NCBI GenBank assembly: GCA_015654695.1
Contig: JAATGJ010000127.1
Coordinates: 1-64,000 of the forward strand
Source: Chitinophagales bacterium
GTDB taxonomy: Bacteria > Bacteroidota > Bacteroidia > Chitinophagales > Chitinophagaceae
Direction: 5' to 3'
DNA: 64,000 bases
In this document: in pieces, positions 1-64,000 of the stretch
Position numbering within the stretch: position 1 is the stretch's first letter
Layout: the number at the start of each line of letters is the position of its first letter
The notes under the pieces: model-generated
Databases searched by the model: none
Seen by the model: only the letters and a program-made list of their open reading frames with translations
Told to the model about the DNA's origin: nothing
Program-made: the position numbers and the translations under genes

Positions 1-162
1 GTGATAATACCGGCTGTCCGGCAAAATTTTTATCTTTACTCATCTGCTATGTTTGTAGTGTGGTAACTCAAACATAACTAATATGGGTGGTTCTAACGAA
101 CTGCCCGTTTTTATTTATAATTTAGTCGGACAATAGTGATTTCGGTTGTATCTTGAAATGCA

Positions 163-1689
163 ATGAAAAAAGCTTCGCTTTACTGGCCATTAATACTTGC
201 ATTGGCCTGTATCAAATTTACCCTCCCATTTTTCTTACAATCCCCGATTTTTGAATTACAGCGGGATGAATATTTATATTACCAGCAGGGCTTGCATTTT
301 GACTTTGGCTATTTAGAAAACCCGCCTCTTCTTTCCTATCTCGGCATGATCTCGTCATGGCTTGGCGGTTCCATCTTCTGGATCAAGTTCTGGCCCTGCC
401 TGTTTGGCTCAGCTACTTTGATTATTACCTGCCTTATCACGGCAGAACTGGGGGGCAAAAGGTTTGCACAGTTTCTTGCAAGCCTGGGGATAATAACCGG
501 GGCCTACATGAGGGTCCATTTTCTTTTCCAACCCAATTTCCTGGATATTTTCTTCTGGACTCTGTCTTTATATTTTATCATCCGCTATATCAATAACAAG
601 CGAATAAATTGTCTATACTGGTTTGCTATAAGTATTGGGCTGGGTTTCTGGGGCAAATACTCAGTTATATTTATTACAGGAAGCATTCTGCTATCGCTGT
701 TGTTATCACCACACAGGAAAATTTTTGCTGAAAAAAAGTTTTACTTCGCTGCACTGATCACTTTGCTGATTATACTACCAAATGTGTGGTGGCAATACTC
801 GAATAACTGGCCATTGGTACACCACATGAAGGAACTTCAGGAAACACAACTCAGGTTTACTAACCCGTTTGACTTTTTGAAAAGTCAACTGATGATGCTG
901 ATTGCAGTCGCAGTAGTCTGGATAGCAGGTCTTGTGTGGTTACTGAAACAAAAACAATGGCGCTTTCTTGCTTACACGTATTTCTTTGTAATCATCCTGC
1001 TTATTTTGGGAAGGGGTAAAAATTATTATTCTCTCGGCATTTATCCTATGCTACTGGCTGCGGGTGCCGTGATCTGGGAACAGTGGACACAAAAAAGATA
1101 TTGGATACGCTATACTGTCAGCATCCTGATCATTGGATTTACATGGGTAATTCTTCCAATGCTGTTACCCACCTGGCAACCGGAAAAGCTGGCTGATTTC
1201 TATAAGCGAAATGGCATCAAACATAAATGGGAAGATCAGAAAGATCATGAGCTGCCACAGGATTTTGCTGACATGCTGGGTTGGAAAGAACTGGCAGAAA
1301 AGTCTGAAACATTTTTCAATACCCTTCCTGATTCAACAAAATCCAATACTATTATTTATTGTAGGAATTACGGACAGGCAGGTTCATTGAAATTTTATGG
1401 AAAAGAATTGTACTTTAAAAATAAAGTCATTAGTGATAATGGTTCCTTTCTTCTCTGGATACCTGGCCGGCTATGGATGAAACATCTTCTTTTTATAGGT
1501 AAGCAAATGCCTGACAACGACGATGAAGTATTTCAGCATTTTGAAAAGGTAACGGTTATTGATTCAGTTACCTATCCGCTGTCAAGGCAATTAGGAAACA
1601 AAATTATTTTCTTTGAAAATATTGATTCTGCCGGATTGAGAATAGCCACAGAAGGATTGAGAGAATTAAAGAAAGAATTCAACCAGTGA
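163..1689 (+). CDS. ArnT/PMT-like glycosyltransferase (GT39/GT83 type)
   Basis: A 508-residue polytopic membrane protein of the dolichol-phosphate-mannose/ArnT superfamily, expected to transfer a sugar from a polyprenyl-phosphate donor to a lipid or protein acceptor at the periplasmic face. The family's first-loop acidic motif is visible (ELQRDE, residues 31-36), followed by the typical [10 protein letters not shown] stretch and about ten hydrophobic segments to roughly residue 330. A soluble C-terminal part of about 170 residues follows. The ATG start precedes a basic residue pair and the first membrane helix. The donor and acceptor cannot be read from the sequence. It ends 34 bp before the next gene, which appears to have its own promoter. 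Bases 1-162 to its left hold no recognisable gene. Confidence 0.85.
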
Positions 1690-1695
1690 ATTCTT

Positions 1696-1703
1696 TACAT
1701 TTG
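1696..1703 (+). promoter_or_regulatory. Bacteroidota -7 promoter box (TACATTTG)
   Basis: TACATTTG is an exact match to the TAnnTTTG -7 element of the Bacteroidota primary sigma factor and lies 20 bp before the start codon of the B12-binding protein. No good -33 TTTG is seen at the usual 19-20 bp spacing, so the call rests on the -7 box and its position. Confidence 0.5.
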
Positions 1704-1723
1704 AATACAGAACAGCAGGTGAT

Positions 1724-2131
1724 ATGAACAGACCCGTCAGAGTTTTAGTTGCTAAAGTAGGATTGGATGGCCATGATCGCGGCGCCAAGGTTATCGCTAC
1801 AGCATTAAGAGATGCCGGTATGGAAGTGATCTATACCGGTCTGCGGCAAACTCCTGAAATGGTAGTGAATGCTGCTTTACAGGAAGACGTTGATGCAATT
1901 GGGATCAGCATTCTTTCCGGTGCGCACATGACCATTTTCCCCAAGATCATTCACCTGATGAAAGAAAAGGGACTGAATGATGTGTTGCTGACCGGTGGTG
2001 GCATTATCCCTGAAGATGATATGCAGCAATTAAATGAAAAAGGTGTCGGCAAACTTTTTCCTCCCGGCACTCCTACCGGTGAAATAGCCGGTTATATAAC
2101 AGCTTGGGTAAAAGAAAACCGCTCCTTCTAA
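1724..2131 (+). CDS. Methylmalonyl-CoA mutase-type cobalamin-binding protein
   Basis: A 135-residue stand-alone B12-binding domain. The DGHDRG motif (residues 15-20) carries the histidine (His17) that replaces the lower axial ligand of cobalamin. The later GISILSGAH and LLTGGGIIP stretches match the rest of the Rossmann-like fold. Such small subunits pair with a separate mutase catalytic subunit, usually in methylmalonyl-CoA or isobutyryl-CoA type mutases, and carry out B12-dependent carbon-skeleton rearrangement. The catalytic subunit is not in the window, but methylmalonyl-CoA epimerase is (at 22.1 kb), which fits a propionate/succinate route. The exact acyl-CoA substrate is not decided by this domain alone. 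Confidence 0.88.
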
Positions 2132-2348
2132 CTACACAGATAATTCCCGTTCCAATCCACAGAAATCATCAACTGGCTCCGGTTTACAGGCTAAAAGCCG
2201 GTAGTGCATTTTTATTCCATCACTCCATCTCCTGATTTCTGCAGTTCGTTTAACAAATCCTGCCATTCACTAACCGTGCCCGTGACAGCCGGTCTCTCCT
2301 TTTTATCTTCGTCTTCCAATCAAAAAAAAAGACCAGAAATTTTAAACC

Positions 2349-2603
2349 ATGAAACAATTTTTAGTACAGCACCGCAACAGCATCCTGGCAAAGGCGCTGT
2401 ATTCTTCCGCCACGATCTCCTTATTTCTTTACATTATCATCCGTGTGTTTTCTTTCGAATTTCCCATGTCGTGGATAGAAGAGATCATGCTTTTTATCAA
2501 AGTTACTTTTACCGGAACTTTTATGATGTCGCTCGCCACTGTAGGCTGCGCCGGTTTGTACCGGGCATTTGAAAGAATGAAGCGTTATAAAAAAGCCGCA
2601 TAG
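2349..2603 (+). CDS. Small two-helix membrane protein, unknown
   Basis: An 84-residue protein with an ATG start. It has two hydrophobic segments (about residues 16-35 and 50-70) and a basic C-terminal tail (RMKRYKK). I do not recognise a family. It lies on the same strand as its neighbours, 217 bp after the B12-binding gene and 43 bp before the enoyl-CoA hydratase, so it may be co-transcribed with the latter. The reading frame carries a plausible membrane topology and the competing frames are low-complexity, so it is probably real. The 217 bp gap before it holds nothing else I can identify. Confidence 0.6.
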   Translation: MKQFLVQHRNSILAKALYSSATISLFLYIIIRVFSFEFPMSWIEEIMLFIKVTFTGTFMMSLATVGCAGLYRAFERMKRYKKAA

Positions 2604-2621
2604 TTTCAAACAGGATCGTAT

Positions 2622-2647
2622 TACCTATTTTTGAAAAAAAATAGGTA
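2622..2647 (+). repeat. Perfect 11-bp inverted repeat at a start codon
   Basis: Arms TACCTATTTTT (2622-2632) and AAAAATAGGTA (2637-2647) are perfect complements separated by GAAA. The last A of the right arm is the A of the enoyl-CoA hydratase ATG. The left arm also contains TATTTTTG, a possible -7 box. It could be an operator, or an mRNA hairpin that hides the start site if transcription comes from upstream. Confidence 0.6.
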
Positions 2648-3423
2648 TGTACACTACCCTGCTTGTTCAAACGGAAAATGGTATCTGCACCGTTACCATT
2701 AATCGCCCTGAGAAACTGAATGCGCTGAATAAAGCTGTATTTGACGACCTGGATACGATAGTGGACGACATACAGCATAACCCCGATATCAAATCCGTGA
2801 TCATTACCGGCGCTGGTACAAAAGCATTTGTAGCAGGGGCAGATATAACAGAGTTTAACGGGTTTACCAAAGAACAAGCCAAAGCATTGGCTAAACGGGG
2901 ACAGGATATATTTTTCAAAATTGAAACTTCCTCCAAACCTATAGTGGCTGCGGTAAATGGTTTTGCATTAGGTGGTGGTTGCGAACTGGCGATGGCCTGT
3001 CATTTTCGTGTAGCATCAGACAATGCAAAGTTTGGCCAGCCGGAAGTCAATTTAGGTTTGATCCCCGGCTATGGCGGCACACAACGTTTAGTACAGTTAG
3101 TGGGAAAAGGTAAAGCCCTGGAACTATTGATCTCGGCGCAGATGATAGATGCCCATGAAGCCAAACAATACGGGCTTGTTAACTATGTAACCACACCAGA
3201 AAGTTTACTGCAAAGAACAAAAGAGATTCTTACCATTATCAACTCCAAAGCTCCTTTAGCTGTTGCAGCTTGCATCAAAGCTGCTAATGCTGTATTTGAT
3301 GAAACAAAAGATGGTTATCATGCCGAGATTGAAGAATTCGGCAACGCTTTTGCCACAGAAGATATGAAAGAAGGTACGGCTGCTTTCTTAGAAAAAAGAA
3401 AAGCGGATTTTAAAGGCAAATAA
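2647..3423 (+). CDS. Enoyl-CoA hydratase/isomerase (crotonase) family
   Basis: A 258-residue crotonase-fold enzyme, expected to hydrate trans-2-enoyl-CoA in fatty-acid or amino-acid breakdown. The oxyanion-hole segments AFVAGADITEF (60-70) and GFALGGGCELAMA are present. Both catalytic glutamates are seen, Glu113 in GGGCE and Glu133 in QPEVNLGLIPG, so hydratase activity is likely rather than a degenerate homologue. The length matches short-chain hydratases (about 260). The start is the ATG inside an inverted repeat. The gene converges on the NlpC/P60 gene with only 8 bp between the stops. Substrate chain length cannot be told. Confidence 0.9.
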   Translation: MYTTLLVQTENGICTVTINRPEKLNALNKAVFDDLDTIVDDIQHNPDIKSVIITGAGTKAFVAGADITEFNGFTKEQAKALAKRGQDIFFKIETSSKPIVAAVNGFALGGGCELAMACHFRVASDNAKFGQPEVNLGLIPGYGGTQRLVQLVGKGKALELLISAQMIDAHEAKQYGLVNYVTTPESLLQRTKEILTIINSKAPLAVAACIKAANAVFDETKDGYHAEIEEFGNAFATEDMKEGTAAFLEKRKADFKGK

Positions 3424-3431
3424 AAGCTTGC

Positions 3432-4052
3432 TTAAAAAGAATGAATGGGGAAAACACGGATCACTTTTACAAACCTGCTTTTATAATAATTTTCAAAGGT
3501 CGTGATCACAACACCCCTTGCTTTGCCGGAAGTAGAATGAATAAATGACAGTTCGCCGTTTCTGTTACTCACAACAATACCCATGTGACCTACTGTTCGT
3601 ATAGTACTATCAGTGCCTGTAAATAAGATCAGGTCTCCCGGTTTAGCCTTAGTGAAAGATATATCATCACCTACATCCGTAAAATCTGCCGATGACCGGG
3701 GAACAGCAATTTTAAAATGATTAAATACATACGTAATAAATCCTGAACAATCAAACCCCGCCGCAGGATCAATGGAAGCATATTTATAGGGAATTCCTAT
3801 TAGTGTTTTTGAATAACCCACCAGGTCCGCAGGTTTCGTTTTGCCCGTTTCAATTATTCCTGCCAACTGGTTCTTTACAGTTTGCGGGATGGGCTTATCA
3901 ATATTTGCAGAAACACGCCTGCTTACCGAAGGTATTGTGTCTATACCAGTTGAAATCGTTGATTCATTTTCAGTATGAAGGCAACTGCCAAAAATGATCC
4001 AAAGAGCAGATGGTAAAAAAATATTTTTGATAATGATCTCATGGTAATACAT
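3432..4052 (-). CDS. NlpC/P60 family cell-wall peptidase, probable lipoprotein
   Basis: A cysteine endopeptidase of the NlpC/P60 fold, expected to cut peptide stems of peptidoglycan at the cell surface. With the chosen ATG the protein has 206 residues. It opens with a hydrophobic segment ending in IIFGSC, a lipobox-like site with Cys24. The catalytic cysteine is in GFDCSGF (Cys102), followed by VGHMGIVVS (His156) and FIHSTSG (His172). A longer TTG-started reading to 4085 exists, but it would bury the signal peptide behind 11 extra residues, so I prefer the ATG. The gene follows the phosphatase/fucosidase cluster by about 100 bp and may be separate from it. Confidence 0.85.
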   Translation of the reverse strand: MYYHEIIIKNIFLPSALWIIFGSCLHTENESTISTGIDTIPSVSRRVSANIDKPIPQTVKNQLAGIIETGKTKPADLVGYSKTLIGIPYKYASIDPAAGFDCSGFITYVFNHFKIAVPRSSADFTDVGDDISFTKAKPGDLILFTGTDSTIRTVGHMGIVVSNRNGELSFIHSTSGKARGVVITTFENYYKSRFVKVIRVFPIHSF

Positions 4053-4149
4053 AGGGACAACCGGCTTAATCCTGTTAAACTGCAAACATTGTGCCCCGTA
4101 GTTTTTTCTGATACCTGTTATTCTAATACAAGCCTGAACAAGCCTGTCT

Positions 4150-5235
4150 TTACTTAATCACAGATTTTACCTCTTCAGCTATGGGATGATCCGCTTTAAA
4201 AATATACCCCAATATTTTAGCCATTGTTTGAGCAAACTGTTTTTGATACAATTGCGTATTATCTTTTACTTCTCCTGTTGCTTTTGTATCCGGGCCTAAC
4301 ACGGCAAACCAAATTTCATGGGAATCCTGTATGCTGCTGCCATGACTTGTCCATTCTTCTTTTTTACCATCGCCCCTGCCATGATCCACTGTAATAAAAA
4401 GGGAAGTTTTATTCCTGTATTGAGGATCGCTTTGCACAAAGTCCCATAACTGTTTTATCCATGTATCTACCTGCCGCGCTGCATCCAAGTAAGAACGGTG
4501 CATTCCTGCATGAGCCCATTCATCTGTTTCACCATAAGCGATGTATAATACTTTAGGCTTTCTTGTCTCCAGCCATTCTATAGCAGCATAGTGAGTAAAT
4601 ACATCAAGACACTCATCTTCCAGCCAGGGCTTATGAGAGTCTTTCAGCATCGCATTGATCAGTTTTTCTTTATCAGTTGGACTTTTGCCGCCGACAGTAT
4701 CAAAAGCTGATATAACCGGCACACCGCTGCGTTGCTCATTTAATATCCTGTCAAATGCATTCCAGGCGCCAAAGGCAGCCACTTTTCCTTTCAGCTTTGG
4801 TTGCGTGTTAAAAAACTCCAGTACTGTCACATTAGGATTAGGAGGATAGCTGTTTGAATTGATCGCTGTGTCTGCATAGCCTGTCATGATCTCGCTATAG
4901 CCGGGATAAGAGAACCAATACGGATTGGCATTATCTACTTTATTGCCCAATACCCTGTTGCCATAGATCTGTCCTTTTGATTCGATAGTACTCCATAAAA
5001 AAGGCATCAGCTTTTTTCGTCTCTCACTTTCATTATCGCTCCAATAGGTTTTATAAATATAATCACTGTCCCCCTGGTTGAATTTTTTATTGTTAGCAAT
5101 AGCAGAATCCATTCCTTTAAAAACATCCTGCCAGCGGAGGCCATCTGTTGTGATGATAATTATATTCTCTGTTTTGTTTTGTGCCTGCAAAAGGCAGCTC
5201 ACTAAAACAAAAACCGCAAGAAATATTTTACGCAT
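4150..5235 (-). CDS. Alkaline phosphatase superfamily hydrolase, secreted
   Basis: A 361-residue secreted enzyme of the alkaline phosphatase/sulfatase/phosphoglyceromutase superfamily. A signal peptide covers about residues 1-18. The first metal-binding Asp is in TTDGLRWQDVF (about 29-39). Later metal-binding signatures are ETDEWAH, VDHGRG and SHGS. The likely nucleophile is the serine in SYPGYSEIMTG. No sulfatase C-x-P-S-R motif is visible, so it is more likely a phosphatase or phosphodiesterase. It is the last gene of a minus-strand cluster, 21 bp after the GH29 gene, which suggests co-transcription and a role in removing phosphate from a glycan or glycolipid. Confidence 0.8.
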   Translation of the reverse strand: MRKIFLAVFVLVSCLLQAQNKTENIIIITTDGLRWQDVFKGMDSAIANNKKFNQGDSDYIYKTYWSDNESERRKKLMPFLWSTIESKGQIYGNRVLGNKVDNANPYWFSYPGYSEIMTGYADTAINSNSYPPNPNVTVLEFFNTQPKLKGKVAAFGAWNAFDRILNEQRSGVPVISAFDTVGGKSPTDKEKLINAMLKDSHKPWLEDECLDVFTHYAAIEWLETRKPKVLYIAYGETDEWAHAGMHRSYLDAARQVDTWIKQLWDFVQSDPQYRNKTSLFITVDHGRGDGKKEEWTSHGSSIQDSHEIWFAVLGPDTKATGEVKDNTQLYQKQFAQTMAKILGYIFKADHPIAEEVKSVIK

Positions 5236-5256
5236 GGATGATATTGTATTTTATAA

Positions 5257-7383
5257 TCAATGAAATAAAATAGAGGCTGGAAGTTCTTCTTTTTTTCCCG
5301 CTTCCTGTTGCAGTAACACTTTCAGGTCATTACCACCACCACTATCATAATAGGTTACTTTTATTTTGTGCCAGCCTTTTTTTAATGCCGCCTTACCGCT
5401 TTTTTCCTCTGCCCCATGATTGCCATCATTATCCACTACTTCTGTATCCTCTATATACAATTTACTTCCATCATCTGATACTGTATAAAAAGTATAAAAG
5501 CCATCTTTATTTATTTTTATATACCCTGAAAACTCAAAAGCGAATTTTTCATTCCGTTGTTTTTTGGCCAGGGAAATTACACCGGTGATACCTTCACTAA
5601 CCATCGCTGTTGTAAAGGAAGAAATCAAATTGATATTCATTTCCGGTTGATAATATTTAAAAGCAATGCCCGGTTTGAGATTATTGGTTTTAACCGCGTT
5701 CATCCAGTCATATTTTATTACTTGTTGCATGGCGCTACCGCTTGGCAAACTGCCGGTCAGAAAAGTTTTTGCTTTGACAATACTGGTCGTATTAACGGTA
5801 AATGGCCCTGTATATACTGCAGAATTTGCAGATGGCTCTGTTCCGTCAGTAGTATATCGTATAGCTTCATTGTTTGTCGCACTAAGGGAAATAACCGGAT
5901 CTTTCCCGTTCTTACTATACTCCACTTTGATTACCGGCTTTTGGGAAAACATTCCATAATTACTGACCTTAAGAGCATAAGCATACGGAGCTTTTATTTT
6001 ATTAGGATTGTATTCCGGCAACGTTATTACCGTGTTGTTACCATCTGTCTTCCAGTTCAGTTTTTCTTTAGTTGATAAAAAATGGATGTTTGCATCCGCA
6101 GGCAAGTTAATACCCTGTAATACTATTTCTTTATTATCCGGGTACTTGGGTAAGATCGCATACAATGAATTTGTTGCCGCATTATACGTATAAAAAACTT
6201 CTTTCACTGCAAAACCCGGATCAGGATCAACTGTAATCTTCAGGAGCATATCACCACTCCGGTCTTTATAGTCCTTTCTGCCTTTACTCCATTGGCTGCT
6301 TTCCTTCCATCTTGAAGTGCCATATATCGCTTCACCATTTATCTTCAGCCATTCGCCCATCTCCAGCAAACGTTCCTGCATGATGGGGGGTATCTTTCCA
6401 TGTTCATCCGGGCCAATGTCCAGTAAAAAATTTCCGCCACGACTTACTTTATCAATCAACTGCAGTATCAATGATTGAGTAGAATTATAATCCCAGGAAT
6501 CTTCTTCCCTGTTATACCCATAGCTGAATCCCATTCCCCGGCTTTCTTCCCAGTAATGATCTTCAAAATCAAGATCAGGCTGGTATTCGGGTGTATAGAT
6601 TCCCGCATGTTTGAAACGGATACCTGATCCCCAGCGATCATTCACGACAATCTTATCCTTCACCGGGCTTTCATTATATAGCCAGGTAAGAAATTCCTGC
6701 GACTTCCAGGTTTCTGCCGTTGCATCCCAGTCGCCATCCGTCCAAAAAACATCCGGCTGATAATTATTGACCAGGTCTTTCATCTGCGGCCAGGTATGTT
6801 CGGCTGCAAATTTTTCCGGATCGCTTTTCCACAATGGATTGAACCATTCATACAATGAATAATACATACCTGCATGAACAGAAGTTTTTCTTACGGCTTT
6901 GAAAAGATCGCCTAACAGGTCCCTTTTAGGGCCGATATCCACGGCATTCCATTTAAAACCCCATGTTTTATCAGCTTCTTTACTGGGCCATAGTGTATAA
7001 CCGTCATGATGTTTGGACGTCAGCACAATATATTTCGCACCGGATTGTTCAAAAACTTTTGCCCATTCATCAGGATTAAATAATTCTGCTTTGAAATCAT
7101 TGGCCAGGTCATAATAGCTGCGGTCACCAAATTTCGCTTTATGAAATTTCATCCTGGCTGAATCAGTGGTTTGCAAACCATTCTGGTACCATTCCGCATA
7201 ATTGCCTTTGGTACTCCAGCCCGGCACGGCATACACACCCCAGTGAATGAAAACACCAAACTTTGCATCTTTGAACCATTGGGGCGTAGGTCTTGCATCA
7301 AGGCTTTCCCAGTTAGGCTGGTATGGCTGTCCTGAAGCATAAAGCACCGCCAGTAATAAACAAAGGGTAATATTTCTTCTCAT
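5257..7383 (-). CDS. GH29 alpha-L-fucosidase with chitobiase-like and PA14 domains
   Basis: A 708-residue secreted glycoside hydrolase. A signal peptide (about 1-18) is followed by the GH29 barrel with the typical KFGVFIHWGVYAVP (41-54), TSKHHDGY (122-129) and VFWTDGDWD, where Asp216 is the expected nucleophile. After the barrel come a beta-sandwich, a chitobiase/FN3-like region with YTTDGTEPS (about 515-525) and a C-terminal PA14-like domain with FYTVSDDGSKLYIED (about 640-655), probably for carbohydrate binding. The family removes terminal alpha-L-fucose. It sits between two phosphoesterase-type genes with 3 and 21 bp spacing, so the three probably form one operon. No SusCD pair accompanies them here. 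Confidence 0.92.
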   Translation of the reverse strand: MRRNITLCLLLAVLYASGQPYQPNWESLDARPTPQWFKDAKFGVFIHWGVYAVPGWSTKGNYAEWYQNGLQTTDSARMKFHKAKFGDRSYYDLANDFKAELFNPDEWAKVFEQSGAKYIVLTSKHHDGYTLWPSKEADKTWGFKWNAVDIGPKRDLLGDLFKAVRKTSVHAGMYYSLYEWFNPLWKSDPEKFAAEHTWPQMKDLVNNYQPDVFWTDGDWDATAETWKSQEFLTWLYNESPVKDKIVVNDRWGSGIRFKHAGIYTPEYQPDLDFEDHYWEESRGMGFSYGYNREEDSWDYNSTQSLILQLIDKVSRGGNFLLDIGPDEHGKIPPIMQERLLEMGEWLKINGEAIYGTSRWKESSQWSKGRKDYKDRSGDMLLKITVDPDPGFAVKEVFYTYNAATNSLYAILPKYPDNKEIVLQGINLPADANIHFLSTKEKLNWKTDGNNTVITLPEYNPNKIKAPYAYALKVSNYGMFSQKPVIKVEYSKNGKDPVISLSATNNEAIRYTTDGTEPSANSAVYTGPFTVNTTSIVKAKTFLTGSLPSGSAMQQVIKYDWMNAVKTNNLKPGIAFKYYQPEMNINLISSFTTAMVSEGITGVISLAKKQRNEKFAFEFSGYIKINKDGFYTFYTVSDDGSKLYIEDTEVVDNDGNHGAEEKSGKAALKKGWHKIKVTYYDSGGGNDLKVLLQQEAGKKEELPASILFH

Positions 7384-7386
7384 GTG

Positions 7387-8208
7387 TTATAAAGTTTGTT
7401 CGTTTAGTTTATCCAATGGATTAAGAATATATGTTAGCAGGCTATTGTCTTTTCTTAACTCAACCACCCGGAAACCTTTGTAATCCGTTCCCCAGTTACC
7501 ACCAAAATGAGCATCGAAAATAAAAGGAATGTTATTCTTCATTTTAATGTTGTCTTCATCATGATCATGCCCGTTGAAAACAGCACGTACATTTTTGTAC
7601 TTTGAAAGCAAATCAAAAAATTCAGGGCAATCCACTGCATTCTTCGTCTGCTTCACCGGGTTGATATGTATGAAGATAAAAATATTCTTCTGCTCCCTGT
7701 GTTCTTCGAGTTTTTGTGAAAGCCAGCCCAGATCGGGGCATAGATAAGTCCCTTTTTCATCAGAAGTTGTACCGATAAGTATCGTATTTTTCTTAATACT
7801 GAAATCAAGGTTTACCGGCATATTCCAGATTGCTTCCCACTCTGAAGTTGTAACATGATCATGGTTGCCCTGGCTTACGTAATACTTAACGGCTAATTTG
7901 TCTAATGCCATCTTCGCCTCGCTATACCATTTTTTGTCATCATGAATAATATCGCCATTGACAACACAAAAGTCAAAAACCTTTTGTTGGTGATTATGAT
8001 TGATAGTTTCTACGAGGTCTGCAAAATTTTTTGCAGAGTCAGTATCTTTCTGTCCATAATGACCATCGGAAGCTACGGCAAACCGAATCAAAGGTTTCCT
8101 GGCCATTAGTTCTTCGTACCCGTCAGTTACAGATATGATCTTGCCGCTGCTTAAAACCAGCAGTGCGGAAGAGGCTTGTTTGATAAAATCGCGGCGGCGC
8201 ATAGGCAA
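7387..8208 (-). CDS. Calcineurin-like metallophosphoesterase, exported
   Basis: A 273-residue metallophosphoesterase. The N-terminus MPMRRRDFIKQASSALLVL has the RRxFIK pattern of a Tat signal. Metal-ligand motifs appear in order: SDGHYG (a DxH variant, about 49-54), NGDIIHDD, SQGNHDHVT, FIHINPV and NGHDHDED (GHxH). All five blocks of the family are therefore present. It is the first gene of the fucosidase cluster, 3 bp upstream of the GH29 gene. The substrate is unknown; context suggests a phosphorylated sugar or lipid released outside the cell. The upstream 139 bp separates it from the divergent fumarase. Confidence 0.85.
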   Translation of the reverse strand: MPMRRRDFIKQASSALLVLSSGKIISVTDGYEELMARKPLIRFAVASDGHYGQKDTDSAKNFADLVETINHNHQQKVFDFCVVNGDIIHDDKKWYSEAKMALDKLAVKYYVSQGNHDHVTTSEWEAIWNMPVNLDFSIKKNTILIGTTSDEKGTYLCPDLGWLSQKLEEHREQKNIFIFIHINPVKQTKNAVDCPEFFDLLSKYKNVRAVFNGHDHDEDNIKMKNNIPFIFDAHFGGNWGTDYKGFRVVELRKDNSLLTYILNPLDKLNEQTL

Positions 8209-8299
8209 CGTATTTATGGAATATTCAGCTAAAAGTAAACCTTACCGGCAACATGACATTTATCATATAAAACAGGGCAGTCATTTGCCTGTATGAATG

Positions 8300-8307
8300 T
8301 ACATTTG
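8300..8307 (+). promoter_or_regulatory. -7 promoter box for fumC (TACATTTG)
   Basis: An exact TAnnTTTG match, 40 bp before the fumarase start codon in the divergent intergenic region. A TTTG lies 12 bp upstream, shorter than the usual 19 bp, so the -33 element is uncertain. Confidence 0.5.
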
Positions 8308-8347
8308 CGGAGCAAAAAAATCATTCAACTTATATTAATTTCTGGTT

Positions 8348-9748
8348 ATGGAATTCAGGATCGAAAAAGATACGATGGGAGAAGTAAAAGTGCCTGCTGA
8401 CGCTTACTATGGCGCTCAAACCCAGCGCAGCATTGATAATTTTAAAATAGCCCAGGATATAAACCGGATGCCAAAAGAGATCATCCGGGCATTTGCCTAC
8501 CTGAAAAAGGCGGCGGCGATTACCAATTATGAAGCTGGTGTTTTGCCAAAAAATAAATCGGTCCTGATCGGTAAAGTATGTGATGAGATATTAAAAGGAA
8601 AATTAGATGATTATTTTCCACTGGTAGTATGGCAAACCGGCAGTGGTACGCAAAGCAATATGAACGTGAATGAAGTGGTCGCTTACCGCGGCCATGTATT
8701 AAAAGGCGGGAAGCTGACGGATAAAGAAAAATTTCTTCATCCGAATGATGATGTGAACAAATCCCAGTCGTCAAATGATACTTTTCCTACAGCGATGCAT
8801 ATTGCTGCTTACAAAATACTGGCGGAAGTAACGATACCGGGAATCAAAAAACTCAGGGATACGCTGGCGAAGAAAAGCAAGCAATACATGAAAGTGGTGA
8901 AGATCGGAAGAACGCATTTCATGGATGCTACGCCATTAACAGTGGGACAGGAATTCAGCGGTTATGTGTCTCAACTGGACCATGGGTTAAAAGCCATTAA
9001 AAATACCTTAGCGCATTTAAGTGAACTGGCATTAGGCGGAACCGCTGTCGGGACCGGCATCAATACACCTCCCGGTTACTCAGAAAAAGTGGCTAAACAT
9101 ATTGCATCGTTGACAGGACTTCCTTTTGTTACTGCAGAAAATAAATTTGAAGCATTGGCAGCACATGATGCAATTGTTGAGGCTCATGGTGCATTAAAAA
9201 CAATAGCAGTAAGCCTGATGAAAATAGCCAATGATATCCGCATGTTGTCTTCCGGGCCAAGAAGTGGCATTGGAGAAATCTTTATCCCGGATAATGAACC
9301 GGGTTCTTCTATCATGCCGGGAAAAGTAAATCCTACTCAATGTGAAGCGCTGACGATGATCGCCGCACAGGTAATGGGTAATGATGTTACCATTGGCATC
9401 GGTGGTTCAAATGGTCATTTTGAACTGAATGTATTTAAACCTGTCATGATCTATAATTTTTTACATAGCGCGAGATTAATTGGTGATGGTTGTGTAAGCT
9501 TCAACGATAAATGTGCTGTTGGTCTTGCGCCTATTGAAGCCAATATTAAAAAACATGTTGATAATTCGCTGATGCTGGTAACATCCCTCAATACTAAGAT
9601 CGGTTATTATAAAGCCGCGGAGATAGCTCAAAAAGCGCACAAAGAAGGAACAACGCTGAAAGAAATGGCGGTTAAGCTCGGCTATGTAACCCCTGCACAA
9701 TTTGATGAATGGGTGGTGCCGGCGAATATGGTGGGTAAGATCAAATGA
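8348..9748 (+). CDS. fumC: Fumarate hydratase class II
   Basis: A 466-residue class II fumarase interconverting fumarate and malate in the TCA cycle. It has the superfamily signature [11 protein letters not shown] (319-329), the substrate-binding [13 protein letters not shown] (98-109), [13 protein letters not shown] (139-151) and the catalytic [10 protein letters not shown] (His190). The length matches the family (about 465). It could be confused with aspartate ammonia-lyase, but the [13 protein letters not shown] and [10 protein letters not shown] sequences favour fumarase. It has a -7 box upstream and a terminator-like hairpin after the stop, so it appears monocistronic. Confidence 0.95.
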
Positions 9749-9797
9749 CCTGCCGGGATCTTACTATAAATACGGGTCAATCCGTAAAATTCCTATC

Positions 9798-9833
9798 GTA
9801 AAAAAGGAGAATCAGCAGTATTTCTCTTTTTTA
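9798..9833 (+). terminator. Intrinsic terminator after fumC
   Basis: GTAAAAAAGGAGAA pairs with TTCTCTTTTTTAC with one bulged G, and the right arm is itself T-rich. It lies 50 bp after the fumC stop. Confidence 0.65.
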
Positions 9834-9928
9834 CTTCTTAAAACTTGCAATACTGCCCGGCATCATGCTATTTTAGTGCTTGTAATCTGGATACTCTTTT
9901 TCTTTTAAAAACAACTAATCCATACACT

Positions 9929-10198
9929 ATGAAAAGTACGGCGAAGCCATCTCTTTATTTTTCTGCCTATCCATTAAAGGCTATCAAAGAACCTTCCACA
10001 ACCAACAACCTTCCTGACTCACCTTATTTAAGAGCATTGCTTTCAGGAAAAACAAAAAGCAGCAATAGCAATAAGGCAAGGGTGTTTTCGATAAACAATT
10101 CATACAAGGGACTGTCCGTCCAGGTTCCGTTTGACACAGACAAATTGCCCGGGGATATTGAATTGACAGAAAAAGACTGGTTCAAAAACTACGAGTAA
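9929..10198 (+). CDS. Small hypothetical protein (89 aa)
   Basis: An 89-residue protein of no family known to me. It is soluble, Ser/Asn/Lys-rich in the middle (KTKSSNSNKARVFSINNS) and ends with an acidic-aromatic tail (ELTEKDWFKNYE). The ATG at 9929 is preferred over an upstream in-frame ATG because the extra 28 residues look like untranslated leader. It lies between two intrinsic terminators, 9798-9833 and 10225-10250, which supports a separate small transcription unit. Confidence 0.6.
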   Translation: MKSTAKPSLYFSAYPLKAIKEPSTTNNLPDSPYLRALLSGKTKSSNSNKARVFSINNSYKGLSVQVPFDTDKLPGDIELTEKDWFKNYE

Positions 10199-10224
10199 AA
10201 CCGCTGAGCATAAATATAGACCTG

Positions 10225-10250
10225 GTGCCCTGTCCGGGGCACTTTTTTTT
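10225..10250 (+). terminator. Intrinsic terminator
   Basis: GTGCCC (10225-10230) and GGGCAC (10237-10242) form a perfect 6-bp stem followed by eight T. It lies 26 bp after the stop of the 89-residue gene. Confidence 0.85.
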
Positions 10251-10404
10251 CTTCAGAACAAGCATTATCGCGATCTGGATGAATTGGATATCTCCTATTG
10301 GAAATCAATGAGTAATCATCCATGGCTGGTAGTAATACGAAGGTAAACATCTATTGACATGAATGGGTGGGTAGTTTATTTTAGTACTACCAAAAATTCG
10401 TCTT

Positions 10405-12747
10405 TTGAAAACAATTATACCTGCTGTAATAAACATACCGGATCGTGCTGCTTTATTGAGGTATTTTTTTTTCTCAATATTCATTTCTTTTCTTATTATT
10501 TCAACCCAGTCATTCTCTCAAACAGTAACGACAGGTAAAAGTTATATTAATATATCACGCCCGAATGGCGGTACTTTTTTACCAGGCGATACAATAGAAG
10601 TGAGAGCTACCATCGCTGTCACAGGAGGAAGCAATACAGCGGCCACCAGGATTAATTCAATCCGTTATAACGATACGATCAACCTCGCCAAATTAACATA
10701 TTTGCCGGGTTCCTTAAAAATGCTGTCTAACGAAGGGCGTGTGCAAAGATCATTTGCCGATCCCGCTGATACTGATTCCGCTCATATTGACCTTGCTACA
10801 GGACGGTTGCGTTTCAATATTGGGGCCACTTCGGGAGCCGCCAATGTAACTACCCAGGGCAATGGCATTGTTAATTCAGGATTTTTATGGGGTGCCCTGT
10901 GGCCCAGCTTTTATGGTGGTACCTGCATTAGAGTATATGTCTATAGAGCGCAAATCAGAAATACGCCTGCTATTGTTGCTATTGACACTACTGTGATTTT
11001 GAGCGCCGGCAATTTCAGGTACCGCATAGGCAATCTTGCTGTGGACTCGATCTCTAATTTTCCCCGGTACCTGATCAAAATTTCCCCTGATTACGGTTTA
11101 TGCAGTAATTCTATTGGAGGCAATGCTATACTGGGGGAGTCAGGTGGTACATTTGGATCAGGTGCTGCGCAAAACCGGGCTGGCGGAACTACGTTTGTTC
11201 CTCTTCCTTATACTTTCGTAAACTTTGGAGCCAATGCTCCTAATGATAATTTCTATGGCCTGGCTAACCGCACCAGTGCCAATGGAAGTACTAACCCCAA
11301 TATTGCTTATCCCAATGCCGCCAGGGTGTTTGGAGTATGGGATATTATCGGTGATCATACCGGCGCTGCGATTCCTTCACAGGGAAATCCTCCCACCAAT
11401 ACAGGCTATGCTGTTATTATTAATGCCAGCTACCAGACAAACAGGGCCTTTACACAAAACATTACCGGTTTGTGTGAAGAAACATATTATGAGTTCTCGG
11501 CCTGGTTCAGGAATATATGCCGGCGTTGTGGCTGCGATTCCAGCGGAAAAGGAGCTGGGCAGACTGGCTTTATACCCAGCCCCGGCAATGATTCTTCCGG
11601 GGTAAGACCCAATCTTACTTTCCAGATAAACAATGAAGATTTGTACACCAGTGGCAACATCGCTTATTCCGGTCAATGGGTAAAAAAAGGGTTTGTTTAT
11701 AAAACAAAGACCGGGCAAAATTCTATGACCGTAACCATCCGGAATAATGCACCCGGCGGCGGTGGTAATGACTGGGCCATTGATGATATCAGCGTATCCA
11801 CCTGTCTGCCTAATATGAAATATTCTCCTTCCATTACTCCTAGTGTATGCCGGGGTGGTTCCCTGACTATATATGATACGGTGAGATCTTTTTTTAATAA
11901 CTATGTATTTTATAAATGGCAGCGAAGCACCAATGGCGGAGGATCATGGACAGATGTAACCGCACCCATAGGGCCGGTTATTCCTCCTGGCTTGTCCTGG
12001 AATGGAACTGCCTGGCAATATGTAACTTCCTATACCATCCCACCGGCCAATACTACCGTGGCAAATTCAGGAGATCTGTACCGGGTGGTTGTCGCTACTT
12101 CCATAACTAATCTCGGTGACCCGAACTGCCGGTCCACAGACCCAAGTACAATCGTGACACTTACCGTGATAGACTGTGGGGTGCCTTTAGATACCCGGCT
12201 TATAGCATTCAACGGAAATGTCATCAATAATAAAGCAATGCTCAAATGGACGACAACGCTTGAGAACGGACCCATATCTTTTGATATAGAAAAAAGCATC
12301 AACGGTACAGCTTACAGCCAAATCGCAACGGTAAGTGGTTATACCAATCCCGGCGCTTCACAAAACAATTATACGTTCACTGATCCTGAAGATATAAACG
12401 GTAAAGTATATTATCGCATAAAAATGCGGAACCCTGACAACCTGTTTAGCTATTCAAGAACGTTACAGTTATCCACCGGTATTGATAATTTCGCTTTTGT
12501 ATCTGTTATCAACCCGTTTAGCCACGAACTGTTATTTGATGTTTCTTCAGCAAGGGATGGGCTGGCTAAAGCAGAACTAACAGACCAGTTCGGCAATCCG
12601 ATAAAAAGAAGATCATTTGATATCAGGGAAGGAGTAAACCAGTTATCCTTTGATAATACCGGCGCATTGCCTGTGGGCATTTATATACTCAGGCTGCAAC
12701 TGGAAGGCAAAGTAATTTATAAGAAAGTAATGAAACAGAATCATTGA
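10405..12747 (+). CDS. Secreted T9SS cargo protein with type A sorting domain
   Basis: A 780-residue secreted protein. The only sensible start is a TTG at 10405, which gives a late but clear signal peptide (about residues 17-39, ending SFSQT); the first internal ATG lies far inside the mature protein. The middle is rich in Gly/Asn/Thr. It contains a cysteine-rich patch (NICRRCGCDSSGKG, about 370-383) and a segment with NDWAIDDISVSTC that resembles jelly-roll adhesion domains. The last 80 residues end in GIYILRLQLEGK then KKVMKQNH, the pattern of a T9SS type A sorting domain. It is probably a cell-surface or released adhesin or structural protein; no catalytic motif is seen. Confidence 0.8.
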   Translation: MKTIIPAVINIPDRAALLRYFFFSIFISFLIISTQSFSQTVTTGKSYINISRPNGGTFLPGDTIEVRATIAVTGGSNTAATRINSIRYNDTINLAKLTYLPGSLKMLSNEGRVQRSFADPADTDSAHIDLATGRLRFNIGATSGAANVTTQGNGIVNSGFLWGALWPSFYGGTCIRVYVYRAQIRNTPAIVAIDTTVILSAGNFRYRIGNLAVDSISNFPRYLIKISPDYGLCSNSIGGNAILGESGGTFGSGAAQNRAGGTTFVPLPYTFVNFGANAPNDNFYGLANRTSANGSTNPNIAYPNAARVFGVWDIIGDHTGAAIPSQGNPPTNTGYAVIINASYQTNRAFTQNITGLCEETYYEFSAWFRNICRRCGCDSSGKGAGQTGFIPSPGNDSSGVRPNLTFQINNEDLYTSGNIAYSGQWVKKGFVYKTKTGQNSMTVTIRNNAPGGGGNDWAIDDISVSTCLPNMKYSPSITPSVCRGGSLTIYDTVRSFFNNYVFYKWQRSTNGGGSWTDVTAPIGPVIPPGLSWNGTAWQYVTSYTIPPANTTVANSGDLYRVVVATSITNLGDPNCRSTDPSTIVTLTVIDCGVPLDTRLIAFNGNVINNKAMLKWTTTLENGPISFDIEKSINGTAYSQIATVSGYTNPGASQNNYTFTDPEDINGKVYYRIKMRNPDNLFSYSRTLQLSTGIDNFAFVSVINPFSHELLFDVSSARDGLAKAELTDQFGNPIKRRSFDIREGVNQLSFDNTGALPVGIYILRLQLEGKVIYKKVMKQNH

Positions 12748-12771
12748 TCTGTATAAAGAAGCAATTCCCTC

Positions 12772-13437
12772 TTAAAGCACTTCTACTTTATCACTTATTT
12801 CAGCGTTGGTAACAACCGGGGTATTTTCTTCTGCTTTATGTTTTTTGAAAAACCTTTTTTGAAAAAGCAGCAGTGTAATAACTCCTGTTGAAATAGAAGC
12901 ATCGGCTATATTAAAAATAGGGCTGAAGAATACAAAATCATCTCCGCCTACAAAAGGCAGCCATGACGGAAAGGTTGACTTGATAATCGGGAAAGATAAC
13001 ATGTCCACGACCCATCCATGCAAAAACCCTGCATAACCATGAGCGGGAAACATTTTGGCTACATGCGAATAATCACTCTCTTCAAATAACAAACCGTAGA
13101 ACATACTATCTATCAGGTTGCCTAATGCCCCGGCATAGATCAACGCTGCGCAAACAATAAACCCACGGCTGTAATTTTTCTTAACTATTTTTCCAAGATA
13201 CCAAGTACCGAATATTACAGCAGCGAGGCGGAACAGCGTGAGTGTCATTTTACCCCAGTTACCGCCAAACTCCCAGCCCCATGCCATTCCTTTATTTTCA
13301 ATAAAATAAAGCTGGAACCAGTTCAAACCTGTAACGCCGGTATTGCCATACGGATACGAAGTTTTGATCCATATCTTCAGCGCCTGGTCTCCAAAAATGA
13401 TCAGGGCAATTATGAGAACGACATATCTGAGTTTCAC
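12772..13437 (-). CDS. lspA: Lipoprotein signal peptidase (signal peptidase II)
   Basis: A 221-residue four-helix membrane aspartyl protease that removes signal peptides from prolipoproteins. The catalytic aspartates are in GNLIDSMFYG (Asp110) and FNIADASI (Asp179), with the conserved NKGMAWGW block at 48-55. The 40-50 residue insertion between the two catalytic blocks makes it longer than the E. coli enzyme (about 165) and is usual in Bacteroidota. The start codon is GTG, preceded by TATATTTG on the minus strand (13455-13462). It converges on the T9SS cargo gene with 24 bp between stops. Confidence 0.93.
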   Translation of the reverse strand: MKLRYVVLIIALIIFGDQALKIWIKTSYPYGNTGVTGLNWFQLYFIENKGMAWGWEFGGNWGKMTLTLFRLAAVIFGTWYLGKIVKKNYSRGFIVCAALIYAGALGNLIDSMFYGLLFEESDYSHVAKMFPAHGYAGFLHGWVVDMLSFPIIKSTFPSWLPFVGGDDFVFFSPIFNIADASISTGVITLLLFQKRFFKKHKAEENTPVVTNAEISDKVEVL

Positions 13438-13454
13438 CGGAGTAATTTAGGAAG

Positions 13455-13462
13455 CAAATATA
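13455..13462 (-). promoter_or_regulatory. -7 promoter box for lspA (TATATTTG)
   Basis: Minus-strand TATATTTG fits TAnnTTTG and sits 17 bp before the lspA GTG. No convincing -33 box is seen at 19 bp. Confidence 0.45.
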
Positions 13463-13471
13463 GTACAGCAG

Positions 13472-13608
13472 GGTGAAAAGGATAAAAAGTTGATCAGGTC
13501 ATGGGTTGATCTGCATTAAAACCGGCTATCCATCCGGGATAAATTAACAAATCTTAAAAGTTTCACCTGGCAATTCTACATTGATCAATCAACCTTCAAC
13601 CAATTACC
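13472..13608. repeat. Degenerate heptamer repeat pair (inverted arms)
   Basis: The left part reads GGTGAAA AGGATAA AAAGTTG ATCAGGT CATGGGT and the right part TTGATCA ATCAACC TTCAACC AATTACC. Both run in steps of 7 bp, and the right arm is rich in the complement of the left (GGTTGAT/ATCAACC). It fills most of the gap between lspA and murF-alr. This is a weaker member of the heptamer family than those at 17.1 kb or 51.2 kb. Confidence 0.45.
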
Positions 13609-13613
13609 GCCCT

Positions 13614-16127
13614 TTATTCTTCAAAATATACCCGCTTTACCCTTTGGGAAATAGTTGTCATTATTTCGTAGGGTATTGTACCCGCCCATTCTGAGAGCTG
13701 CTGAACAGGCAGTTCTTTTCCAAAAATGACCACTTCATCTCCTTCCCTTACATTTTCAATACCGGTTACATCAATCATTGTCATATCCATACAAACAGAG
13801 CCGATAACAGGAACGAGTTTTCCTTTCAGCCACATTTTTCCATTACCATTTCCAAGACGTCTTGAAAAGCCATCTGCATAACCGATACGAATAGTAGCAA
13901 TAACAGAATCCTTCTTTACAACGCCTTTGCGATTATAGCTCACCGATTCACCTGCTTTAAGGTGTTTGATCTGGGCAATAGTTGATTTTAATGTAGCGAC
14001 AGGTTGCAGCTCCTGCTGGTGAGTAACGGCGCTATCTATTCCATACAGACCTATACCAAGCCTTATCATATCCAGGTGTAACTGTGGAAGCCTGAAAATG
14101 GCTCCTGAATTAGCTATATGTTCTGTGAAAGAATAGCCAAGTTTTTCTTTGATCACCGAGACAGCCTGCTTGTACCTGTTAAATTGCTGAATAGTAAATT
14201 CATCCTGTTGAGAATCTTCACTGGCAGCTAAATGAGAGAAAACAGTCTGTACTTTTAAAGAAGAAGTTTTCTGTAAATAATCAGCAAGGCCATTTATTTC
14301 TTCCAAAGAAAACCCAAGCCGGTTCATCCCTGTTTCTATTTCTATATGAACAGGATATTGCTGCAATCCTTCGTGTTGTAAAAATGCATCGAAAGAATAT
14401 AAAAGATCAAAAGACCAGATATCGGGTTCAAGATTGTACTCCACCAATAATTCAAATGCTGATTCTTCAGGATTCATGACCATAACGGGCAATGTGATCC
14501 CAGCTTTTCTTAATTCAACTCCTTCATCAGCATAAGCCACCCCTAAATAATCTACTTTGTGGTATTGCAAAATACCTGCTATCTCCGCGCCACCACTGCC
14601 ATACGCAAATGCTTTGACCATCGCCATCACTTTCGTATCCGGCTGCAAATAGCTTTGATATACTTTCAGGTTATGGACAATGGCATTTAGGTTTATTTCC
14701 AGCAATGTCTGGTGAACTTTTTGTTCCAGCAACTGAACGATCTTTTCAAATTCAAAAACCCTCGCCCCTTTTATTAAGATCGTTTCTTCTTTAAACTGTG
14801 AAGAAAGGTATTGCTGTATAAACCTTTCTGTGGTAGCATGTAGTTCGATCTTAACAGGAGAAGCAGGCGCCGATAAAATTTCATTAAGCGTTTTTGATAT
14901 TTTCTCTCCTATTCCTACCAGGCGGTTTACATGATGCTTCTTCAGGTTTTCAAGAATGATACTATATAATTCTTCATCCTTTAAAGAGCTTTGCAAAAAA
15001 TCTGAAAGAATAACGGTCTTCCGTGACCCTGCTTTCTGCTGGTCAAGAAAATTCAATGCTATTTCCAGTGAACTGAGATCAGCGCTGTAGCTATCATTGA
15101 TAATACTGCAATGATTAATCCCTTTTTTCAATTCAAGCCGCATGTTGACTGGTTGCAGGTTTTTCATCCGCGCTTCCATCTTTCTTTGATCAACATGCAA
15201 TACCAGCAATACAGCCCAGCAACTGACAGCATTTTCAACAGAGGCGTCATCGGTAAAGGGTATGGTAATGGAAATATTTTTCCCCTCATGCATTGCATGA
15301 ATGGTTGATGAGAATTTTGTTTTATTAATACCGGTAATGCTCAACCATGCGGTTCTCTCTTTGCTCCAGTGATAGAAAGAAATATCGTCCCTCGACCAGG
15401 TTTCAATATGAAAAAATTCAAGATTAAACTCCCCCGGGAGATTATCACGGCTATGAATAATAGCAGGACAACGGGCAAACAGTTTTATTTTCTCTTTGGC
15501 CTTATCCTCCGCAGAGTTAAATCCTTCACTGTGTGCTTCACCAATATTCGTCAACACCCCAATAGTGGGCTGAATGATCTTCTCCAGCTTTTCCATTTCA
15601 CCAGCCTGGGAAATACCTGCTTCAAATATGGCCAGGGTATGCTGTTCACTCATTTGCCATACACTCAATGGCACCCCTATTTGCGAGTTATAACTTTTAG
15701 GACTGCGTACAATGTTATAATCTTCATGCAGCAATTGGTACAACCATTCCTTTACGATTGTCTTTCCATTACTTCCGGTAATACCGATAACAGGAATATT
15801 AAATTGTTGACGATGATGAGCCGCTAATTGTTGTAACGCTTCTAATGTATCTTTTACCAGTATAAAACTGGCTTCCGGATAAGCAGCAGCATCTGTTACT
15901 TCACTGACAATAAAATTCCTGACTCCTTTCTTATATACTTCCGCAATAAACCGGTGGCCGTTTCTTCTTTTACCTTTTAAAGCAAAAAACAAGGAAGAGG
16001 CCGGGGAGTAAATTTTTCGGCTGTCAAGCAGGAGATAATCAACAGGGCTATCACCAACTTTTGAAGAAGAGTTAACAATACGGGCTATATGATCAAGTGA
16101 ATACTTCAAATAAAATACGCCTTTCAA
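13614..16127 (-). CDS. murF-alr: Bifunctional UDP-MurNAc-tripeptide:D-Ala-D-Ala ligase / alanine racemase
   Basis: An 837-residue fusion supplying and using D-alanine for peptidoglycan. Residues 1 to about 455 are a MurF ligase with the ATP-binding GITGSNGKT (115-123) and the later NDSYSA block. Residues from about 470 are a PLP-dependent alanine racemase, with the PLP lysine in MAMVKAFAYGSG, RLGIGLYG, IRIGYADGFSRRLGNG and VCMDMTMID. This fusion is known in Bacteroidota. No ATG exists near the start. A TTG at 16127 or a second TTG at 16106, with AAAGG 10 bp before it, are both possible, so the first seven residues are uncertain. Confidence 0.93.
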   Translation of the reverse strand: MKGVFYLKYSLDHIARIVNSSSKVGDSPVDYLLLDSRKIYSPASSLFFALKGKRRNGHRFIAEVYKKGVRNFIVSEVTDAAAYPEASFILVKDTLEALQQLAAHHRQQFNIPVIGITGSNGKTIVKEWLYQLLHEDYNIVRSPKSYNSQIGVPLSVWQMSEQHTLAIFEAGISQAGEMEKLEKIIQPTIGVLTNIGEAHSEGFNSAEDKAKEKIKLFARCPAIIHSRDNLPGEFNLEFFHIETWSRDDISFYHWSKERTAWLSITGINKTKFSSTIHAMHEGKNISITIPFTDDASVENAVSCWAVLLVLHVDQRKMEARMKNLQPVNMRLELKKGINHCSIINDSYSADLSSLEIALNFLDQQKAGSRKTVILSDFLQSSLKDEELYSIILENLKKHHVNRLVGIGEKISKTLNEILSAPASPVKIELHATTERFIQQYLSSQFKEETILIKGARVFEFEKIVQLLEQKVHQTLLEINLNAIVHNLKVYQSYLQPDTKVMAMVKAFAYGSGGAEIAGILQYHKVDYLGVAYADEGVELRKAGITLPVMVMNPEESAFELLVEYNLEPDIWSFDLLYSFDAFLQHEGLQQYPVHIEIETGMNRLGFSLEEINGLADYLQKTSSLKVQTVFSHLAASEDSQQDEFTIQQFNRYKQAVSVIKEKLGYSFTEHIANSGAIFRLPQLHLDMIRLGIGLYGIDSAVTHQQELQPVATLKSTIAQIKHLKAGESVSYNRKGVVKKDSVIATIRIGYADGFSRRLGNGNGKMWLKGKLVPVIGSVCMDMTMIDVTGIENVREGDEVVIFGKELPVQQLSEWAGTIPYEIMTTISQRVKRVYFEE

Positions 16128-16141
16128 AGGAAAGTATGTCG

Positions 16142-17110
16142 CTAATATACACCTTCATCTGTCACATCGGGCGGCTCACCTTTTTTGACCATAAAAATAG
16201 AATAGAAAATGGAACCGGATATACATACCAGTATCACACCCAGGGAAATGAAAACCTGTATGGTCTTATCAATCCATTGATTGATCCAGTGTTCGCCAAG
16301 CATCTTCAACCCGATAAACACCAACACGATGGCAATACCCTGCTGCAGATAATCAAATTTGCTGACGGCGCCACGCAACAGGAAGAAAAGTGAACGCAGG
16401 CCAAGTACAGCGAAAACATTAGAGGTATAAATAACCAGTTTATCTCTTGATATTCCCATGACGGCAGGAATAGAATCCAGTGCAAATACCAGGTCAATGG
16501 CCGCCAGCATCATCACTACAATGAACAATGTAGTATATTTCCTCTTTCCCTCTTCCCGCACCACAAATTTTCCATCCCCATCATGTGGCACCAGGGGCAA
16601 TACCCTTTTTAAAAACCGGTAGATCTTTGTATCGTGCGGTTCAAATTCTTCATCGGCGCTTGCCCTGAACATTTTATACCCCGTATAAACAAGAAAAGCG
16701 CCAAAGACCAAAAGTATCTTTTCAAACTCGTTCACCAATGCAACGCCGACTGTAATAAAAATCACACGAAAAACAATCGCCATGAGTATCCCGATAAGCA
16801 GTACCCGGCCAAAATGTTTTTCCTTTACACTAAAAGAGGCGAAAATAAGTATGAATACAAAAATATTATCAATGCTAAGGCTCCATTCCATCAGGTAAGC
16901 GCTGAGGTATTCCAATGCCAGTACCTGTCCTTTTTCCACCCACATAAAAACAAAAAAGACCAGCGCAAGGCCCACCCAGAAAAAGGTTTGATACAAAGCC
17001 TGCTTAATACTTACTTTCTGATTTTTCTTACTTAACAGCCCAAGATCAAGGATCAATGCTACAATTAAAACAGCGCCAAATACAAGATAGGTGATCTGAT
17101 CAGTCGTCAT
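16142..17110 (-). CDS. TerC/Alx family integral membrane protein
   Basis: A 322-residue membrane protein of the TerC family, linked elsewhere to manganese export and tellurite resistance. Family marks are EWSLSIDNIFVFILIF (about 75-90) and AIDLVFALDSIPAVMGIS (about 203-220), whose acidic residues are thought to bind metal. About eight or nine hydrophobic segments are present. The ATG at 17110 is preceded by TATCTTTG with a TTG 19 bp further up, which lies in a heptamer repeat array. It reads toward murF-alr with 14 bp between, so the two could be co-transcribed. The substrate is inferred from family only. Confidence 0.88.
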   Translation of the reverse strand: MTTDQITYLVFGAVLIVALILDLGLLSKKNQKVSIKQALYQTFFWVGLALVFFVFMWVEKGQVLALEYLSAYLMEWSLSIDNIFVFILIFASFSVKEKHFGRVLLIGILMAIVFRVIFITVGVALVNEFEKILLVFGAFLVYTGYKMFRASADEEFEPHDTKIYRFLKRVLPLVPHDGDGKFVVREEGKRKYTTLFIVVMMLAAIDLVFALDSIPAVMGISRDKLVIYTSNVFAVLGLRSLFFLLRGAVSKFDYLQQGIAIVLVFIGLKMLGEHWINQWIDKTIQVFISLGVILVCISGSIFYSIFMVKKGEPPDVTDEGVY

Positions 17111-17133
17111 TACCGGGTTACTAATTTAATGTA

Positions 17134-17164
17134 CAAAGATACTGGAGAAGACACAAGATTCAAG
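17134..17164 (-). promoter_or_regulatory. Promoter of the TerC gene, TTG-N19-TATCTTTG
   Basis: On the minus strand CTTG (17161-17164) is followed by exactly 19 bp and then TATCTTTG (17134-17141), a full match to the Bacteroidota TTTG-N19-TAnnTTTG layout apart from the first T. The -33 TTG is supplied by one unit of the heptamer array. Confidence 0.6.
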
Positions 17165-17206
17165 GAACAAGGTGCAAGACACAAGGGACAAGGAACAAGA
17201 GACGAA
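17144..17206. repeat. Heptamer tandem array, units ending CAAG
   Basis: Eight in-phase 7-bp units run GGAGAAG ACACAAG ATTCAAG, then GAACAAG GTGCAAG ACACAAG, then GGACAAG GAACAAG, and AGACGAA follows. The last four bases are almost fixed (CAAG) while the first three vary. It lies between gldG and the TerC gene and overlaps the TerC promoter. It codes for nothing on either strand. Confidence 0.85.
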
Positions 17207-17217
17207 TACTACATCGG

Positions 17218-18972
17218 TTATGCGGCATACCTTCTTTTTCGTATCTGCTGGTAAATAAATCCAAATAAGATAACAAGTAATACGGGCAGGGCGATATTAA
17301 TGAATTGCCAGGTGGCTTTTTGCTCTTTTACTTTTGTTGAATCCAGCAGGCGGAGAACAATATTCTTATTGCGTGTTTCAATAATAGCCGGATTAGCGAC
17401 AAGGTACTCCAAACAGTTTTGCAGAAATTGCCTGTTGGCGACAGGAATAAAATATTTTCCGTTTTCGTTTTGCTGTTCATAGGCAAAATAGGTGAACTTA
17501 TTCCATCCCATCGGTATGGGAACAGGCGGACTACCAGGCCCGTCCATGGAAACAAGATCGTTCAGCACTATATCTCCGTCCGCAACAATAATGATCTTAT
17601 TATCCTGGGAAGATGGAAGAAAAGGGGTTTTATTCGCCGCCAGGCTATCCATTGTTGCTTTGGACACCCGGTTCCTGAATAGTGAAGTAAACTTGCCCTC
17701 CAGCAACATGGCTACAGGTATATTGGCTTTTTTAAATTTATCATCTTCAGGGGCATTCCTGTTTTCATTCAGACTGATTAATGCCGGTGTACTGATAGTG
17801 CGTGATGATGGCGATGATGATAATAAAATGGTTTTGCTGATCCCCGGAACATTGATCGTATCTACTGAGTTTACAAACCTGGAACCGATCAATCCAAGAT
17901 TTCTGTTGACGGGATGATTATTTCCCGGTTGAAACAAAGGATAATAATTCCAGTGTAAAAACTCCTGTTGTGGCTGACCACTGTTATTACGCCCTACAAC
18001 AAAAGGAATAGCTTCGCACTGCAGATCCATCACCAGGTCGGTATTAATACGGGCGCCATACCTGAAAAACATATCCGTAAGGTTCAGGTTACGGTCATAC
18101 GCTACCGTCTCAGGTTTGAATGCAAGACTATCAGGCTCTGCAAAAAGATTATCAATAAAACATATCAGTTTCCCTCCCCGCATGATGTACTGGTCCAGTT
18201 TCAGTTTTTCTTCTTCTGAAAATTGCAAAGAAGGTTTTACAATGATGAGCGCATTCAGATCATCCGGGATGACGGGCTGTGTATTGATATTAAACAAATA
18301 AAAGCGGTAATCCTGCTGCAGCGTTTGCTGCAGATCATAGGTCCTTGCATCCTGCGGCTGACCATTACCGATAGTATAAGCTACCGACGGTTTTTTATCA
18401 CTGATCATTTTATTCAACACACTTACAAACTGGTATTCCAGTAAAGCTTCCGCTTCGTTTATTTCATTTTGAGAAATGATACGGTTGCTGCCGCCATACA
18501 AGTTCACTAATTGCTGCTGACCTTTATAATGAATAAGCGCCGCCGGGAAAATATAATTCTGTTGCTGCCCTTCTTTTAATTGAACCGTCAGGTTAATAGG
18601 GCTGGCGCCCAGGGAAACCAGTGAGTCGCCATATTTTACTCCGCTTACTATTTCTTCCTTAGGGGAAATAAACCGGTAACTGATCTTAGAGCTGTTACGG
18701 TCTTTCATTAACTGTAAAAAATCGCTGGCGCTGTTCGCTAATTTCTGAAACCCGGAAGGAAAGTCGCCTTTCAGAAAAACATCTATTTGAACCTTATCAT
18801 CAAGGTTATTCAATAATTCATTAGTGGCTTTGCTGAGAGTATATCTTTTTTCTTTGGTAAGATCAGCACGGGAATGAAAAACAGAGGCCAGGAAATTAAT
18901 AGCCATCAACATCACAAGCAGCAATACCCACCAGTATCGTGAAGCGAATAGTTTATTTACCAGGTTCTTCAT
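17218..18972 (-). CDS. gldG: Gliding-motility ABC transporter auxiliary protein GldG
   Basis: A 584-residue membrane-anchored protein of the GldG/ABC-transporter-auxiliary type. One N-terminal helix (about 12-32) leads a large extracytoplasmic part, and a C-terminal helix (about 555-575) precedes a basic tail (YQQIRKRRYAA). VAYTIGNGQPQDARTYDLQQTLQ and GGKLICFIDN are typical of the substrate-binding-like domain. It starts at the base after the stop of gldF, so the two are translationally coupled. In Flavobacterium, GldA/F/G form an ABC transporter needed for gliding; in this lineage their exact role in T9SS motility is less settled. GldA is not in the window. Confidence 0.9.
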   Translation of the reverse strand: MKNLVNKLFASRYWWVLLLVMLMAINFLASVFHSRADLTKEKRYTLSKATNELLNNLDDKVQIDVFLKGDFPSGFQKLANSASDFLQLMKDRNSSKISYRFISPKEEIVSGVKYGDSLVSLGASPINLTVQLKEGQQQNYIFPAALIHYKGQQQLVNLYGGSNRIISQNEINEAEALLEYQFVSVLNKMISDKKPSVAYTIGNGQPQDARTYDLQQTLQQDYRFYLFNINTQPVIPDDLNALIIVKPSLQFSEEEKLKLDQYIMRGGKLICFIDNLFAEPDSLAFKPETVAYDRNLNLTDMFFRYGARINTDLVMDLQCEAIPFVVGRNNSGQPQQEFLHWNYYPLFQPGNNHPVNRNLGLIGSRFVNSVDTINVPGISKTILLSSSPSSRTISTPALISLNENRNAPEDDKFKKANIPVAMLLEGKFTSLFRNRVSKATMDSLAANKTPFLPSSQDNKIIIVADGDIVLNDLVSMDGPGSPPVPIPMGWNKFTYFAYEQQNENGKYFIPVANRQFLQNCLEYLVANPAIIETRNKNIVLRLLDSTKVKEQKATWQFINIALPVLLVILFGFIYQQIRKRRYAA

Positions 18973-19692
18973 TTATCGTTTTAACAGGTTTCGGTTGGTG
19001 ATGGTCAAAAAAAGAAAGATCACGCTTACAAAATAAATTATATCCCTTGTATCAATTACGCCGCGGCTAATGCTGCTGTAATGAAAATCAATCCCCAGCA
19101 TTTCAATATAATAATCAGCTCCTCCTTCCAGTCCCGGCAGGCGGCTGATAGCGCTGAATCCATAATATAATAATGCGCAGGCGATCAGGCTAATGATAAA
19201 CGCTACTACTGCATTATTGGTAAAACTGCTGGTGCAGATGCCGATAGCCGTAAATACAGCCGCCAGGAAGAATAAGCCGATATAAGAACCCATCGTGGCG
19301 CCGGTATCAATCCCTTCATTGGACGAAAGCTGTTGAATAGAGAAGAAGTAAACAATCGTTGGGAGCAATGCTATAATAACCACGAAAAGGCTGCCAATGT
19401 ATTTTCCCGCTACGATCTGCCAGCGGCTTAATGGTCTTGTCTGCAATATTTCAAAAGTTCCGCCTTTAAATTCGTCGGAAAAGCTGCGCATGGTAATGGC
19501 TGGAATAAGTAACAATAATATCCAGGGAGCCAGTTGAAAAAATTTATCCAGCGTAGCATACCCGAAATCGAGAATATTATTTTCAAAGACAAATAATACC
19601 AGCCCGTTCGCTAAGAGGAAAACGATAATGGCGATATAGCCTGTAAGACTGCTGAAATATTGACGGAGTTCTTTTTTACAAACGGCCCACAT
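18973..19692 (-). CDS. gldF: Gliding-motility ABC transporter permease GldF
   Basis: A 239-residue ABC-2 type permease with six hydrophobic segments. The N-terminal MWAVCKKELRQYFSSLTGYIAI and the RSFSDEFKGGTFEILQTRPLSRWQIVAGKY cytoplasmic loop (about 69-99) are characteristic of GldF. It is directly followed by gldG with no gap. The upstream 180 bp holds a pair of inverted palindromes rather than an obvious promoter. The ATP-binding partner GldA must be encoded elsewhere. Confidence 0.92.
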   Translation of the reverse strand: MWAVCKKELRQYFSSLTGYIAIIVFLLANGLVLFVFENNILDFGYATLDKFFQLAPWILLLLIPAITMRSFSDEFKGGTFEILQTRPLSRWQIVAGKYIGSLFVVIIALLPTIVYFFSIQQLSSNEGIDTGATMGSYIGLFFLAAVFTAIGICTSSFTNNAVVAFIISLIACALLYYGFSAISRLPGLEGGADYYIEMLGIDFHYSSISRGVIDTRDIIYFVSVIFLFLTITNRNLLKR

Positions 19693-19725
19693 AGATTGGA
19701 TAAAGATGCAAAATACTAAAGGAAA

Positions 19726-19864
19726 CCGGAACTCTGTTCCGGTAATTTAAAAGAGGAAATTAGTCGGGTAAAATGATAAAGACCGAACTATGTTCAGTCT
19801 TTATGATTATCGTAAGTATTTTAATACAGATGTTCTTTATGCTGTGCCGGAACAGAGTTCCGGC
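19726..19864. repeat. REP/MITE-like element with inverted palindromic ends
   Basis: The 17-bp palindrome at 19726-19742 (CCGGAAC-TCT-GTTCCGG) is the exact reverse complement of 19847-19863, which itself extends to an 8-bp stem at 19846-19864 (GCCGGAAC-AGA-GTTCCGGC). A third hairpin, AAAGACCGAAC-TAT-GTTCAGTCTTT (19778-19802), lies between them and shares the GAAC-TxT-GTTC core. The whole looks like a small non-coding mobile or REP-type unit between gldF and iscA. It may also act as a terminator or boundary. Confidence 0.6.
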
Positions 19865-19871
19865 CTCCTGC

Positions 19872-20225
19872 CTACACCGCGAAACTCTCGCCACAGCCAC
19901 AGGTGCGGCTGGCATTGGGATTACTTAAATAAAATCCTTTGCCATTTAATCCGTCTGAAAAATCTAATGTGGTATTCACCAGGTATAAAAAACTTTTCAG
20001 GTCAGTCACCACTTTTACCCCATTATCTTCAAAAGACTGGTCCATGGGTTTTTGTTCATTGTCAAAATCCAGTTTATAACTAAGACCGGAACATCCTCCG
20101 CCTACCACACTCACCCGGAGAAAATAAGAAGGATCACTGCCTACCCCGGCATCCTCCAGTAACTGCTCTACCTTGCTTTTAGCCTTATCACTTACATATA
20201 TCGCGTTTGCTAATGCTGTACTCAT
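19872..20225 (-). CDS. iscA: Iron-sulfur cluster assembly protein IscA (HesB-type)
   Basis: A 117-residue A-type carrier that receives and delivers Fe-S clusters. The three conserved cysteines are present in GGGCSGLSY and the C-terminal TCGCGESF. The start is the ATG at 20225 with AAGGAT just upstream; a longer reading adds 16 residues from the repeat-rich spacer and is rejected. It is the third gene of iscS-iscU-iscA, transcribed on the minus strand. No iscR, hscA or hscB is adjacent, so this is a short isc set. Confidence 0.92.
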   Translation of the reverse strand: MSTALANAIYVSDKAKSKVEQLLEDAGVGSDPSYFLRVSVVGGGCSGLSYKLDFDNEQKPMDQSFEDNGVKVVTDLKSFLYLVNTTLDFSDGLNGKGFYLSNPNASRTCGCGESFAV

Positions 20226-20231
20226 ATCCTT

Positions 20232-20308
20232 AAAGTCAAAAGTTAAAAACCAAAACCGGGTCATCCCGGCCAAGCTTTTTAATTTTGAATTTTTACTTAT
20301 TACTTATT
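20232..20308. repeat. Heptamer repeat hairpin between iscU and iscA
   Basis: Eleven in-phase 7-bp steps can be read: AAAGTCA AAAGTTA AAAACCA, then AAACCGG GTCATCC CGGCCAA, then GCTTTTT AATTTTG AATTTTT, then ACTTATT ACTTATT. The first and last thirds are A-rich and T-rich arms. The centre holds the perfect hairpin CCGGG-TCAT-CCCGG (20256-20269). The iscU stop lies inside the right arm. Confidence 0.65.
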
Positions 20309-20726
20309 AATGAACTACACTTTCTTCAAATTTCAACTCTGGTAAACCATTCTTTTTACGATAATCATTTACCGCTGCTTTAATGGCATCTTCGGCCAGT
20401 ACAGAACAGTGAATTTTTACCGGTGGCAGGTTAAGCTCTTCCACGATGGTCATGTTGTCAATCGTCATGGCCTCGTCAACAGATTTGCCTTTCAGCCACT
20501 CTGTTGCCAGTGATGAAGACGCAATGGCGGAACCACAGCCAAATGTTTTGAATTTGGCATCGGTGATCAGGCCCGTTGCATTATCCACTTCTATCTGCAG
20601 GCGCATAACGTCGCCACACTCCGGTGCACCCACCAGGCCGGTACCAACATTTGATTTGCTTTTATCCAGCGTTCCTACGTTTTTAGGATTCTGGTAGTGA
20701 TCTATCACTTTTTCTGAGTATGCCAT
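20307..20726 (-). CDS. iscU: Fe-S cluster scaffold IscU
   Basis: A 139-residue scaffold on which Fe-S clusters are built from sulfur delivered by IscS. The three ligand cysteines lie in GAPECGDVM (about 35-43), KTFGCGSAIASS and VKIHCSVLAEDAI, with the Asp of CGD that is known to control cluster release. MAYSEKVIDHYQNPKNVG is a typical N-terminus. It lies between iscS and iscA, separated from each by a repeat-rich spacer. Confidence 0.95.
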   Translation of the reverse strand: MAYSEKVIDHYQNPKNVGTLDKSKSNVGTGLVGAPECGDVMRLQIEVDNATGLITDAKFKTFGCGSAIASSSLATEWLKGKSVDEAMTIDNMTIVEELNLPPVKIHCSVLAEDAIKAAVNDYRKKNGLPELKFEESVVH

Positions 20727-20732
20727 AATCTT

Positions 20733-20790
20733 AAGTTTAAAATTTTAAATCAACCAGTCAAAAATAAAAATTCTTTGACTTTATATTTTT
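20733..20790. repeat. A/T-rich heptamer-like spacer between iscS and iscU
   Basis: The spacer reads AAGTTTA AAATTTT AAATCAA, then CCAGTCA AAAATAA AAATTCT, then TTGACTT TATATTT. AGTCAAA and TTTGACT are complementary arms. It is a weak member of the heptamer family, and low complexity alone could explain it. Confidence 0.35.
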
Positions 20791-22006
20791 AATGATGCGC
20801 CCATTCGATGCTGTTCATATCAATTCCTTCTTTATACATTTCCCACAGCGGGCTCATTTCTCTTAATTTATTTACTGTGTTCGTTACCTGTTCAATCGTA
20901 TAATCAATCTGCTCTTCCGTAGTAAACCTTCCTAAACCAAACCGCAGCGAACTATGTGCCAGATCATCTCCCAGGCCTAAAGCCTTTAAAACATACGAAG
21001 GCTCTAATGAAGCAGAAGTACAAGCCGAACCTGAGGAAACAGCGATATTTTTATTAAAGCCCATCATCAACCCCTCTCCTTCCACATATTTGAAAGAGAT
21101 ATTGGTTACATGAGGGAGCTTATGTTCCTTATCACCATTCAGGTAAGATTCTTCCACCTTCAGTAATTCGGTTTGTAATTTATCCCTCAGCTTGCTGATC
21201 CTGGCTGTTTCTTCCTCCATCTCATTGATGCATATCTCGCAGGCTTTTCCAAAACCCACAATACCGGGTACGTTCAATGTGCCGCTTCTCATGCCTCTTT
21301 CGTGACCACCGCCATCTATTTGCGCAGTTACTTTTACTCGTGGGTTTTTCCGGCGAACATATAATGCACCTACGCCTTTTGGCCCATACATTTTATGTGC
21401 GGTAAAAGCCATCAGGTCAATACCATCTTTATTTACATTCACTGGTATTTTTCCCACTGCCTGTACGGCATCTGTAAAAACAAGTACACCATGTTTTTTA
21501 GCGATAGCGCTGATCTCTTTCATCGGCATCACGGTACCAATCTCATTGTTGGCATACATGATAGCGATGAGAATAGTTGTCGGTTTGATAGCCGCTTCCA
21601 ATTCTGCCAAATCAATAAGACCATTATCTTTTACTTTCAGGTAAGTAACCTCTCCACCTTCTTTTTCAATATGCTTGCAGGTATCCAGAACCGCTTTGTG
21701 TTCAATATTGCAGGTGATGATATGATTGCCTTTGCTGGCATACATTTCAAACACACCCTTAATAGCAAGATTATCACCCTCAGTAGCGCCTGAAGTAAAG
21801 ATGATCTCTTTGGGATCGGCGCCAATCAATTTAGCTACCTGCTCACGGGCATAATCAACAGCTTCTTCTGCCTGCCAGCCAAAAGGATGGTTACGGCTTG
21901 CCGCATTACCAAAATTGTTGGTAAAATAAGGTATCATAGCATCTACCACTCTTGGGTCGCAGGGCGTGGTAGCATTGTGATCAAGATAAATCGGGAAATT
22001 CAGCAT
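20789..22006 (-). CDS. iscS: Cysteine desulfurase IscS
   Basis: A 405-residue PLP enzyme that takes sulfur from cysteine for Fe-S assembly. It has the N-terminal [15 protein letters not shown], the PLP lysine in [14 protein letters not shown] and the mobile-loop active cysteine in [17 protein letters not shown], which marks an IscS/group I enzyme rather than SufS. The start at 22006 gives [14 protein letters not shown], as in relatives; an upstream in-frame ATG at 22039 adds 11 unconvincing residues. It is the first gene of iscS-iscU-iscA and diverges from the epimerase gene. Confidence 0.95.
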
Positions 22007-22131
22007 AAAATCTTTGTCGTTATAATTTAGTATAAACACGAAATTAGCTCAAAAGGTTCTATTTACCGGGCCTATTTTCAGGCTAAATGCTAATTTTACT
22101 GAATTCGCAAGATTTCTCTTAATCCCCTGTT

Positions 22132-22533
22132 ATGCAAAAAGTTGAACATATAGGTATCGCCGTCAAGAGCTTAGCCATTTCCATTCCCCTGTTCGAAAAA
22201 TTGCTGGATAGCCAGTGCTATAAGACGGAACAGGTAGAAAGCGAAAAAGTGAATACAGCCTTTTTTCAGACAGGAGGAACTAAGATTGAGCTGCTTGAAA
22301 GTACCGATCCTGGTGGCGTGGTGGCACGGTTTATTGAAAAAAAGGGGGAAGGCCTGCACCATATTGCATTTGATGTAGCCGACATAGAAGCTGAAATGAA
22401 ACGCCTGGAAAAAGAAGGATTTGTTCTGCTAAATGAAATACCCAAACCCGGAGCTGATAATAAACTTGTATGCTTTTTACACCCAAAGCATACAAATGGC
22501 GTGCTGATCGAATTGTGTATGGAAAAAAAATGA
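22132..22533 (+). CDS. mce: Methylmalonyl-CoA epimerase
   Basis: A 133-residue VOC-fold metalloenzyme converting (S)- to (R)-methylmalonyl-CoA. Metal ligands are seen in VEHIGIAV (His5), GLHHIAFDV and the C-terminal GVLIELC. TKIELLE also matches the family. The length is typical (about 135). It connects with the B12-binding mutase subunit at 1.7 kb, although that gene is 20 kb away. It converges on rnc with 5 bp between stops. A general glyoxalase role is less likely given how closely the motifs match. Confidence 0.92.
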   Translation: MQKVEHIGIAVKSLAISIPLFEKLLDSQCYKTEQVESEKVNTAFFQTGGTKIELLESTDPGGVVARFIEKKGEGLHHIAFDVADIEAEMKRLEKEGFVLLNEIPKPGADNKLVCFLHPKHTNGVLIELCMEKK

Positions 22534-22538
22534 TGGGG

Positions 22539-23297
22539 TCACTCTGGCAAATTATCCAAGCCATTTTGCTCTACCAGCGAATCAGAATTTATTATTCCCA
22601 ATTTATCTACCGCCACCTGTGCCGCGATTTGTGAAGCATCTTTTTTATTGAATGCCTTCCCCTCGGCAATGTTTTTTCCGTCAATGACAGCCGCTACGGT
22701 GAAAAGCCGTCTGCCGTTTTCTAATTTTTCATTAATGGTCTCAAACTCTAATACTTTCCCATTTTTATTAGCCCAGCCATACAGCCTGTTCTTATGATTG
22801 ATCTCCAGTATCTCCAGGTCATCCATGAACATGTGAGGAAGAATGATACATTCCAGCACCCATTTACTGGTTTTTTTATACCCGAAATCAAGGTAGATGG
22901 CGCCCACCAACGCTTCCAGTGTATTCCCAAATATCTGGCTCACTTTTAAAGAGCCATCCATTTTATTGTAAAGTGTAACTTTTTTCAACCCCATCCTGAC
23001 AGCGATTTCATTTAATTGCTGGCGGTTCACCATTTTACTGCGCATCTCAGTCAGGAATCCTTCTTCTTTATAGGGGTATCGTTTGAAAAGATAATCGGCG
23101 ATCAAAGCGCTGAGAACTGCATCACCCAGGTATTCCAGCCTTTCATTATTCTCGTCGGCTCCTTCCCGGACCGACCGGTGTGTAAGCGCCGTTTTATAAA
23201 GTGATATATTGCCCGGTTTAAAGCCTAAAATATTTCTAAGCTCTTTTTTAAAAGAGGTACCGGCGTGTTTCTTAAAAAGGTTAGTCAGAAAATCCAC
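22539..23297 (-). CDS. rnc: Ribonuclease III
   Basis: A double-strand-specific endoribonuclease of 252 residues with the chosen GTG start. The catalytic signature NERLEYLGDAVLSALIADYLF lies at about residues 48-68. The second acidic cluster is near LEALVGAIYLDFGY, and a C-terminal dsRNA-binding domain ends with KKDASQIAAQVAVDKL. The frame stays open to a TTG at 23399, but those extra 34 residues are encoded by a heptamer repeat and look like spacer, so GTG at 23297 is preferred. It is the last gene of acpP-fabF-rnc. Confidence 0.92.
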   Translation of the reverse strand: MDFLTNLFKKHAGTSFKKELRNILGFKPGNISLYKTALTHRSVREGADENNERLEYLGDAVLSALIADYLFKRYPYKEEGFLTEMRSKMVNRQQLNEIAVRMGLKKVTLYNKMDGSLKVSQIFGNTLEALVGAIYLDFGYKKTSKWVLECIILPHMFMDDLEILEINHKNRLYGWANKNGKVLEFETINEKLENGRRLFTVAAVIDGKNIAEGKAFNKKDASQIAAQVAVDKLGIINSDSLVEQNGLDNLPE

Positions 23298-23312
23298 AGT
23301 ATTCAAGCTACG

Positions 23313-23368
23313 AAAAAAAGTTGAAAAAGATTGATGGGTTGAAAAAGTAGAAAAGTTTAAAAGGAAGG
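23313..23368. repeat. Heptamer repeat in the fabF-rnc spacer
   Basis: In-phase steps AAAGTTG AAAAAGA TTGATGG, then GTTGAAA AAGTAGA AAAGTTT, then AAAAGGA span 23317-23365. AAAGTTG and AAAGTTT are exactly 35 bp (five units) apart. This explains the low-complexity N-terminal extension that appears if rnc is started at the upstream TTG. Confidence 0.5.
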
Positions 23369-23399
23369 TAGCCGAAATTGGTGAACTGATTTGAAGCAA

Positions 23400-24653
23400 T
23401 CAAGCTTTAAATTTCTTTACAATAACACAGGCATTGTGTCCGCCAAAACCAAATGTATTACTCAACGCGGCATTCACCGTCCGCTTTTGCGCTTTATTGA
23501 AAGTGAAATTTAACCCGGGATCCAGATCAGGGTCATCTGTAAAATGATTAATAGTAGGAGGAACAATATCATGTATCACCGCCTTGATACAGGCTATAGC
23601 TTCTATTACACCTGCAGCTCCGAGGCAATGACCCGTCATACTCTTGGTAGCGCTGATATTAAGGTTATACGCATGTTCCCCGAAAACATGAGTAATAGCT
23701 TTTGTTTCCGCTATATCACCCAGTGGCGTTGATGTACCATGCGTATTGATATAATCAATTTCTGATGGCTTCATGCCCGCATCATCCAGTGCAGCAAGCA
23801 TTACATTTTTTGCACCCAGTCCATCCGGGTGCGGCGCGGTAATATGGTAAGCATCCGCAGTAGCGCCGCCACCCACTACTTCACAATATATCTTAGCGCC
23901 TCTTGCTTTTGCATGTTCTAATTCCTCCAATACCACCACACCAGCGGCTTCTCCCATTACAAAACCATCCCTGTCCTTATCATAAGGACGGCTGGCTGTC
24001 TTAGGATCGTTATTTCTTTCGCTCATGGCTTTCATGGCATTAAAACCACCAACACCTGCTTCGCTGATCACAGCTTCGCTGCCACCGGTAACGATGATAT
24101 CGGCCTTGCCGAGGCGTAATAAGTTATGCGCTTCCATGATGGCATTGGTGCTGCTGGCGCAGGCGCTTACTACGGCAAAGTTGGGCCCGCGAAGATTGTG
24201 GCGCATAGATATCTGCCCTGCTGCTATATCCAATATCATTTTGGGAATAAAGAAAGGGTTGAAACGGGGAGTACCATCTCCTTTGTCAAATTCAGTCACC
24301 TCATGCTGGAAAGTTATTAATCCGCCGATACCGCTGGCAAAAACAACTCCTATCCTGTCAGGATTAATATTGTCTTTATTTAAACCAGCATCCTGCATTG
24401 CCTGGTCACTGGCTACTAAAGCAAACTGGGTAAAGCGGTCTATTTTTCTTGCTTCCTTTCTGTCCATGTGTTGAACAGGATCAAAATTCTTTACTTCACA
24501 GGCAAACTTTGTACGGAACTTACCGGCATCAAATTGTGTGATCATATCCGCTCCGGATACACCATTGATCAGTCCTGTCCAATAGTCATTTATTGAATTG
24601 CCCAATGGTGTCAAAGCACCCATTCCTGTAACAACTACTCTTTTAAGTTCCAT
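23400..24653 (-). CDS. fabF: Beta-ketoacyl-ACP synthase II
   Basis: A 417-residue condensing enzyme of fatty-acid elongation. The Cys-His-His triad is visible: VVSACASSTNAI (Cys about 165), NTHGTSTPLGD (His about 305) and KSMTGHCLGAAG (His about 342). It has the standard FabF length and N-terminus KRVVVTGMGALTPLGNS. It lies downstream of acpP, the usual Bacteroidota pairing, and is followed by rnc. Confidence 0.96.
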   Translation of the reverse strand: MELKRVVVTGMGALTPLGNSINDYWTGLINGVSGADMITQFDAGKFRTKFACEVKNFDPVQHMDRKEARKIDRFTQFALVASDQAMQDAGLNKDNINPDRIGVVFASGIGGLITFQHEVTEFDKGDGTPRFNPFFIPKMILDIAAGQISMRHNLRGPNFAVVSACASSTNAIMEAHNLLRLGKADIIVTGGSEAVISEAGVGGFNAMKAMSERNNDPKTASRPYDKDRDGFVMGEAAGVVVLEELEHAKARGAKIYCEVVGGGATADAYHITAPHPDGLGAKNVMLAALDDAGMKPSEIDYINTHGTSTPLGDIAETKAITHVFGEHAYNLNISATKSMTGHCLGAAGVIEAIACIKAVIHDIVPPTINHFTDDPDLDPGLNFTFNKAQKRTVNAALSNTFGFGGHNACVIVKKFKA

Positions 24654-24684
24654 AATGCGAGTCGTATTCGTTGTTAAGATAAAA

Positions 24685-24718
24685 CCGCCTTCCCTGTATA
24701 GTAACAGTCAGAAGGCGG
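24685..24718 (-). terminator. Hairpin between acpP and fabF, possible weak terminator
   Basis: On the minus strand CCGCCTTC and GAAGGCGG form an 8-bp perfect stem with an 18-nt loop, followed by TTTTA. It lies between two genes expected to be co-transcribed, so it may attenuate rather than end transcription. Confidence 0.45.
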
Positions 24719-24732
24719 AGTCCATTTATTCT

Positions 24733-24753
24733 CCCGCCTGAAGCGGGACAGGC
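24733..24753. repeat. GCGGG-ACAGGC hairpin repeat, copy 1
   Basis: CCCGC-CTGAA-GCGGG followed by ACAGGC. A second copy with the same stem and tail but a different loop lies at 32386-32406, and a looser relative at 63292-63308. Confidence 0.5.
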
Positions 24754-24780
24754 ATTCCAATCACGCTTAAGCGGGATGCA

Positions 24781-25017
24781 TTATTTAGCATGCTCTTCGA
24801 GGTAAGCAACTGCCTGACCAACTGTAGTGATGGTCTCAGCCTGCTCATCAGGAATAGAGATATTGAATTCCTTTTCGAATTCCATAATGAGTTCTACCGT
24901 ATCCAGAGAATCGGCTCCGAGATCATTGGTGAAAGAAGCTTCATTAGTTACTTCTGCTTCGTCAACACCCAGTTTGTCAACGATGATCTTTTTAACTCTT
25001 GATGCAATGTCTGACAT
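24781..25017 (-). CDS. acpP: Acyl carrier protein
   Basis: A 78-residue acidic carrier of growing fatty-acyl chains. The phosphopantetheine site is Ser37 in [14 protein letters not shown], and the length and charge are standard. It is the first gene of acpP-fabF-rnc. TATTTTTG on the minus strand (25044-25051) is a likely -7 box. Confidence 0.96.
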
Positions 25018-25043
25018 GTCTTATTTATTTTAGTTATTGGGTG

Positions 25044-25051
25044 CAAAAATA
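25044..25051 (-). promoter_or_regulatory. -7 promoter box for acpP (TATTTTTG)
   Basis: Minus-strand TATTTTTG fits TAnnTTTG, 27 bp before the acpP ATG. A TTG occurs about 16 bp further upstream, slightly short of the usual spacing. Confidence 0.45.
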
Positions 25052-25233
25052 TACTTTTTGAGTAAACCAACATCGTAATCCCTATTTTTTCCCATTTTAG
25101 GCCAACAATCTGAAAACGAGAGGATAATAATCCTTAATTGGCATACCGTCAGAAATAAAATTATAAATGCAAACGGTTGGCTGTATCGCAGGTTCTTTGT
25201 AATTTGAAAGCCTTCACGCTTATTACTCTAACG

Positions 25234-25662
25234 ATGGCGCTAAAAATCATTGATCATGGATCGGCAGAATACCGGCAAATGGTAAAATTGCGGGATGATA
25301 TTTTGCGCAAACCTCTCGGACTTATATTTACTCCCGACGAACTGGAATCCGAAAAAGACAATATGCTTATTGCCGCTTTCGAAGATGAACGGATACTCGG
25401 TTGTTGTATGCTGGTAGAAGAACAACCGGGAACAGTCCGTCTGCGCCAGATGGCCGTTTTAAATGACGTGCAGGGAAAAGGTATCGGAAGGGCCTTAATG
25501 AATTTCGCGGAAAACATAGCCAGGGACCGGGGTTATAAAATATTACGAATGCATGCACGGGCTAATGCAATTGGTTTTTATGAAAAAGTAGGATACCAGG
25601 TTCGCGGTGATCAGTTTTTTGAAGTAACGATACCGCATTATGTGATGGAGAAACAGCTATGA
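25234..25662 (+). CDS. GNAT family N-acetyltransferase
   Basis: A 142-residue GNAT enzyme. The acetyl-CoA binding loop is in VLNDVQGKGIGRALMNFAE (about 76-94), followed by ILRMHARANAIGFYEKVGYQ, the conserved beta5-alpha4 region. It resembles the ElaA/YitI-type subgroup. The ATG at 25234 gives MALKIIDHGS; a TTG 57 bp upstream is less likely. The substrate is unknown. It is monocistronic, with heptamer-repeat spacer on its right. Confidence 0.85.
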   Translation: MALKIIDHGSAEYRQMVKLRDDILRKPLGLIFTPDELESEKDNMLIAAFEDERILGCCMLVEEQPGTVRLRQMAVLNDVQGKGIGRALMNFAENIARDRGYKILRMHARANAIGFYEKVGYQVRGDQFFEVTIPHYVMEKQL

Positions 25663-25663
25663 T

Positions 25664-25816
25664 TATGAATGGTGAGTTGTGAATGGTCAATGCCGTGATT
25701 ATCGTGGAAGCATTTTTTTATTACCGGGTCTTTATTTGGCCATATTACCTTTGAAAGAATATTAATTATGCCTTCAGCTTCCCTAACTATTCATTGTTCA
25801 TTCCCTATCATTCACT
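25664..25816. repeat. Heptamer repeat pair (TGAAT/ATTCA arms)
   Basis: The left arm is TATGAAT GGTGAGT TGTGAAT GGTCAAT (25664-25691). The right arm is ATTCATT GTTCATT CCCTATC ATTCACT (25789-25816). Each runs in 7-bp steps and the arms are complementary in sense, about 100 bp apart. They fill the gap between two convergent genes, and the right arm covers the 3' end of the YcxB-like gene. Confidence 0.7.
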
Positions 25817-26291
25817 TTTTCTTTAATTTCTCCTTTAATATTTCTCTTAGCTCAAACACCTCATCTTTATCCCTGCACCCGCTTTTGGGTACCAGGAAAA
25901 AAGAACGGCTGTCGAAATATAAATGAAAAAAATGCGGGCTTTCTATAAAATTATTTAACGCCTTCCAGGGCCAGGAACGTGAGCCATTTTCGTGAGCAAC
26001 CGTAAACTCATCCTGCTTAAAATGCATCGTGAAATTATGCTGGAATGTTTCCGCCCGTTTATATACGATGCCCGGTAATATGAACCAGAAACTGATCATT
26101 AATACTATCCAGAGACCGGAGCCCACCAGGAAAGCCAGGGGTGTTATTTTATGCAACGCATATAGTGTAACAGATGCCAAAGCAAAAATATTTACCACTA
26201 TAAGCATTGTTTTTATCTCTGGCCGACTGATAAAATGATAGCGTAATGCCTGTAATACCTGCCCTTTTTCATATCCGAAATGAATGGTCAT
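25812..26291 (-). CDS. YcxB-like membrane protein
   Basis: A 159-residue protein with two membrane helices (about 27-45 and 50-72) followed by a soluble domain. The KQDEFTVAHENGSRSWPWKALNNFIESPHFFHLYFD region matches the YcxB-like domain. The family's function is unknown. Its last codons overlap the right arm of a heptamer repeat, which may have added or replaced its Lys-rich C-terminal tail (LKEKLKKK). Confidence 0.7.
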   Translation of the reverse strand: MTIHFGYEKGQVLQALRYHFISRPEIKTMLIVVNIFALASVTLYALHKITPLAFLVGSGLWIVLMISFWFILPGIVYKRAETFQHNFTMHFKQDEFTVAHENGSRSWPWKALNNFIESPHFFHLYFDSRSFFLVPKSGCRDKDEVFELREILKEKLKKK

Positions 26292-26369
26292 TGCCTGGTT
26301 ATTGATTAAAGAATTATTTTACAAAAAAGGAGACGCAAACGTACAACCAATTTCAGGACAGGGCAATTC

Positions 26370-26408
26370 AAAAAATAAAAAACCGGGTCCATCTTTAATG
26401 AACCCGGG
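26370..26408 (-). terminator. Terminator of the collagen-like lipoprotein gene
   Basis: On the minus strand the stem CCGGGT...ACCCGG (26402-26407 with 26383-26388), extended by ATG/CAT after one mismatch, is followed by TTTTTTATTTTTT. It lies 25 bp past the stop. Confidence 0.75.
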
Positions 26409-26432
26409 TAGTAATATGATTATAGTAAAGCC

Positions 26433-27116
26433 CTACCGGATATTAGTCCCGTCGGCAGGGATGTTAAACATTGTTACAATCTCTTCGTAAGTCATTTTCT
26501 TTAGCTGATCAGCCGTATATGTTGCTGGTGCGCCATTCATTAGCCGGCCACCGGCCACGCCACCAGGGATAATGACATAACGGTACGTATTACCGGCAAG
26601 GTTTGTAGCATCCAGCCAGGGTACTTGTGTCTTATATGAATACCTTATTGAACCTGCGACAGGGAGCGAAAAATCATAATAATCCATGAAGAAAACATCC
26701 GCTAAATAGGGGAGTTGAACGACATCCGCTTTACGCGCCGGAGTACCAAACCCATCCGAATCATAGATCAGGTTTTTTGCATAGCCCAGAACAACACCAT
26801 TGTCCAATATTGCCTGAGTAACTCCGGGAGCGGCTTTTGTAAAATTAAAATGATCCCAGTAAGGAGGGTTCACTGTTCCGAATACACCTGCCCAGTCTGC
26901 CTCTACAGTAGTATACCATGAAGAATAAATCACATTAGCAGTACCTGTAGCCCCGGGAGCGCCAGGAGTACCGGGAGTGCCGGGAGCACCAGCGGTACCA
27001 GGAGGACCTTGCGGACCAGAAGCGCCAACCGGACCTTCAGGGCCTTCTTTAGTACAACTTAGTGTTATTAGTGTAATAACTAAAAGGGAGAAGGAAAGAA
27101 GTCTAAACTTTCTCAT
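26433..27116 (-). CDS. Collagen-like repeat lipoprotein
   Basis: A 227-residue lipoprotein. The ATG at 27116 gives MRKFRLLSFSLLVITLITLSC with a lipobox cysteine at residue 21. Residues 24-59 are about a dozen Gly-X-Y triplets (GPEGPVGASGPQGPPG and so on), expected to form a short collagen-like triple helix. The remaining 160 residues form a soluble domain common beside such repeats in Bacteroidota, with no known activity. A longer frame upstream would hide the signal peptide and is rejected. It has its own terminator. Confidence 0.8.
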   Translation of the reverse strand: MRKFRLLSFSLLVITLITLSCTKEGPEGPVGASGPQGPPGTAGAPGTPGTPGAPGATGTANVIYSSWYTTVEADWAGVFGTVNPPYWDHFNFTKAAPGVTQAILDNGVVLGYAKNLIYDSDGFGTPARKADVVQLPYLADVFFMDYYDFSLPVAGSIRYSYKTQVPWLDATNLAGNTYRYVIIPGGVAGGRLMNGAPATYTADQLKKMTYEEIVTMFNIPADGTNIR

Positions 27117-27251
27117 AATGTTTGTTTTGGCAGTTAAAATAGTTTCTTTAAAATATGAACGGAGTGTCCGGTTGTCCAACAGGATTAAAGGTAGGGGAAA
27201 ATATGTCAACCTGCCTTCGGTTTTTTTAAAAAAATTTCAACCTGATGTGTT

Positions 27252-27282
27252 TTTGCAAACCAGCAGCTAACCACTACATTTG
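27252..27282 (+). promoter_or_regulatory. Full Bacteroidota promoter, TTTG-N19-TACATTTG
   Basis: TTTG at 27252-27255, a 19-bp spacer and TACATTTG at 27275-27282. This is the best full match to the Bacteroidota primary promoter in the window. The start codon of the outer-membrane protein lies 22 bp downstream. Confidence 0.75.
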
Positions 27283-27304
27283 TTTCAGTTACAAACCATT
27301 TTAT

Positions 27305-28060
27305 ATGCTGCGAACTAACTGGTTCTTTTTAGTTATTGCAATTCTTTTTTCAATGCATGCAAATAGCCAGTTTTCCAAAGGTACCCGGATGGCAGGTGCT
27401 TCTGTGGGTAGTATTTTCATTAATTCCGGCAGTTCTGATCAGACGGTCACTTCTATTGGCCGCCTCTCTGGAAAAACCACCGGGTACAATATAAACCTCA
27501 CCCCTTCACTCGGATGGTTTATATCAGATAATACAGCAGTTGGATTTTCTTTAAGCATTAACCCATCAGGTGACAAATTAAGGTTTAAAGAAAACGGGAG
27601 TACATTCCAAATGGATAAATCAAGCAATTTTAATATTGGCGTAGGTGGTTTTGCCCGTAATTATTTTAAAAGTTCAGGTTCTTTACTTCCCTACGCGCAA
27701 TTTAGCCTGGATGCCGGAATTGTAAACACTAAAACAGATGGTTTCTTTTATGGTGGTAGTGGTACCAATACTTATAAAGAAACTTACGATGGTAAATCCT
27801 CCGGTGGATTCTTTACTAATGCCCTCTTTAACCTGGGAATTACCAAAATGGTTGGAGAATATACGGGCCTTGATCTTTATTTGGGATATAATTTTTATTA
27901 CACCAGGCACACTGTAAATAAAACCACTTTAAGAGATATAGGAATTGATGGCAGTATTGATGAAACCAGGCTCAATGAAACAATGACTAAATACACCAAT
28001 CATCAATTTATTATAGGCCTGGGCTTCCAGGTATTTCTTGAAAAACAAAAGAAGAAATAA
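27305..28060 (+). CDS. Outer-membrane beta-barrel (OmpW/porin-like) protein
   Basis: A 251-residue protein with a signal peptide (MLRTNWFFLVIAILFSMHANSQ) followed by alternating hydrophobic strands such as GYNINLTPSLGWFISDNTAVGFSLSI and LDLYLGYNFYYTRH. The pattern suggests an 8- to 10-stranded outer-membrane barrel of the OMP_b-brl type. The ligand is unknown. It has a full promoter upstream and a strong bidirectional terminator downstream, so it is a single-gene unit. Confidence 0.75.
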   Translation: MLRTNWFFLVIAILFSMHANSQFSKGTRMAGASVGSIFINSGSSDQTVTSIGRLSGKTTGYNINLTPSLGWFISDNTAVGFSLSINPSGDKLRFKENGSTFQMDKSSNFNIGVGGFARNYFKSSGSLLPYAQFSLDAGIVNTKTDGFFYGGSGTNTYKETYDGKSSGGFFTNALFNLGITKMVGEYTGLDLYLGYNFYYTRHTVNKTTLRDIGIDGSIDETRLNETMTKYTNHQFIIGLGFQVFLEKQKKK

Positions 28061-28075
28061 TGATGATGCCGGTAT

Positions 28076-28111
28076 AAAAAAATCCCGGATCATGTGGTCC
28101 GGGATTTTTTT
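28076..28111. terminator. Bidirectional intrinsic terminator
   Basis: AAAAAAATCCCGGA and TCCGGGATTTTTTT form a 14-bp perfect stem with an 8-nt loop. It serves both the barrel protein gene (+) and the DksA-like gene (-), which converge here. Confidence 0.9.
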
Positions 28112-28136
28112 ATGCTGTTAAGTTTGTAAATCCTGG

Positions 28137-29015
28137 TTATTTATTCATCAGTTGCTTGGCCTCAATACTTAAAGTAGCATGGGGGACAGCACGCAGACGG
28201 GCTTTATCAATCAACTTACCTGTAACACGGCAAATACCATAGGTTTTATTCTCAATACGCATCATAGCTTTTTCCAAATGATCAATGAAGGTGATCTGGC
28301 GGCTGGCCATCTGGCTCAGTTGCTCTCTTTCCATACTCACACTACCATCTTCCATGGTCATGTAGCGGGCTTCATCCACATCACCACCTTCATCCCTCCG
28401 TGTGATCAAACCCTGCAGGTATGCCAGCTCTTTTTTAGCAGCATCCAGTTTTTTCGAAATAATTTCCCTGAATTCCACCAGGTCAGCATCTGAATATCTC
28501 ATTGAAGGTCCATTATATTCGTACATAGGGGTATCTAATACAGATTTAGTGAATTCGGGTTCATATTTTACCGCACTCTTAATGGTTGTTTTTGGAATAA
28601 CCACTTTTGTTGGCTTCGGCGGCTCTTTCTTTATTACTGGTTTAGCTGTGGGTTTAATAGACACTAATGATTTAGGGTCCACCACACCATTTTTCTTAAC
28701 CAGGGGTTTAGCTGCCGCTACAGGTACAGGTGCGGCAGGCGCAGGGGGTACATGTTTTACTTCTGGTTTAGGAGCACCCTTTGCAACAGGAGCTACTGGC
28801 TTGGCAACAGGTTTCTTTACCGGTTCAACTTTTTTGGGCGCTGGCTTGGCAGCAGAATTTTTAGGCACGGGAATTTCCTTTTTTTTAGGTGCGGCTTTTT
28901 TGGCCACGGGTTTAGCATGGGGCTTATTAGCCACTTTTTTAGGCGCTGGTTTGGCGGCCGGCTTTTTCGGGGCCGGCTTTCCCGCTTTGTGCGGAACAGA
29001 TTTTTTATTAGCCAT
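28137..29015 (-). CDS. TraR/DksA-like protein with long Lys/Ala/Pro-rich N-terminus
   Basis: A 292-residue protein in two parts. Residues 1 to about 150 are a basic, histone H1-like tail built from KPAAKPAPKK-type repeats. Residues from about 165 form a DksA/TraR coiled coil and zinc-finger fold ending YGICRVTGKLIDKARLRAVPHATLSIEAKQ. Only one cysteine of the usual four zinc ligands remains, as is common in this lineage. A role in transcription or nucleoid binding is inferred. ATG at 29015 is chosen over an upstream TTG that overlaps ileS. It follows ileS closely and is probably co-transcribed with it. Confidence 0.8.
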   Translation of the reverse strand: MANKKSVPHKAGKPAPKKPAAKPAPKKVANKPHAKPVAKKAAPKKKEIPVPKNSAAKPAPKKVEPVKKPVAKPVAPVAKGAPKPEVKHVPPAPAAPVPVAAAKPLVKKNGVVDPKSLVSIKPTAKPVIKKEPPKPTKVVIPKTTIKSAVKYEPEFTKSVLDTPMYEYNGPSMRYSDADLVEFREIISKKLDAAKKELAYLQGLITRRDEGGDVDEARYMTMEDGSVSMEREQLSQMASRQITFIDHLEKAMMRIENKTYGICRVTGKLIDKARLRAVPHATLSIEAKQLMNK

Positions 29016-29019
29016 ACAA

Positions 29020-32000
29020 TTAGCCTTTTTTTGAAACAATTACTTTTAGCAAAACATCGTTAATATCAATTTCTGTTCCATCGGGTATTTCGGCTACAAT
29101 TTCCAGCTTATCGGCCAGAATTTCGGCGCAAATATAGTCTTTAAACTGAGCCAAAGAATTTTTCATTCCATTAGCGGCGATAACTTTTACTTCCACCCTG
29201 TCTGTCAGTTCAAAACCCTGGTCTTTTCGTATTTTCTGAATCCTGTTTATAAACTCACGGGCATTGCCTTCGGATTCCAGTTCAGGGGTCACGGTCACAT
29301 CCAGGGCCACGGTCAAACTTCCTTTATTGGCTACTGTCCACCCCGGAATATCCTCGCTGCTGATCTCCACTTCTGTAACCTGTAATATTAAAGGTTCATT
29401 ATCAATTGACAAACTATATTCACCCTCTTTTTCCAACCTTGCGATATCCTCCTGTGTAAATTGTGCCAAAGCTGTGGATACTGCTTTCATCTTCGGGCCT
29501 AGCTTTTTACCCAATGCAACGAAGTTGGGCTTTATTTTTTTGCTGATAAACGTGTTATCCGGATTGAGGTATTCTATTTCTTTTATATTCACCTCCGCTT
29601 TTACCAGATCCTCTACTTTTTGCAATTGTTCTTTCATAGAAGGACTCATTGCCGGTATCAGCACCTTCTGCAGGGGCTGGCGAACTTTGATATTCACTTT
29701 TTTGCGCAGCGATAATATCAAAGAAGAAGCATCCTGCGCCAGTTGCATTCTTTCTTCCAGCGATTCCTCAATCACTGATTCATCAGCTATGGGAAAATCA
29801 ATATGATGTACCGACTCCGCTTTATAACGGTTAGTGATAGCATTGAGGTTTTGGAAAACAGCATCGCTGAAGAATGGTGAGATGGGTGCAATCAACCTTA
29901 CGATTGTTTCCAAACATTCATATAATGTCTGGTAAGCGCAGATCTTATCCTGCTCATATTCCCCTTTCCAGAAACGCCGCCTGCATAATCTAACATACCA
30001 GTTGCTTAAATGTTCATCCACGAAGTCTTCGATCAGGCGACCCGCTTGTGTGGGTTCGTAATCATCCATGTATTCAGTTACCTTCTTCACCAATGTATTT
30101 AATGAAGAAAGTATCCAGCGGTCTATCTCAGGTCTCTGCTGAACCGGAATATATTTTTCTTTAAATGCAAAACCGTCAACATTGGCATACAGCGCAAAGA
30201 ACTGGTAGGTATTATATAGTGTGCCGAAGAATTTTCTTTGTACTTCTTTGATGCCATCCAGGTCAAACTTCATGTTATCCCAGGGGGATGCATTGGTAAC
30301 GAGATACCACCGGGTAGCATCAGCGCCGAAGGTTTCAATCGTTTTGAACGGATCCACCACATTTCCCAGGCGCTTGCTCATTTTATTGCCATTCTTATCC
30401 AATACGAGTCCGTTCGACACGCAGGTTTTATACGCCACACTGTCAAACAACATAACAGCGATAGCATGAAGCGTATAGAACCAACCACGGGTTTGGTCAA
30501 CACCTTCAGCAATATAATTAGCCGGGAAGCTTTGCTTGAATGTCTCTTTATTTTCAAAAGGAAAATGCCATTGTGCATACGGCATGGCGCCGGAATCGAA
30601 CCAAACATCAATCAGGTCAGGAACCCTTTTCATAGGCTTGCCTGATTTACTTATCAGTACAATTTCATCAACATAAGGTTTGTGAAGATCTAAAGCCTCC
30701 CTAAATCCATCGGAAGGAGGGACTTTTGAAATTCCACTATCAAAAGATTTCTTTAATTCTTCCTGCAATTCACTAATGGAACCAATACAAATCTCTTCAT
30801 CTCCGTCTTCTGTTTTCCATATTGGCAATGGTGTACCCCAGAAACGACTGCGGCTGAGATTCCAGTCCACCATATTCTCCAGCCAATTACCGAATCTTCC
30901 TTCACCTGTTGATTTAGGTTTCCATTTGATGGTTTTATTCAACTCTACCATTCTTTCTTTAACAGCGGTTGTTTTGATAAACCACGCATCTAATGGATAA
31001 TAAAGAATGGGTTTGTCAGTTCTCCAGCAATGCGGATAACTGTGTTCGTATTTCTCTACTTTAAAAGCCCTGTTCTCTTTTTTTAATTTTACACTGATGT
31101 CAACATTTACATCCACATAATTTGGATCATCTTTGTAATTCTTTACATAACGGTTACTAAACTCTCCCATCCCATCTACAAACTTTCCTTGTTTATCAAC
31201 CATCGTTAAAATACCGATGCCATATTTCTTTGCTACTTTATAGTCATCTGCTCCAAACGCCGGTGCAATATGAACGATACCAGTACCATCCTCAGTTGTA
31301 ACAAAATCACCAAGCAACACCTTGAATGGCTCTGCATCAGGCGTTACCTCTTTTATTTTTTCTAAGCTGTTAGCATCAAAAGGCAATAGCTGCTTATATT
31401 TTATCCCTTCAAGGTGATTTCCTTTAAATTCCTTGTAGATCTTCCAGGGCATTGGGACTTTGCTTCCTTCTGAGGGAGCAATAAGTGGCTCATTTTCCCC
31501 TTCTGGTTTAAAATATCTGTGCAATAGTGATTTTGCAAGGATAACTGAAATGGGTAAATGTGTATAGGGATTAAAAGTTTCCACCAATACATAATCAATA
31601 TTTGCACCCACTGCAAGTCCGAGATTAGAAGGAAGAGTCCATGGAGTAGTTGTCCAGGCCATTAAATATGCAGGACCTTTTCCCTCCCTCATTAAGTCAT
31701 GAAATAACTCATGATTATACAGCGTTTCAAACATCGCCACCGCACTCGTATCCTTCACATCCTTATACGTACCCGGTTGATTCAATTCATGCGAGCTCAA
31801 TCCCGTTCCTGCTGCCGGCGAATAAGGCTGGATACTCACACTTTCATACAGCAATCCCTTTTTATACAACTCACTCAATATCCACCAGAGTGTTTCAATG
31901 TATTCATTTTTGAAAGTGATATATGGGTCATTCAGGTCCACCCAATAACCCATCTTGCGGGTGATATCATCCCATTTGTCTTTATAGCGAAGTACAGCTT

Positions 32001-32370
32001 CCCGGCATTTCTGGTTGTATTCTTCTATGGATATTTTTTTACCAATATCTTCTTTGGTGATGCCCAATTCTTTTTCTACTCCCAGTTCTATGGGCAGACC
32101 ATGTGTATCCCATCCGCCTTTTCTTTTTACCTGGAAACCTTTCATGGTCTTGTAGCGGCAAACCAAATCTTTTAATGTGCGGGAAATAACATGGTGGATG
32201 CCGGGCATACCATTGGCGCTGGGCGGACCTTCATAAAACACGAAAGGGGCTGCGCCTTCCCGTAAGGATACACTCTTTTCAAACGCCTGCCCTTCAGCCC
32301 ATTTAGCTAATATTTCCTGCTCGAAAGCAGGCAGATTCAATCCTGTAAATTCCCTGTATTTAGCTGCCAT
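29020..32370 (-). CDS. ileS: Isoleucyl-tRNA synthetase
   Basis: A 1116-residue class I synthetase charging tRNA-Ile. The HIGH-type motif appears as SANGMPGIHH (about 51-60) and the KMSKR motif in GNKMSKRLGNVVDPF (about 678). An editing domain with WTTTPWTLPSNLG lies between. The long eukaryotic-like form is standard in Bacteroidota. TACCTTTG at 32425-32432 (minus) is its likely -7 box, and the leader contains a GCGGG hairpin repeat. The stop lies 4 bp before the ATG of the DksA-like gene. Confidence 0.97.
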   Translation of the reverse strand: MAAKYREFTGLNLPAFEQEILAKWAEGQAFEKSVSLREGAAPFVFYEGPPSANGMPGIHHVISRTLKDLVCRYKTMKGFQVKRKGGWDTHGLPIELGVEKELGITKEDIGKKISIEEYNQKCREAVLRYKDKWDDITRKMGYWVDLNDPYITFKNEYIETLWWILSELYKKGLLYESVSIQPYSPAAGTGLSSHELNQPGTYKDVKDTSAVAMFETLYNHELFHDLMREGKGPAYLMAWTTTPWTLPSNLGLAVGANIDYVLVETFNPYTHLPISVILAKSLLHRYFKPEGENEPLIAPSEGSKVPMPWKIYKEFKGNHLEGIKYKQLLPFDANSLEKIKEVTPDAEPFKVLLGDFVTTEDGTGIVHIAPAFGADDYKVAKKYGIGILTMVDKQGKFVDGMGEFSNRYVKNYKDDPNYVDVNVDISVKLKKENRAFKVEKYEHSYPHCWRTDKPILYYPLDAWFIKTTAVKERMVELNKTIKWKPKSTGEGRFGNWLENMVDWNLSRSRFWGTPLPIWKTEDGDEEICIGSISELQEELKKSFDSGISKVPPSDGFREALDLHKPYVDEIVLISKSGKPMKRVPDLIDVWFDSGAMPYAQWHFPFENKETFKQSFPANYIAEGVDQTRGWFYTLHAIAVMLFDSVAYKTCVSNGLVLDKNGNKMSKRLGNVVDPFKTIETFGADATRWYLVTNASPWDNMKFDLDGIKEVQRKFFGTLYNTYQFFALYANVDGFAFKEKYIPVQQRPEIDRWILSSLNTLVKKVTEYMDDYEPTQAGRLIEDFVDEHLSNWYVRLCRRRFWKGEYEQDKICAYQTLYECLETIVRLIAPISPFFSDAVFQNLNAITNRYKAESVHHIDFPIADESVIEESLEERMQLAQDASSLILSLRKKVNIKVRQPLQKVLIPAMSPSMKEQLQKVEDLVKAEVNIKEIEYLNPDNTFISKKIKPNFVALGKKLGPKMKAVSTALAQFTQEDIARLEKEGEYSLSIDNEPLILQVTEVEISSEDIPGWTVANKGSLTVALDVTVTPELESEGNAREFINRIQKIRKDQGFELTDRVEVKVIAANGMKNSLAQFKDYICAEILADKLEIVAEIPDGTEIDINDVLLKVIVSKKG

Positions 32371-32385
32371 AATCCTTTTCCCGCT

Positions 32386-32406
32386 CCCGCAAAAAGCGGG
32401 ACAGGC
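32386..32406. repeat. GCGGG-ACAGGC hairpin repeat, copy 2
   Basis: CCCGC-AAAAA-GCGGG followed by ACAGGC, in the 5' leader of ileS. The stem and 6-base tail are identical to copy 1 at 24733-24753. Confidence 0.5.
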
Positions 32407-32424
32407 TGATTTTTTTTAAGGGGG

Positions 32425-32432
32425 CAAAGGTA
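32425..32432 (-). promoter_or_regulatory. -7 promoter box for ileS (TACCTTTG)
   Basis: Minus-strand TACCTTTG, an exact TAnnTTTG match, 55 bp before the ileS ATG. It gives a leader of about 45 nt containing the GCGGG hairpin. Confidence 0.55.
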
Positions 32433-32501
32433 CGGGAAAACAGAAGGAAACCGGCTTTATAAACTCAAAATTGCCTTTATAGAAATTGAGAATTATATTT
32501 G

Positions 32502-35500
32502 ATGAAGAACCTTATCAGGCTAATGAAACGCAAACTCTTATCCTTACTATTGGCTGCATTCCTGCTTTTTCAGCAAACGGCTTTTGCTGATACGTTTATT
32601 GTTACTTCCAATGCTGATAGCGGACCGGGGACATTGAGAGAGGCCATTGCAATGGCGAGCAATAATGGAACGGCCCTTATGGATTTTATTAATTTCAATC
32701 TTACTGATTTAAGTGAAGCCGGAAGAACCATTATATTACATTCTCCGTTAACATTAACATCCAGGATTACCATTGATGCATCTTTACAACCCGGCAACAA
32801 ATTTGGTGTCAGCGACAGCAGGATAAAGATTGTACATGACGGTACCTCCAACTTTTCACAGGGATTGATCCTTCCGGGTGTAGAAGCTATCGAACTCTAT
32901 GGTCTTTATTTTTCAGATTTTCTTTTTGGAGACCCGAATCCCACAGAAATACGCTGTGTGATTTATATTCCGGGTTTTGTCAGAAATATAAAGATCGGGG
33001 CTTCCGGTAAAGGAAATGTATTTTATCGGAATGCCATGAGTATTGCAAACAGGTATTCCTAGGGGACTAATCCCGGAGATCGTTTTGCAGATGTTGAGAT
33101 CAAATCAAATTTTTTTGGCTTAAGTGAAGATGGTACTACTGCAACCCCGCTAACTGGTATTGCTTTTAGAATAAAATCAATCAGGAATATTACCCTTGGG
33201 GGAAATACAGAAGCTGAAGGAAATTATTTTGCGGGACACACGGAAGACCTGATTACGTTTTCTTCCGACTCAGCATCTAATAATGGTTTTTTGAAAATAC
33301 TGAACAATACATTTGGAGCTGATTATTCAAAATCAATTCCATTGAAATGCGGTTATGTATCAATTTCAGGCTCCTCCGACTTAGGGCCAACTCCGGTGGT
33401 GGATTTGATAACTACTGTATCAGGTAATACATTTAATAATCCTGCTTACGTTGGCAGCAATTCATGCCATGGGATGCTTTTTATAAGTAATATAGCCGCG
33501 TTTATCACGATCAGGGGAAATAAGATAGGCCATTTGTCCAACTGGTTTTCCTGTCAAACAACGGGAATTGGTATCGTTAATTGTGAAAATGGTATTATCG
33601 GCGGCCCTAACCCGGAAGATCAGAATATCATATCGGTTAATTTTGTAACTGGCATATCGCTTAACAATAACAGGAACATGACCATTCAGAAAAATTCTCT
33701 TTTCTGCAATTTCAAGGGTATAAATGCTGTTTCCGCAAAAGTTGCTATTCCTGACGTAAAAATTATGAGTGAGAATGGAACAGATCAATTAGGTGGTACA
33801 GCTACCCCTGATTGTAAAATCGAACTTTTTCAAACTCCTCAATGCTCAGGGTGTGATAACGGGGAGATTTATTTAGGCGAAACAATTTCAGATAATAATG
33901 GCAACTGGAATTTTACCGGTGCTTTTAATAATGCCGTCAGTGCGAGAGCTACCACTGCTGCCGGTGTTTCGGGTGAATTTTCATCCCCAAAATTTGTACA
34001 ATCTTTCAATTATACAGAACCATCCTGCGGACAAAATAATGGTTCTATACCTGGTACGCAGTTCATTTCAGGAACAAGGTATTACTGGGTTAGAAATCTT
34101 AATGGCAATACCGACACCATTTTCAACCAATTGGACTTGGTTAATATTGGGCCAGGCTTATACACTTTCGTAGTAGAACAAACAGCATACTGTACCAAAA
34201 GCTATTCCATTTACCTGGCAGACAGATCTCCCGTCATTAATGAACAGTTTGTTTCTGTTACTCATCCTTCCTGCGGATTGGCAAATGGCAACATTTTGAG
34301 CATTAATGCTACCGGCAGTTACAATAAAGTTTATTGGTTATCTGAGTCAAGAGATACTGTGAGCACTTCCTTAAACCTGTTAAATGTGGCGCCAGGCAAA
34401 TACAAGTTAATAGTAATGAATACTGAATATGGCTGTGGTGATTCTACGGAACTTTACACACTCGTCAATCAATCCGGACCATCATTGAACACTGCTAACG
34501 TGCAGGTAACCGACGCCACCTGCAATAATTCTGATGGCAGCATTGCCAATATTACAACCAATAACGTAACGGGCTCACCCTTTATACAATGGATTGACTC
34601 ATTAAACAATGTGGTTGGCAACTCCCTTGATCTTCTAAACCAACCCGCCGGTAAATACAAATTGAAATTCAAAGATCAGAGTGGTTGTGATACGATCATT
34701 ACACCATTCTATGTTATCCCTGTAACAGGAAGGATTACAATAGATACAGCGGGTAAGATCATTAAAACAGCGGGTTGTAGAGTAAATAATGGAAGTATCC
34801 GGAATACACATGTTACAGGAGCTGATACTTATCTATGGCAAAACCTTACAACTAATACACCAGCCGGCAATACGATTGATATTAGTAATCTTTCTGCTGG
34901 CAATTACCAATTAACAGCAACTAATACTTTGGGTTGTTCGGCTACATCGCCGGTAATCAGTGTACCTTCATCTGTTTTTATCCCGATCGGCGTCACCGGT
35001 TCATTTCTACGAAATGCTATTTGTGGTGAAAACAATGGTATTCTTCGTAATACCAGTTTCAATAACGATTCTAATTATTATTCTTTCCGGTGGACAGACA
35101 GTGCTACTAACCAGCAAATCGGAACCGGCACATCTATTTATTCGCTCGGCGCAGGAACATATTTTTTTCATGCCACAGACAGCAACGGCTGCGAAAAACA
35201 GATATTCAAAGGGATTATCGGCGCTTTTCCCAAACCCGTCTTTGATCTTTCAGTTATGAAAATAGACAATGATAAATGTTCAAGAACAGAAGGAAAAATA
35301 AAAGGCATTAACATCACTGGTCTGTTAGGGCCCGCTACTACTTATACATGGAGAGATATTAATAACAATATTGTCAGCAATACAATTGACCTTCTTAATG
35401 TGGCAGCAGGTCAATATTATCTTACAGTCATAGATGGGGGGCTTTGTACCATTCAATCCGCTCCGTTTACTATTATCAATACGAATGATCCGGGAATAAT

Positions 35501-36017
35501 ACTGCAATACGACGACCAGATGATTCCCAGGAATACATCTGCTTCATTAATTATAAAGAATTTTCAACCCGGTTCCTATTTCTTATACAGTGATCCCGGC
35601 GGCACGCAACTTCTTCAGCAAAACACAACCGGTGTATTTACGACTGGCCCATTGTCTGCGGATGGCGATTATTATATAAAATTTGTATCCGGAGCTTGTA
35701 CCAGTTCCATTGTACATGTAAAGATTACCGTAGTTGACAAATCATTTTTTGCCATAGCTTCAGGATTTACTCCCAATAATGATGGCATCAATGACCGGCT
35801 GAACTTAAAGATCATCGGCTATATTGATGTAGAATATTTCAGGATATTCAACCGCAACGGCGAAGAAGTATTTTTTACCAAAACTGTTAATGAAGGATGG
35901 AATGGAAGATTCAAAGGAATGGAACAACCAGCCAGTATTTTTGTATGGATAGCAAAAGGAAAAGATATTAACGGAAATACCATTACTGATAAAGGGATTT
36001 TTCTACTGATAAGATAA
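32502..36017 (+). pseudogene. SprB-repeat T9SS type B surface protein, interrupted by in-frame TAG
   Basis: One reading frame of about 1170 codons, broken only by TAG at 33060-33062. Before the stop are a signal peptide (MKRKLLSLLLAAFLLFQQTAFA) and the start of a parallel beta-helix. Directly after it the same frame continues without loss (GTNPGDRFADVEIKSNFFGL) through more beta-helix. Six SprB-like repeats of about 80 residues follow, each opening with a Cys near an NGxI motif and closing with GxYxLxxxD..GC. The end is a gliding-motility-associated type B sorting domain (SGFTPNNDGINDRLN to the C-terminus). If the stop is real, only a 186-residue N-terminal stub would be made. A TTG-started 908-residue downstream part (from 33291) would lack a signal peptide. 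Confidence 0.8.
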
Positions 36018-36035
36018 AGTCTCTTAATATAAAAA

Positions 36036-36668
36036 TCACTTTGCTTTTGACTTAGCACCCCGTATCCTGCTCATTGTTTCGATCGTCATTCCAAGAAAAG
36101 AAGCAATGTATTTGAGAGGAATGCGGTTGGCGAGATTACTTTTTGTTTCTATAAAATGATGGTACCGCTTACCAGCATTGGGTATCCGTGAAATAAAGGC
36201 CCTTTCTTCTGCATCGCTGTAGTATTTCTCCAGTAGTTTTCGTCCCACGATATTTACTTCGATATAATGCTTGTACATGTATTGCAGGGCATCATAATGG
36301 GCCACTATTAATTCGCACTTTTCAATAGCCTGGATATTTTCCAATGAAGGCTGTTGCATATTAAGTCCCCGGATAGATGTCACCATCTCATTTTCCACGC
36401 TGACCCAGGTAGTGACTTCTTTCGTCCCTTGCTTTGTATAACCGCGAATGGCTCCCTTGCAGATAAAATAAAGATGCTCGCATATTTCACCTGCTTTTAG
36501 TAAATAAGTTCCCCTTTCTATTTGCCGGGAAAACGAATGATGTTTGATATAGCGGGTAGCTTCATCACTTACGGGGTGAATATGATTTATGAAAGCAGCC
36601 AACGGCGAATTTCCTTTCTCTTTCTCCAAGGATTGTACTTCTTTCTTTTTCATCGAAAGGATGTTCAT
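36036..36668 (-). CDS. Crp/Fnr family transcriptional regulator
   Basis: A 210-residue protein with an N-terminal cyclic-nucleotide-binding-like barrel (SRQIERGTYLLKAGEICEHLYFICKGAIRGYTKQ, about 48-80). A C-terminal segment, RIPLKYIASFLGMTIETMSRIRG, is the HTH recognition region. The phosphate-binding cassette lacks the full cAMP motif, so the effector is unknown. The DNA-binding domain is short, as in many Bacteroidota Crp-like proteins. It converges on the interrupted T9SS gene and is separated from the DUF6607 gene by a terminator. It borders the iron/heme locus and might regulate it, but nothing shown here proves that. Confidence 0.82.
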   Translation of the reverse strand: MNILSMKKKEVQSLEKEKGNSPLAAFINHIHPVSDEATRYIKHHSFSRQIERGTYLLKAGEICEHLYFICKGAIRGYTKQGTKEVTTWVSVENEMVTSIRGLNMQQPSLENIQAIEKCELIVAHYDALQYMYKHYIEVNIVGRKLLEKYYSDAEERAFISRIPNAGKRYHHFIETKSNLANRIPLKYIASFLGMTIETMSRIRGAKSKAK

Positions 36669-36693
36669 TCCCTAAATTTATACTCATTAACAT

Positions 36694-36721
36694 AAAAAAC
36701 CGCCCCTGCAGACGGTTTTTA
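36694..36721 (-). terminator. Intrinsic terminator after the DUF6607 gene
   Basis: AAAAACCG (36695-36702) pairs with CGGTTTTT (36713-36720), giving a T-rich tail on the minus strand, 17 bp past the DUF6607 stop. Confidence 0.75.
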
Positions 36722-36737
36722 ATCCTGTAACTGCGAT

Positions 36738-37676
36738 TTATTGATTCTGCGCAACTGTTTGATTCTGGCCAATGAATTTCTCTACCGAAACGCTGATCCT
36801 GGCATCAATATCAGCAGGCTTTATTTTTCCGGCTGCATATTGTTTTGCCAGCTCAAACAAGTACTCATGTAATACCTTACCCTCCACTTTTGTTTTTAAC
36901 TCTATAGATGAATGCGTGGCAAAATAGTTTTCCCAGGTGCTTCTTACCTTGCCCCAGAATATTTTATTTTTTTCCCAGTAGATTTTTGCGGCAGCGCATT
37001 CTTTATCATTTAATCTTTTATAGCTGTTGAGCCCTTTCTCTTCCACCAGCAGCTTATCCGCTCCATCCTGGCGTATGATCTTCTGGTTATCCTGTTCATG
37101 AATATAACCACTGTCATTAATGCTCAGGCGGTTGGTCCTTTTTAAAATATTATAGTCACTGCGCACAGAGTATTCCCTTCGCGGCAGCGGTGCATAGGCA
37201 GTATTCTGCCAGTATGTTTTCCCGTCGTTGGTTATCCACTCTCCTGCTCCCTGGTAGCGGGGCTCATCGCTTACTTCCCAGACGCTCTGTGTCCATTTAC
37301 CTTTATACTGTTCGGGTTTCAACTGCTCTTTCACCCATGTTTTATTTCCCTGGTACTTCCATATCTCCGGGTTTTCATACGTCCATACTTCCCGCCAGTG
37401 TTTGATGATCATTGAATCAGTAATGACCAATAAATGCTGGATGACAATTTTCTTATCGCTTACTTCAATAGGCAATGATAATTCCACACCACCGCTTATT
37501 TCTTCCCTGTCATGGTATTTATAGGTGGGGTCAGGAGAAAATGTTTCTGCATATTTGAATTCCACTTCAAAGCAACCACAAAGCTTGTCAACATTTGGTT
37601 TATCCTTAGGCGCCTGTGCACTAACAGACATTGCAATTAAAGCTGTCGCCGTCATTAATCCTGTTATTCGTTTCAT
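36738..37676 (-). CDS. DUF6607 family secreted protein
   Basis: A 312-residue secreted protein with a signal peptide (to about residue 20) and the opening CGCFEVEFKYAETFSPDP that marks DUF6607. It has many Trp/Tyr residues in short strands (REVWTYENPEIWKYQGNKTW, for example), suggesting a beta-rich fold. The function is unknown. Members often lie near heme or iron uptake genes, as here next to an HmuY-like gene and TonB receptors. Upstream, 37693-37762 holds TTACGCAA and 11-bp-spaced GAC repeats shared with other promoters of this locus. Confidence 0.75.
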   Translation of the reverse strand: MKRITGLMTATALIAMSVSAQAPKDKPNVDKLCGCFEVEFKYAETFSPDPTYKYHDREEISGGVELSLPIEVSDKKIVIQHLLVITDSMIIKHWREVWTYENPEIWKYQGNKTWVKEQLKPEQYKGKWTQSVWEVSDEPRYQGAGEWITNDGKTYWQNTAYAPLPRREYSVRSDYNILKRTNRLSINDSGYIHEQDNQKIIRQDGADKLLVEEKGLNSYKRLNDKECAAAKIYWEKNKIFWGKVRSTWENYFATHSSIELKTKVEGKVLHEYLFELAKQYAAGKIKPADIDARISVSVEKFIGQNQTVAQNQ

Positions 37677-37692
37677 TTCATTTTACAATTTG

Positions 37693-37762
37693 CTGACAAA
37701 ACAACGACAGAAGCATGACAAAAACTTACGCAATCAGAAAATTGCCTTACGCAAAAAGGAAA
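37693..37762 (-). promoter_or_regulatory. Iron-locus promoter motif, site a (DUF6607)
   Basis: Read on the plus strand, CTGAC (37693), ACGAC (37704), ATGAC (37715) and TTACG (37726) start exactly 11 bp apart. A second TTACGCAAAAAGGAAA follows at 37747-37762. The same modules recur at 45229, 46757 and 49771. The 11-bp phasing fits an AraC-type protein touching one face of the helix. Confidence 0.55.
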
Positions 37763-37812
37763 AAGCCATCCTGATTGAACAGAATGGCTTCACATATTTT
37801 AAAATTGTTATA

Positions 37813-39207
37813 TTACCCCCGTTTCACCAGTGCATATTCAACGGCGGGATAACCCCTGACGCCTCCGTCTGTTATAGCTGTAAACTTCAGTTTATAATAG
37901 TTATTGTTGCCGTCTTTTATTATATAATAGCGGTCTGTTCTTGCTGAGGCTGAAGGAAATGTTGCTCTCCAGTCAGAACCAATGGCAGTTTGCAAAAAAG
38001 TAAAAGTTTGCCCGGCAATATCGGCTTCTGAAAAATCTGCATAGGTCTTAGCGGATGTCATCACTTTAGCTACCTGTACATTCCTGTTTTGAAATACTAT
38101 ATCCTGAAACAGGTAAGGATATTCGGAGGGGGTGCCGAGATTGCCAATATAAACTGAATGTGTCCAGGTAATATCCCATTTCGTTTTCTCAGGTTCCACA
38201 GGCACTATGCCATTTTCAAAAGAAACATATTTAAAGAAATATTTATCGTCTTTCGGAATATCTACTGAAGTGAAAGTAGCCGATGCGATATCGGCATGCT
38301 GCAAAGTATAACCGCCCGAAGCATTCCGTATGACCCTTATTTTTTTCCAGCCTCTTTGAGGAAGAGGGGCAGGGCCAACGCCAACGCCGCGATTTACAAT
38401 AAATATTTTATTATCCGCAACGTTGTCAGCAATCAAACCTATTGCCGTTTTGGTCATATCACCATTGGGATAATCAACATAAGGAAATTTAGTTGGCGAA
38501 CCATCGAGCGCCAATTCATTATAAAAACCGACACTGTCAGCAGCCGTTACTTGAGTGAGATCATTCTTAGTGATCTGTTTTACCATCATACCGTCAGAAG
38601 CATTAAGTATCACTTTAAAATCTGCAGGGTCGGTATAAAATCACAGGTCCCAGTTTGTACGCAACACTGATGTCTGGCGATTCGCACTCAGATCAATGAA
38701 TACTTTATTGGGGTAAGTAGCTCCTCCGCCATTAAACATGGCGGTAGAATTAGTAGCGACCAGTTCCGCAAAACTCAGGGTCAATTGTTTGGTAGTACCA
38801 ATTAATACCGGCGAACCTGAACTATAAATATCAAATACTAATTTTTCCGTTCCCTCGAACAAAACACCGGGCACTTTATTTACCGTAAAAGTTGCTTCAT
38901 TATTTCCGGAAGGCACTATGATATTAATAGAGCCTGCTGTTGCAGCAGGAGTAGTTGTATATTTTGTGCCATACGCCGCACCTTGTTCAGTAACTTTTAT
39001 AACAACAGGAATTTCCTTCTCCGTGCCTCTTGTTAACTTCACTTTTACAATAATAGAAGCTTCGGATTCAGTAATGCCCTGTGCATCGGATGTAAATACA
39101 GCATAATTATCCGGCAGCGAGAAGCCTTCTCTTTTGCGACATGCTCCAAAAAGAACAATTGCAGCCAATGAAAAAACAGTCCATTTTAAAATATTCTTTC
39201 TTAACAT
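37813..39207 (-). pseudogene. HmuY-like heme-binding lipoprotein, interrupted by in-frame TGA
   Basis: A single frame of about 464 codons broken by TGA at 38641-38643. The upstream part has a lipoprotein signal (VLFGAC, Cys22) and a Calx-beta-like domain, and ends RTNWDL. After the stop the same frame goes on FYTDPADFKVILNASDG, the typical HmuY block in which WDLGFY is expected. A single GGA to TGA change would explain it. HmuY proteins capture heme and pass it to a TonB receptor, and the receptor gene lies directly upstream with a 32-bp gap. If the stop is genuine, heme capture by this protein is lost. Confidence 0.8.
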
Positions 39208-39239
39208 CGTTCGTAGTTTTATTTCGTTTTAGTAATGAT

Positions 39240-41300
39240 TTATTTTTTATCCCAGTTGAAAACAAGCCCGGCGAAATAAGAGCGGCCATAGCCAATTGAC
39301 CTCGCTCCACCTACGGAAGAATGCGTGCCTCCGCCAGTAGCCGTGCTGTTTACAAAATCAACATCAAACAGGTTTTTGATACCGGCATTGATAGTAAAAT
39401 ATTTGAAAAGCTTTTTATTTAAAGTCAGATCGGCCCAATGGTACCCTTCTGTTTCTGCAAGGACAATGACGTCCTGGCTATTAACAGTGGTTAATTGGTA
39501 ATAAGGCAGCTTGCCGGTGAATTTGTAAAACAGGTTTACATTGAAATCAATCTTTGAAAAATTATACCCGATAGTGGAATTGATCTCTGGCGACCATTTG
39601 AACTCCGGTAATGATTTATCTTCTTCCGTAAATTGATTGTAGCGACCGGTATAACCAAACCCTAATGATGCGTTCCAGTTTTTATAATTAAGAGTGCCTG
39701 CCAGGTTAACGCCGCGGCTTTTATAATTTTCTATATTCTGGTAATTAAAAACAGCCGGATCGTTTGGAGAAATAGCGAAATCAATCAGGTTTTTTACATC
39801 ATTATAAAAACCACTCAGGGTGGCAGTGAAAGCCGCTTTTTGCCCGGTTACTTTTCTCCATGTCAATGAGCCGGTGAAACTATTGGACGTTTCTGCCTTG
39901 AGGTCAGGATTACCAATGATCTGGTGATTGGCGTCGAAGAAATTAAAATACAATTCCCTCAGGGAAGGGGAGCGAAAACCTCTTGCATAAGCCAATCGCA
40001 GGTCAATATCTTTTGTCAAACCAAATTTTGCATTGATAGAAGGAATAACCGGCGGTGCATCATACACTGAGTTTTTTATAAACCGCAGTCCCGGCCGTAT
40101 ATTGATCTTATTATTCTTCGGGGTGATTTCTGAAGTGATGAAGAAAGCATAATCTTCTACCCTGTTCGTTCCATTTGCCAATCTTTCTCCTTCGCCGCTT
40201 TCGATATTAATATCAACGCCGGGTTGCAAACTAAAGACATGCGATATTTTATATAAAGCTGTTGCCCGTGCAGTAATACCGTTGAAATCAACCGTACTTT
40301 GTGAACCAGTGGCAGGGCTCAAACTTAGTTTACCGGTATTCTGACTGAGGACAGACGAAAAAACCTGGCGGCTATAATCAGAATAAGATGCCTGTGCCTG
40401 GAATGATAAATTACTATTGACAAAATAACCCGCCTGCAACTGCTGCATTACCCTGCGGGAAAGATATTCCTGGTCAAAAGCCAATGAGTCGCCTGATTCA
40501 TTTTGCTTTTGGGTAAAGTTGCCCGGGTTGGTAATGATCTCATCCAACCCGTCAATGCGATAACGGATATTGAACTTACCAGCGCTATAGCCAACAAATC
40601 CATTGGCTGTGATCTGGTCTTTCCAGTGCTGTGTTAATTCACGGCGAGAGCTGTCGCCTTTCCATCCGCCGAAATAATAATACCCAAATCCTCCACCCAC
40701 TTCCCATCCTTTATGTTTGAATGCAACACCCACAGACTGTGTGTGAAGGCCCTGTGTTTTCCAGTCATATTCTTTTCCAACCGTTTCTTCCTGCACCCTC
40801 GCAGTAACAGAAATTTTGGAAGCGCCTGCCTTCTTTGTTATAATATTAATAACGCCGGCTAATGCATCAGCGCCATAAATTACAGACATCGGGCCTTCTA
40901 TGATCTCGATGCGCTCAATCGTATTCACATCAACCTGGTTAATATTTATTTCATTGGAAGTACCCTGCCTGCCAACCATCGGCAATCCGTCTATCAATAT
41001 TTTTACATTCTGACCGGACAAACCTAACATGCTGATGTCAGAGCCCCCGGTAGCAAGGTCTTGCGAAAAGCGAATATTCAGTTCATTGTTTAATACATCC
41101 TGGAGTTTGGATGCGCCCTGTTTTTGTATTCTTTCTTTGGTAATAACCTTTACCTGGTAAACAGAATTTTTAACCGATTGGGGTTTATATTGCCCGGTTA
41201 TAACTACTTCACCGAGTTCTTTCGTTTTGGTTGTGTCTTCCTGTGCTGCTAAAGCAAAAACTGACAAAAGCGCCACACTTATCGAATATATTTTTCTCAT
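39240..41300 (-). CDS. TonB-dependent receptor (heme/HmuR-like)
   Basis: A 686-residue outer-membrane receptor. The ATG at 41300 gives a signal peptide (MRKIYSISVALLSVFALAAQE). The plug begins ELGEVVITGQYKPQSVKNSVYQVKVI (about 27-52), followed by IERIEIIEGPMSVIYGADALAGVINIITKK, the typical plug end, and a 22-strand barrel ending in NWDKK. The link to the downstream HmuY-like gene suggests heme as substrate. A TonB-B12 or siderophore role is not excluded by sequence alone. Its upstream 208 bp holds TCATGAA repeats 11 bp apart (41349-41367). Confidence 0.88.
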   Translation of the reverse strand: MRKIYSISVALLSVFALAAQEDTTKTKELGEVVITGQYKPQSVKNSVYQVKVITKERIQKQGASKLQDVLNNELNIRFSQDLATGGSDISMLGLSGQNVKILIDGLPMVGRQGTSNEININQVDVNTIERIEIIEGPMSVIYGADALAGVINIITKKAGASKISVTARVQEETVGKEYDWKTQGLHTQSVGVAFKHKGWEVGGGFGYYYFGGWKGDSSRRELTQHWKDQITANGFVGYSAGKFNIRYRIDGLDEIITNPGNFTQKQNESGDSLAFDQEYLSRRVMQQLQAGYFVNSNLSFQAQASYSDYSRQVFSSVLSQNTGKLSLSPATGSQSTVDFNGITARATALYKISHVFSLQPGVDINIESGEGERLANGTNRVEDYAFFITSEITPKNNKINIRPGLRFIKNSVYDAPPVIPSINAKFGLTKDIDLRLAYARGFRSPSLRELYFNFFDANHQIIGNPDLKAETSNSFTGSLTWRKVTGQKAAFTATLSGFYNDVKNLIDFAISPNDPAVFNYQNIENYKSRGVNLAGTLNYKNWNASLGFGYTGRYNQFTEEDKSLPEFKWSPEINSTIGYNFSKIDFNVNLFYKFTGKLPYYQLTTVNSQDVIVLAETEGYHWADLTLNKKLFKYFTINAGIKNLFDVDFVNSTATGGGTHSSVGGARSIGYGRSYFAGLVFNWDKK

Positions 41301-41508
41301 AATTTTTAGTTGCGGGTGCAAAGTTTCTTTAGGAACCATTAAATTTTATCATGAAATTGTCATGAAGAAGAAATACAATTTTTTTTACATAAAAATGACA
41401 GCGCTCGTTAAAAGATCAGTTTTCAGTATGACAAACATCATTGTTCATAAGCATTTTATTTATCAGCAAATAATAAATACCTGCTATATACTATCCACGC
41501 TAACGATG

Positions 41509-42660
41509 CTATGCCAGTTGAACTTCCAATTCTTCCTGTATAACCTCCGTAATTCTCTTCTTTTTCTTTTTCCTTCCCCACCATATCATAAAACCAGTAA
41601 CAGGCAATGATGCTGCAATGAGGCTGGCGAAAAAAGCCAGTATCTTTCCCGGTAGTCCCAGTACAGCGCCTACATGTATATCGTAATTCATCCTGACTAT
41701 CTTATCAGCAATGGCAGCATCCTTGAATTTACCAGCGTAACTGCCGGTAGCTGGTAATTCTTTACCTGTGAATTGGTCGTAATGATAATAATCGGAATTA
41801 TAATAAGTACCCGGACGGTGGTTGACCGCTATTTCAACCGGGTCGGTTGAAAGATTGGCAAAATAAATTCCGAGGCTTTCATTTTCTTTTATTCCCTTAT
41901 TATGTTCCTGCCATAAATGATCAGCCATATTGGTGAACGCTGCGGTTTTAGTAGTATCAGAAACAGGGTGCTGGTGCTCTACCATAGCTTCACCGCCACT
42001 AGTAATCCAATATAATGATTTTGCAAACCATTGAAAACCGAATACCAGGCCTGTAATAGCTATAAAAATGGCGATCCATGTCATGTAAAAACCCAAAACA
42101 CTATGCAGGTCATAATTTTTCCGTCTCCACTTCGCTGTCCATTTGATAGAGAAACGTTGTTTACGTGCAGCTTTATTCTTTGGCCACCAAAGGATCAATC
42201 CTGCTATCATCATTACCAAAAAGACCAGGGTAGCCGAGGCCACAATGGGTTGACCGATATTGGGTGGCAACCATACATAAAAATGACCATCCAGTATGAA
42301 ACGGAAAAAGTCTTTATTCATGTTTTTACGCTTCGTTACTTCACCACTGTAAGGATTCATGAACAGCAATTCGTAATGTGTTTCATCATAATAGGCGGCG
42401 ACGGCTGCTTTACCCTTACCGGGATATTCAATACCTAATGCTTTTTTTGATGAAAGATTTTTCTCTGCTATTGCTTTTAATGCGGATGGCGCTAAGTAAG
42501 GTTTATCCTCTACTTTTACTTTACGGAATGTCTCCGTAAGATTTCTTATTTCAATTTCAAATGCCAGTATGCAGCCGGTGATACCCAATAATAAAACCAC
42601 CAGCCCGGAACCGAGTCCGAGCCAGAGGTGAATTTTCCCTGTTATTTTTTTGAATGTCAC
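41509..42660 (-). CDS. PepSY-associated membrane protein (probable siderophore-iron reductase)
   Basis: A 383-residue protein with four membrane helices and two PepSY-like extracytoplasmic parts. The first helix is in KIHLWLGLGSGLVVLLLGITGCILAFE, and the DLHSVLGFYMTWIAIFIAITGLVFGF segment carries conserved membrane histidines (with HLW and the later YDIHVGA) that may bind heme. Such proteins commonly follow siderophore receptors and are proposed to reduce ferric siderophores. It starts 6 bp after the stop of the TonB receptor gene, so they form an operon. The C-terminus is basic (WWGRKKKKKR). Confidence 0.85.
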   Translation of the reverse strand: MTFKKITGKIHLWLGLGSGLVVLLLGITGCILAFEIEIRNLTETFRKVKVEDKPYLAPSALKAIAEKNLSSKKALGIEYPGKGKAAVAAYYDETHYELLFMNPYSGEVTKRKNMNKDFFRFILDGHFYVWLPPNIGQPIVASATLVFLVMMIAGLILWWPKNKAARKQRFSIKWTAKWRRKNYDLHSVLGFYMTWIAIFIAITGLVFGFQWFAKSLYWITSGGEAMVEHQHPVSDTTKTAAFTNMADHLWQEHNKGIKENESLGIYFANLSTDPVEIAVNHRPGTYYNSDYYHYDQFTGKELPATGSYAGKFKDAAIADKIVRMNYDIHVGAVLGLPGKILAFFASLIAASLPVTGFMIWWGRKKKKKRITEVIQEELEVQLA

Positions 42661-42666
42661 CGGATC

Positions 42667-45021
42667 TTAAAATTTATAATTTATACTTAACCTGCTATTG
42701 CGGTGTGCTTCGGCCTGCCAATAGTAAAACTGGCTCCAGCTATAATAAGCGCCTGAAATAAGATTTGCATTGAAAAGATTGTTTACGTTGAGAGCTACTC
42801 CGAATTTTCCAAACTGGTATGATGCCGCCGCATCAAAACGTGTATAGCCTGGCATAGCCGGATCAAGTGACCTGTCGTAAGCTCCATACCATGCAGTACG
42901 TCCAGCCAAATGAGAAGCGCCAAATGACAACCCTAAACCCTTTAAACCGCCACTGGGTATACGATAATTGAGCCATGCATTTGCTATATGCTTGTCAGTA
43001 CCGGGTATTTGTTTGCCTACCTGCTCATCTTCTGTATCTTCAGTAATCTTCGCATCGGTATAAGCATAATTCAGCGTTACATCCAGGCCCGAAAAAAGTT
43101 GGCCGCGAACATCAAACTCAACACCCTGTGTTTTGGTTTGTCCAAGTTGTATGGAGAAATACTGGTGCTGAGGATCAGGAACCAGCTCATTGTTTTTAGT
43201 AATTTGATAAAAGGCAAGTGATGCGACCCACCGGCCATTCAGCCATTCCCTTTTTAAACCTATTTCTTTATTATTCCCTGTAACAGGTTTAAATTTTTCT
43301 CCATCAAAAGTTGACCCGGCTTGCGGAATGAATGATTCATCAAACACGGCATACACACTGGTACTATTATTTAATGAATAACTCAAACCAATTCTTGGAG
43401 TAAACTTATCGGCTTTCACCGTACCGGAATAGGGATCTTCATCACCGGTAGTTGTATATCTTCCGGCCAATGTAAGACGCAATTTTTCCTTCATAAGTCT
43501 TATCTCGTCCTGCACATACACGGCTGAATACAGGTTATTATAATGTACTCCTCTTTCTTTGACATTCAACGTACGGTCAAAAACGGGATACGTGCCGGCT
43601 GCCACTTTTCCATATACAGGATCATATACATTAAAGCCTTCAGAACCCGTAATGGCGCCTCCCTGGTTCCAGTCATGATAAAAATCTTTGTCTCCCATAT
43701 CTACGCCGGCCAATATGCGGTGTTTTATCATGCCGGTTTCAACATCCCCATTTACAAAAAACTGTCCTACTCTTGTTTGTCCAAGAATATCCCAGTTGGA
43801 AATACCTCTTAGCAATGTATCACCATTAAATGCTGATGGCCACAAACTTGCTCCGACCTGGTCATAATGCATATATGCCATCTGGCCGGTAAACTTCCAG
43901 TTCTTATTAATGCTATGAGACAGGGTGACGAAAATGGATTGATCTTTAATGATAGTAGGAGCCATATTGGCCTCTAACGTTGAGAAATCCACCGGCAGAT
44001 CGCCTAACTTCCGTGCAGAATAAGCGTAATTAGAACCTATCGGCGACATATTTACATACTGGTAAGTATATTCGACAGTAAGTGAAGTGGAAGGGTTGAT
44101 CTGGAATTTAAGCACCGGCGCTACAGATAACCGATTATTATATTCAAACTCTCTCTGTGTGCCTTTCATTTGCCCCATCAAATTAAGGCGATACTGAACT
44201 TTTCCATTCTTATTGAGTAAACCATCAAAGTCCATAGTGCCCCGGTATGTACCAAAACTACCTACTGTCATACCTACTTCAGATTTGGTAATACCGGTTG
44301 GCTTTTTTGTTACCACATTATAAAAACCACTCGGCTCACCGCTTGCCAGCATAAACCCGGCGGGGCCTTTTACAAATTCAATTCTTTCCACCATGCTCAT
44401 ATCTTCCGTTAGCGGGCCCCATGTTTCCTGCACATTCATTCCGTTACGAAATGCAGCTATGCGGGAACCACGCATAACAATCCGGGCATACGTTTCCCAA
44501 TGTTCTGATGCGGTGGCGCCACTTACATTGCGAATTACACTTTCCCGCATGTCGAAAATCTGCTGATCCTGCAATGTTTGTCTTGTAATGACCTGGATGT
44601 TTTGTGGTATTTCAATCAGTGGCGTTTTAAGACGGAGAGAAATAGAAGGATAATCTGTAACATATCTACCGGGATTAGCAGTTACTAAAACGACCTGGAG
44701 CTGTGTGGCGTTTTCTTCCAATATAAAATCCAGTATGATTAATTCGTTATCCTTTACTTCCACTTCCCTTGATTGGGTCTTTAATCCCACAATACTGGCC
44801 TGGGCCTGGTATTTGCCGGGCTTAATATTTATAACCTGGTAATTACCTTCTTCATTGGTAACAGCGCCTTTACCCGTTCCTTTCAATATCACCGTTACAA
44901 ATTCTGCGGGCTTTCCATCAGCCGTGGTAATTTTTCCTTTAATATTCCCTGATGGCTGCTGGGCTGCAACATTTGCAAGCACCCACATCATCGTTGCAAT
45001 AAGCATATTGATCTTCTTCAT
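42667..45021 (-). CDS. TonB-dependent siderophore receptor
   Basis: A 784-residue outer-membrane receptor. The ATG at 45021 gives the signal peptide (MKKINMLIATMMWVLANVAAQ). A carboxypeptidase-like regulatory domain (GNIKGKITTADGKPAEFVTV, about 25-110) is followed by the plug with TPLIEIPQNIQVITRQTLQDQ and IEFVKGPAGFMLASGEPSGFYNVVTKKP. These are typical of FhuA/FpvA-class ferric-siderophore receptors. The barrel ends RNSRLSINYKF with a terminal Phe. It forms an operon with the PepSY reductase. The shared promoter motif lies about 210 bp upstream (45229-45260). Confidence 0.93.
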   Translation of the reverse strand: MKKINMLIATMMWVLANVAAQQPSGNIKGKITTADGKPAEFVTVILKGTGKGAVTNEEGNYQVINIKPGKYQAQASIVGLKTQSREVEVKDNELIILDFILEENATQLQVVLVTANPGRYVTDYPSISLRLKTPLIEIPQNIQVITRQTLQDQQIFDMRESVIRNVSGATASEHWETYARIVMRGSRIAAFRNGMNVQETWGPLTEDMSMVERIEFVKGPAGFMLASGEPSGFYNVVTKKPTGITKSEVGMTVGSFGTYRGTMDFDGLLNKNGKVQYRLNLMGQMKGTQREFEYNNRLSVAPVLKFQINPSTSLTVEYTYQYVNMSPIGSNYAYSARKLGDLPVDFSTLEANMAPTIIKDQSIFVTLSHSINKNWKFTGQMAYMHYDQVGASLWPSAFNGDTLLRGISNWDILGQTRVGQFFVNGDVETGMIKHRILAGVDMGDKDFYHDWNQGGAITGSEGFNVYDPVYGKVAAGTYPVFDRTLNVKERGVHYNNLYSAVYVQDEIRLMKEKLRLTLAGRYTTTGDEDPYSGTVKADKFTPRIGLSYSLNNSTSVYAVFDESFIPQAGSTFDGEKFKPVTGNNKEIGLKREWLNGRWVASLAFYQITKNNELVPDPQHQYFSIQLGQTKTQGVEFDVRGQLFSGLDVTLNYAYTDAKITEDTEDEQVGKQIPGTDKHIANAWLNYRIPSGGLKGLGLSFGASHLAGRTAWYGAYDRSLDPAMPGYTRFDAAASYQFGKFGVALNVNNLFNANLISGAYYSWSQFYYWQAEAHRNSRLSINYKF

Positions 45022-45228
45022 ACTATTTCCTGTTTTGGTTTGTTTAAAATTGGCGGGCACACTCCTGAAAAACTTTCTAACTGCTTAGCGAAAGAAAAAC
45101 CGGGAATGGCCCTTTTTCTTATAATGTTTTTGGCAAGATGTAAAACCGGAAGGTCTTAGCTCAATGGTTATCGGGGAGCAAATGTATTTCGGGAAATAAT
45201 GTAGCAACTACTGAATCGGGAAAACGGT

Positions 45229-45260
45229 TTACGCAATAAGGAAACTGACTTTTAAATGAC
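45229..45260 (-). promoter_or_regulatory. Iron-locus promoter motif, site d (siderophore receptor)
   Basis: Plus-strand reading: TTACGCAATAAGGAAA joined to CTGAC (45245-45249), then six bases and ATGAC (45256-45260). The two GAC boxes are 11 bp apart, as at sites b and c. It lies upstream of the minus-strand receptor gene. Confidence 0.65.
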
Positions 45261-45297
45261 AGACTGAAATTATTGATCAGCACGTATGAAATTATAT

Positions 45298-45615
45298 CTA
45301 AAACAAGCCCGTCATTTTAGCTGTTCTCATTTCTGTATCCGCAGCATCCAGCAGGTGGTAAAGGCTTATCAACTGATCTGTTTTCAACAGCATGTCTATA
45401 CCATCGTTAAATGCAGGAATGATAACAGGGCCTTCATTTTTACCCAACTTTATCCTCTCATATAAACCATTGACTATATCAAAGAATTTTTTAAACTCAG
45501 GAGGATCAAACATAAAGGCTGTATTTCTTATACGTAACTGATAAGTATTGCACTCTACGCATTGCAGTACATATACATCTTCGTCTGCCTGGAACCATGT
45601 TTGGTAATTACACAT
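45298..45615 (-). CDS. DUF6686-like small protein, paralogue 1
   Basis: A 105-residue soluble protein opening MCNYQTWF, then VLQCVECNTYQLRIRN: a single Cys at position 2 and a CxxC pair near residue 19. It is paralogous to the protein at 49375-49704, which shares the MCxYQT start, the CxxC, a PVIIPAF-like centre and the DAADTE/LLESADTE tail. The cysteines suggest metal binding. It lies 84 bp after the DUF4198 gene on the same strand and probably belongs to that operon. The family name is from recognition and not confirmed. Function unknown. Confidence 0.7.
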   Translation of the reverse strand: MCNYQTWFQADEDVYVLQCVECNTYQLRIRNTAFMFDPPEFKKFFDIVNGLYERIKLGKNEGPVIIPAFNDGIDMLLKTDQLISLYHLLDAADTEMRTAKMTGLF

Positions 45616-45699
45616 ATCTTTTTTTTAATGACGCACAAACTAACTTCTATACCCCCGGACGAAAGTTCACTCTACGAAAACGGCCATCAAACCAATTAC

Positions 45700-46416
45700 T
45701 CATTTCACTGTAATAATACAGGTAGCCACTTTCCATACTTCTTCATATTTTTTTCCATTATGCTCACCGGGTGTTTTATCACTATAAGCAAATTCTGCCA
45801 TATATTTTCCCGGCCACAACGGGGTAAAGCTGGCTTCACCTTTTTCAGAAGTATATAATTCTTTTGCCCATCCATTGGGTGCAAATACTTTTACTTCCTG
45901 CCGGGCCGAAGGTTTTTTATCATACAATGCCAGCAATTTCAGGTCACTGCTTTTCTTTGCAGAAAAGGCTGAAACAGAAAACAGGCTGATGATATTATTA
46001 TTGATATACGCATCATTTCCTTCAAACTGGTTGCCCACCACTACGGTTGCACTGCTATTGTAATCTAACTTCATAATGCCATACACATCTTTTGCTATGT
46101 GATGCATCACTAAAGTATATACGCCATCTATTGCCGGAGTAAATTGTGCGGAATAATAATCTGTTTTGGCGATGGGCGATAGTTTGATTTCTTTTTTATC
46201 CGGCGTTATCAATACCAGGCTAAAATCCTTTAAATCAGAAAACCATTTTTCCGTAAGCGAAATACCTTTATCTGCAAATTCTCCAAAGTATATTTTCACT
46301 TCCTGCGATTTGCCTTTGGTGCCAGTCGGCTTAGTTTCTATCCAAAGCGCATGAGCCAATAATTGATGGCTGAAAAAAAATGCAAGCAGTATAAGTATTA
46401 CTGGTTTTGATTTCAT
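45700..46416 (-). CDS. DUF4198-type periplasmic protein (metal uptake-associated)
   Basis: A 238-residue exported protein. The signal peptide runs to HQLLAHALWIETKP, and His20/His22 near the mature N-terminus are typical of DUF4198 proteins. These often sit beside Ni/Co or iron receptors and may deliver metal. Two Ig-like domains follow, the last with FTPLWPGKYMAEFAYSD. It lies just downstream of the tail of a deleted TonB receptor (46447-46677), so it was probably the second gene of a receptor operon and may still be driven from motif site c. Confidence 0.75.
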   Translation of the reverse strand: MKSKPVILILLAFFFSHQLLAHALWIETKPTGTKGKSQEVKIYFGEFADKGISLTEKWFSDLKDFSLVLITPDKKEIKLSPIAKTDYYSAQFTPAIDGVYTLVMHHIAKDVYGIMKLDYNSSATVVVGNQFEGNDAYINNNIISLFSVSAFSAKKSSDLKLLALYDKKPSARQEVKVFAPNGWAKELYTSEKGEASFTPLWPGKYMAEFAYSDKTPGEHNGKKYEEVWKVATCIITVK

Positions 46417-46446
46417 ATTGTTCTGTTTTGTATCGTGTTTTAAAAA

Positions 46447-46677
46447 TTACAGTTTTATAGTTGTTTGCAGCCTGAAGTTGAATGGGCGGCCCCAATCAAA
46501 TATCCATTCCTGCAGATCAGGACTCCGGGAACCACTTTCCGCATATTTTTTATTCGCAAGGTTACAGGCATTCAAACTAATAGCAAACCTGCCTGTAGTA
46601 TAAGAAAAGGCGGCATCAAATAAAGTATACCCTTGTACATATTTATTCCCCGCACTGCTGCTATAGTACCTGGTAAT
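46447..46677 (-). pseudogene. Remnant: C-terminal tail of a TonB-dependent receptor
   Basis: Minus-strand translation gives about 75 residues beginning RYYSSSAGNKYVQGYTLFDA, continuing AFSYTTGRFAISLNACNLANKKY, and ending GRPFNFRLQTTIKL with a normal stop (46447-46449). This is the classic last four strands of a siderophore receptor barrel. In frame upstream there is a TAA at 46678-46680 and no receptor body. Only about 70 bp separate the remnant from promoter motif site c, so the first roughly 90% of the gene seems deleted. The following DUF4198 gene is intact. Confidence 0.85.
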
Positions 46678-46756
46678 TTAGTGATTAAAGAATTTAATTA
46701 GCGGCATAAAGATCAGTGATAAAAAATATTTTCATTAGCGCTATTGGAAAATGCTT

Positions 46757-46788
46757 TTACGCAAAAAGGAAACTGACCATACGCTGAC
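46757..46788 (-). promoter_or_regulatory. Iron-locus promoter motif, site c (deleted receptor operon)
   Basis: TTACGCAAAAAGGAAA joined to CTGAC (46773-46777), six bases, then CTGAC (46784-46788). It is the cleanest copy of the motif. The nearest downstream sequence on the minus strand is the TonB receptor remnant and then the DUF4198 gene. Confidence 0.7.
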
Positions 46789-46856
46789 AAATGAGTAAGA
46801 AAAATTAAAAGTTGGCGGCAAGAAAAATATTTGACCCGGCCCGTGTACCTGCATAT

Positions 46857-46888
46857 AAAAAGGCCGCCTTGTTCAAGACAGCCTTTTA
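46857..46888 (-). terminator. Intrinsic terminator after the DUF4920 gene
   Basis: AAAAGGC (46857-46863) pairs with GCCTTTT (46881-46887), with an inner CTTG/CAAG stem. On the minus strand the tail is TTTTTATAT. It lies 21 bp past the stop. Confidence 0.8.
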
Positions 46889-46908
46889 CATAAATAAAAT
46901 AAGATGAT

Positions 46909-47382
46909 CTATTCCACCACCACTATTCCTTTCGCTAATACACGTACTTCCTTACCGGGCTTTGTGATAGCAGCAATTTCTTCTTTAGATTTCTTAGCAT
47001 CTTCCGCATAGTGCTGCAATTCTGCAACAGAAGTAACTTTCATCTTCACTTCTCCGTCTATTACTACCGTTTTCCCTTTGGCAGCAAGCGGTAAAAAGAA
47101 ACCGTAGTCTTTCATTTTCACCATCGCCGTTGTGCTGTCATTTACCTGGAGCTTCAGCCAGCAACCTTTATTGGGACACACGTCAACGATCTTCGCTTTG
47201 ATCTTTGTATTCACAACGTCTGATTCACCCAGTTTAGCTGCAACGTCAGCAATGTTTGCAGCGCCTTCTGTGCTTACTTTTTCACCGTACCATTCCCCGG
47301 GTTTGGCCTCACCGGCTGGTGGCTGTGCATTTACTAACAGGCCAAAAGCCATTATAATACTGAGAGTCAATAATTTTTTCAT
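46909..47382 (-). CDS. DUF4920 domain protein, exported
   Basis: A 157-residue protein with a signal peptide (to about residue 19) and the DUF4920 core. IKAKIVDVCPNKGCWLKL (about 63-80) places two cysteines in a CPxxGCW motif that recalls metal- or heme-binding OB-fold proteins. A C-terminal EVRVLAKGIVVVE strand closes the fold. Function is unknown. TATCTTTG at 47417-47424 (minus) gives it its own promoter, and a terminator follows it, so it is a single-gene unit next to the peroxidase gene. Confidence 0.78.
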   Translation of the reverse strand: MKKLLTLSIIMAFGLLVNAQPPAGEAKPGEWYGEKVSTEGAANIADVAAKLGESDVVNTKIKAKIVDVCPNKGCWLKLQVNDSTTAMVKMKDYGFFLPLAAKGKTVVIDGEVKMKVTSVAELQHYAEDAKKSKEEIAAITKPGKEVRVLAKGIVVVE

Positions 47383-47416
47383 ATCCAGGTCATTTAATTG
47401 TTTGCTAATTGGACGA

Positions 47417-47424
47417 CAAAGATA
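47417..47424 (-). promoter_or_regulatory. -7 promoter box for the DUF4920 gene (TATCTTTG)
   Basis: An exact TAnnTTTG match on the minus strand, 34 bp before the start codon and downstream of the peroxidase stop. No -33 box at 19 bp. Confidence 0.5.
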
Positions 47425-47445
47425 GTTTTTACTTTCAAATAGTCG

Positions 47446-48525
47446 CTATTCAGGAAGAACAGGTTTTTTAAATTCAAGAGGTGCTGCTGAAATGGCATTC
47501 AGAAAAGCCGCCAGCTCACTTATTTCTGTATTGGTAAGATATAAAGGCTTCAATAGCTTTTCATGGCTGCGCTCAGAGGGCTTATTATAAGTTATAATGA
47601 TATCAAGGATATGTGCAGGGATTCCATTGTGCATCCACGGACCGGTTTTCATCACATCCCGCAAAGAAGGGGTTTTGAACTTGCCCATATCTTCATCCCT
47701 GTGTGTTACATTATATAGCCCCCTGTCATTGTCCGCATTCCCATTTTTATGAAACCCATTATTATGAAACTGGTTGTCTGAAAACATTGGTCCGTTATGA
47801 CAGTTCATACACCTTGCTTTGGTGCGGAATACATGCAGCCCTTTTAATTCATCATTGTTCAATGCCTTTTTCTTTCCTTCCAAAAAGTTATCAAACTTAG
47901 TTTTCCGGCTGATGATCGTTCTTTCAAAAGCAGCAATAGCCCCGGCGATACGATCAGGATATATGCCCGGATCACCGTAAGCTGAATCAAACAAAGCAGC
48001 ATATCCTTTTATCCCACGCAGGTTACGCGGAAGCTCCCGCATATCGCTATGCATTTCACTTTCACTGTTGATGGGAGCAAATGCCTGGTCTTCGAGATCT
48101 TTTGCTCTCCCGTCCCAGAACAATTTTTTATAGAACCAGCTATTCTGAATAGTAGGTGCATTGCGTTTATTGATTGTTCCTTCATGCCCAAAGGATCTTT
48201 CTTTACCATCCGTCCATGATAATTCAGGCTGGTGACAGGTGGCGCAGGATATTTTTCCCGAACCACTCAGCCGCGGATCAAAGAATAATGTCTTACCAAG
48301 TTCAAGCAAATGTTTCAGTGAATCTAAATGAGGTTGCAGGGGGCTTCCTGGCAGTACTCCCAGTTCTGTCCATTCCACTCCGGCATCAACAAATGGTTTG
48401 GGCCATTTATCAGGTGATTGGGAATAAGCGCGTCTTAAGTTTACAGCAACCTGATCATTGCCTGTAAACGAAACCGAAACAATAACAACGGATACAAGCA
48501 ATATTATTAAACGCCATTTATGCAT
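47446..48525 (-). CDS. Di-heme cytochrome c peroxidase (MauG family)
   Basis: A 359-residue periplasmic protein with an N-terminal membrane/signal segment (about 5-22) and two heme c sites, CATCH (94-98) and CMNCH (239-243). The domains match bacterial cytochrome c peroxidase, including GTINKRNAPTIQNSWF after the first heme and MHNGIPAHILDII near the end. It reduces hydrogen peroxide with electrons from small cytochromes, or acts on another substrate if MauG-like. TAAATTTG at 48530-48537 (minus) is its -7 box, directly followed upstream by an ACGGATTA-type repeat. Confidence 0.9.
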   Translation of the reverse strand: MHKWRLIILLVSVVIVSVSFTGNDQVAVNLRRAYSQSPDKWPKPFVDAGVEWTELGVLPGSPLQPHLDSLKHLLELGKTLFFDPRLSGSGKISCATCHQPELSWTDGKERSFGHEGTINKRNAPTIQNSWFYKKLFWDGRAKDLEDQAFAPINSESEMHSDMRELPRNLRGIKGYAALFDSAYGDPGIYPDRIAGAIAAFERTIISRKTKFDNFLEGKKKALNNDELKGLHVFRTKARCMNCHNGPMFSDNQFHNNGFHKNGNADNDRGLYNVTHRDEDMGKFKTPSLRDVMKTGPWMHNGIPAHILDIIITYNKPSERSHEKLLKPLYLTNTEISELAAFLNAISAAPLEFKKPVLPE

Positions 48526-48529
48526 CAGG

Positions 48530-48537
48530 CAAATTTA
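48530..48537 (-). promoter_or_regulatory. -7 promoter box for the peroxidase gene (TAAATTTG)
   Basis: An exact TAnnTTTG on the minus strand, 5 bp before the start codon, so the transcript would be leaderless or nearly so unless translation starts further in. It abuts the repeat at 48541-48576. Confidence 0.4.
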
Positions 48538-48540
48538 ATC

Positions 48541-48576
48541 AGAACACGGGTCAGATAGATTACCACGGATTTTTCC
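48541..48576. repeat. ACGGATTA-type degenerate repeat, copy 1
   Basis: Starts AGAACACGG, contains GATAGATTA and CCACGGATTTTT. The same start, core and end occur at 49272-49321. Both copies lie just upstream of a -7 box on the minus strand. Confidence 0.55.
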
Positions 48577-48664
48577 TGGAAAGCAGAATTAATTTTTCCA
48601 TTCATACTCGCTGGTAAATAAACAGTGAAAATCCGCCTAAACCGCGGCATCCTTATTTCTGCAT

Positions 48665-49246
48665 TTATTTCACCCACGTCACTCTTTCTTCCAATGGCTG
48701 ACGCTTAGCGCCTGTTGACGGAATGGCTACATGGCCAATATAAAAGAAGCCAAGCAATTTATCATCTTCGCCTAAACCGAAAAATGATTTCGCCTGCTGC
48801 CTGTAAGTAATACCACCGGTAGTCCAATAACCACCTAATCCATACGCGGTGAGAGACAGGTACATATTTTCGACGGCACAGGCTACAGCAGCTATATCTT
48901 CCAATTCCGGAATGCCTTTGTTAACGCTGCGTTTCATGCCAATAGATATAATATGCGAAGCTTTTAATGGTTGCGTTTGTAATTTGATATAAGTAGCTTC
49001 TTTAAAATTGTCAGGTGTTGTCTGTTTGTACAATTCGCTTTGAAAATCAGCCAGTGTCTTTAGCCCGTTCCCGGTGAATACCGTAAACCGCCAGGGCTCT
49101 TCTTTGCCATGATTAGGCGCCCATATTGCATTGGTCAGTATTTCTTTTATGATCGTATCGTCCACTTTCTTTTCTGCATCCAGTTGATCCGGAAAAACAG
49201 AACGCCGGCTGCGGGCCAGTTGATTAAAAAAATCAGCATTACTCAT
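48665..49246 (-). CDS. Nitroreductase family protein
   Basis: A 193-residue flavoprotein-like oxidoreductase. The FMN-binding arginines are in ARSRRSVFPDQ (about 11-21) and NAIWAPNHGKEEPWRFTVF (about 40-58), and the C-terminal half has GLGGYWTTGGI and LLGFFYIGHVA. This is the YdjA/putative-NAD(P)H nitroreductase subgroup. The ATG at 49246 is preferred because the 20 upstream in-frame residues come from the repeat. TACATTTG at 49265-49272 (minus) is the -7 box. The substrate is unknown. Confidence 0.88.
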   Translation of the reverse strand: MSNADFFNQLARSRRSVFPDQLDAEKKVDDTIIKEILTNAIWAPNHGKEEPWRFTVFTGNGLKTLADFQSELYKQTTPDNFKEATYIKLQTQPLKASHIISIGMKRSVNKGIPELEDIAAVACAVENMYLSLTAYGLGGYWTTGGITYRQQAKSFFGLGEDDKLLGFFYIGHVAIPSTGAKRQPLEERVTWVK

Positions 49247-49264
49247 TGATTGTATTATTTGCTG

Positions 49265-49272
49265 CAAATGTA
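49265..49272 (-). promoter_or_regulatory. -7 promoter box for the nitroreductase gene (TACATTTG)
   Basis: An exact TAnnTTTG on the minus strand, 18 bp before the start codon. It touches the repeat at 49272-49321, which therefore spans the -33 region. Confidence 0.5.
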
Positions 49273-49321
49273 GAACACGGATGACATGGATTAGATGGAT
49301 TAGCACAGATTTATATTTTCC
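49272..49321. repeat. ACGGATTA-type degenerate repeat, copy 2
   Basis: AGAACACGG, then ATGACATGGATTAG, ATGGATTAG and CACAGATTTATATTTTCC, a 9-bp step around the ATGGATTAG unit. Compared with copy 1 at 48541 it has one extra 9-bp unit. Confidence 0.6.
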
Positions 49322-49374
49322 ATCAGAGAATATCTTTTTGGTCAGTAAAAATTGGTTCGATGAGTGTTCGGCTT

Positions 49375-49704
49375 TTACTGGTTAAATAAACTGATCAGTT
49401 GCAGGGATTGCAGTTCCGTATCTGCCGATTCCAGCAATGATACAAATTCCGCCAGTTCCGTAATACTTAGTAATAACTGTATGCCCTGGCACGGGGCTGG
49501 TATCATGATGCAGCGGACGGTTGGATTTTGCCGTTCAGGCTGCTCATCCTTTATTTTCTTTATCCAGAAATGGAATGCATCATAATCTTCGTGGGTAAAC
49601 GTCATCACCAGGTTGCTGTAAGCCACCTGTATTTTTTCACAATCTGCGCAGCGGATGACATAACCTGTTGTATGGTGGTGAGATAAGGTCTGGTATTGGC
49701 ACAT
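49375..49704 (-). CDS. DUF6686-like small protein, paralogue 2
   Basis: A 109-residue relative of the 45298-45615 protein. It opens MCQYQTLSHHHTTGYVIRCADCEKIQVAYSN with Cys2 and a CxxC pair (Cys19, Cys22), plus three adjacent histidines that the paralogue lacks. The centre CIMIPAPCQGIQLLLS and tail LLESADTELQSLQLISLF match paralogue 1. A small metal-binding or metal-sensing protein is possible but not shown. Promoter motif site b lies 67-98 bp upstream, which ties it to the iron-locus group. Confidence 0.72.
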   Translation of the reverse strand: MCQYQTLSHHHTTGYVIRCADCEKIQVAYSNLVMTFTHEDYDAFHFWIKKIKDEQPERQNPTVRCIMIPAPCQGIQLLLSITELAEFVSLLESADTELQSLQLISLFNQ

Positions 49705-49770
49705 GGATTTTTATTTATGCAAAAATCAACCGGTAGTTATTACTATTGTTACGATTTCAGAAACGCTTAC

Positions 49771-49802
49771 TTGCGCAAAAAGGAAACTGACAAAAGGCTG
49801 AC
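49771..49802 (-). promoter_or_regulatory. Iron-locus promoter motif, site b (DUF6686 paralogue 2)
   Basis: TTGCGCAAAAAGGAAA joined to CTGAC (49787-49791), six bases, then CTGAC (49798-49802). It differs from site c only by a GC for AC in the first module. Confidence 0.7.
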
Positions 49803-49930
49803 GAAGGGTTGTCCCGCTCTTAAACCTTTTATGTAATGCATTTTAAAAAAACTATCCACAGTCTGTGAAGAAGAAGGTTAACGATTTGTTCATTTTGCTG
49901 TTACATTCGTCGTCAGTTCTTATTAATAAT

Positions 49931-50116
49931 CGTTGCGGTGCCGGCGAAACCATTTCCATCTTTTCGCTGGCTTAATAGGGAACCGTGTGTAAATCACGGG
50001 CTGACGGGCAACTGTAAGTAACATTAACGTTTTATCAAACCTCGATTCCATTGTCCCACCAGGCGGGCCGAGAAGGACAGGTAAAGCGGTTACAAGCCAG
50101 GAGACCTGCCGACAAC
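49931..50116 (+). ncRNA. Cobalamin (adenosylcobalamin-type) riboswitch
   Basis: The leader contains the conserved cobalamin aptamer parts in order: GGTGCCGG (49937-49944), the GGCTTAATAGGGAA block (49969-49982), GCTGACGGGCAACTGTAAGT near 50000, GGCGGGCCGAGAAGG (50062-50076) and the B12 box AAGCCAGGAGACCTGCC (50094-50110). B12 binding normally turns the downstream genes off. About 130 bp of expression platform follows, up to the nrdB start; no clear terminator with a T-run is seen there, so control of translation is more likely. The 539-bp gap 49705-50243 otherwise holds only promoter motif site b. Confidence 0.93.
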
Positions 50117-50243
50117 ATTTATTGTTTAGAACCTTCCCGGATAAGGCGCTGACAAAAGATTGATCTCTTACAACTTCCCAAAAAAAGTTACTGGATTTCC
50201 TGTCTCTTGTCGTGCCACATTAGTAATGTGTAAATAACCTGTT

Positions 50244-51215
50244 ATGGAAAAGGAGACTGAATTATTACTGAAAGAGAATAAAGACCGCTTTGTTATCCTG
50301 CCGATTAATTATCCCAGGGTTTGGGAACAATATAAAAAGCATGAAGCCAGTTTCTGGACGGCGGAAGAAATTGACCTGAGCGGCGACATGAAAGACTGGA
50401 ATGCTCTCAATGATGGTGAGCGTCATTTCATTTCACATATACTCGCTTTTTTTGCAGCCAGTGATGGTATTGTGAATGAGAACCTGGCCGTGAACTTTAT
50501 GAGCGAGGTACAACTCCCGGAAGCCCGTTGTTTCTATGGTTTCCAGATCATGATGGAAAATATCCATTCTGAAACTTATGCCCTGTTGATTGACACGTAT
50601 ATCAAAGATCCAAAAGAAAAAGACCGGTTGTTTCATGCAATTGACACAGTGCCAGCTGTCCGCAAGAAAGCTGAATGGGCTTTGCGCTGGATAGATAACG
50701 GATCTTTCGCAGAACGCCTTGTGGCTTTCGCCGCAGTAGAAGGTATTTTCTTCAGCGGCAGCTTCTGTTCTATATTCTGGATGAAAAAAAGAGGGTTGAT
50801 GCCGGGTCTCACCTTCAGCAATGAACTGATCAGCCGTGATGAGGGCCTGCATTGTGAGTTTGCTTGTTTGTTATACAGCATGTTGCAAAACAAACTGACT
50901 GAAAAGGAAGTGCATGGTATCATTGGTGACGCGGTGACTATTGAAAAAGAATTTATAACGGATGCATTGCCGGTTGCCCTGATAGGTATGAACGCCAAAC
51001 TCATGCAGCAATACATTGAGTTTGTCGCCGACAGGTGGCTGAGTGAATTAGGCTATTCTAAAATTTACAACAGCACTAACCCATTTGATTTTATGGAACT
51101 GATCTCGCTGCAGGGAAAAACAAATTTCTTTGAGAAACGGGTGGGTGAATACCAGAAATCAGGCGTGATGAATGAAGCAGGATCAAAAGCCTTTTCGATG
51201 GACGAAGATTTTTAA
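50244..51215 (+). CDS. nrdB: Ribonucleotide reductase class I, beta (radical) subunit
   Basis: A 323-residue di-iron subunit holding the radical for deoxynucleotide synthesis. It resembles the eukaryotic-like class Ia R2. Iron ligands lie in FWTAEEIDL (Asp44), MMENIHSE (Glu105, His108), [11 protein letters not shown] and RDEGLHCEF. The radical tyrosine is Tyr112 in [11 protein letters not shown], so a standard tyrosyl radical is expected. It lies directly behind the cobalamin riboswitch and ahead of nrdA, with a heptamer repeat between the two. Confidence 0.96.
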
Positions 51216-51220
51216 AGTCA

Positions 51221-51290
51221 GTGGCCAATAGTGAATGATGAATGCAAAAGACCCTATTCACCACTCACTATTCACCATTCACCAACAGGA
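51221..51290. repeat. Heptamer repeat hairpin in the nrdB-nrdA spacer
   Basis: In-phase units run GTGGCCA ATAGTGA ATGATGA, then ATGCAAA AGACCCT ATTCACC, then ACTCACT ATTCACC ATTCACC, and AACAGGA follows. The left arm (AGTGAATGATGAATG) and the right arm (repeats of ATTCACC) are inverted, so the RNA can fold. It fills the 102-bp gap inside the operon. Confidence 0.8.
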
Positions 51291-51317
51291 CTACTAACCA
51301 TTTAATATATATCAAAC

Positions 51318-53672
51318 ATGCAGGTACTGAAACGTAACGGCAAAGCAGAAGCCGTACACTTCGACAAGATCACATCAAGAGTAATGAAACTAAGCTATGG
51401 TCTTAGCTTAAAACAGGACGACATTATCGAGATCGCCAAAAAAGTGATCGCCGGTATTTATAATAATGTAACCACAACGGAACTGGATAACCTGGCGGCG
51501 GAAACAGCGGCGTCATTTACAACGAAACATCCTGACTTTGCAGTGCTGGCTGCCAGGATAGCTGTTTCAAACTTACACAAGAACACCACTAAATCTTTTT
51601 CTTATACCGCCGGTTTATTATACAATTATATTGACCAAAAGACAGGAGATAAAGCGCCGTTGATCGCTGATGATGTTTTTGCTGTTATACAAGAACACCA
51701 GGACAGGCTGAATGCGGCGATCATTTATGAAAGGGATTATCACTTTGATTTCTTTGGTTTTAAAACACTGGAAAAATCTTACCTGCTGAAAGTGCATGGT
51801 AAAATAGTGGAACGTCCGCAGCATCTATTCATGCGGGTAGCGCTGGGTATCCACAAAACTGATATTGACGCCGCTATTGAAACGTATAATTTAATGAGTG
51901 AAAAATGGTTCATTCATGCTACGCCTACCTTATTCAATGCCGGCACATCCAAGCCGCAAATGAGCAGTTGCTTTTTATTAAGTATGAAAGATGACAGCAT
52001 CTTAGGCATTTATGATACATTAAAGAACTGTGCATTGATCTCCCAATCTGCCGGTGGCATTGGTTTGAACATTCATAATATACGGGCTACAGGGAGTTAT
52101 ATCAAAGGAACAAATGGCACCAGTAATGGCATCATACCCATGCTGCGCGTATTCAATGATACCGCCCGCTATGTGGACCAGGGGGGTGGCAAACGTAAAG
52201 GCGCTTTTTCTGTTTATCTCGAACCATGGCATGCTGATGTGTTTGAATTCCTGGACCTGAGAAAAAATCATGGTAAAGAAGAAATGAGGGCGAGGGACCT
52301 GTTCTTAGCCCTCTGGGTTTGTGACCTGTTTATGAAACGTGTGGAAGCTGATGGACAATGGAGTTTATTCTGTCCTAATGAAGCGAAGAACCTGCATACT
52401 ACGCATGGCGCAGAGTTTGAAGAATTATACGAACGTTATGAAAAAGAAGGAAGAGCTAAAAAAACAATTCCCGCCCGTGACCTGTGGAATGCGATACTTG
52501 AAGCGCAGATAGAAACCGGCACTCCTTATATGTTGTATAAAGATGCGGCCAATACAAAATCAAACCAGCAGAACCTGGGTACGATACGCTGCAGTAACCT
52601 CTGCACGGAGATCATTGAATACAGTGATGATAAAGAAACAGCGGTGTGTAACCTCGCCTCCTTATCACTGCCCCGTTTTGTAGAAGGAAAGAAATTCAAC
52701 TTTGATAAATTACTGGAAGTAACAAAGATCATTACGGTTAACCTGAACAAGATCATTGATAATAACTACTACCCGCTGGAAGAAACAAAGCGCAGTAACA
52801 TGCGTCATCGCCCGATCGGTATCGGCGTGCAGGGTTTAGCTGATGTCTTTATGCTGTTAGGTCTGCCATTTGAAAGCGATATGGCAAAGCTGCTTAACAA
52901 GAACATCTTTGAAACCATCTACTTCGCTGCCATGAGCGCTTCAAAAGACCTGGCGAAAAAAGATGGCGCTTATGAGACTTTTGCCGGCTCTCCTTTATCA
53001 AAAGGCCTTTTCCAGTTTGACCTGTGGAATGTACAACCCACGGAACGCTATGACTGGGAGGCATTGAGAACAGAAGTAAAAGAGCATGGTGTCCGTAATT
53101 CATTGTTATTAGCGCCCATGCCTACGGCCTCTACCTCACAAATATTAGGCAATAATGAATGTTTTGAACCTTATACTTCTAATATCTACAACCGTCGCGT
53201 ACTAAGCGGTGAGTTTGTTGTTGTCAATAAACACTTACTGAAAGACCTCGTCAATCTTGGCTTGTGGAATGACAGTATGAAACAACGCATCATTGCCGCT
53301 AACGGATCTGTACAGAACATAGAAGAGATATCTCCTGAATTAAAAGAGATATACAAAACAGTCTGGGAAATAAAACAACGTAATGTCATTGACATGGCCG
53401 CTGACCGTGGGGCATTTATTTGCCAGTCGCAATCACTGAACTTATTTGTAGAGCAACCCAATTTCGCTAAACTGAGTTCCATGCATTTCTATACCTGGAA
53501 AAAAGGATTAAAGACCGGTATGTATTATTTACGGACAAAAGCGGCGAGTGATGCCGTGAAGTTCACTATTGATTCAGACATGATGAAACAAACAGCGCTT
53601 GAAAAAACACAGGCCGAGCAAATATCCTGTTCATTGGATAATCCCGGAGGCTGCGAAAGCTGCAGCGCATAA
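51318..53672 (+). CDS. nrdA: Ribonucleotide reductase class I, alpha (catalytic) subunit
   Basis: A 784-residue catalytic subunit. An ATP-cone regulatory domain ([20 protein letters not shown], from residue 3) is followed by the barrel with [20 protein letters not shown] (active-site Cys), [10 protein letters not shown] and [15 protein letters not shown]. The C-terminal CESCSA gives the redox-active CxxC pair that is re-reduced by thioredoxin. It is in an operon with nrdB under B12 control and is followed by a strong hairpin terminator. Confidence 0.97.
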
Positions 53673-53702
53673 GATCTTACCCGGACGGTAATTTCAAAAA
53701 CC

Positions 53703-53741
53703 ATAGGGTTTGTAAAAACTTGTTTTGCAAACCCTATTTTC
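53703..53741 (+). terminator. Intrinsic terminator after nrdA
   Basis: ATAGGGTTTG (53703-53712) and CAAACCCTAT (53728-53737) form a perfect 10-bp stem, extended inside by AAAAC/GTTTT pairing and followed by TTTC. It separates nrdA from the ferritin gene. Confidence 0.8.
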
Positions 53742-53766
53742 ATGTTACCTTGTAAAAAAAATTATC

Positions 53767-54273
53767 ATGGTATCAAAACCAATACAGGAAGCGCTGAACA
53801 AACAGGTGCAAATGGAAGCCGAGTCTTCACAGGCATACCTCGCTATGGCCTCATGGGCCGAGATACAACCCGGACTGGAAGGAGTTTCGAATTTCTTTTT
53901 CCAGCAATCGGATGAAGAAAGGGTACACATGCTGAAACTATTACGTTTTATCAATGAAAGGGGCGGCTTCGCTGTTGTGCCCGAACTGCAGCAACCTATG
54001 CTGACATTTCCCTCTCTGAAAAAATTGTTTGAAGAATTCCTGAAACATGAACTGAAAGTAAGCGACAGCATCAATGATCTTGTTCATCTTTCGCTGACGG
54101 AAAAAGATTATGCCACGCATAATTTTCTGCAATGGTACGTGAATGAACAGATAGAAGAGGAAAGAACAGCCCGTACCCTGAACGATAAGCTGGAACTGAT
54201 CGGCGATGATAAGAGCGGCCTGTATTTATTTGACCGGGATATTATGAATTTCCGGGGGCCGGGAAAGAAATAA
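53767..54273 (+). CDS. Ferritin (non-heme, FtnA type)
   Basis: A 168-residue iron-storage protein. Ferroxidase-site residues are in MEAESSQAYLAMASW (about 16-30), DEERVHMLKL (Glu and His near 50-53) and the later EQIEEE. No methionine heme-ligand pattern of bacterioferritin is seen. The ATG at 53767 follows a short A-rich leader; an upstream in-frame ATG would add 14 residues from the terminator region and is rejected. It neighbours nrdAB, whose product needs iron, and the ChaN-like gene 27 bp downstream. Confidence 0.95.
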   Translation: MVSKPIQEALNKQVQMEAESSQAYLAMASWAEIQPGLEGVSNFFFQQSDEERVHMLKLLRFINERGGFAVVPELQQPMLTFPSLKKLFEEFLKHELKVSDSINDLVHLSLTEKDYATHNFLQWYVNEQIEEERTARTLNDKLELIGDDKSGLYLFDRDIMNFRGPGKK

Positions 54274-54300
54274 TCTTTTATTTTCTAAAAAACATACTGC

Positions 54301-55182
54301 ATGAAAATGCCACTTGCCGTAATGGCAATCTTTTTCTGCCGGCTTTCTTTTGCCCAGCCCGGTATTGAAAACCATTTCAAAATTTATGATGCCCGTTCCA
54401 GACAGATCACCACGATAGAACAGATCGCTGCTGATTGTAAAGAGGCGGATGTACTTTTCTTTGGGGAAGAGCACGATGACAGCGCCGGGCATTATCTTGA
54501 AGCCGCAATCTTCCAATCGTTGTACAAACTCTATGGCGGCAAGCTGGCATTAAGCATGGAAATGTTTGAAACTGATTGCCAGTTGGTGCTGAATGAATAC
54601 CTCGATGGTTATATCAGTGAAGACAGGTTCAAAAAAGAAGCAAGGACCTGGACTAATTATAAAGATTACAGACCTGCGGTAGAATTTGCCAAACAAAATA
54701 AACTGGATGTGATAGCAGCCAATCCCCCAAGAAGATACGTAAACATGGTAAGCCGGAAAGGAATGAGATCATTGGATAGTTTACCCAAAGCCTCCAAAAA
54801 GTTTTTACCGCCATTACCGTATGATACACTTTCCGGCAGGTATTATGAAAAGTTCCGGGGATTTATGAGCGGAGGCAGTCCGGGTACCAACAATCCAAGG
54901 ATTTACTACAGCCAGAGCCTGTGGGATGCCGGGATGAGTTATAGCATTTACAAATACCAGAAGAAGAACAGGGATAAAAAGATTTTTCACCTGGTGGGCC
55001 GCTTTCATAGCGATGAGAAGATTGGCACACTGGCACAATTGCAAAACAGGAAAAACGGTTTAAAGATTCTAAACATCAGTTGTTTTCCGGATGTTTCATT
55101 TGCTGATCCCGACTGGGAAAAATTCAGCAACCTTGGCGATTATATTATTATGACTGATCCGGAATTGAAGAAAACGTTTTGA
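54301..55182 (+). CDS. ChaN/Tiki-superfamily protein (haem-binding uptake type)
   Basis: A 293-residue exported protein with a signal peptide (to about SFAQ, residue 18). The ChaN-type core has VLFFGEEHDDSAGHYLEA (about 50-67), LALSMEMFETDCQ and a late FHLVGRFHSDEKIGTLAQL. The conserved Glu/His residues are shared with Tiki/TraB-like metalloproteins, and ChaN itself binds heme. It starts 27 bp after the ferritin stop and is likely co-transcribed, giving an iron-storage/heme pair. The enzymatic activity is not known. Confidence 0.85.
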   Translation: MKMPLAVMAIFFCRLSFAQPGIENHFKIYDARSRQITTIEQIAADCKEADVLFFGEEHDDSAGHYLEAAIFQSLYKLYGGKLALSMEMFETDCQLVLNEYLDGYISEDRFKKEARTWTNYKDYRPAVEFAKQNKLDVIAANPPRRYVNMVSRKGMRSLDSLPKASKKFLPPLPYDTLSGRYYEKFRGFMSGGSPGTNNPRIYYSQSLWDAGMSYSIYKYQKKNRDKKIFHLVGRFHSDEKIGTLAQLQNRKNGLKILNISCFPDVSFADPDWEKFSNLGDYIIMTDPELKKTF

Positions 55183-55184
55183 AA

Positions 55185-55262
55185 TAATCAGCGAAACAGC
55201 AGTTCACGGGCTTTAGTCTGTGCGTTTCTTGAATGCAGTAGAGAAATGCGGGATGGATGAAT
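55185..55262 (-). pseudogene. Remnant: 3' end of an AraC-family gene
   Basis: These 78 bp match the last 72 bp plus trailer of the intact AraC gene at 56943-57020 at roughly 80% identity. Minus-strand translation gives SSIPHFSTAFKKRTD and then a 2-bp deletion and stops, where the intact gene has SSISHFSTAFKKHTG. Similarity ends sharply at about 55262. The two matching stretches are direct repeats about 1.76 kb apart and enclose the two accessory genes between them. Confidence 0.8.
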
Positions 55263-55288
55263 GCGGGGTCTGAAACAAAAAGCGAATG

Positions 55289-55888
55289 CTAAAGAACAAG
55301 GTTTAAATACCATGGCTGTTCTGTGCGAACCGGAAAATCATAACCTATCAATACATAATAAAATTTTCTGCTCTCCTCATATCCCTGCCAGATAGAACAG
55401 TCTGGAAAATTGTCAATTTTTCCTTTCTTAAACCATGATCCCGCGCTATAGTTGGATACAATCTCCTGTCTATAATACCGGCGTAATGTTTTTCTTATTT
55501 CTTTAAAAAGCTCCCGGGATTGTTTTCTGCCGGCTTTATTATCAGGAAATACTCCCTCTATCATGATGGAAGCGGCTGAGTCAAAAGCTTCATTGGTTAT
55601 TGAATCCCGAAAGATCGTTTTCTTCAGCAGCAGCTTAACAGGCAGGGAATCCGGGAAAGGAAAATGGCTTTTGATTCCCCGTTTTAAACTTGAATAAAAG
55701 CCCCTCTTGCCGGAAGAGTCTATTCCCATATATGGGTGGCCATTGATGTAATTAAACCATTTGACAAAATCTTCTTTAAGCGGTACCCCGGCAAAGAAAT
55801 GATCAAGTGATTCCGCATTATTTTTTTCCTGGGCCGTCGCCATAGCAGACGATAGAAATAGTAAAAGGAAAAAACAGGTTCTTTTCAT
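55289..55888 (-). CDS. Hypothetical exported protein (199 aa)
   Basis: A 199-residue protein with a clear signal peptide (MKRTCFFLLLFLSSAMATAQ). It is rich in basic and aromatic residues, with a helical SRELFKEIRKTLRRYYRQE segment and a tail KFYYVLIGYDFPVRTEQPW. I do not recognise a family. It lies between the AraC-tail direct repeats and may be part of an inserted or rearranged segment. Its upstream 211 bp, shared with the divergent Bro-N gene, shows a -7 box only for the latter. Confidence 0.65.
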   Translation of the reverse strand: MKRTCFFLLLFLSSAMATAQEKNNAESLDHFFAGVPLKEDFVKWFNYINGHPYMGIDSSGKRGFYSSLKRGIKSHFPFPDSLPVKLLLKKTIFRDSITNEAFDSAASIMIEGVFPDNKAGRKQSRELFKEIRKTLRRYYRQEIVSNYSAGSWFKKGKIDNFPDCSIWQGYEESRKFYYVLIGYDFPVRTEQPWYLNLVL

Positions 55889-56087
55889 GTTCCTTTAGTT
55901 TACAGTCACCGCTATGTGCCGTCACTTCTGCCGGTGAAATATTTTATCCCATCTCAATATAGGATTTTCATCCGTACCGGTAAATACAACTGGTTGCAAA
56001 ACCGGCAAATGAATTTTCAAAATTTCTTCCCGGAATTTGTTAGCAACTTATAAAAGCGTGGCTTAATTCCTGCCAGCATTTTATTAC

Positions 56088-56095
56088 TACATTTG
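56088..56095 (+). promoter_or_regulatory. -7 promoter box for the Bro-N gene (TACATTTG)
   Basis: An exact TAnnTTTG that ends only 4 bp before the start codon. If functional, transcription would begin at or next to the ATG and give a leaderless mRNA. Confidence 0.45.
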
Positions 56096-56099
56096 AAAT

Positions 56100-56945
56100 A
56101 TGAGCGACATCAAATTATTTGAGGAAAAGAAAGTGAGAACCCATTGGGATGCGGAAAAAGAACAATGGTTCTTTTCAGTTATTAATGTGATAGAAATTTT
56201 AACTGGTAGCAGTATTCCCAAACGATACTGGAGTGATTTAAAAAAGAAGCTGGCAGTGGAAGGAAGTGAAGTGTACGAAAAAATCGTACGGTTGAAAATG
56301 CAGGCGGAAGATGGCAAAATGAGGGAAACAGATGTAGCGGATACGGAAACATTATTACGTATCATTCAATCCATACCCTCCCCCAAAGCAGAACCGTTTA
56401 AACAATGGCTGGCGAAAACTGGCTATGAACGAATGCAGGAAATAGCCAACCCCGAACAAAGTATGGACAGGGCAAGGGAAAACTGGCAAAAGCTTGGGCG
56501 CAGTGAAAAATGGATACAGCAGCGGATGACCGGCCAGGAAACCCGTAATAAACTTACCGATTACTGGAAAGAAAGTGGGGTAGAAAAAACGAATGAGTTT
56601 GCTTTACTTACTAATATTATTCACCAGGAATGGACAGGGCTTACCGTAAAAAAACATAAAGACCTGAAAGGATTGCAATCGCAAAACCTGCGTGACCACA
56701 TGACAGAAGCGGAATTAATTTTTACCGCCCTGGCGGAATTATCCACCCGACAGATAGCCGAGACTGAACAGGCCAAAGGGCTTTTGGAAAATGCAAGAGC
56801 AGGTAAAAAAGGCGGGGCCGTTGCTAAAAATGCAAGAAAAGAATTAGAAGCTAAAACAGGTAAAAGTGTGGTGACAGGTGAGAATTTTTTACCCCCGGGC
56901 AAAAAGATAAAAGCATTGATACCGCCTCCTAAAAAGAAAAAGTAA
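56100..56945 (+). CDS. Bro-N/DinD-like protein (phage antirepressor-related)
   Basis: A 281-residue protein. Residues about 5-110 look like a Bro-N domain, with WFFSVINVIEILTGSSIPKRYWSDLKKKL as the DNA-binding-like opening. The rest, with NKLTDYWKESGVEKTNEFALLTNIIHQEW and LRDHMTEAELIFTALAELSTRQIAE, resembles the C-terminal part of E. coli DinD. The end is Lys/Pro-rich (PPGKKIKALIPPPKKKK). Such genes occur in prophages and accessory regions. Its stop lies 3 bp from the stop of the convergent AraC gene. It lies within the segment bounded by the AraC-tail repeats, which supports acquisition. Confidence 0.8.
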   Translation: MSDIKLFEEKKVRTHWDAEKEQWFFSVINVIEILTGSSIPKRYWSDLKKKLAVEGSEVYEKIVRLKMQAEDGKMRETDVADTETLLRIIQSIPSPKAEPFKQWLAKTGYERMQEIANPEQSMDRARENWQKLGRSEKWIQQRMTGQETRNKLTDYWKESGVEKTNEFALLTNIIHQEWTGLTVKKHKDLKGLQSQNLRDHMTEAELIFTALAELSTRQIAETEQAKGLLENARAGKKGGAVAKNARKELEAKTGKSVVTGENFLPPGKKIKALIPPPKKKK

Positions 56946-56948
56946 TAA

Positions 56949-57890
56949 TCAGCGAAACAACAGTTCACAAGGCTTCAGGCCTGTATGCTTCTTGAACGCA
57001 GTAGAAAAATGCGAGATGGATGAATAGCCCAGCATCATAGATACATCTGTCACACTCAATCCTTTTTCATAAAGCAGGTAGCGTGCATGCTCCATCCGCT
57101 GGCTCTGGTAAAAGTCAAATATGGTAGTACCGAACATTTCTTTAAACCCTTTCTTCAGGTAGCATTCATTGATCGCCACCTTGCGGCTGAGTTCTTTGAT
57201 CGTGATCGGTTCGCCGATATGCTGTATCAGCACTTCCCTTGCTTTCACGATCTTATCCCTGTCGGCTTCATTGGCCAGGAACTTGCAGTTAAACGTATCA
57301 ATTTCTTTTTCCCCGATCATACAATCCATGCTGTACAGCAACAGCATCTGCACCTGCGCATTGATATAAATATTTTCGAGGCTGTCAGTATAGTTATGAT
57401 TCAATAATGCCTCGATCACCATCCTTGTTTTACCGCACAGCGGAAGTATTTTGGTAAAAGAAGATGGCCGTTTGAAATTCAGGATATCTTCACTTAGCGT
57501 ATCGGTTGTATGACGTGGCTTTACAAACTGTGATAAATGCGCCGGGGAGAATTTAAAACTCAGTACATCTATGCTATTCACTTTATCCGAACAGTTTTTT
57601 GACAACCCCGCCCTGCACACATTGCATTCCGAATCCTTTTGCTTGCAGTACATATTACCGGAAACGCAGAATTTCAGCTCCAGGTAATTTTCTTTAGGCT
57701 CGCTTTTTTCATAATGATAGACCATTATACCTGTGTCATCCATATTCCACTGCTGGTGATGGCTGTACCTCTTTATGGCATATTGAACAGATCCCGGCAT
57801 TTGTTGTTCCCTTTCATGCAATAATACCATTTGCTCCTGCATGGGGGCCTGTTTAAAGGAAAGTGCGAGTATATCCGGGGGAGTATGCAT
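56949..57890 (-). CDS. AraC-family transcriptional regulator with Cys cluster
   Basis: A 313-residue regulator. The C-terminal 95 residues hold two HTH motifs (PITIKELSRKVAINECYLKKGFKEMFG and GLSVTDVSMMLGYSSISHFSTAFKKHTG). The N-terminal domain carries five cysteines at 75, 82, 89, 92 and 100, the last four spaced C-x6-C-x2-C-x7-C, which could bind a metal or Fe-S cluster. The layout resembles PchR-type iron regulators of Bacteroidota. It is a candidate binder of the 11-bp-spaced CTGAC sites in the iron locus 7-20 kb away, though that link is inference. A decayed copy of its 3' end lies at 55185-55262. Confidence 0.88.
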   Translation of the reverse strand: MHTPPDILALSFKQAPMQEQMVLLHEREQQMPGSVQYAIKRYSHHQQWNMDDTGIMVYHYEKSEPKENYLELKFCVSGNMYCKQKDSECNVCRAGLSKNCSDKVNSIDVLSFKFSPAHLSQFVKPRHTTDTLSEDILNFKRPSSFTKILPLCGKTRMVIEALLNHNYTDSLENIYINAQVQMLLLYSMDCMIGEKEIDTFNCKFLANEADRDKIVKAREVLIQHIGEPITIKELSRKVAINECYLKKGFKEMFGTTIFDFYQSQRMEHARYLLYEKGLSVTDVSMMLGYSSISHFSTAFKKHTGLKPCELLFR

Positions 57891-58008
57891 GAAGAGTGCA
57901 AATTTACAGGCGCATGCCCGATTTCCAACAACAATAACTATAAAAGTTCTACCGCCTGAGTTTTAACTATATATAGCTAAAAAAAGTTCTGTTTTTGGCA
58001 GTAACAAT

Positions 58009-58016
58009 TACCTTTG
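58009..58016 (+). promoter_or_regulatory. -7 promoter box for lpxA (TACCTTTG)
   Basis: An exact TAnnTTTG, 43 bp before the lpxA start. The expected transcript start coincides with the beginning of the hairpin at 58023. Confidence 0.55.
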
Positions 58017-58022
58017 CACGGT

Positions 58023-58046
58023 CACGCTTAAAAGCGTGGCTTTTTT
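58023..58046 (+). terminator. Terminator-like hairpin in the lpxA leader
   Basis: CACGCTT (58023-58029) and AAGCGTG (58032-58038) form a 7-bp stem, then GC and six T. It lies between the probable promoter and the ATG, only 12 bp before the latter. It could be an attenuator or a 5' stabilising hairpin, or an old terminator. Confidence 0.6.
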
Positions 58047-58058
58047 GTAATACACTGC

Positions 58059-58865
58059 ATGATTCATCCACATACATATATCCATCCAAATGCAAGACTG
58101 GCCACGAATGTGAAGGTGGATCCGTTTACGGTCATTCACCAGGATGTGGAGATAGGGGATGGCACCTGGGTAGGCTCCAATGTAACTATCATGGAAGGGG
58201 CCCGTATAGGTAAAAATTGCAGGATATTCCCCGGCGCGGTCATCGCCGCTATTCCGCAGGATCTGAAGTTCCAGGGCGAATATTCCAATGTATTTATCGG
58301 GGATGGCACTACTATCCGGGAATTTGTTACGGTAAACCGGGGAACCAAAGACCGGGATAAAACAGTGATCGGCAGAAATTGCCTGATCATGGCCTATTGC
58401 CATTTCGCTCATGATTGCCTGGTGGGAGATAATTGCATCATGAGCAACAATACACAGGTAGCAGGGCATGTAACCATCGGCGACTGGGCTATTATTGGTG
58501 GCATGTGCGCCGTTCACCAGTTTGTGAATATCGGGCAACATGCTTTCCTGAGTGGCGGTTCACTGGTAGGAAAAGATGTACCTCCTTATATCAAAGCCGC
58601 CCGTACACCCTTAAGCTATGCGGGGGTAAACTCAATAGGTTTAAAACGCCGGGGTTTCAGTATTGAGCGCATCAATCATATACTCGATATATACAGGGTG
58701 ATATATAATAAAGGTGTGAATACCACGCAGGCCGTAGAATACCTGGAAGAAGAAATGCCCGCTACCGATGAGCGGGACGAGATCGTCACTTTTATCCGTG
58801 AGAGCGGAAGGGGTATCATCAAACGCTTCACCAAAGGCAACGGCGATGACGATCTCTCTATCTGA
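58059..58865 (+). CDS. lpxA: UDP-GlcNAc O-acyltransferase (lipid A first step)
   Basis: A 268-residue left-handed beta-helix acyltransferase starting lipid A synthesis. Hexapeptide repeats run from about residue 5 to 190. The catalytic region is HFAHDCLVGDNCIMSNN, with the catalytic His in AYCHFAHD, and GGMCAVHQFVNIGQHAFLSGGS follows. The end GLKRRGFSIERINHILDIYRVIYNKG is typical of LpxA rather than LpxD. A -7 box and hairpin precede it. Its last 20 bp overlap the start of the ABC ATPase gene. Confidence 0.95.
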   Translation: MIHPHTYIHPNARLATNVKVDPFTVIHQDVEIGDGTWVGSNVTIMEGARIGKNCRIFPGAVIAAIPQDLKFQGEYSNVFIGDGTTIREFVTVNRGTKDRDKTVIGRNCLIMAYCHFAHDCLVGDNCIMSNNTQVAGHVTIGDWAIIGGMCAVHQFVNIGQHAFLSGGSLVGKDVPPYIKAARTPLSYAGVNSIGLKRRGFSIERINHILDIYRVIYNKGVNTTQAVEYLEEEMPATDERDEIVTFIRESGRGIIKRFTKGNGDDDLSI

Positions 58866-59493
58866 TGCCGGCAAACGCTTCAACCGCGAATGGATCTTCC
58901 GCCATTTTACTTACACATTTGAAGAAGGACAATCTTATGCCATCACCGGGCCGAATGGTTCGGGAAAGAGTACTTTGCTACAAGCCCTCTCAGGTTCGAT
59001 GCATATTAATGAAGGAATTCTGAAGTATGAGGTCAGAAGACGGAAGTCAGAAGACGAAGGTCAGAAGCAGGAACTTTCTCCTGAAGAAATTTATACTCAT
59101 GTTTCTATTTGCGCTCCTTACCTGGAAGTGGTGGAAGAAATGACGCTGAAAGAATTTTTGGATTTTCATAATGGCTTTAAACCTTTTTTACCAGGTATAA
59201 CTGCTGACTCCATTATTGCTTCTCTTGATCTGGGAAAAGCTGCGGATAAACAAATACGCTATTACTCTTCGGGGATGAAACAAAGGGTAAAGCTGGCTCA
59301 ATGTATTTTTTCTGATGCAGCTATTGTGTTATTGGATGAACCGTGTACGAATTTGGACATAGAAGGTATTGAATTGTATCACAGGTTAATTAATGATTAT
59401 TGCAAAAATCGTTTAGTGGTGGTGAGCAGTAATGACGAGGCAGAATATAAATTCTGCCGTGAGAAAATTATGATCAGTGATTATAAAAGTTAA
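58846..59493 (+). CDS. ABC transporter ATP-binding protein
   Basis: A 215-residue ATPase with Walker A GPNGSGKST (about 37-45), signature YSSGMKQRVKLAQ and Walker B AAIVLLDEP. The ATG at 58846 lies within the lpxA end. Codons around 59021-59076 coincide with a 7-bp tandem repeat, giving the odd highly charged stretch EVRRRKSEDEGQKQELSP between the first strands and the EEIYTHVSICAPYLEVVEEMTL helix. Related proteins usually have a short turn here. No permease gene is adjacent, so the partner and substrate are unknown. It may still fold, since the insertion is in frame and surface-like. Confidence 0.85.
   Translation: MTISLSDAGKRFNREWIFRHFTYTFEEGQSYAITGPNGSGKSTLLQALSGSMHINEGILKYEVRRRKSEDEGQKQELSPEEIYTHVSICAPYLEVVEEMTLKEFLDFHNGFKPFLPGITADSIIASLDLGKAADKQIRYYSSGMKQRVKLAQCIFSDAAIVLLDEPCTNLDIEGIELYHRLINDYCKNRLVVVSSNDEAEYKFCREKIMISDYKS
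59021..59076. repeat. Heptamer repeat array inside the ABC ATPase gene
   Basis: Units in exact 7-bp phase run TGAAGTA TGAGGTC AGAAGAC, then GGAAGTC AGAAGAC GAAGGTC, then AGAAGCA GGAACTT. AGAAGAC is repeated exactly and GGAAGTC/GAAGGTC are close variants. This is the only array of the family found inside a recognised coding core. Confidence 0.75.
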
Positions 59494-59495
59494 CT

Positions 59496-60419
59496 ATGAA
59501 AAGCAGGTTCAGTATATATACTTACGTATGGATATTTCTTACCCTGGTCTTTTTGGCTATTCCAATTTTTCTTATTATAAAAACGCAACTTGCTGGGGAA
59601 TCTGATGAAAAGTATATCGGGGCTATTGCTTTTTCTTTTTTATCAATCCTGCTGTTTTATCTCTATTCAAGATTTTGTCACCTGGTTAGCATCAATGCTG
59701 ACTATATTACCATAAAAGGTATTTTTAAGAGAAAGAAAATTGCAGCTACCGAAATACAACTGATTGATCTCTTTTCAAAAAAAGATCTTTATTTCACTAT
59801 AGGAGGGGAAACGATAACCATAAGAATAGACCTTGAAGATGGAGACAAAATAATTTTACCAGATATATTTTATGGGAATATTGATAAAATGAAAATCGCT
59901 TTACTTGAAAATTTCAAAGACAAGATTAAACCTTATAAAACCGGGAAAACGAACGTGCTATCTTCAGCAGGACTAGAAACAGAAGCTGAAAAATTTGCGG
60001 GTAACCCCTACACTTCATTTAATGGAATAATGATTTGCGGATTTACTATTTTTATTTTGATCCTGCTTTTACAAAAAAAAGCATTTGTACCTGCATATCT
60101 GTTTTTATCAGTTCCACTTATTATTTTTTATGTGGGCTTTGGCTACCAACTTCATTATTTTTTAATATCAAATAAACGACTTGTTGTAAAAAACCACTTG
60201 TTACCCTGGATAAATAAAGTATATAACGTTGAAGATATTATAGAAGCAAATTTTGAAAGTCAGCGAAGACGCTCTGATGCGCTGCGGGTTTCCACTAGGG
60301 ATTTCAAATCCAAACTATACTTAGCAGGAAGCTTGAGAAACAAACACTGGAATTTACTGAAAGAAAAATTAATAGGCCTGGACATCTATTTTGCAGAATC
60401 AGATCCAGCCTCACCTTGA
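59496..60419 (+). CDS. Membrane protein with two PH-like repeats, unknown
   Basis: A 307-residue protein with two copies of a layout: a helix pair (about 8-30 and 41-62; then about 175-195 and 197-220) followed by a soluble beta-rich part (HLVSINADYITIKGIFKRKKIAATEIQLIDLF; then YFLISNKRLVVKNHLLPWINKVYNVEDIIEANF). The soluble parts resemble bacterial PH-like domains. It starts 2 bp after the ABC ATPase stop and is probably in the lpxA operon. It has too few helices to be a normal permease, but a partner role with the ATPase is possible. I do not recognise a named family. Confidence 0.65.
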   Translation: MKSRFSIYTYVWIFLTLVFLAIPIFLIIKTQLAGESDEKYIGAIAFSFLSILLFYLYSRFCHLVSINADYITIKGIFKRKKIAATEIQLIDLFSKKDLYFTIGGETITIRIDLEDGDKIILPDIFYGNIDKMKIALLENFKDKIKPYKTGKTNVLSSAGLETEAEKFAGNPYTSFNGIMICGFTIFILILLLQKKAFVPAYLFLSVPLIIFYVGFGYQLHYFLISNKRLVVKNHLLPWINKVYNVEDIIEANFESQRRRSDALRVSTRDFKSKLYLAGSLRNKHWNLLKEKLIGLDIYFAESDPASP

Positions 60420-60479
60420 ACAAAAAAAGAATGGTGATCGTTTCTTCAAAAGATCAATAGTATGAACCGGAAATAAAAG

Positions 60480-61286
60480 TTATTTTTTTTCTTCTTCCTT
60501 CTTGCTGTAAGTATATGTCCGCTTTGCTACTCTTGTTGCTTTGCCCTTATCATCCCAGGTAGTACGTTGCGTCCAGTTGCCCTGTTCATCATGGGCTTCA
60601 TAAGTATATTTCGTCACTTTGGTAGTGGTAGAATCTTTAGTGACTGTAGTATTTGATACTTCAGTCTGCTCGCCTTTATCATTGTACTTATAAGAACTGG
60701 AAGATTTCACCTTACCTGTACTATCCTTCATGGTGAAATCTATCAGTAAATTTTTATCATACTTACTTTCTCCTTCCTGCCTGAACACACTGTCTTTATC
60801 AAATTGCTTCCAACCCATCACCTGGCCAAATTCATTTTGAGTAAGTCCTTTATAATTGTACTCCAGCTTACCTGTTGAATCGAAAAGTTGCCCGCCCACA
60901 TATTGTCCTTTGTCATCTACCTGGGTTTCAAATGTGCTGGATACTTTACCATCCTTCGTTGTCTTCTGGCTTTTCCATAATCCATCATCATACCTTGCAG
61001 CAACTGATTCTTCTTTCAGCGTTCCTTTACTGTCTTTCGAGGTTGATGTGATAAAATTTCCGTTTGCGTCATACTCCCACCTGTCAATACAACAGGAATC
61101 CATTTCCCCGGGTTTACCGGTACTGTCCGTCTTATACGGAGTTTCTTCAATAGCAGTTACCTCTCCTTTCAAACCTTCAATGCTGCGGTCATTGTACTTA
61201 ACTTTCGTTCCGGCTTCTTTTTTTTCCTCATTGTTGCAGGCAGCCAGAATAAAAAGCCCGGCTACAATGATTGAGATCTTCTTCAT
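60480..61286 (-). CDS. Lipoprotein with RHS/YD-like repeats
   Basis: A 268-residue lipoprotein (signal and lipobox IIVAGLFILAAC, Cys16). The mature part repeats a short beta motif of the RHS/YD type: WEYDANGNFITSTSKDSKG, YNYKGLTQNEFGQVMGWKQFD, YKYNDKGEQTEVSN and YTYEAHDEQGNWTQRTTWDDKGKATR. These resemble the outer-membrane or periplasmic YD-repeat proteins common in Bacteroidota. No activity is known. The 267 bp upstream (61287-61553), shared with the 3' end of the efflux gene, shows no gene or clear site. Confidence 0.75.
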   Translation of the reverse strand: MKKISIIVAGLFILAACNNEEKKEAGTKVKYNDRSIEGLKGEVTAIEETPYKTDSTGKPGEMDSCCIDRWEYDANGNFITSTSKDSKGTLKEESVAARYDDGLWKSQKTTKDGKVSSTFETQVDDKGQYVGGQLFDSTGKLEYNYKGLTQNEFGQVMGWKQFDKDSVFRQEGESKYDKNLLIDFTMKDSTGKVKSSSSYKYNDKGEQTEVSNTTVTKDSTTTKVTKYTYEAHDEQGNWTQRTTWDDKGKATRVAKRTYTYSKKEEEKK

Positions 61287-61553
61287 GTGTATTTCGTTTT
61301 AGTTGGTAAAATAAGCGGGGCAGAATTAAGAAGGCTTCTTAGGGAGAGATGAACTCCAAAGTACTTACAATTTGGTTCATTAGCAAATCCTGGCGGATTA
61401 CGAGTATTATTCGCTTTTTAAAAATGCTGCCTTTCAATTATGTGAAGAGTCAGGTCAATTGGCTGCCTGGCAGTATCCGGCGATCAATATCGACAATTTC
61501 AATTGTAAGAAAATCCTGATTCAATAACAGAATTATAGGTAATGAAGATGCGA

Positions 61554-63134
61554 TCAGTGCATTGCCTCGCTCATACTCATTTTCTTCGCTTTATTTCCTT
61601 TTACTATTAATACAAAAGGAATACAAATAAGAAATAACAGACCGATATACAGGAATACATCCATATACGACAATACCATCGCCTGTTTGGTAACGGAAAG
61701 ATCCATTGCCTTGTAGGCATCCTGCAATGCAATATTCGGGGCAATCCCCTTCGCCATAAAAGCATGTTGCATACCGTCCACCCTGGCTTGTACTACAGGA
61801 TTGGTCACATCCAGTTTCGTTACCAGGTTGGCCCTGTGAGTCATCGTTTGCGTAGCCATAAATGTAGTAATGACGGCTATACCAAAAGAACCACCCAGTT
61901 GCCGCATCATACCTGTGAATGCAGCGCCATCACCAATCTGTCTTCCTTTCAATGTACTCAATGATAAAGCAGTGATAGGTATAAACAACAGGCCGAGTCC
62001 GGCACCCCGCATGATGAGCATCCAGAAAAAACTATTCTTATCTGTATCAGGTGTTATTATTTTATATCCCCAGAAACAGAAAACAAAAAAGATAAGCATT
62101 CCAAGAGCTACGAGATATTGCTGCGGAACACCTTTTTGTAATACCCTTCCTATCAATGGCATCATAAAGGCTGTCATCAATGCAGCGGGTATCATCAGCA
62201 TACCTGCCTGGGTAGCCGTCCATCCCAGTGTTGCCTGCACATAAAGCGGAATGATAAACGTAGAACCATATAACCCGAATCCCATGATGAACGAAAGGAT
62301 AGTTCCTACGCGAAGGTTCCCATTTTTCAATACTCTTAATTGTACAACCGGGTTCCGGAATGTCAGCTCCCGCCATATAAAAAAGAAACCACCCAATATA
62401 GCGGCAACAGTCAGGAAGATAATCGTGTTGCTGTTGAACCAGTCGTCTTCCTGTCCTTTTTCTAAAATATACTGAAGTGAACCCACAAAGACCGCTAACA
62501 AACCAATGCCTGTCCAGTCAATATCCCGCATCAAACTCTTTTCCGCATACTTCGGGCTCCTTACAAACTGCAGTGTGAGTAATGTGGCGATAATGCCTAA
62601 GGGGATATTGATATAAAAAATATAAGGCCATCCGGCCATATCAGTGATGTAGCCCCCCAATGGCGGACCAAGTGTAGGGCCAATAATAACACCAAGCCCA
62701 TAGATAGCCTGCGCCATACTTCTTTTCTCGGGCGGATAACTTTCAGTAATGATCGTTTGAGAAGTTACTAATAAAGCGCCGCCGCCCAATCCCTGTATAA
62801 AACGGAAGACAACCAGTTCCCATACACCCGTGGCATTGCCACATAAAAACGAACAAACAGTAAATAAGATAATGGAGGCTGCGAAATAATTTCTACGGCC
62901 AAACTGCGCAGCAAAAAAACTTGTCATCGGTATCACGATCACATTACCGATCGCATACGCTGTTACTACCCAGCCGATCTCTGATGTAGTAGCGCCAAGA
63001 TTACCTTTCATATCCGTCAATGCCACATTCACGATAGTAGTATCCACTATCTCCAGCAATGCACACACTATACAGGTAAGTGTAATGATCACCCGCTTTG
63101 AACCATATTCCACCAATGAACTTGCTTGTACCAT
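61554..63134 (-). CDS. DHA2-family MFS drug efflux transporter (EmrB/QacA type)
   Basis: A 526-residue transporter with 14 predicted helices. DHA2 marks are LLEIVDTTIVNVALTDM (about 26-42), FRFIQGLGGGALLVTSQTII and YGLGVIIGPTLGPPLGGYI (motif C of antiporters). It exports drugs or toxic compounds using the proton gradient, together with the HlyD-type adaptor encoded upstream and normally an outer-membrane TolC-like channel. Between it and the adaptor gene lie two long palindromes (63167-63198, 63256-63276). Confidence 0.93.
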   Translation of the reverse strand: MVQASSLVEYGSKRVIITLTCIVCALLEIVDTTIVNVALTDMKGNLGATTSEIGWVVTAYAIGNVIVIPMTSFFAAQFGRRNYFAASIILFTVCSFLCGNATGVWELVVFRFIQGLGGGALLVTSQTIITESYPPEKRSMAQAIYGLGVIIGPTLGPPLGGYITDMAGWPYIFYINIPLGIIATLLTLQFVRSPKYAEKSLMRDIDWTGIGLLAVFVGSLQYILEKGQEDDWFNSNTIIFLTVAAILGGFFFIWRELTFRNPVVQLRVLKNGNLRVGTILSFIMGFGLYGSTFIIPLYVQATLGWTATQAGMLMIPAALMTAFMMPLIGRVLQKGVPQQYLVALGMLIFFVFCFWGYKIITPDTDKNSFFWMLIMRGAGLGLLFIPITALSLSTLKGRQIGDGAAFTGMMRQLGGSFGIAVITTFMATQTMTHRANLVTKLDVTNPVVQARVDGMQHAFMAKGIAPNIALQDAYKAMDLSVTKQAMVLSYMDVFLYIGLLFLICIPFVLIVKGNKAKKMSMSEAMH

Positions 63135-63166
63135 AGAACCTAAATCCCTGAAGGAACTTTAGAAGA

Positions 63167-63198
63167 GTCATTAAAGAACTGATATGTTCTTTAATGAC
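63167..63198. repeat. Perfect 13-bp palindrome upstream of the efflux gene
   Basis: GTCATTAAAGAAC (63167-63179) and GTTCTTTAATGAC (63186-63198) with a TGATAT centre. It lies 33-64 bp before the efflux start codon. It could be an operator for a dimeric repressor or an mRNA hairpin separating expression of the two genes. Confidence 0.65.
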
Positions 63199-63255
63199 TA
63201 CCGTTATTAAATAATATTTTTAAAACAAAAAACTAAAACCTATTTCTTTTTCAGA

Positions 63256-63276
63256 ATTCTTTTAATTTAAAAGAAT
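63256..63276. repeat. Perfect 10-bp palindrome in the same spacer
   Basis: ATTCTTTTAA and TTAAAAGAAT around a single T. It lies 36 bp past the adaptor stop. The close central spacing makes it a better protein-binding site than an RNA hairpin. Confidence 0.5.
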
Positions 63277-63291
63277 ATCCGATCTAAGTCA

Positions 63292-63308
63292 CCCCTTTAG
63301 GGGACAGG
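63292..63308. repeat. CCCC-TTTA-GGGG hairpin with ACAGG tail
   Basis: CCCCTTTAGGGG followed by ACAGG, directly after the adaptor gene's stop. It resembles the GCGGG-ACAGGC repeats at 24733 and 32386 in layout but not in stem sequence. Confidence 0.35.
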
Positions 63309-63312
63309 GGGC

Positions 63313-64000
63313 TTAATCCAAATGCACATCCACTAACACATTCATACCCGGGCGAAGTTTATGCACCAATGTATCTGACGGATCTGAAAACTCAATTTTT
63401 ACAGGCAGCCTTTGTACCACTTTTACAAAATTCCCGCTCGCATTATCAGGAGGCAATAAAGCAAACGTAGAACCGGTAGCGGGAGAAAAAGAAGTTAGCG
63501 TAGCCACAAAATCATGACCGGGATAAGCATCCGCTTTAATCACTACTTTCTGACCTGTTTTCATTTTATTCAACTGCGTCTCTTTGAAATTCGCGATCAC
63601 CCATACATTATCGCTGTGTACGACACTAAACAAGGCCTGTCCCGCCTGTACATACTGTCCCGGTTGCACATTTACTTTTGATACCAATCCATCCTGCAGC
63701 GCAATAATAACGGTATAAGAAAGATTCAGTTTTGCAGCATCCACATCCACCTGTCTTTGATGAATAGTAGCATCCGCCACATTGATCTGCGAAGCAGTTG
63801 CAGTACTTTGTACAGCTACTGCATTTGTTTGCTGTGATGCCTGTTTCCTTTGCTCCTGCAGTATAGCTAATTGCTTTTCGGCAGTTTGCTTAGCTGCTGA
63901 TGCCTGTTCAAATTGTTGCTGTGTGATAGAATGATCTTTTATCAGGTTGGCATAGCGGTCATAGTCCTGTGATGCACGCCATACATTTACTTTTGCCGCA
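63313..64000 (-). CDS. HlyD/EmrA-type membrane fusion protein (partial, 5' end beyond window)
   Basis: The C-terminal 229 or so codons of a periplasmic adaptor. The frame is open to the right edge. The visible part begins in the coiled-coil hairpin (SQDYDRYANLIKDHSITQQQFEQ, then Ala/Gln-rich helices) and returns through VDAAKLNLSYTVIIALQDG to a lipoyl half (VQPGQYVQAGQALFSVV) and the beta-barrel (VWVIANFKETQLNKMKTGQKVVI). It ends with LRPGMNVLVDVHLD. It precedes the DHA2 pump on the same strand, so the two form an EmrAB-like system. Signal/anchor sequence lies outside the window. Confidence 0.92.
   Translation of the reverse strand, partial: AAKVNVWRASQDYDRYANLIKDHSITQQQFEQASAAKQTAEKQLAILQEQRKQASQQTNAVAVQSTATASQINVADATIHQRQVDVDAAKLNLSYTVIIALQDGLVSKVNVQPGQYVQAGQALFSVVHSDNVWVIANFKETQLNKMKTGQKVVIKADAYPGHDFVATLTSFSPATGSTFALLPPDNASGNFVKVVQRLPVKIEFSDPSDTLVHKLRPGMNVLVDVHLD

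Follow-up and report, generated by a model that had tools for sequence, protein, structure and literature searches.

A cobalamin riboswitch with an uncommon kissing-loop code before the class I ribonucleotide reductase genes of a Chitinophagales bacterium, and its association with nrdJ

B12-independent ribonucleotide reductases were reportedly among the targets of B12 riboswitches in early comparative work. The closest described system is the nrdABS operon of Streptomyces coelicolor, which has a cobalamin riboswitch and in which AdoCbl regulates transcription (Borovok et al. 2006, as described in PMC4991794). Isozymes of B12-dependent enzymes in general are presented as B12-riboswitch targets in PMC3766115; in the portion of that paper covered here the Bacteroidaceae are the sole group of the Bacteroidota, and the main text has 0 instances of "nrd". 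Regarding the switching step, the relevant passages of PMC10653944 describe a repressing corrinoid riboswitch that acts via L5-L13 pairing, with the 3′ side of P13 competing in an antiterminator. They give UCCCG as the L5 consensus, with all L5 bases highly conserved, and report that double mutants rescue L5-L13 in the P. megaterium metE riboswitch, and that two double mutants failed to rescue it in the A. halodurans cobT riboswitch. A search of the literature (titles, abstracts and some passages) returned no recognisable report of such a riboswitch before nrdAB in Bacteroidota. Class I reductases under B12 control are known from Streptomyces, and the locus described here is a well supported new example, in Bacteroidota and with an uncommon loop code.

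The window, that is, the whole stretch of 64,000 nucleotides that we analyzed, is part of contig C25 of a genome of 5.42 Mb (187 contigs, 98.84% complete). Scanning it with cmscan at gathering scores, RF00174 is the sole RNA family match, with 88.4 bits (gathering 31.5) and an E-value of 1.7e-20, and all model positions from 1 to 189 are matched. The covariance-model search thus bears out the first-pass annotation of this DNA, which had proposed a full B12 aptamer before nrdB-nrdA. The span given there, 49931-51215, covers nrdB, but it begins 12 nt inside the aptamer and omits nrdA, which ends at 53672. The locus consists of the following features.

49919-50127, + strand: cobalamin riboswitch aptamer (RF00174), peripheral arm included, from the covariance model
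50244-51215, + strand: nrdB, class I ribonucleotide reductase small subunit, 323 aa (PF00268, E 4.4e-118)
51318-53672, + strand: nrdA, class I ribonucleotide reductase large subunit, 784 aa (TIGR02506, 743.5 bits, cut-off 341)

All three are on the same strand, with a gap of 116 nt between aptamer and nrdB and of 102 nt between nrdB and nrdA, and NrdA has an ATP-cone at its N-terminus. A ferritin gene (53758-54273) lies directly 3′ of nrdA, also on the same strand. The ferritin as a conserved part of the nrdBA unit was considered and rejected: no match turns up in 75 loci from named records or in 46 nrdBA stretches from the same bacterial family, which reach only a short way past nrdA.

The first-pass reading was that B12 switches off the class I reductase when the B12-dependent class II enzyme, NrdJ, can take over. 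Our results support this reading, and the nrdJ gene that it predicts elsewhere in the genome is there, at C126:79333-81570, where a profile search of the genome gives a TIGR02504 score of 570.2 bits (cut-off 399.95). The frame is 1144 aa long and contains the class II N-terminal domain (PF08471, E 2.7e-35), the barrel, and TSCPD domains. The second TIGR02504 match in the genome is nrdA itself, at 324.7 bits and so under the cut-off. The 18 kb around nrdJ have no Rfam match at gathering score. The genome also encodes a PduO-type adenosyltransferase (183.1 bits, cut-off 108.45); searches of the genome for NrdD, NrdR and the aerobic cobaltochelatase CobN found none of them. The other RF00174 match of the genome (84.9 bits) stands upstream of a TonB receptor gene, which from this riboswitch context we call btuB-like. 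A link had also been drawn to a B12-dependent mutase subunit at 1.7 kb. Its PF02310 domain is confirmed, but the gene is 48 kb away, and all that it indicates is use of B12 by the cell.

To see how riboswitch and nrdJ are distributed, we use two samples. The family sample has 147 genomes, the window's own included, with NrdB counted at E-values up to 1e-20. NrdB is found in 47 of them, in 48 copies (G077 has two), and a TIGR02504 match above the cut-off in 129. Leaving out the window's copy, the riboswitch is upstream of 34 of the 47 remaining nrdB copies; a covariance model built here finds the same 34 leaders, plus one weak extra match (16.6 bits) in one of them. Counting per genome, with the window's own included and G077 once, the riboswitch is present before nrdB in 34 and absent in 13, and for these 13 there is no RF00174 match at E-values up to 5. 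In the NrdJ count, matches under the TIGR02504 cut-off (NrdA itself, for instance) are excluded, and 18 doubtful genomes were rechecked using the NrdJ of the window's genome as query; after this recheck G144, with an NrdJ fragment at a contig end, is scored as positive. The riboswitch precedes nrdB in 33 of the 39 genomes with both NrdB and NrdJ, versus 1 of the 8 with NrdB and no NrdJ (Fisher p 1.9e-4). Riboswitch presence thus tracks nrdJ across relatives, as would follow from the first-pass reading, though six two-enzyme genomes lack the riboswitch (G042, G026, G132, G060, G065 and G047). The one genome with a riboswitch and no NrdJ found, G033, is in 790 contigs and 90% complete. A separate observation concerns G086, of the window's genus, and L054: in the sister genome TIGR02504 has two matches above the cut-off and NrdB is absent, so the class I operon varies within the genus.

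The named set consists of 80 nrdB loci from named records, for which a riboswitch was looked for within about 500 nt upstream. It partly overlaps the family sample, with at least five shared genomes (L062, L069, L073, L097 and L131). A riboswitch is upstream of nrdB in 19 of the 80 loci, among them loci of Pseudoflavitalea, Flavihumibacter, Paraflavitalea, Paradesertivirga and Mucilaginibacter limnophilus; every Pedobacter nrdB locus in the set lacks one. Riboswitch, NrdB and NrdJ occur together in, for example, Flavihumibacter fluminis, Pseudoflavitalea rhizosphaerae, Paradesertivirga mongoliensis and M. limnophilus. For the 50 of the 80 loci that were tested, NrdJ is in 18 of the 19 riboswitch-bearing genomes versus 16 of the 31 riboswitch-free ones (p 0.0016), a count of 16 that includes L058, whose NrdJ is in pieces under the cut-off, and also G042 again. 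In the 2.6 Mb MAG of L064, the riboswitch is present and no NrdJ was found. Both samples therefore indicate that the riboswitch is nearly always accompanied by nrdJ, and that having both enzymes does not require a riboswitch.

Some observations concern the history of the operon and its surroundings. Against 39 family copies the window NrdB shows 81-88% identity, and against the seven of the G047 clade 73-76%. The window NrdA is 87% identical to that of G047 (support 100), 73-77% to the rest of the G047 clade and 69-76% to the other 39. L057 has the same pattern (NrdB 90%, NrdA 92% over 275 aa). Because the window NrdB and NrdA have different nearest kin, the operon looks, from these identities, like a mosaic of two lineages. 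In several genomes another cobalamin riboswitch lies about 3.5-6 kb from the nrdB start, in some on the opposite strand. The extra cobalamin riboswitches near nrdB are these.

L055, 6966-7152, - strand
L056, 1236-1422, + strand
L096, 7496-7692, + strand
L131, 7963-8148, + strand
L177, at G060:C23:70585-70789

Other riboswitches (L144, L150, L152, L154, L158, L161, L163 and L251) stand before related, secreted-looking proteins of about 320-360 aa, which at a guess may be putative B12-binding DUF4465 proteins.

We now turn to the kissing loop, for which the features in the window are as follows.

50005-50008, + strand: L5 kissing-loop core CGGG (usual CCCG), from the sequence and a comparison of 50 leaders
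50132-50146, + strand: P13 hairpin CCTT-CCCGGAT-AAGG, from the sequence and the leader comparison
50136-50139, + strand: L13 core CCCG, complementary to L5, from the sequence and the leader comparison

The 50 leaders are those of the window, the 34 and the 19, 54 in total, minus two exact duplicates and minus the unreadable L011 and L066. The mean complementarity of native L5-L13 pairs is 5.39, versus 3.99 when the loops are mispaired between leaders, and 0 of 20000 permutations reach a value as high, in a permutation that ignores kinship. Judging by the sequences, the complementarity seen in the window appears to be kept in most related leaders. Six matched L5:L13 codes occur among the 50 (CCCG:CGGG, CGGG:CCCG, UGCG:CGCA, CGCG:CGCG, CGUG:CACG, and GGCG:CGCU, which includes a G-U pair). 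In the 48 nrdB leaders left after excluding the same-genome twins L073 and L131, L5 is CCCG in 23 and another code in 25, namely CGGG (11), UGCG (5), CGCG, CAGG, GGCG and CGUG (2 each) and AGCG (1). The match is not universal: the two CAGG leaders have no matched L13, AGCG pairs at just three positions, and, among the leaders with the usual code, a run of four pairs with standard G-C pairing throughout is missing from L037 and from those whose L13 is CGGAGGA. On the NrdB tree, which is weakly supported (26 of 118 branches starred), usual and changed L5 codes require at least 8 changes.

Outside nrdB, the readable cobalamin riboswitches of the same bacterial family have L5 CCCG in 66 of 68 cases. 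The first 39 of these, all CCCG, come from the high-scoring end of the list and are biased in that respect. A second draw took 28 genomes without NrdB, picked for weak best scores, and gave 31 matches, of which 30 were read: L5 is CCCG in 27 (scored by script in 26 and by eye in L249), another code in two (L224, L251) and unreadable in one (L253). The changed code of L251 was read by eye, in a match below the family cut-off. The idea that loop recoding is strictly confined to nrdB leaders is rejected by L224 and L251. L224 (G014:C2:1547453-1547661, - strand), before a metE-like gene, has L5 CGCG with L13 CGCG.

The window L5 departs from UCCCG, but UCCCG is a consensus and not a requirement, and the partner loop is matched. 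That both loops are changed and yet match points to selection. We consider it somewhat likely that nrdB-guarding riboswitches in Bacteroidota repeatedly recoded both kissing loops in match, with the other cobalamin riboswitches of the family nearly always CCCG. The recoded nrdB leaders would then amount to a natural collection of compensatory mutants affecting the switching step, and, if the matched codes are functional, they could serve directly as natural variants in tests of how ligand binding is relayed to the expression platform. Riboswitch and nrdJ tend to be absent together, which is what we expect if the switch is kept only while a backup enzyme exists.

Downstream of the aptamer, leader pairing energies define a further feature.

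50145-50216, + strand: long alternative arm, in which the P13 3′ strand and what follows it pair with the strand ending at 50216

This arm and P13 share 50145-50146; therefore, the two structures compete. The arm ends 27 nt before the nrdB start codon. Over 50 leaders (here with L011 and L066 in, and the twins L073 and L131 out) the native arm strands pair at -17.64 kcal/mol versus -14.50 kcal/mol when mispaired, and 0 of 10000 permutations are as stable, in a permutation that again ignores kinship; in only 5 of the 50 does the native partner rank first among all. For the window, locking P13 comes at a cost of 6.0 kcal/mol; the mean cost over 51 leaders is 4.1 kcal/mol. A consensus fold of all 52 expression platforms gives no common structure (energy 0); for the 18-sequence usual-code class it gives P13 only (-3.25), and for the 10-sequence CGGG class a clear arm (-8.25). 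In the region between arm and start codon there is also a 15-nt palindrome, CACATTAGTAATGTG, at 50216-50230, which no other leader in a set of 52 contains, with an inverted repeat of at least 6 pairs there in just two others.

Regarding the output step, a consensus scan for intrinsic terminators finds 0 terminator-like sites at 49700-50400. Five T in a row occur nowhere in the window leader, and the T runs of its relatives are not at a common place. Locking P13 takes the mean accessibility of the start region from 0.56 to 0.54 (it drops in 22 of 51 leaders and rises in 8; Wilcoxon p 0.003), and leaves that of the window unchanged at 0.66. A model in which the released arm strand pairs with the start-codon region was rejected: over 50 leaders the native energy is -10.60 kcal/mol versus -10.63 mispaired, and 5146 of 10000 permutations are as low. 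Rho-dependent termination, or a translational effect via structure outside these predictions, may be the output step.

We propose the following mechanism. The nrdBA genes would share one transcript, headed by a riboswitch of the adenosylcobalamin type. As long as B12 is scarce, the empty aptamer would let the 3′ strand of P13 be taken into the long downstream arm, and the class I reductase, which is B12-independent and uses oxygen, would be made. When adenosylcobalamin, the presumed ligand, is bound, L5 (CGGG) would kiss L13 (CCCG), stabilising P13 at the expense of the arm, and nrdBA expression would fall, whether by transcription or translation; deoxynucleotides would then come from the B12-dependent NrdJ. 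That a riboswitch of this type represses nrdBA, with the class II enzyme then supplying deoxynucleotides, is in our view very likely, and the cell probably turns its class I reductase down when B12 is at hand.

Could the co-occurrence with nrdJ come from relatedness alone, and not from function? On a combined NrdB and NrdA tree (47 rows, without G142), which joins genes whose histories conflict in the window's case, 7 supported pairs differ in NrdJ; on average the riboswitch follows NrdJ in 4.5 of them and runs opposite to it in none, with median p 0.0625. The reverse test, with 9 pairs, has 5.1 going the same way and 0.4 opposite, also with median p 0.0625. These tree-aware pairs agree in direction with the counts, yet they are not significant, which is the point in favor of relatedness. 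Against it, the 7 genomes lacking both riboswitch and nrdJ are scattered on the tree (7 changes, at least 6 on supported branches), no pair that differs in NrdJ is contrary, and the second, partly overlapping sample agrees. Relatedness alone is an unlikely explanation.

The sign of the output is a different question. An activating corrinoid riboswitch that uses L5-L13, and P13 as antiterminator, exists (PMC10653944), and B12 could raise the class I reductase as in that A. halodurans cobT riboswitch, given that neither a terminator nor a clear masking of the start in the nrdB leader fixes the sign. But an ON switch offers no ready reason for the nrdJ association, there is no terminator found for P13 to prevent, and the conserved arm, in competing with P13, is laid out like the antiterminator in the repressing switch described in the same paper. 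We regard activation as very unlikely. It is likewise very unlikely, in our view, that this aptamer is a relic in decay that came down with the operon and no longer has a regulatory role. Five relatives do have nrdB aptamers at just 40-50 bits (L007, L012, L024, L026 and L045), and the loop pairs of L024 and L026 are mismatched; the window aptamer, however, is full length with its high score, and its L5-L13 is matched despite both loops being off the common code.

The proposed repression of nrdBA by B12 places this locus beside the described systems, as far as the sources describe them, in the following way. Like S. coelicolor nrdABS, it has a cobalamin riboswitch before a class Ia reductase operon and NrdJ in the same genome; unlike it, it is in another phylum, has the order nrdB-nrdA, and has the L5-L13 code CGGG:CCCG. 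With the repressing RF00174 riboswitch of P. megaterium metE it shares the aptamer, L5-L13, P13, and a 3′ side of P13 set against a downstream pairing, but its L5 CGGG with L13 CCCG departs from the UCCCG consensus of that type, and no intrinsic terminator was found here. Elsewhere in the bacterial family, the cobalamin riboswitches in front of TonB receptors, metE and other targets have the same aptamer family and the same P13 position; unlike them, with CCCG in 66 of 68 readable cases, the nrdB leaders carry a changed code in 25 of 48. The genome-wide nrdJ prediction held and the riboswitch distribution tracks nrdJ; with this locus, B12 control of a B12-independent reductase, known from Streptomyces, would reach into Bacteroidota as well.
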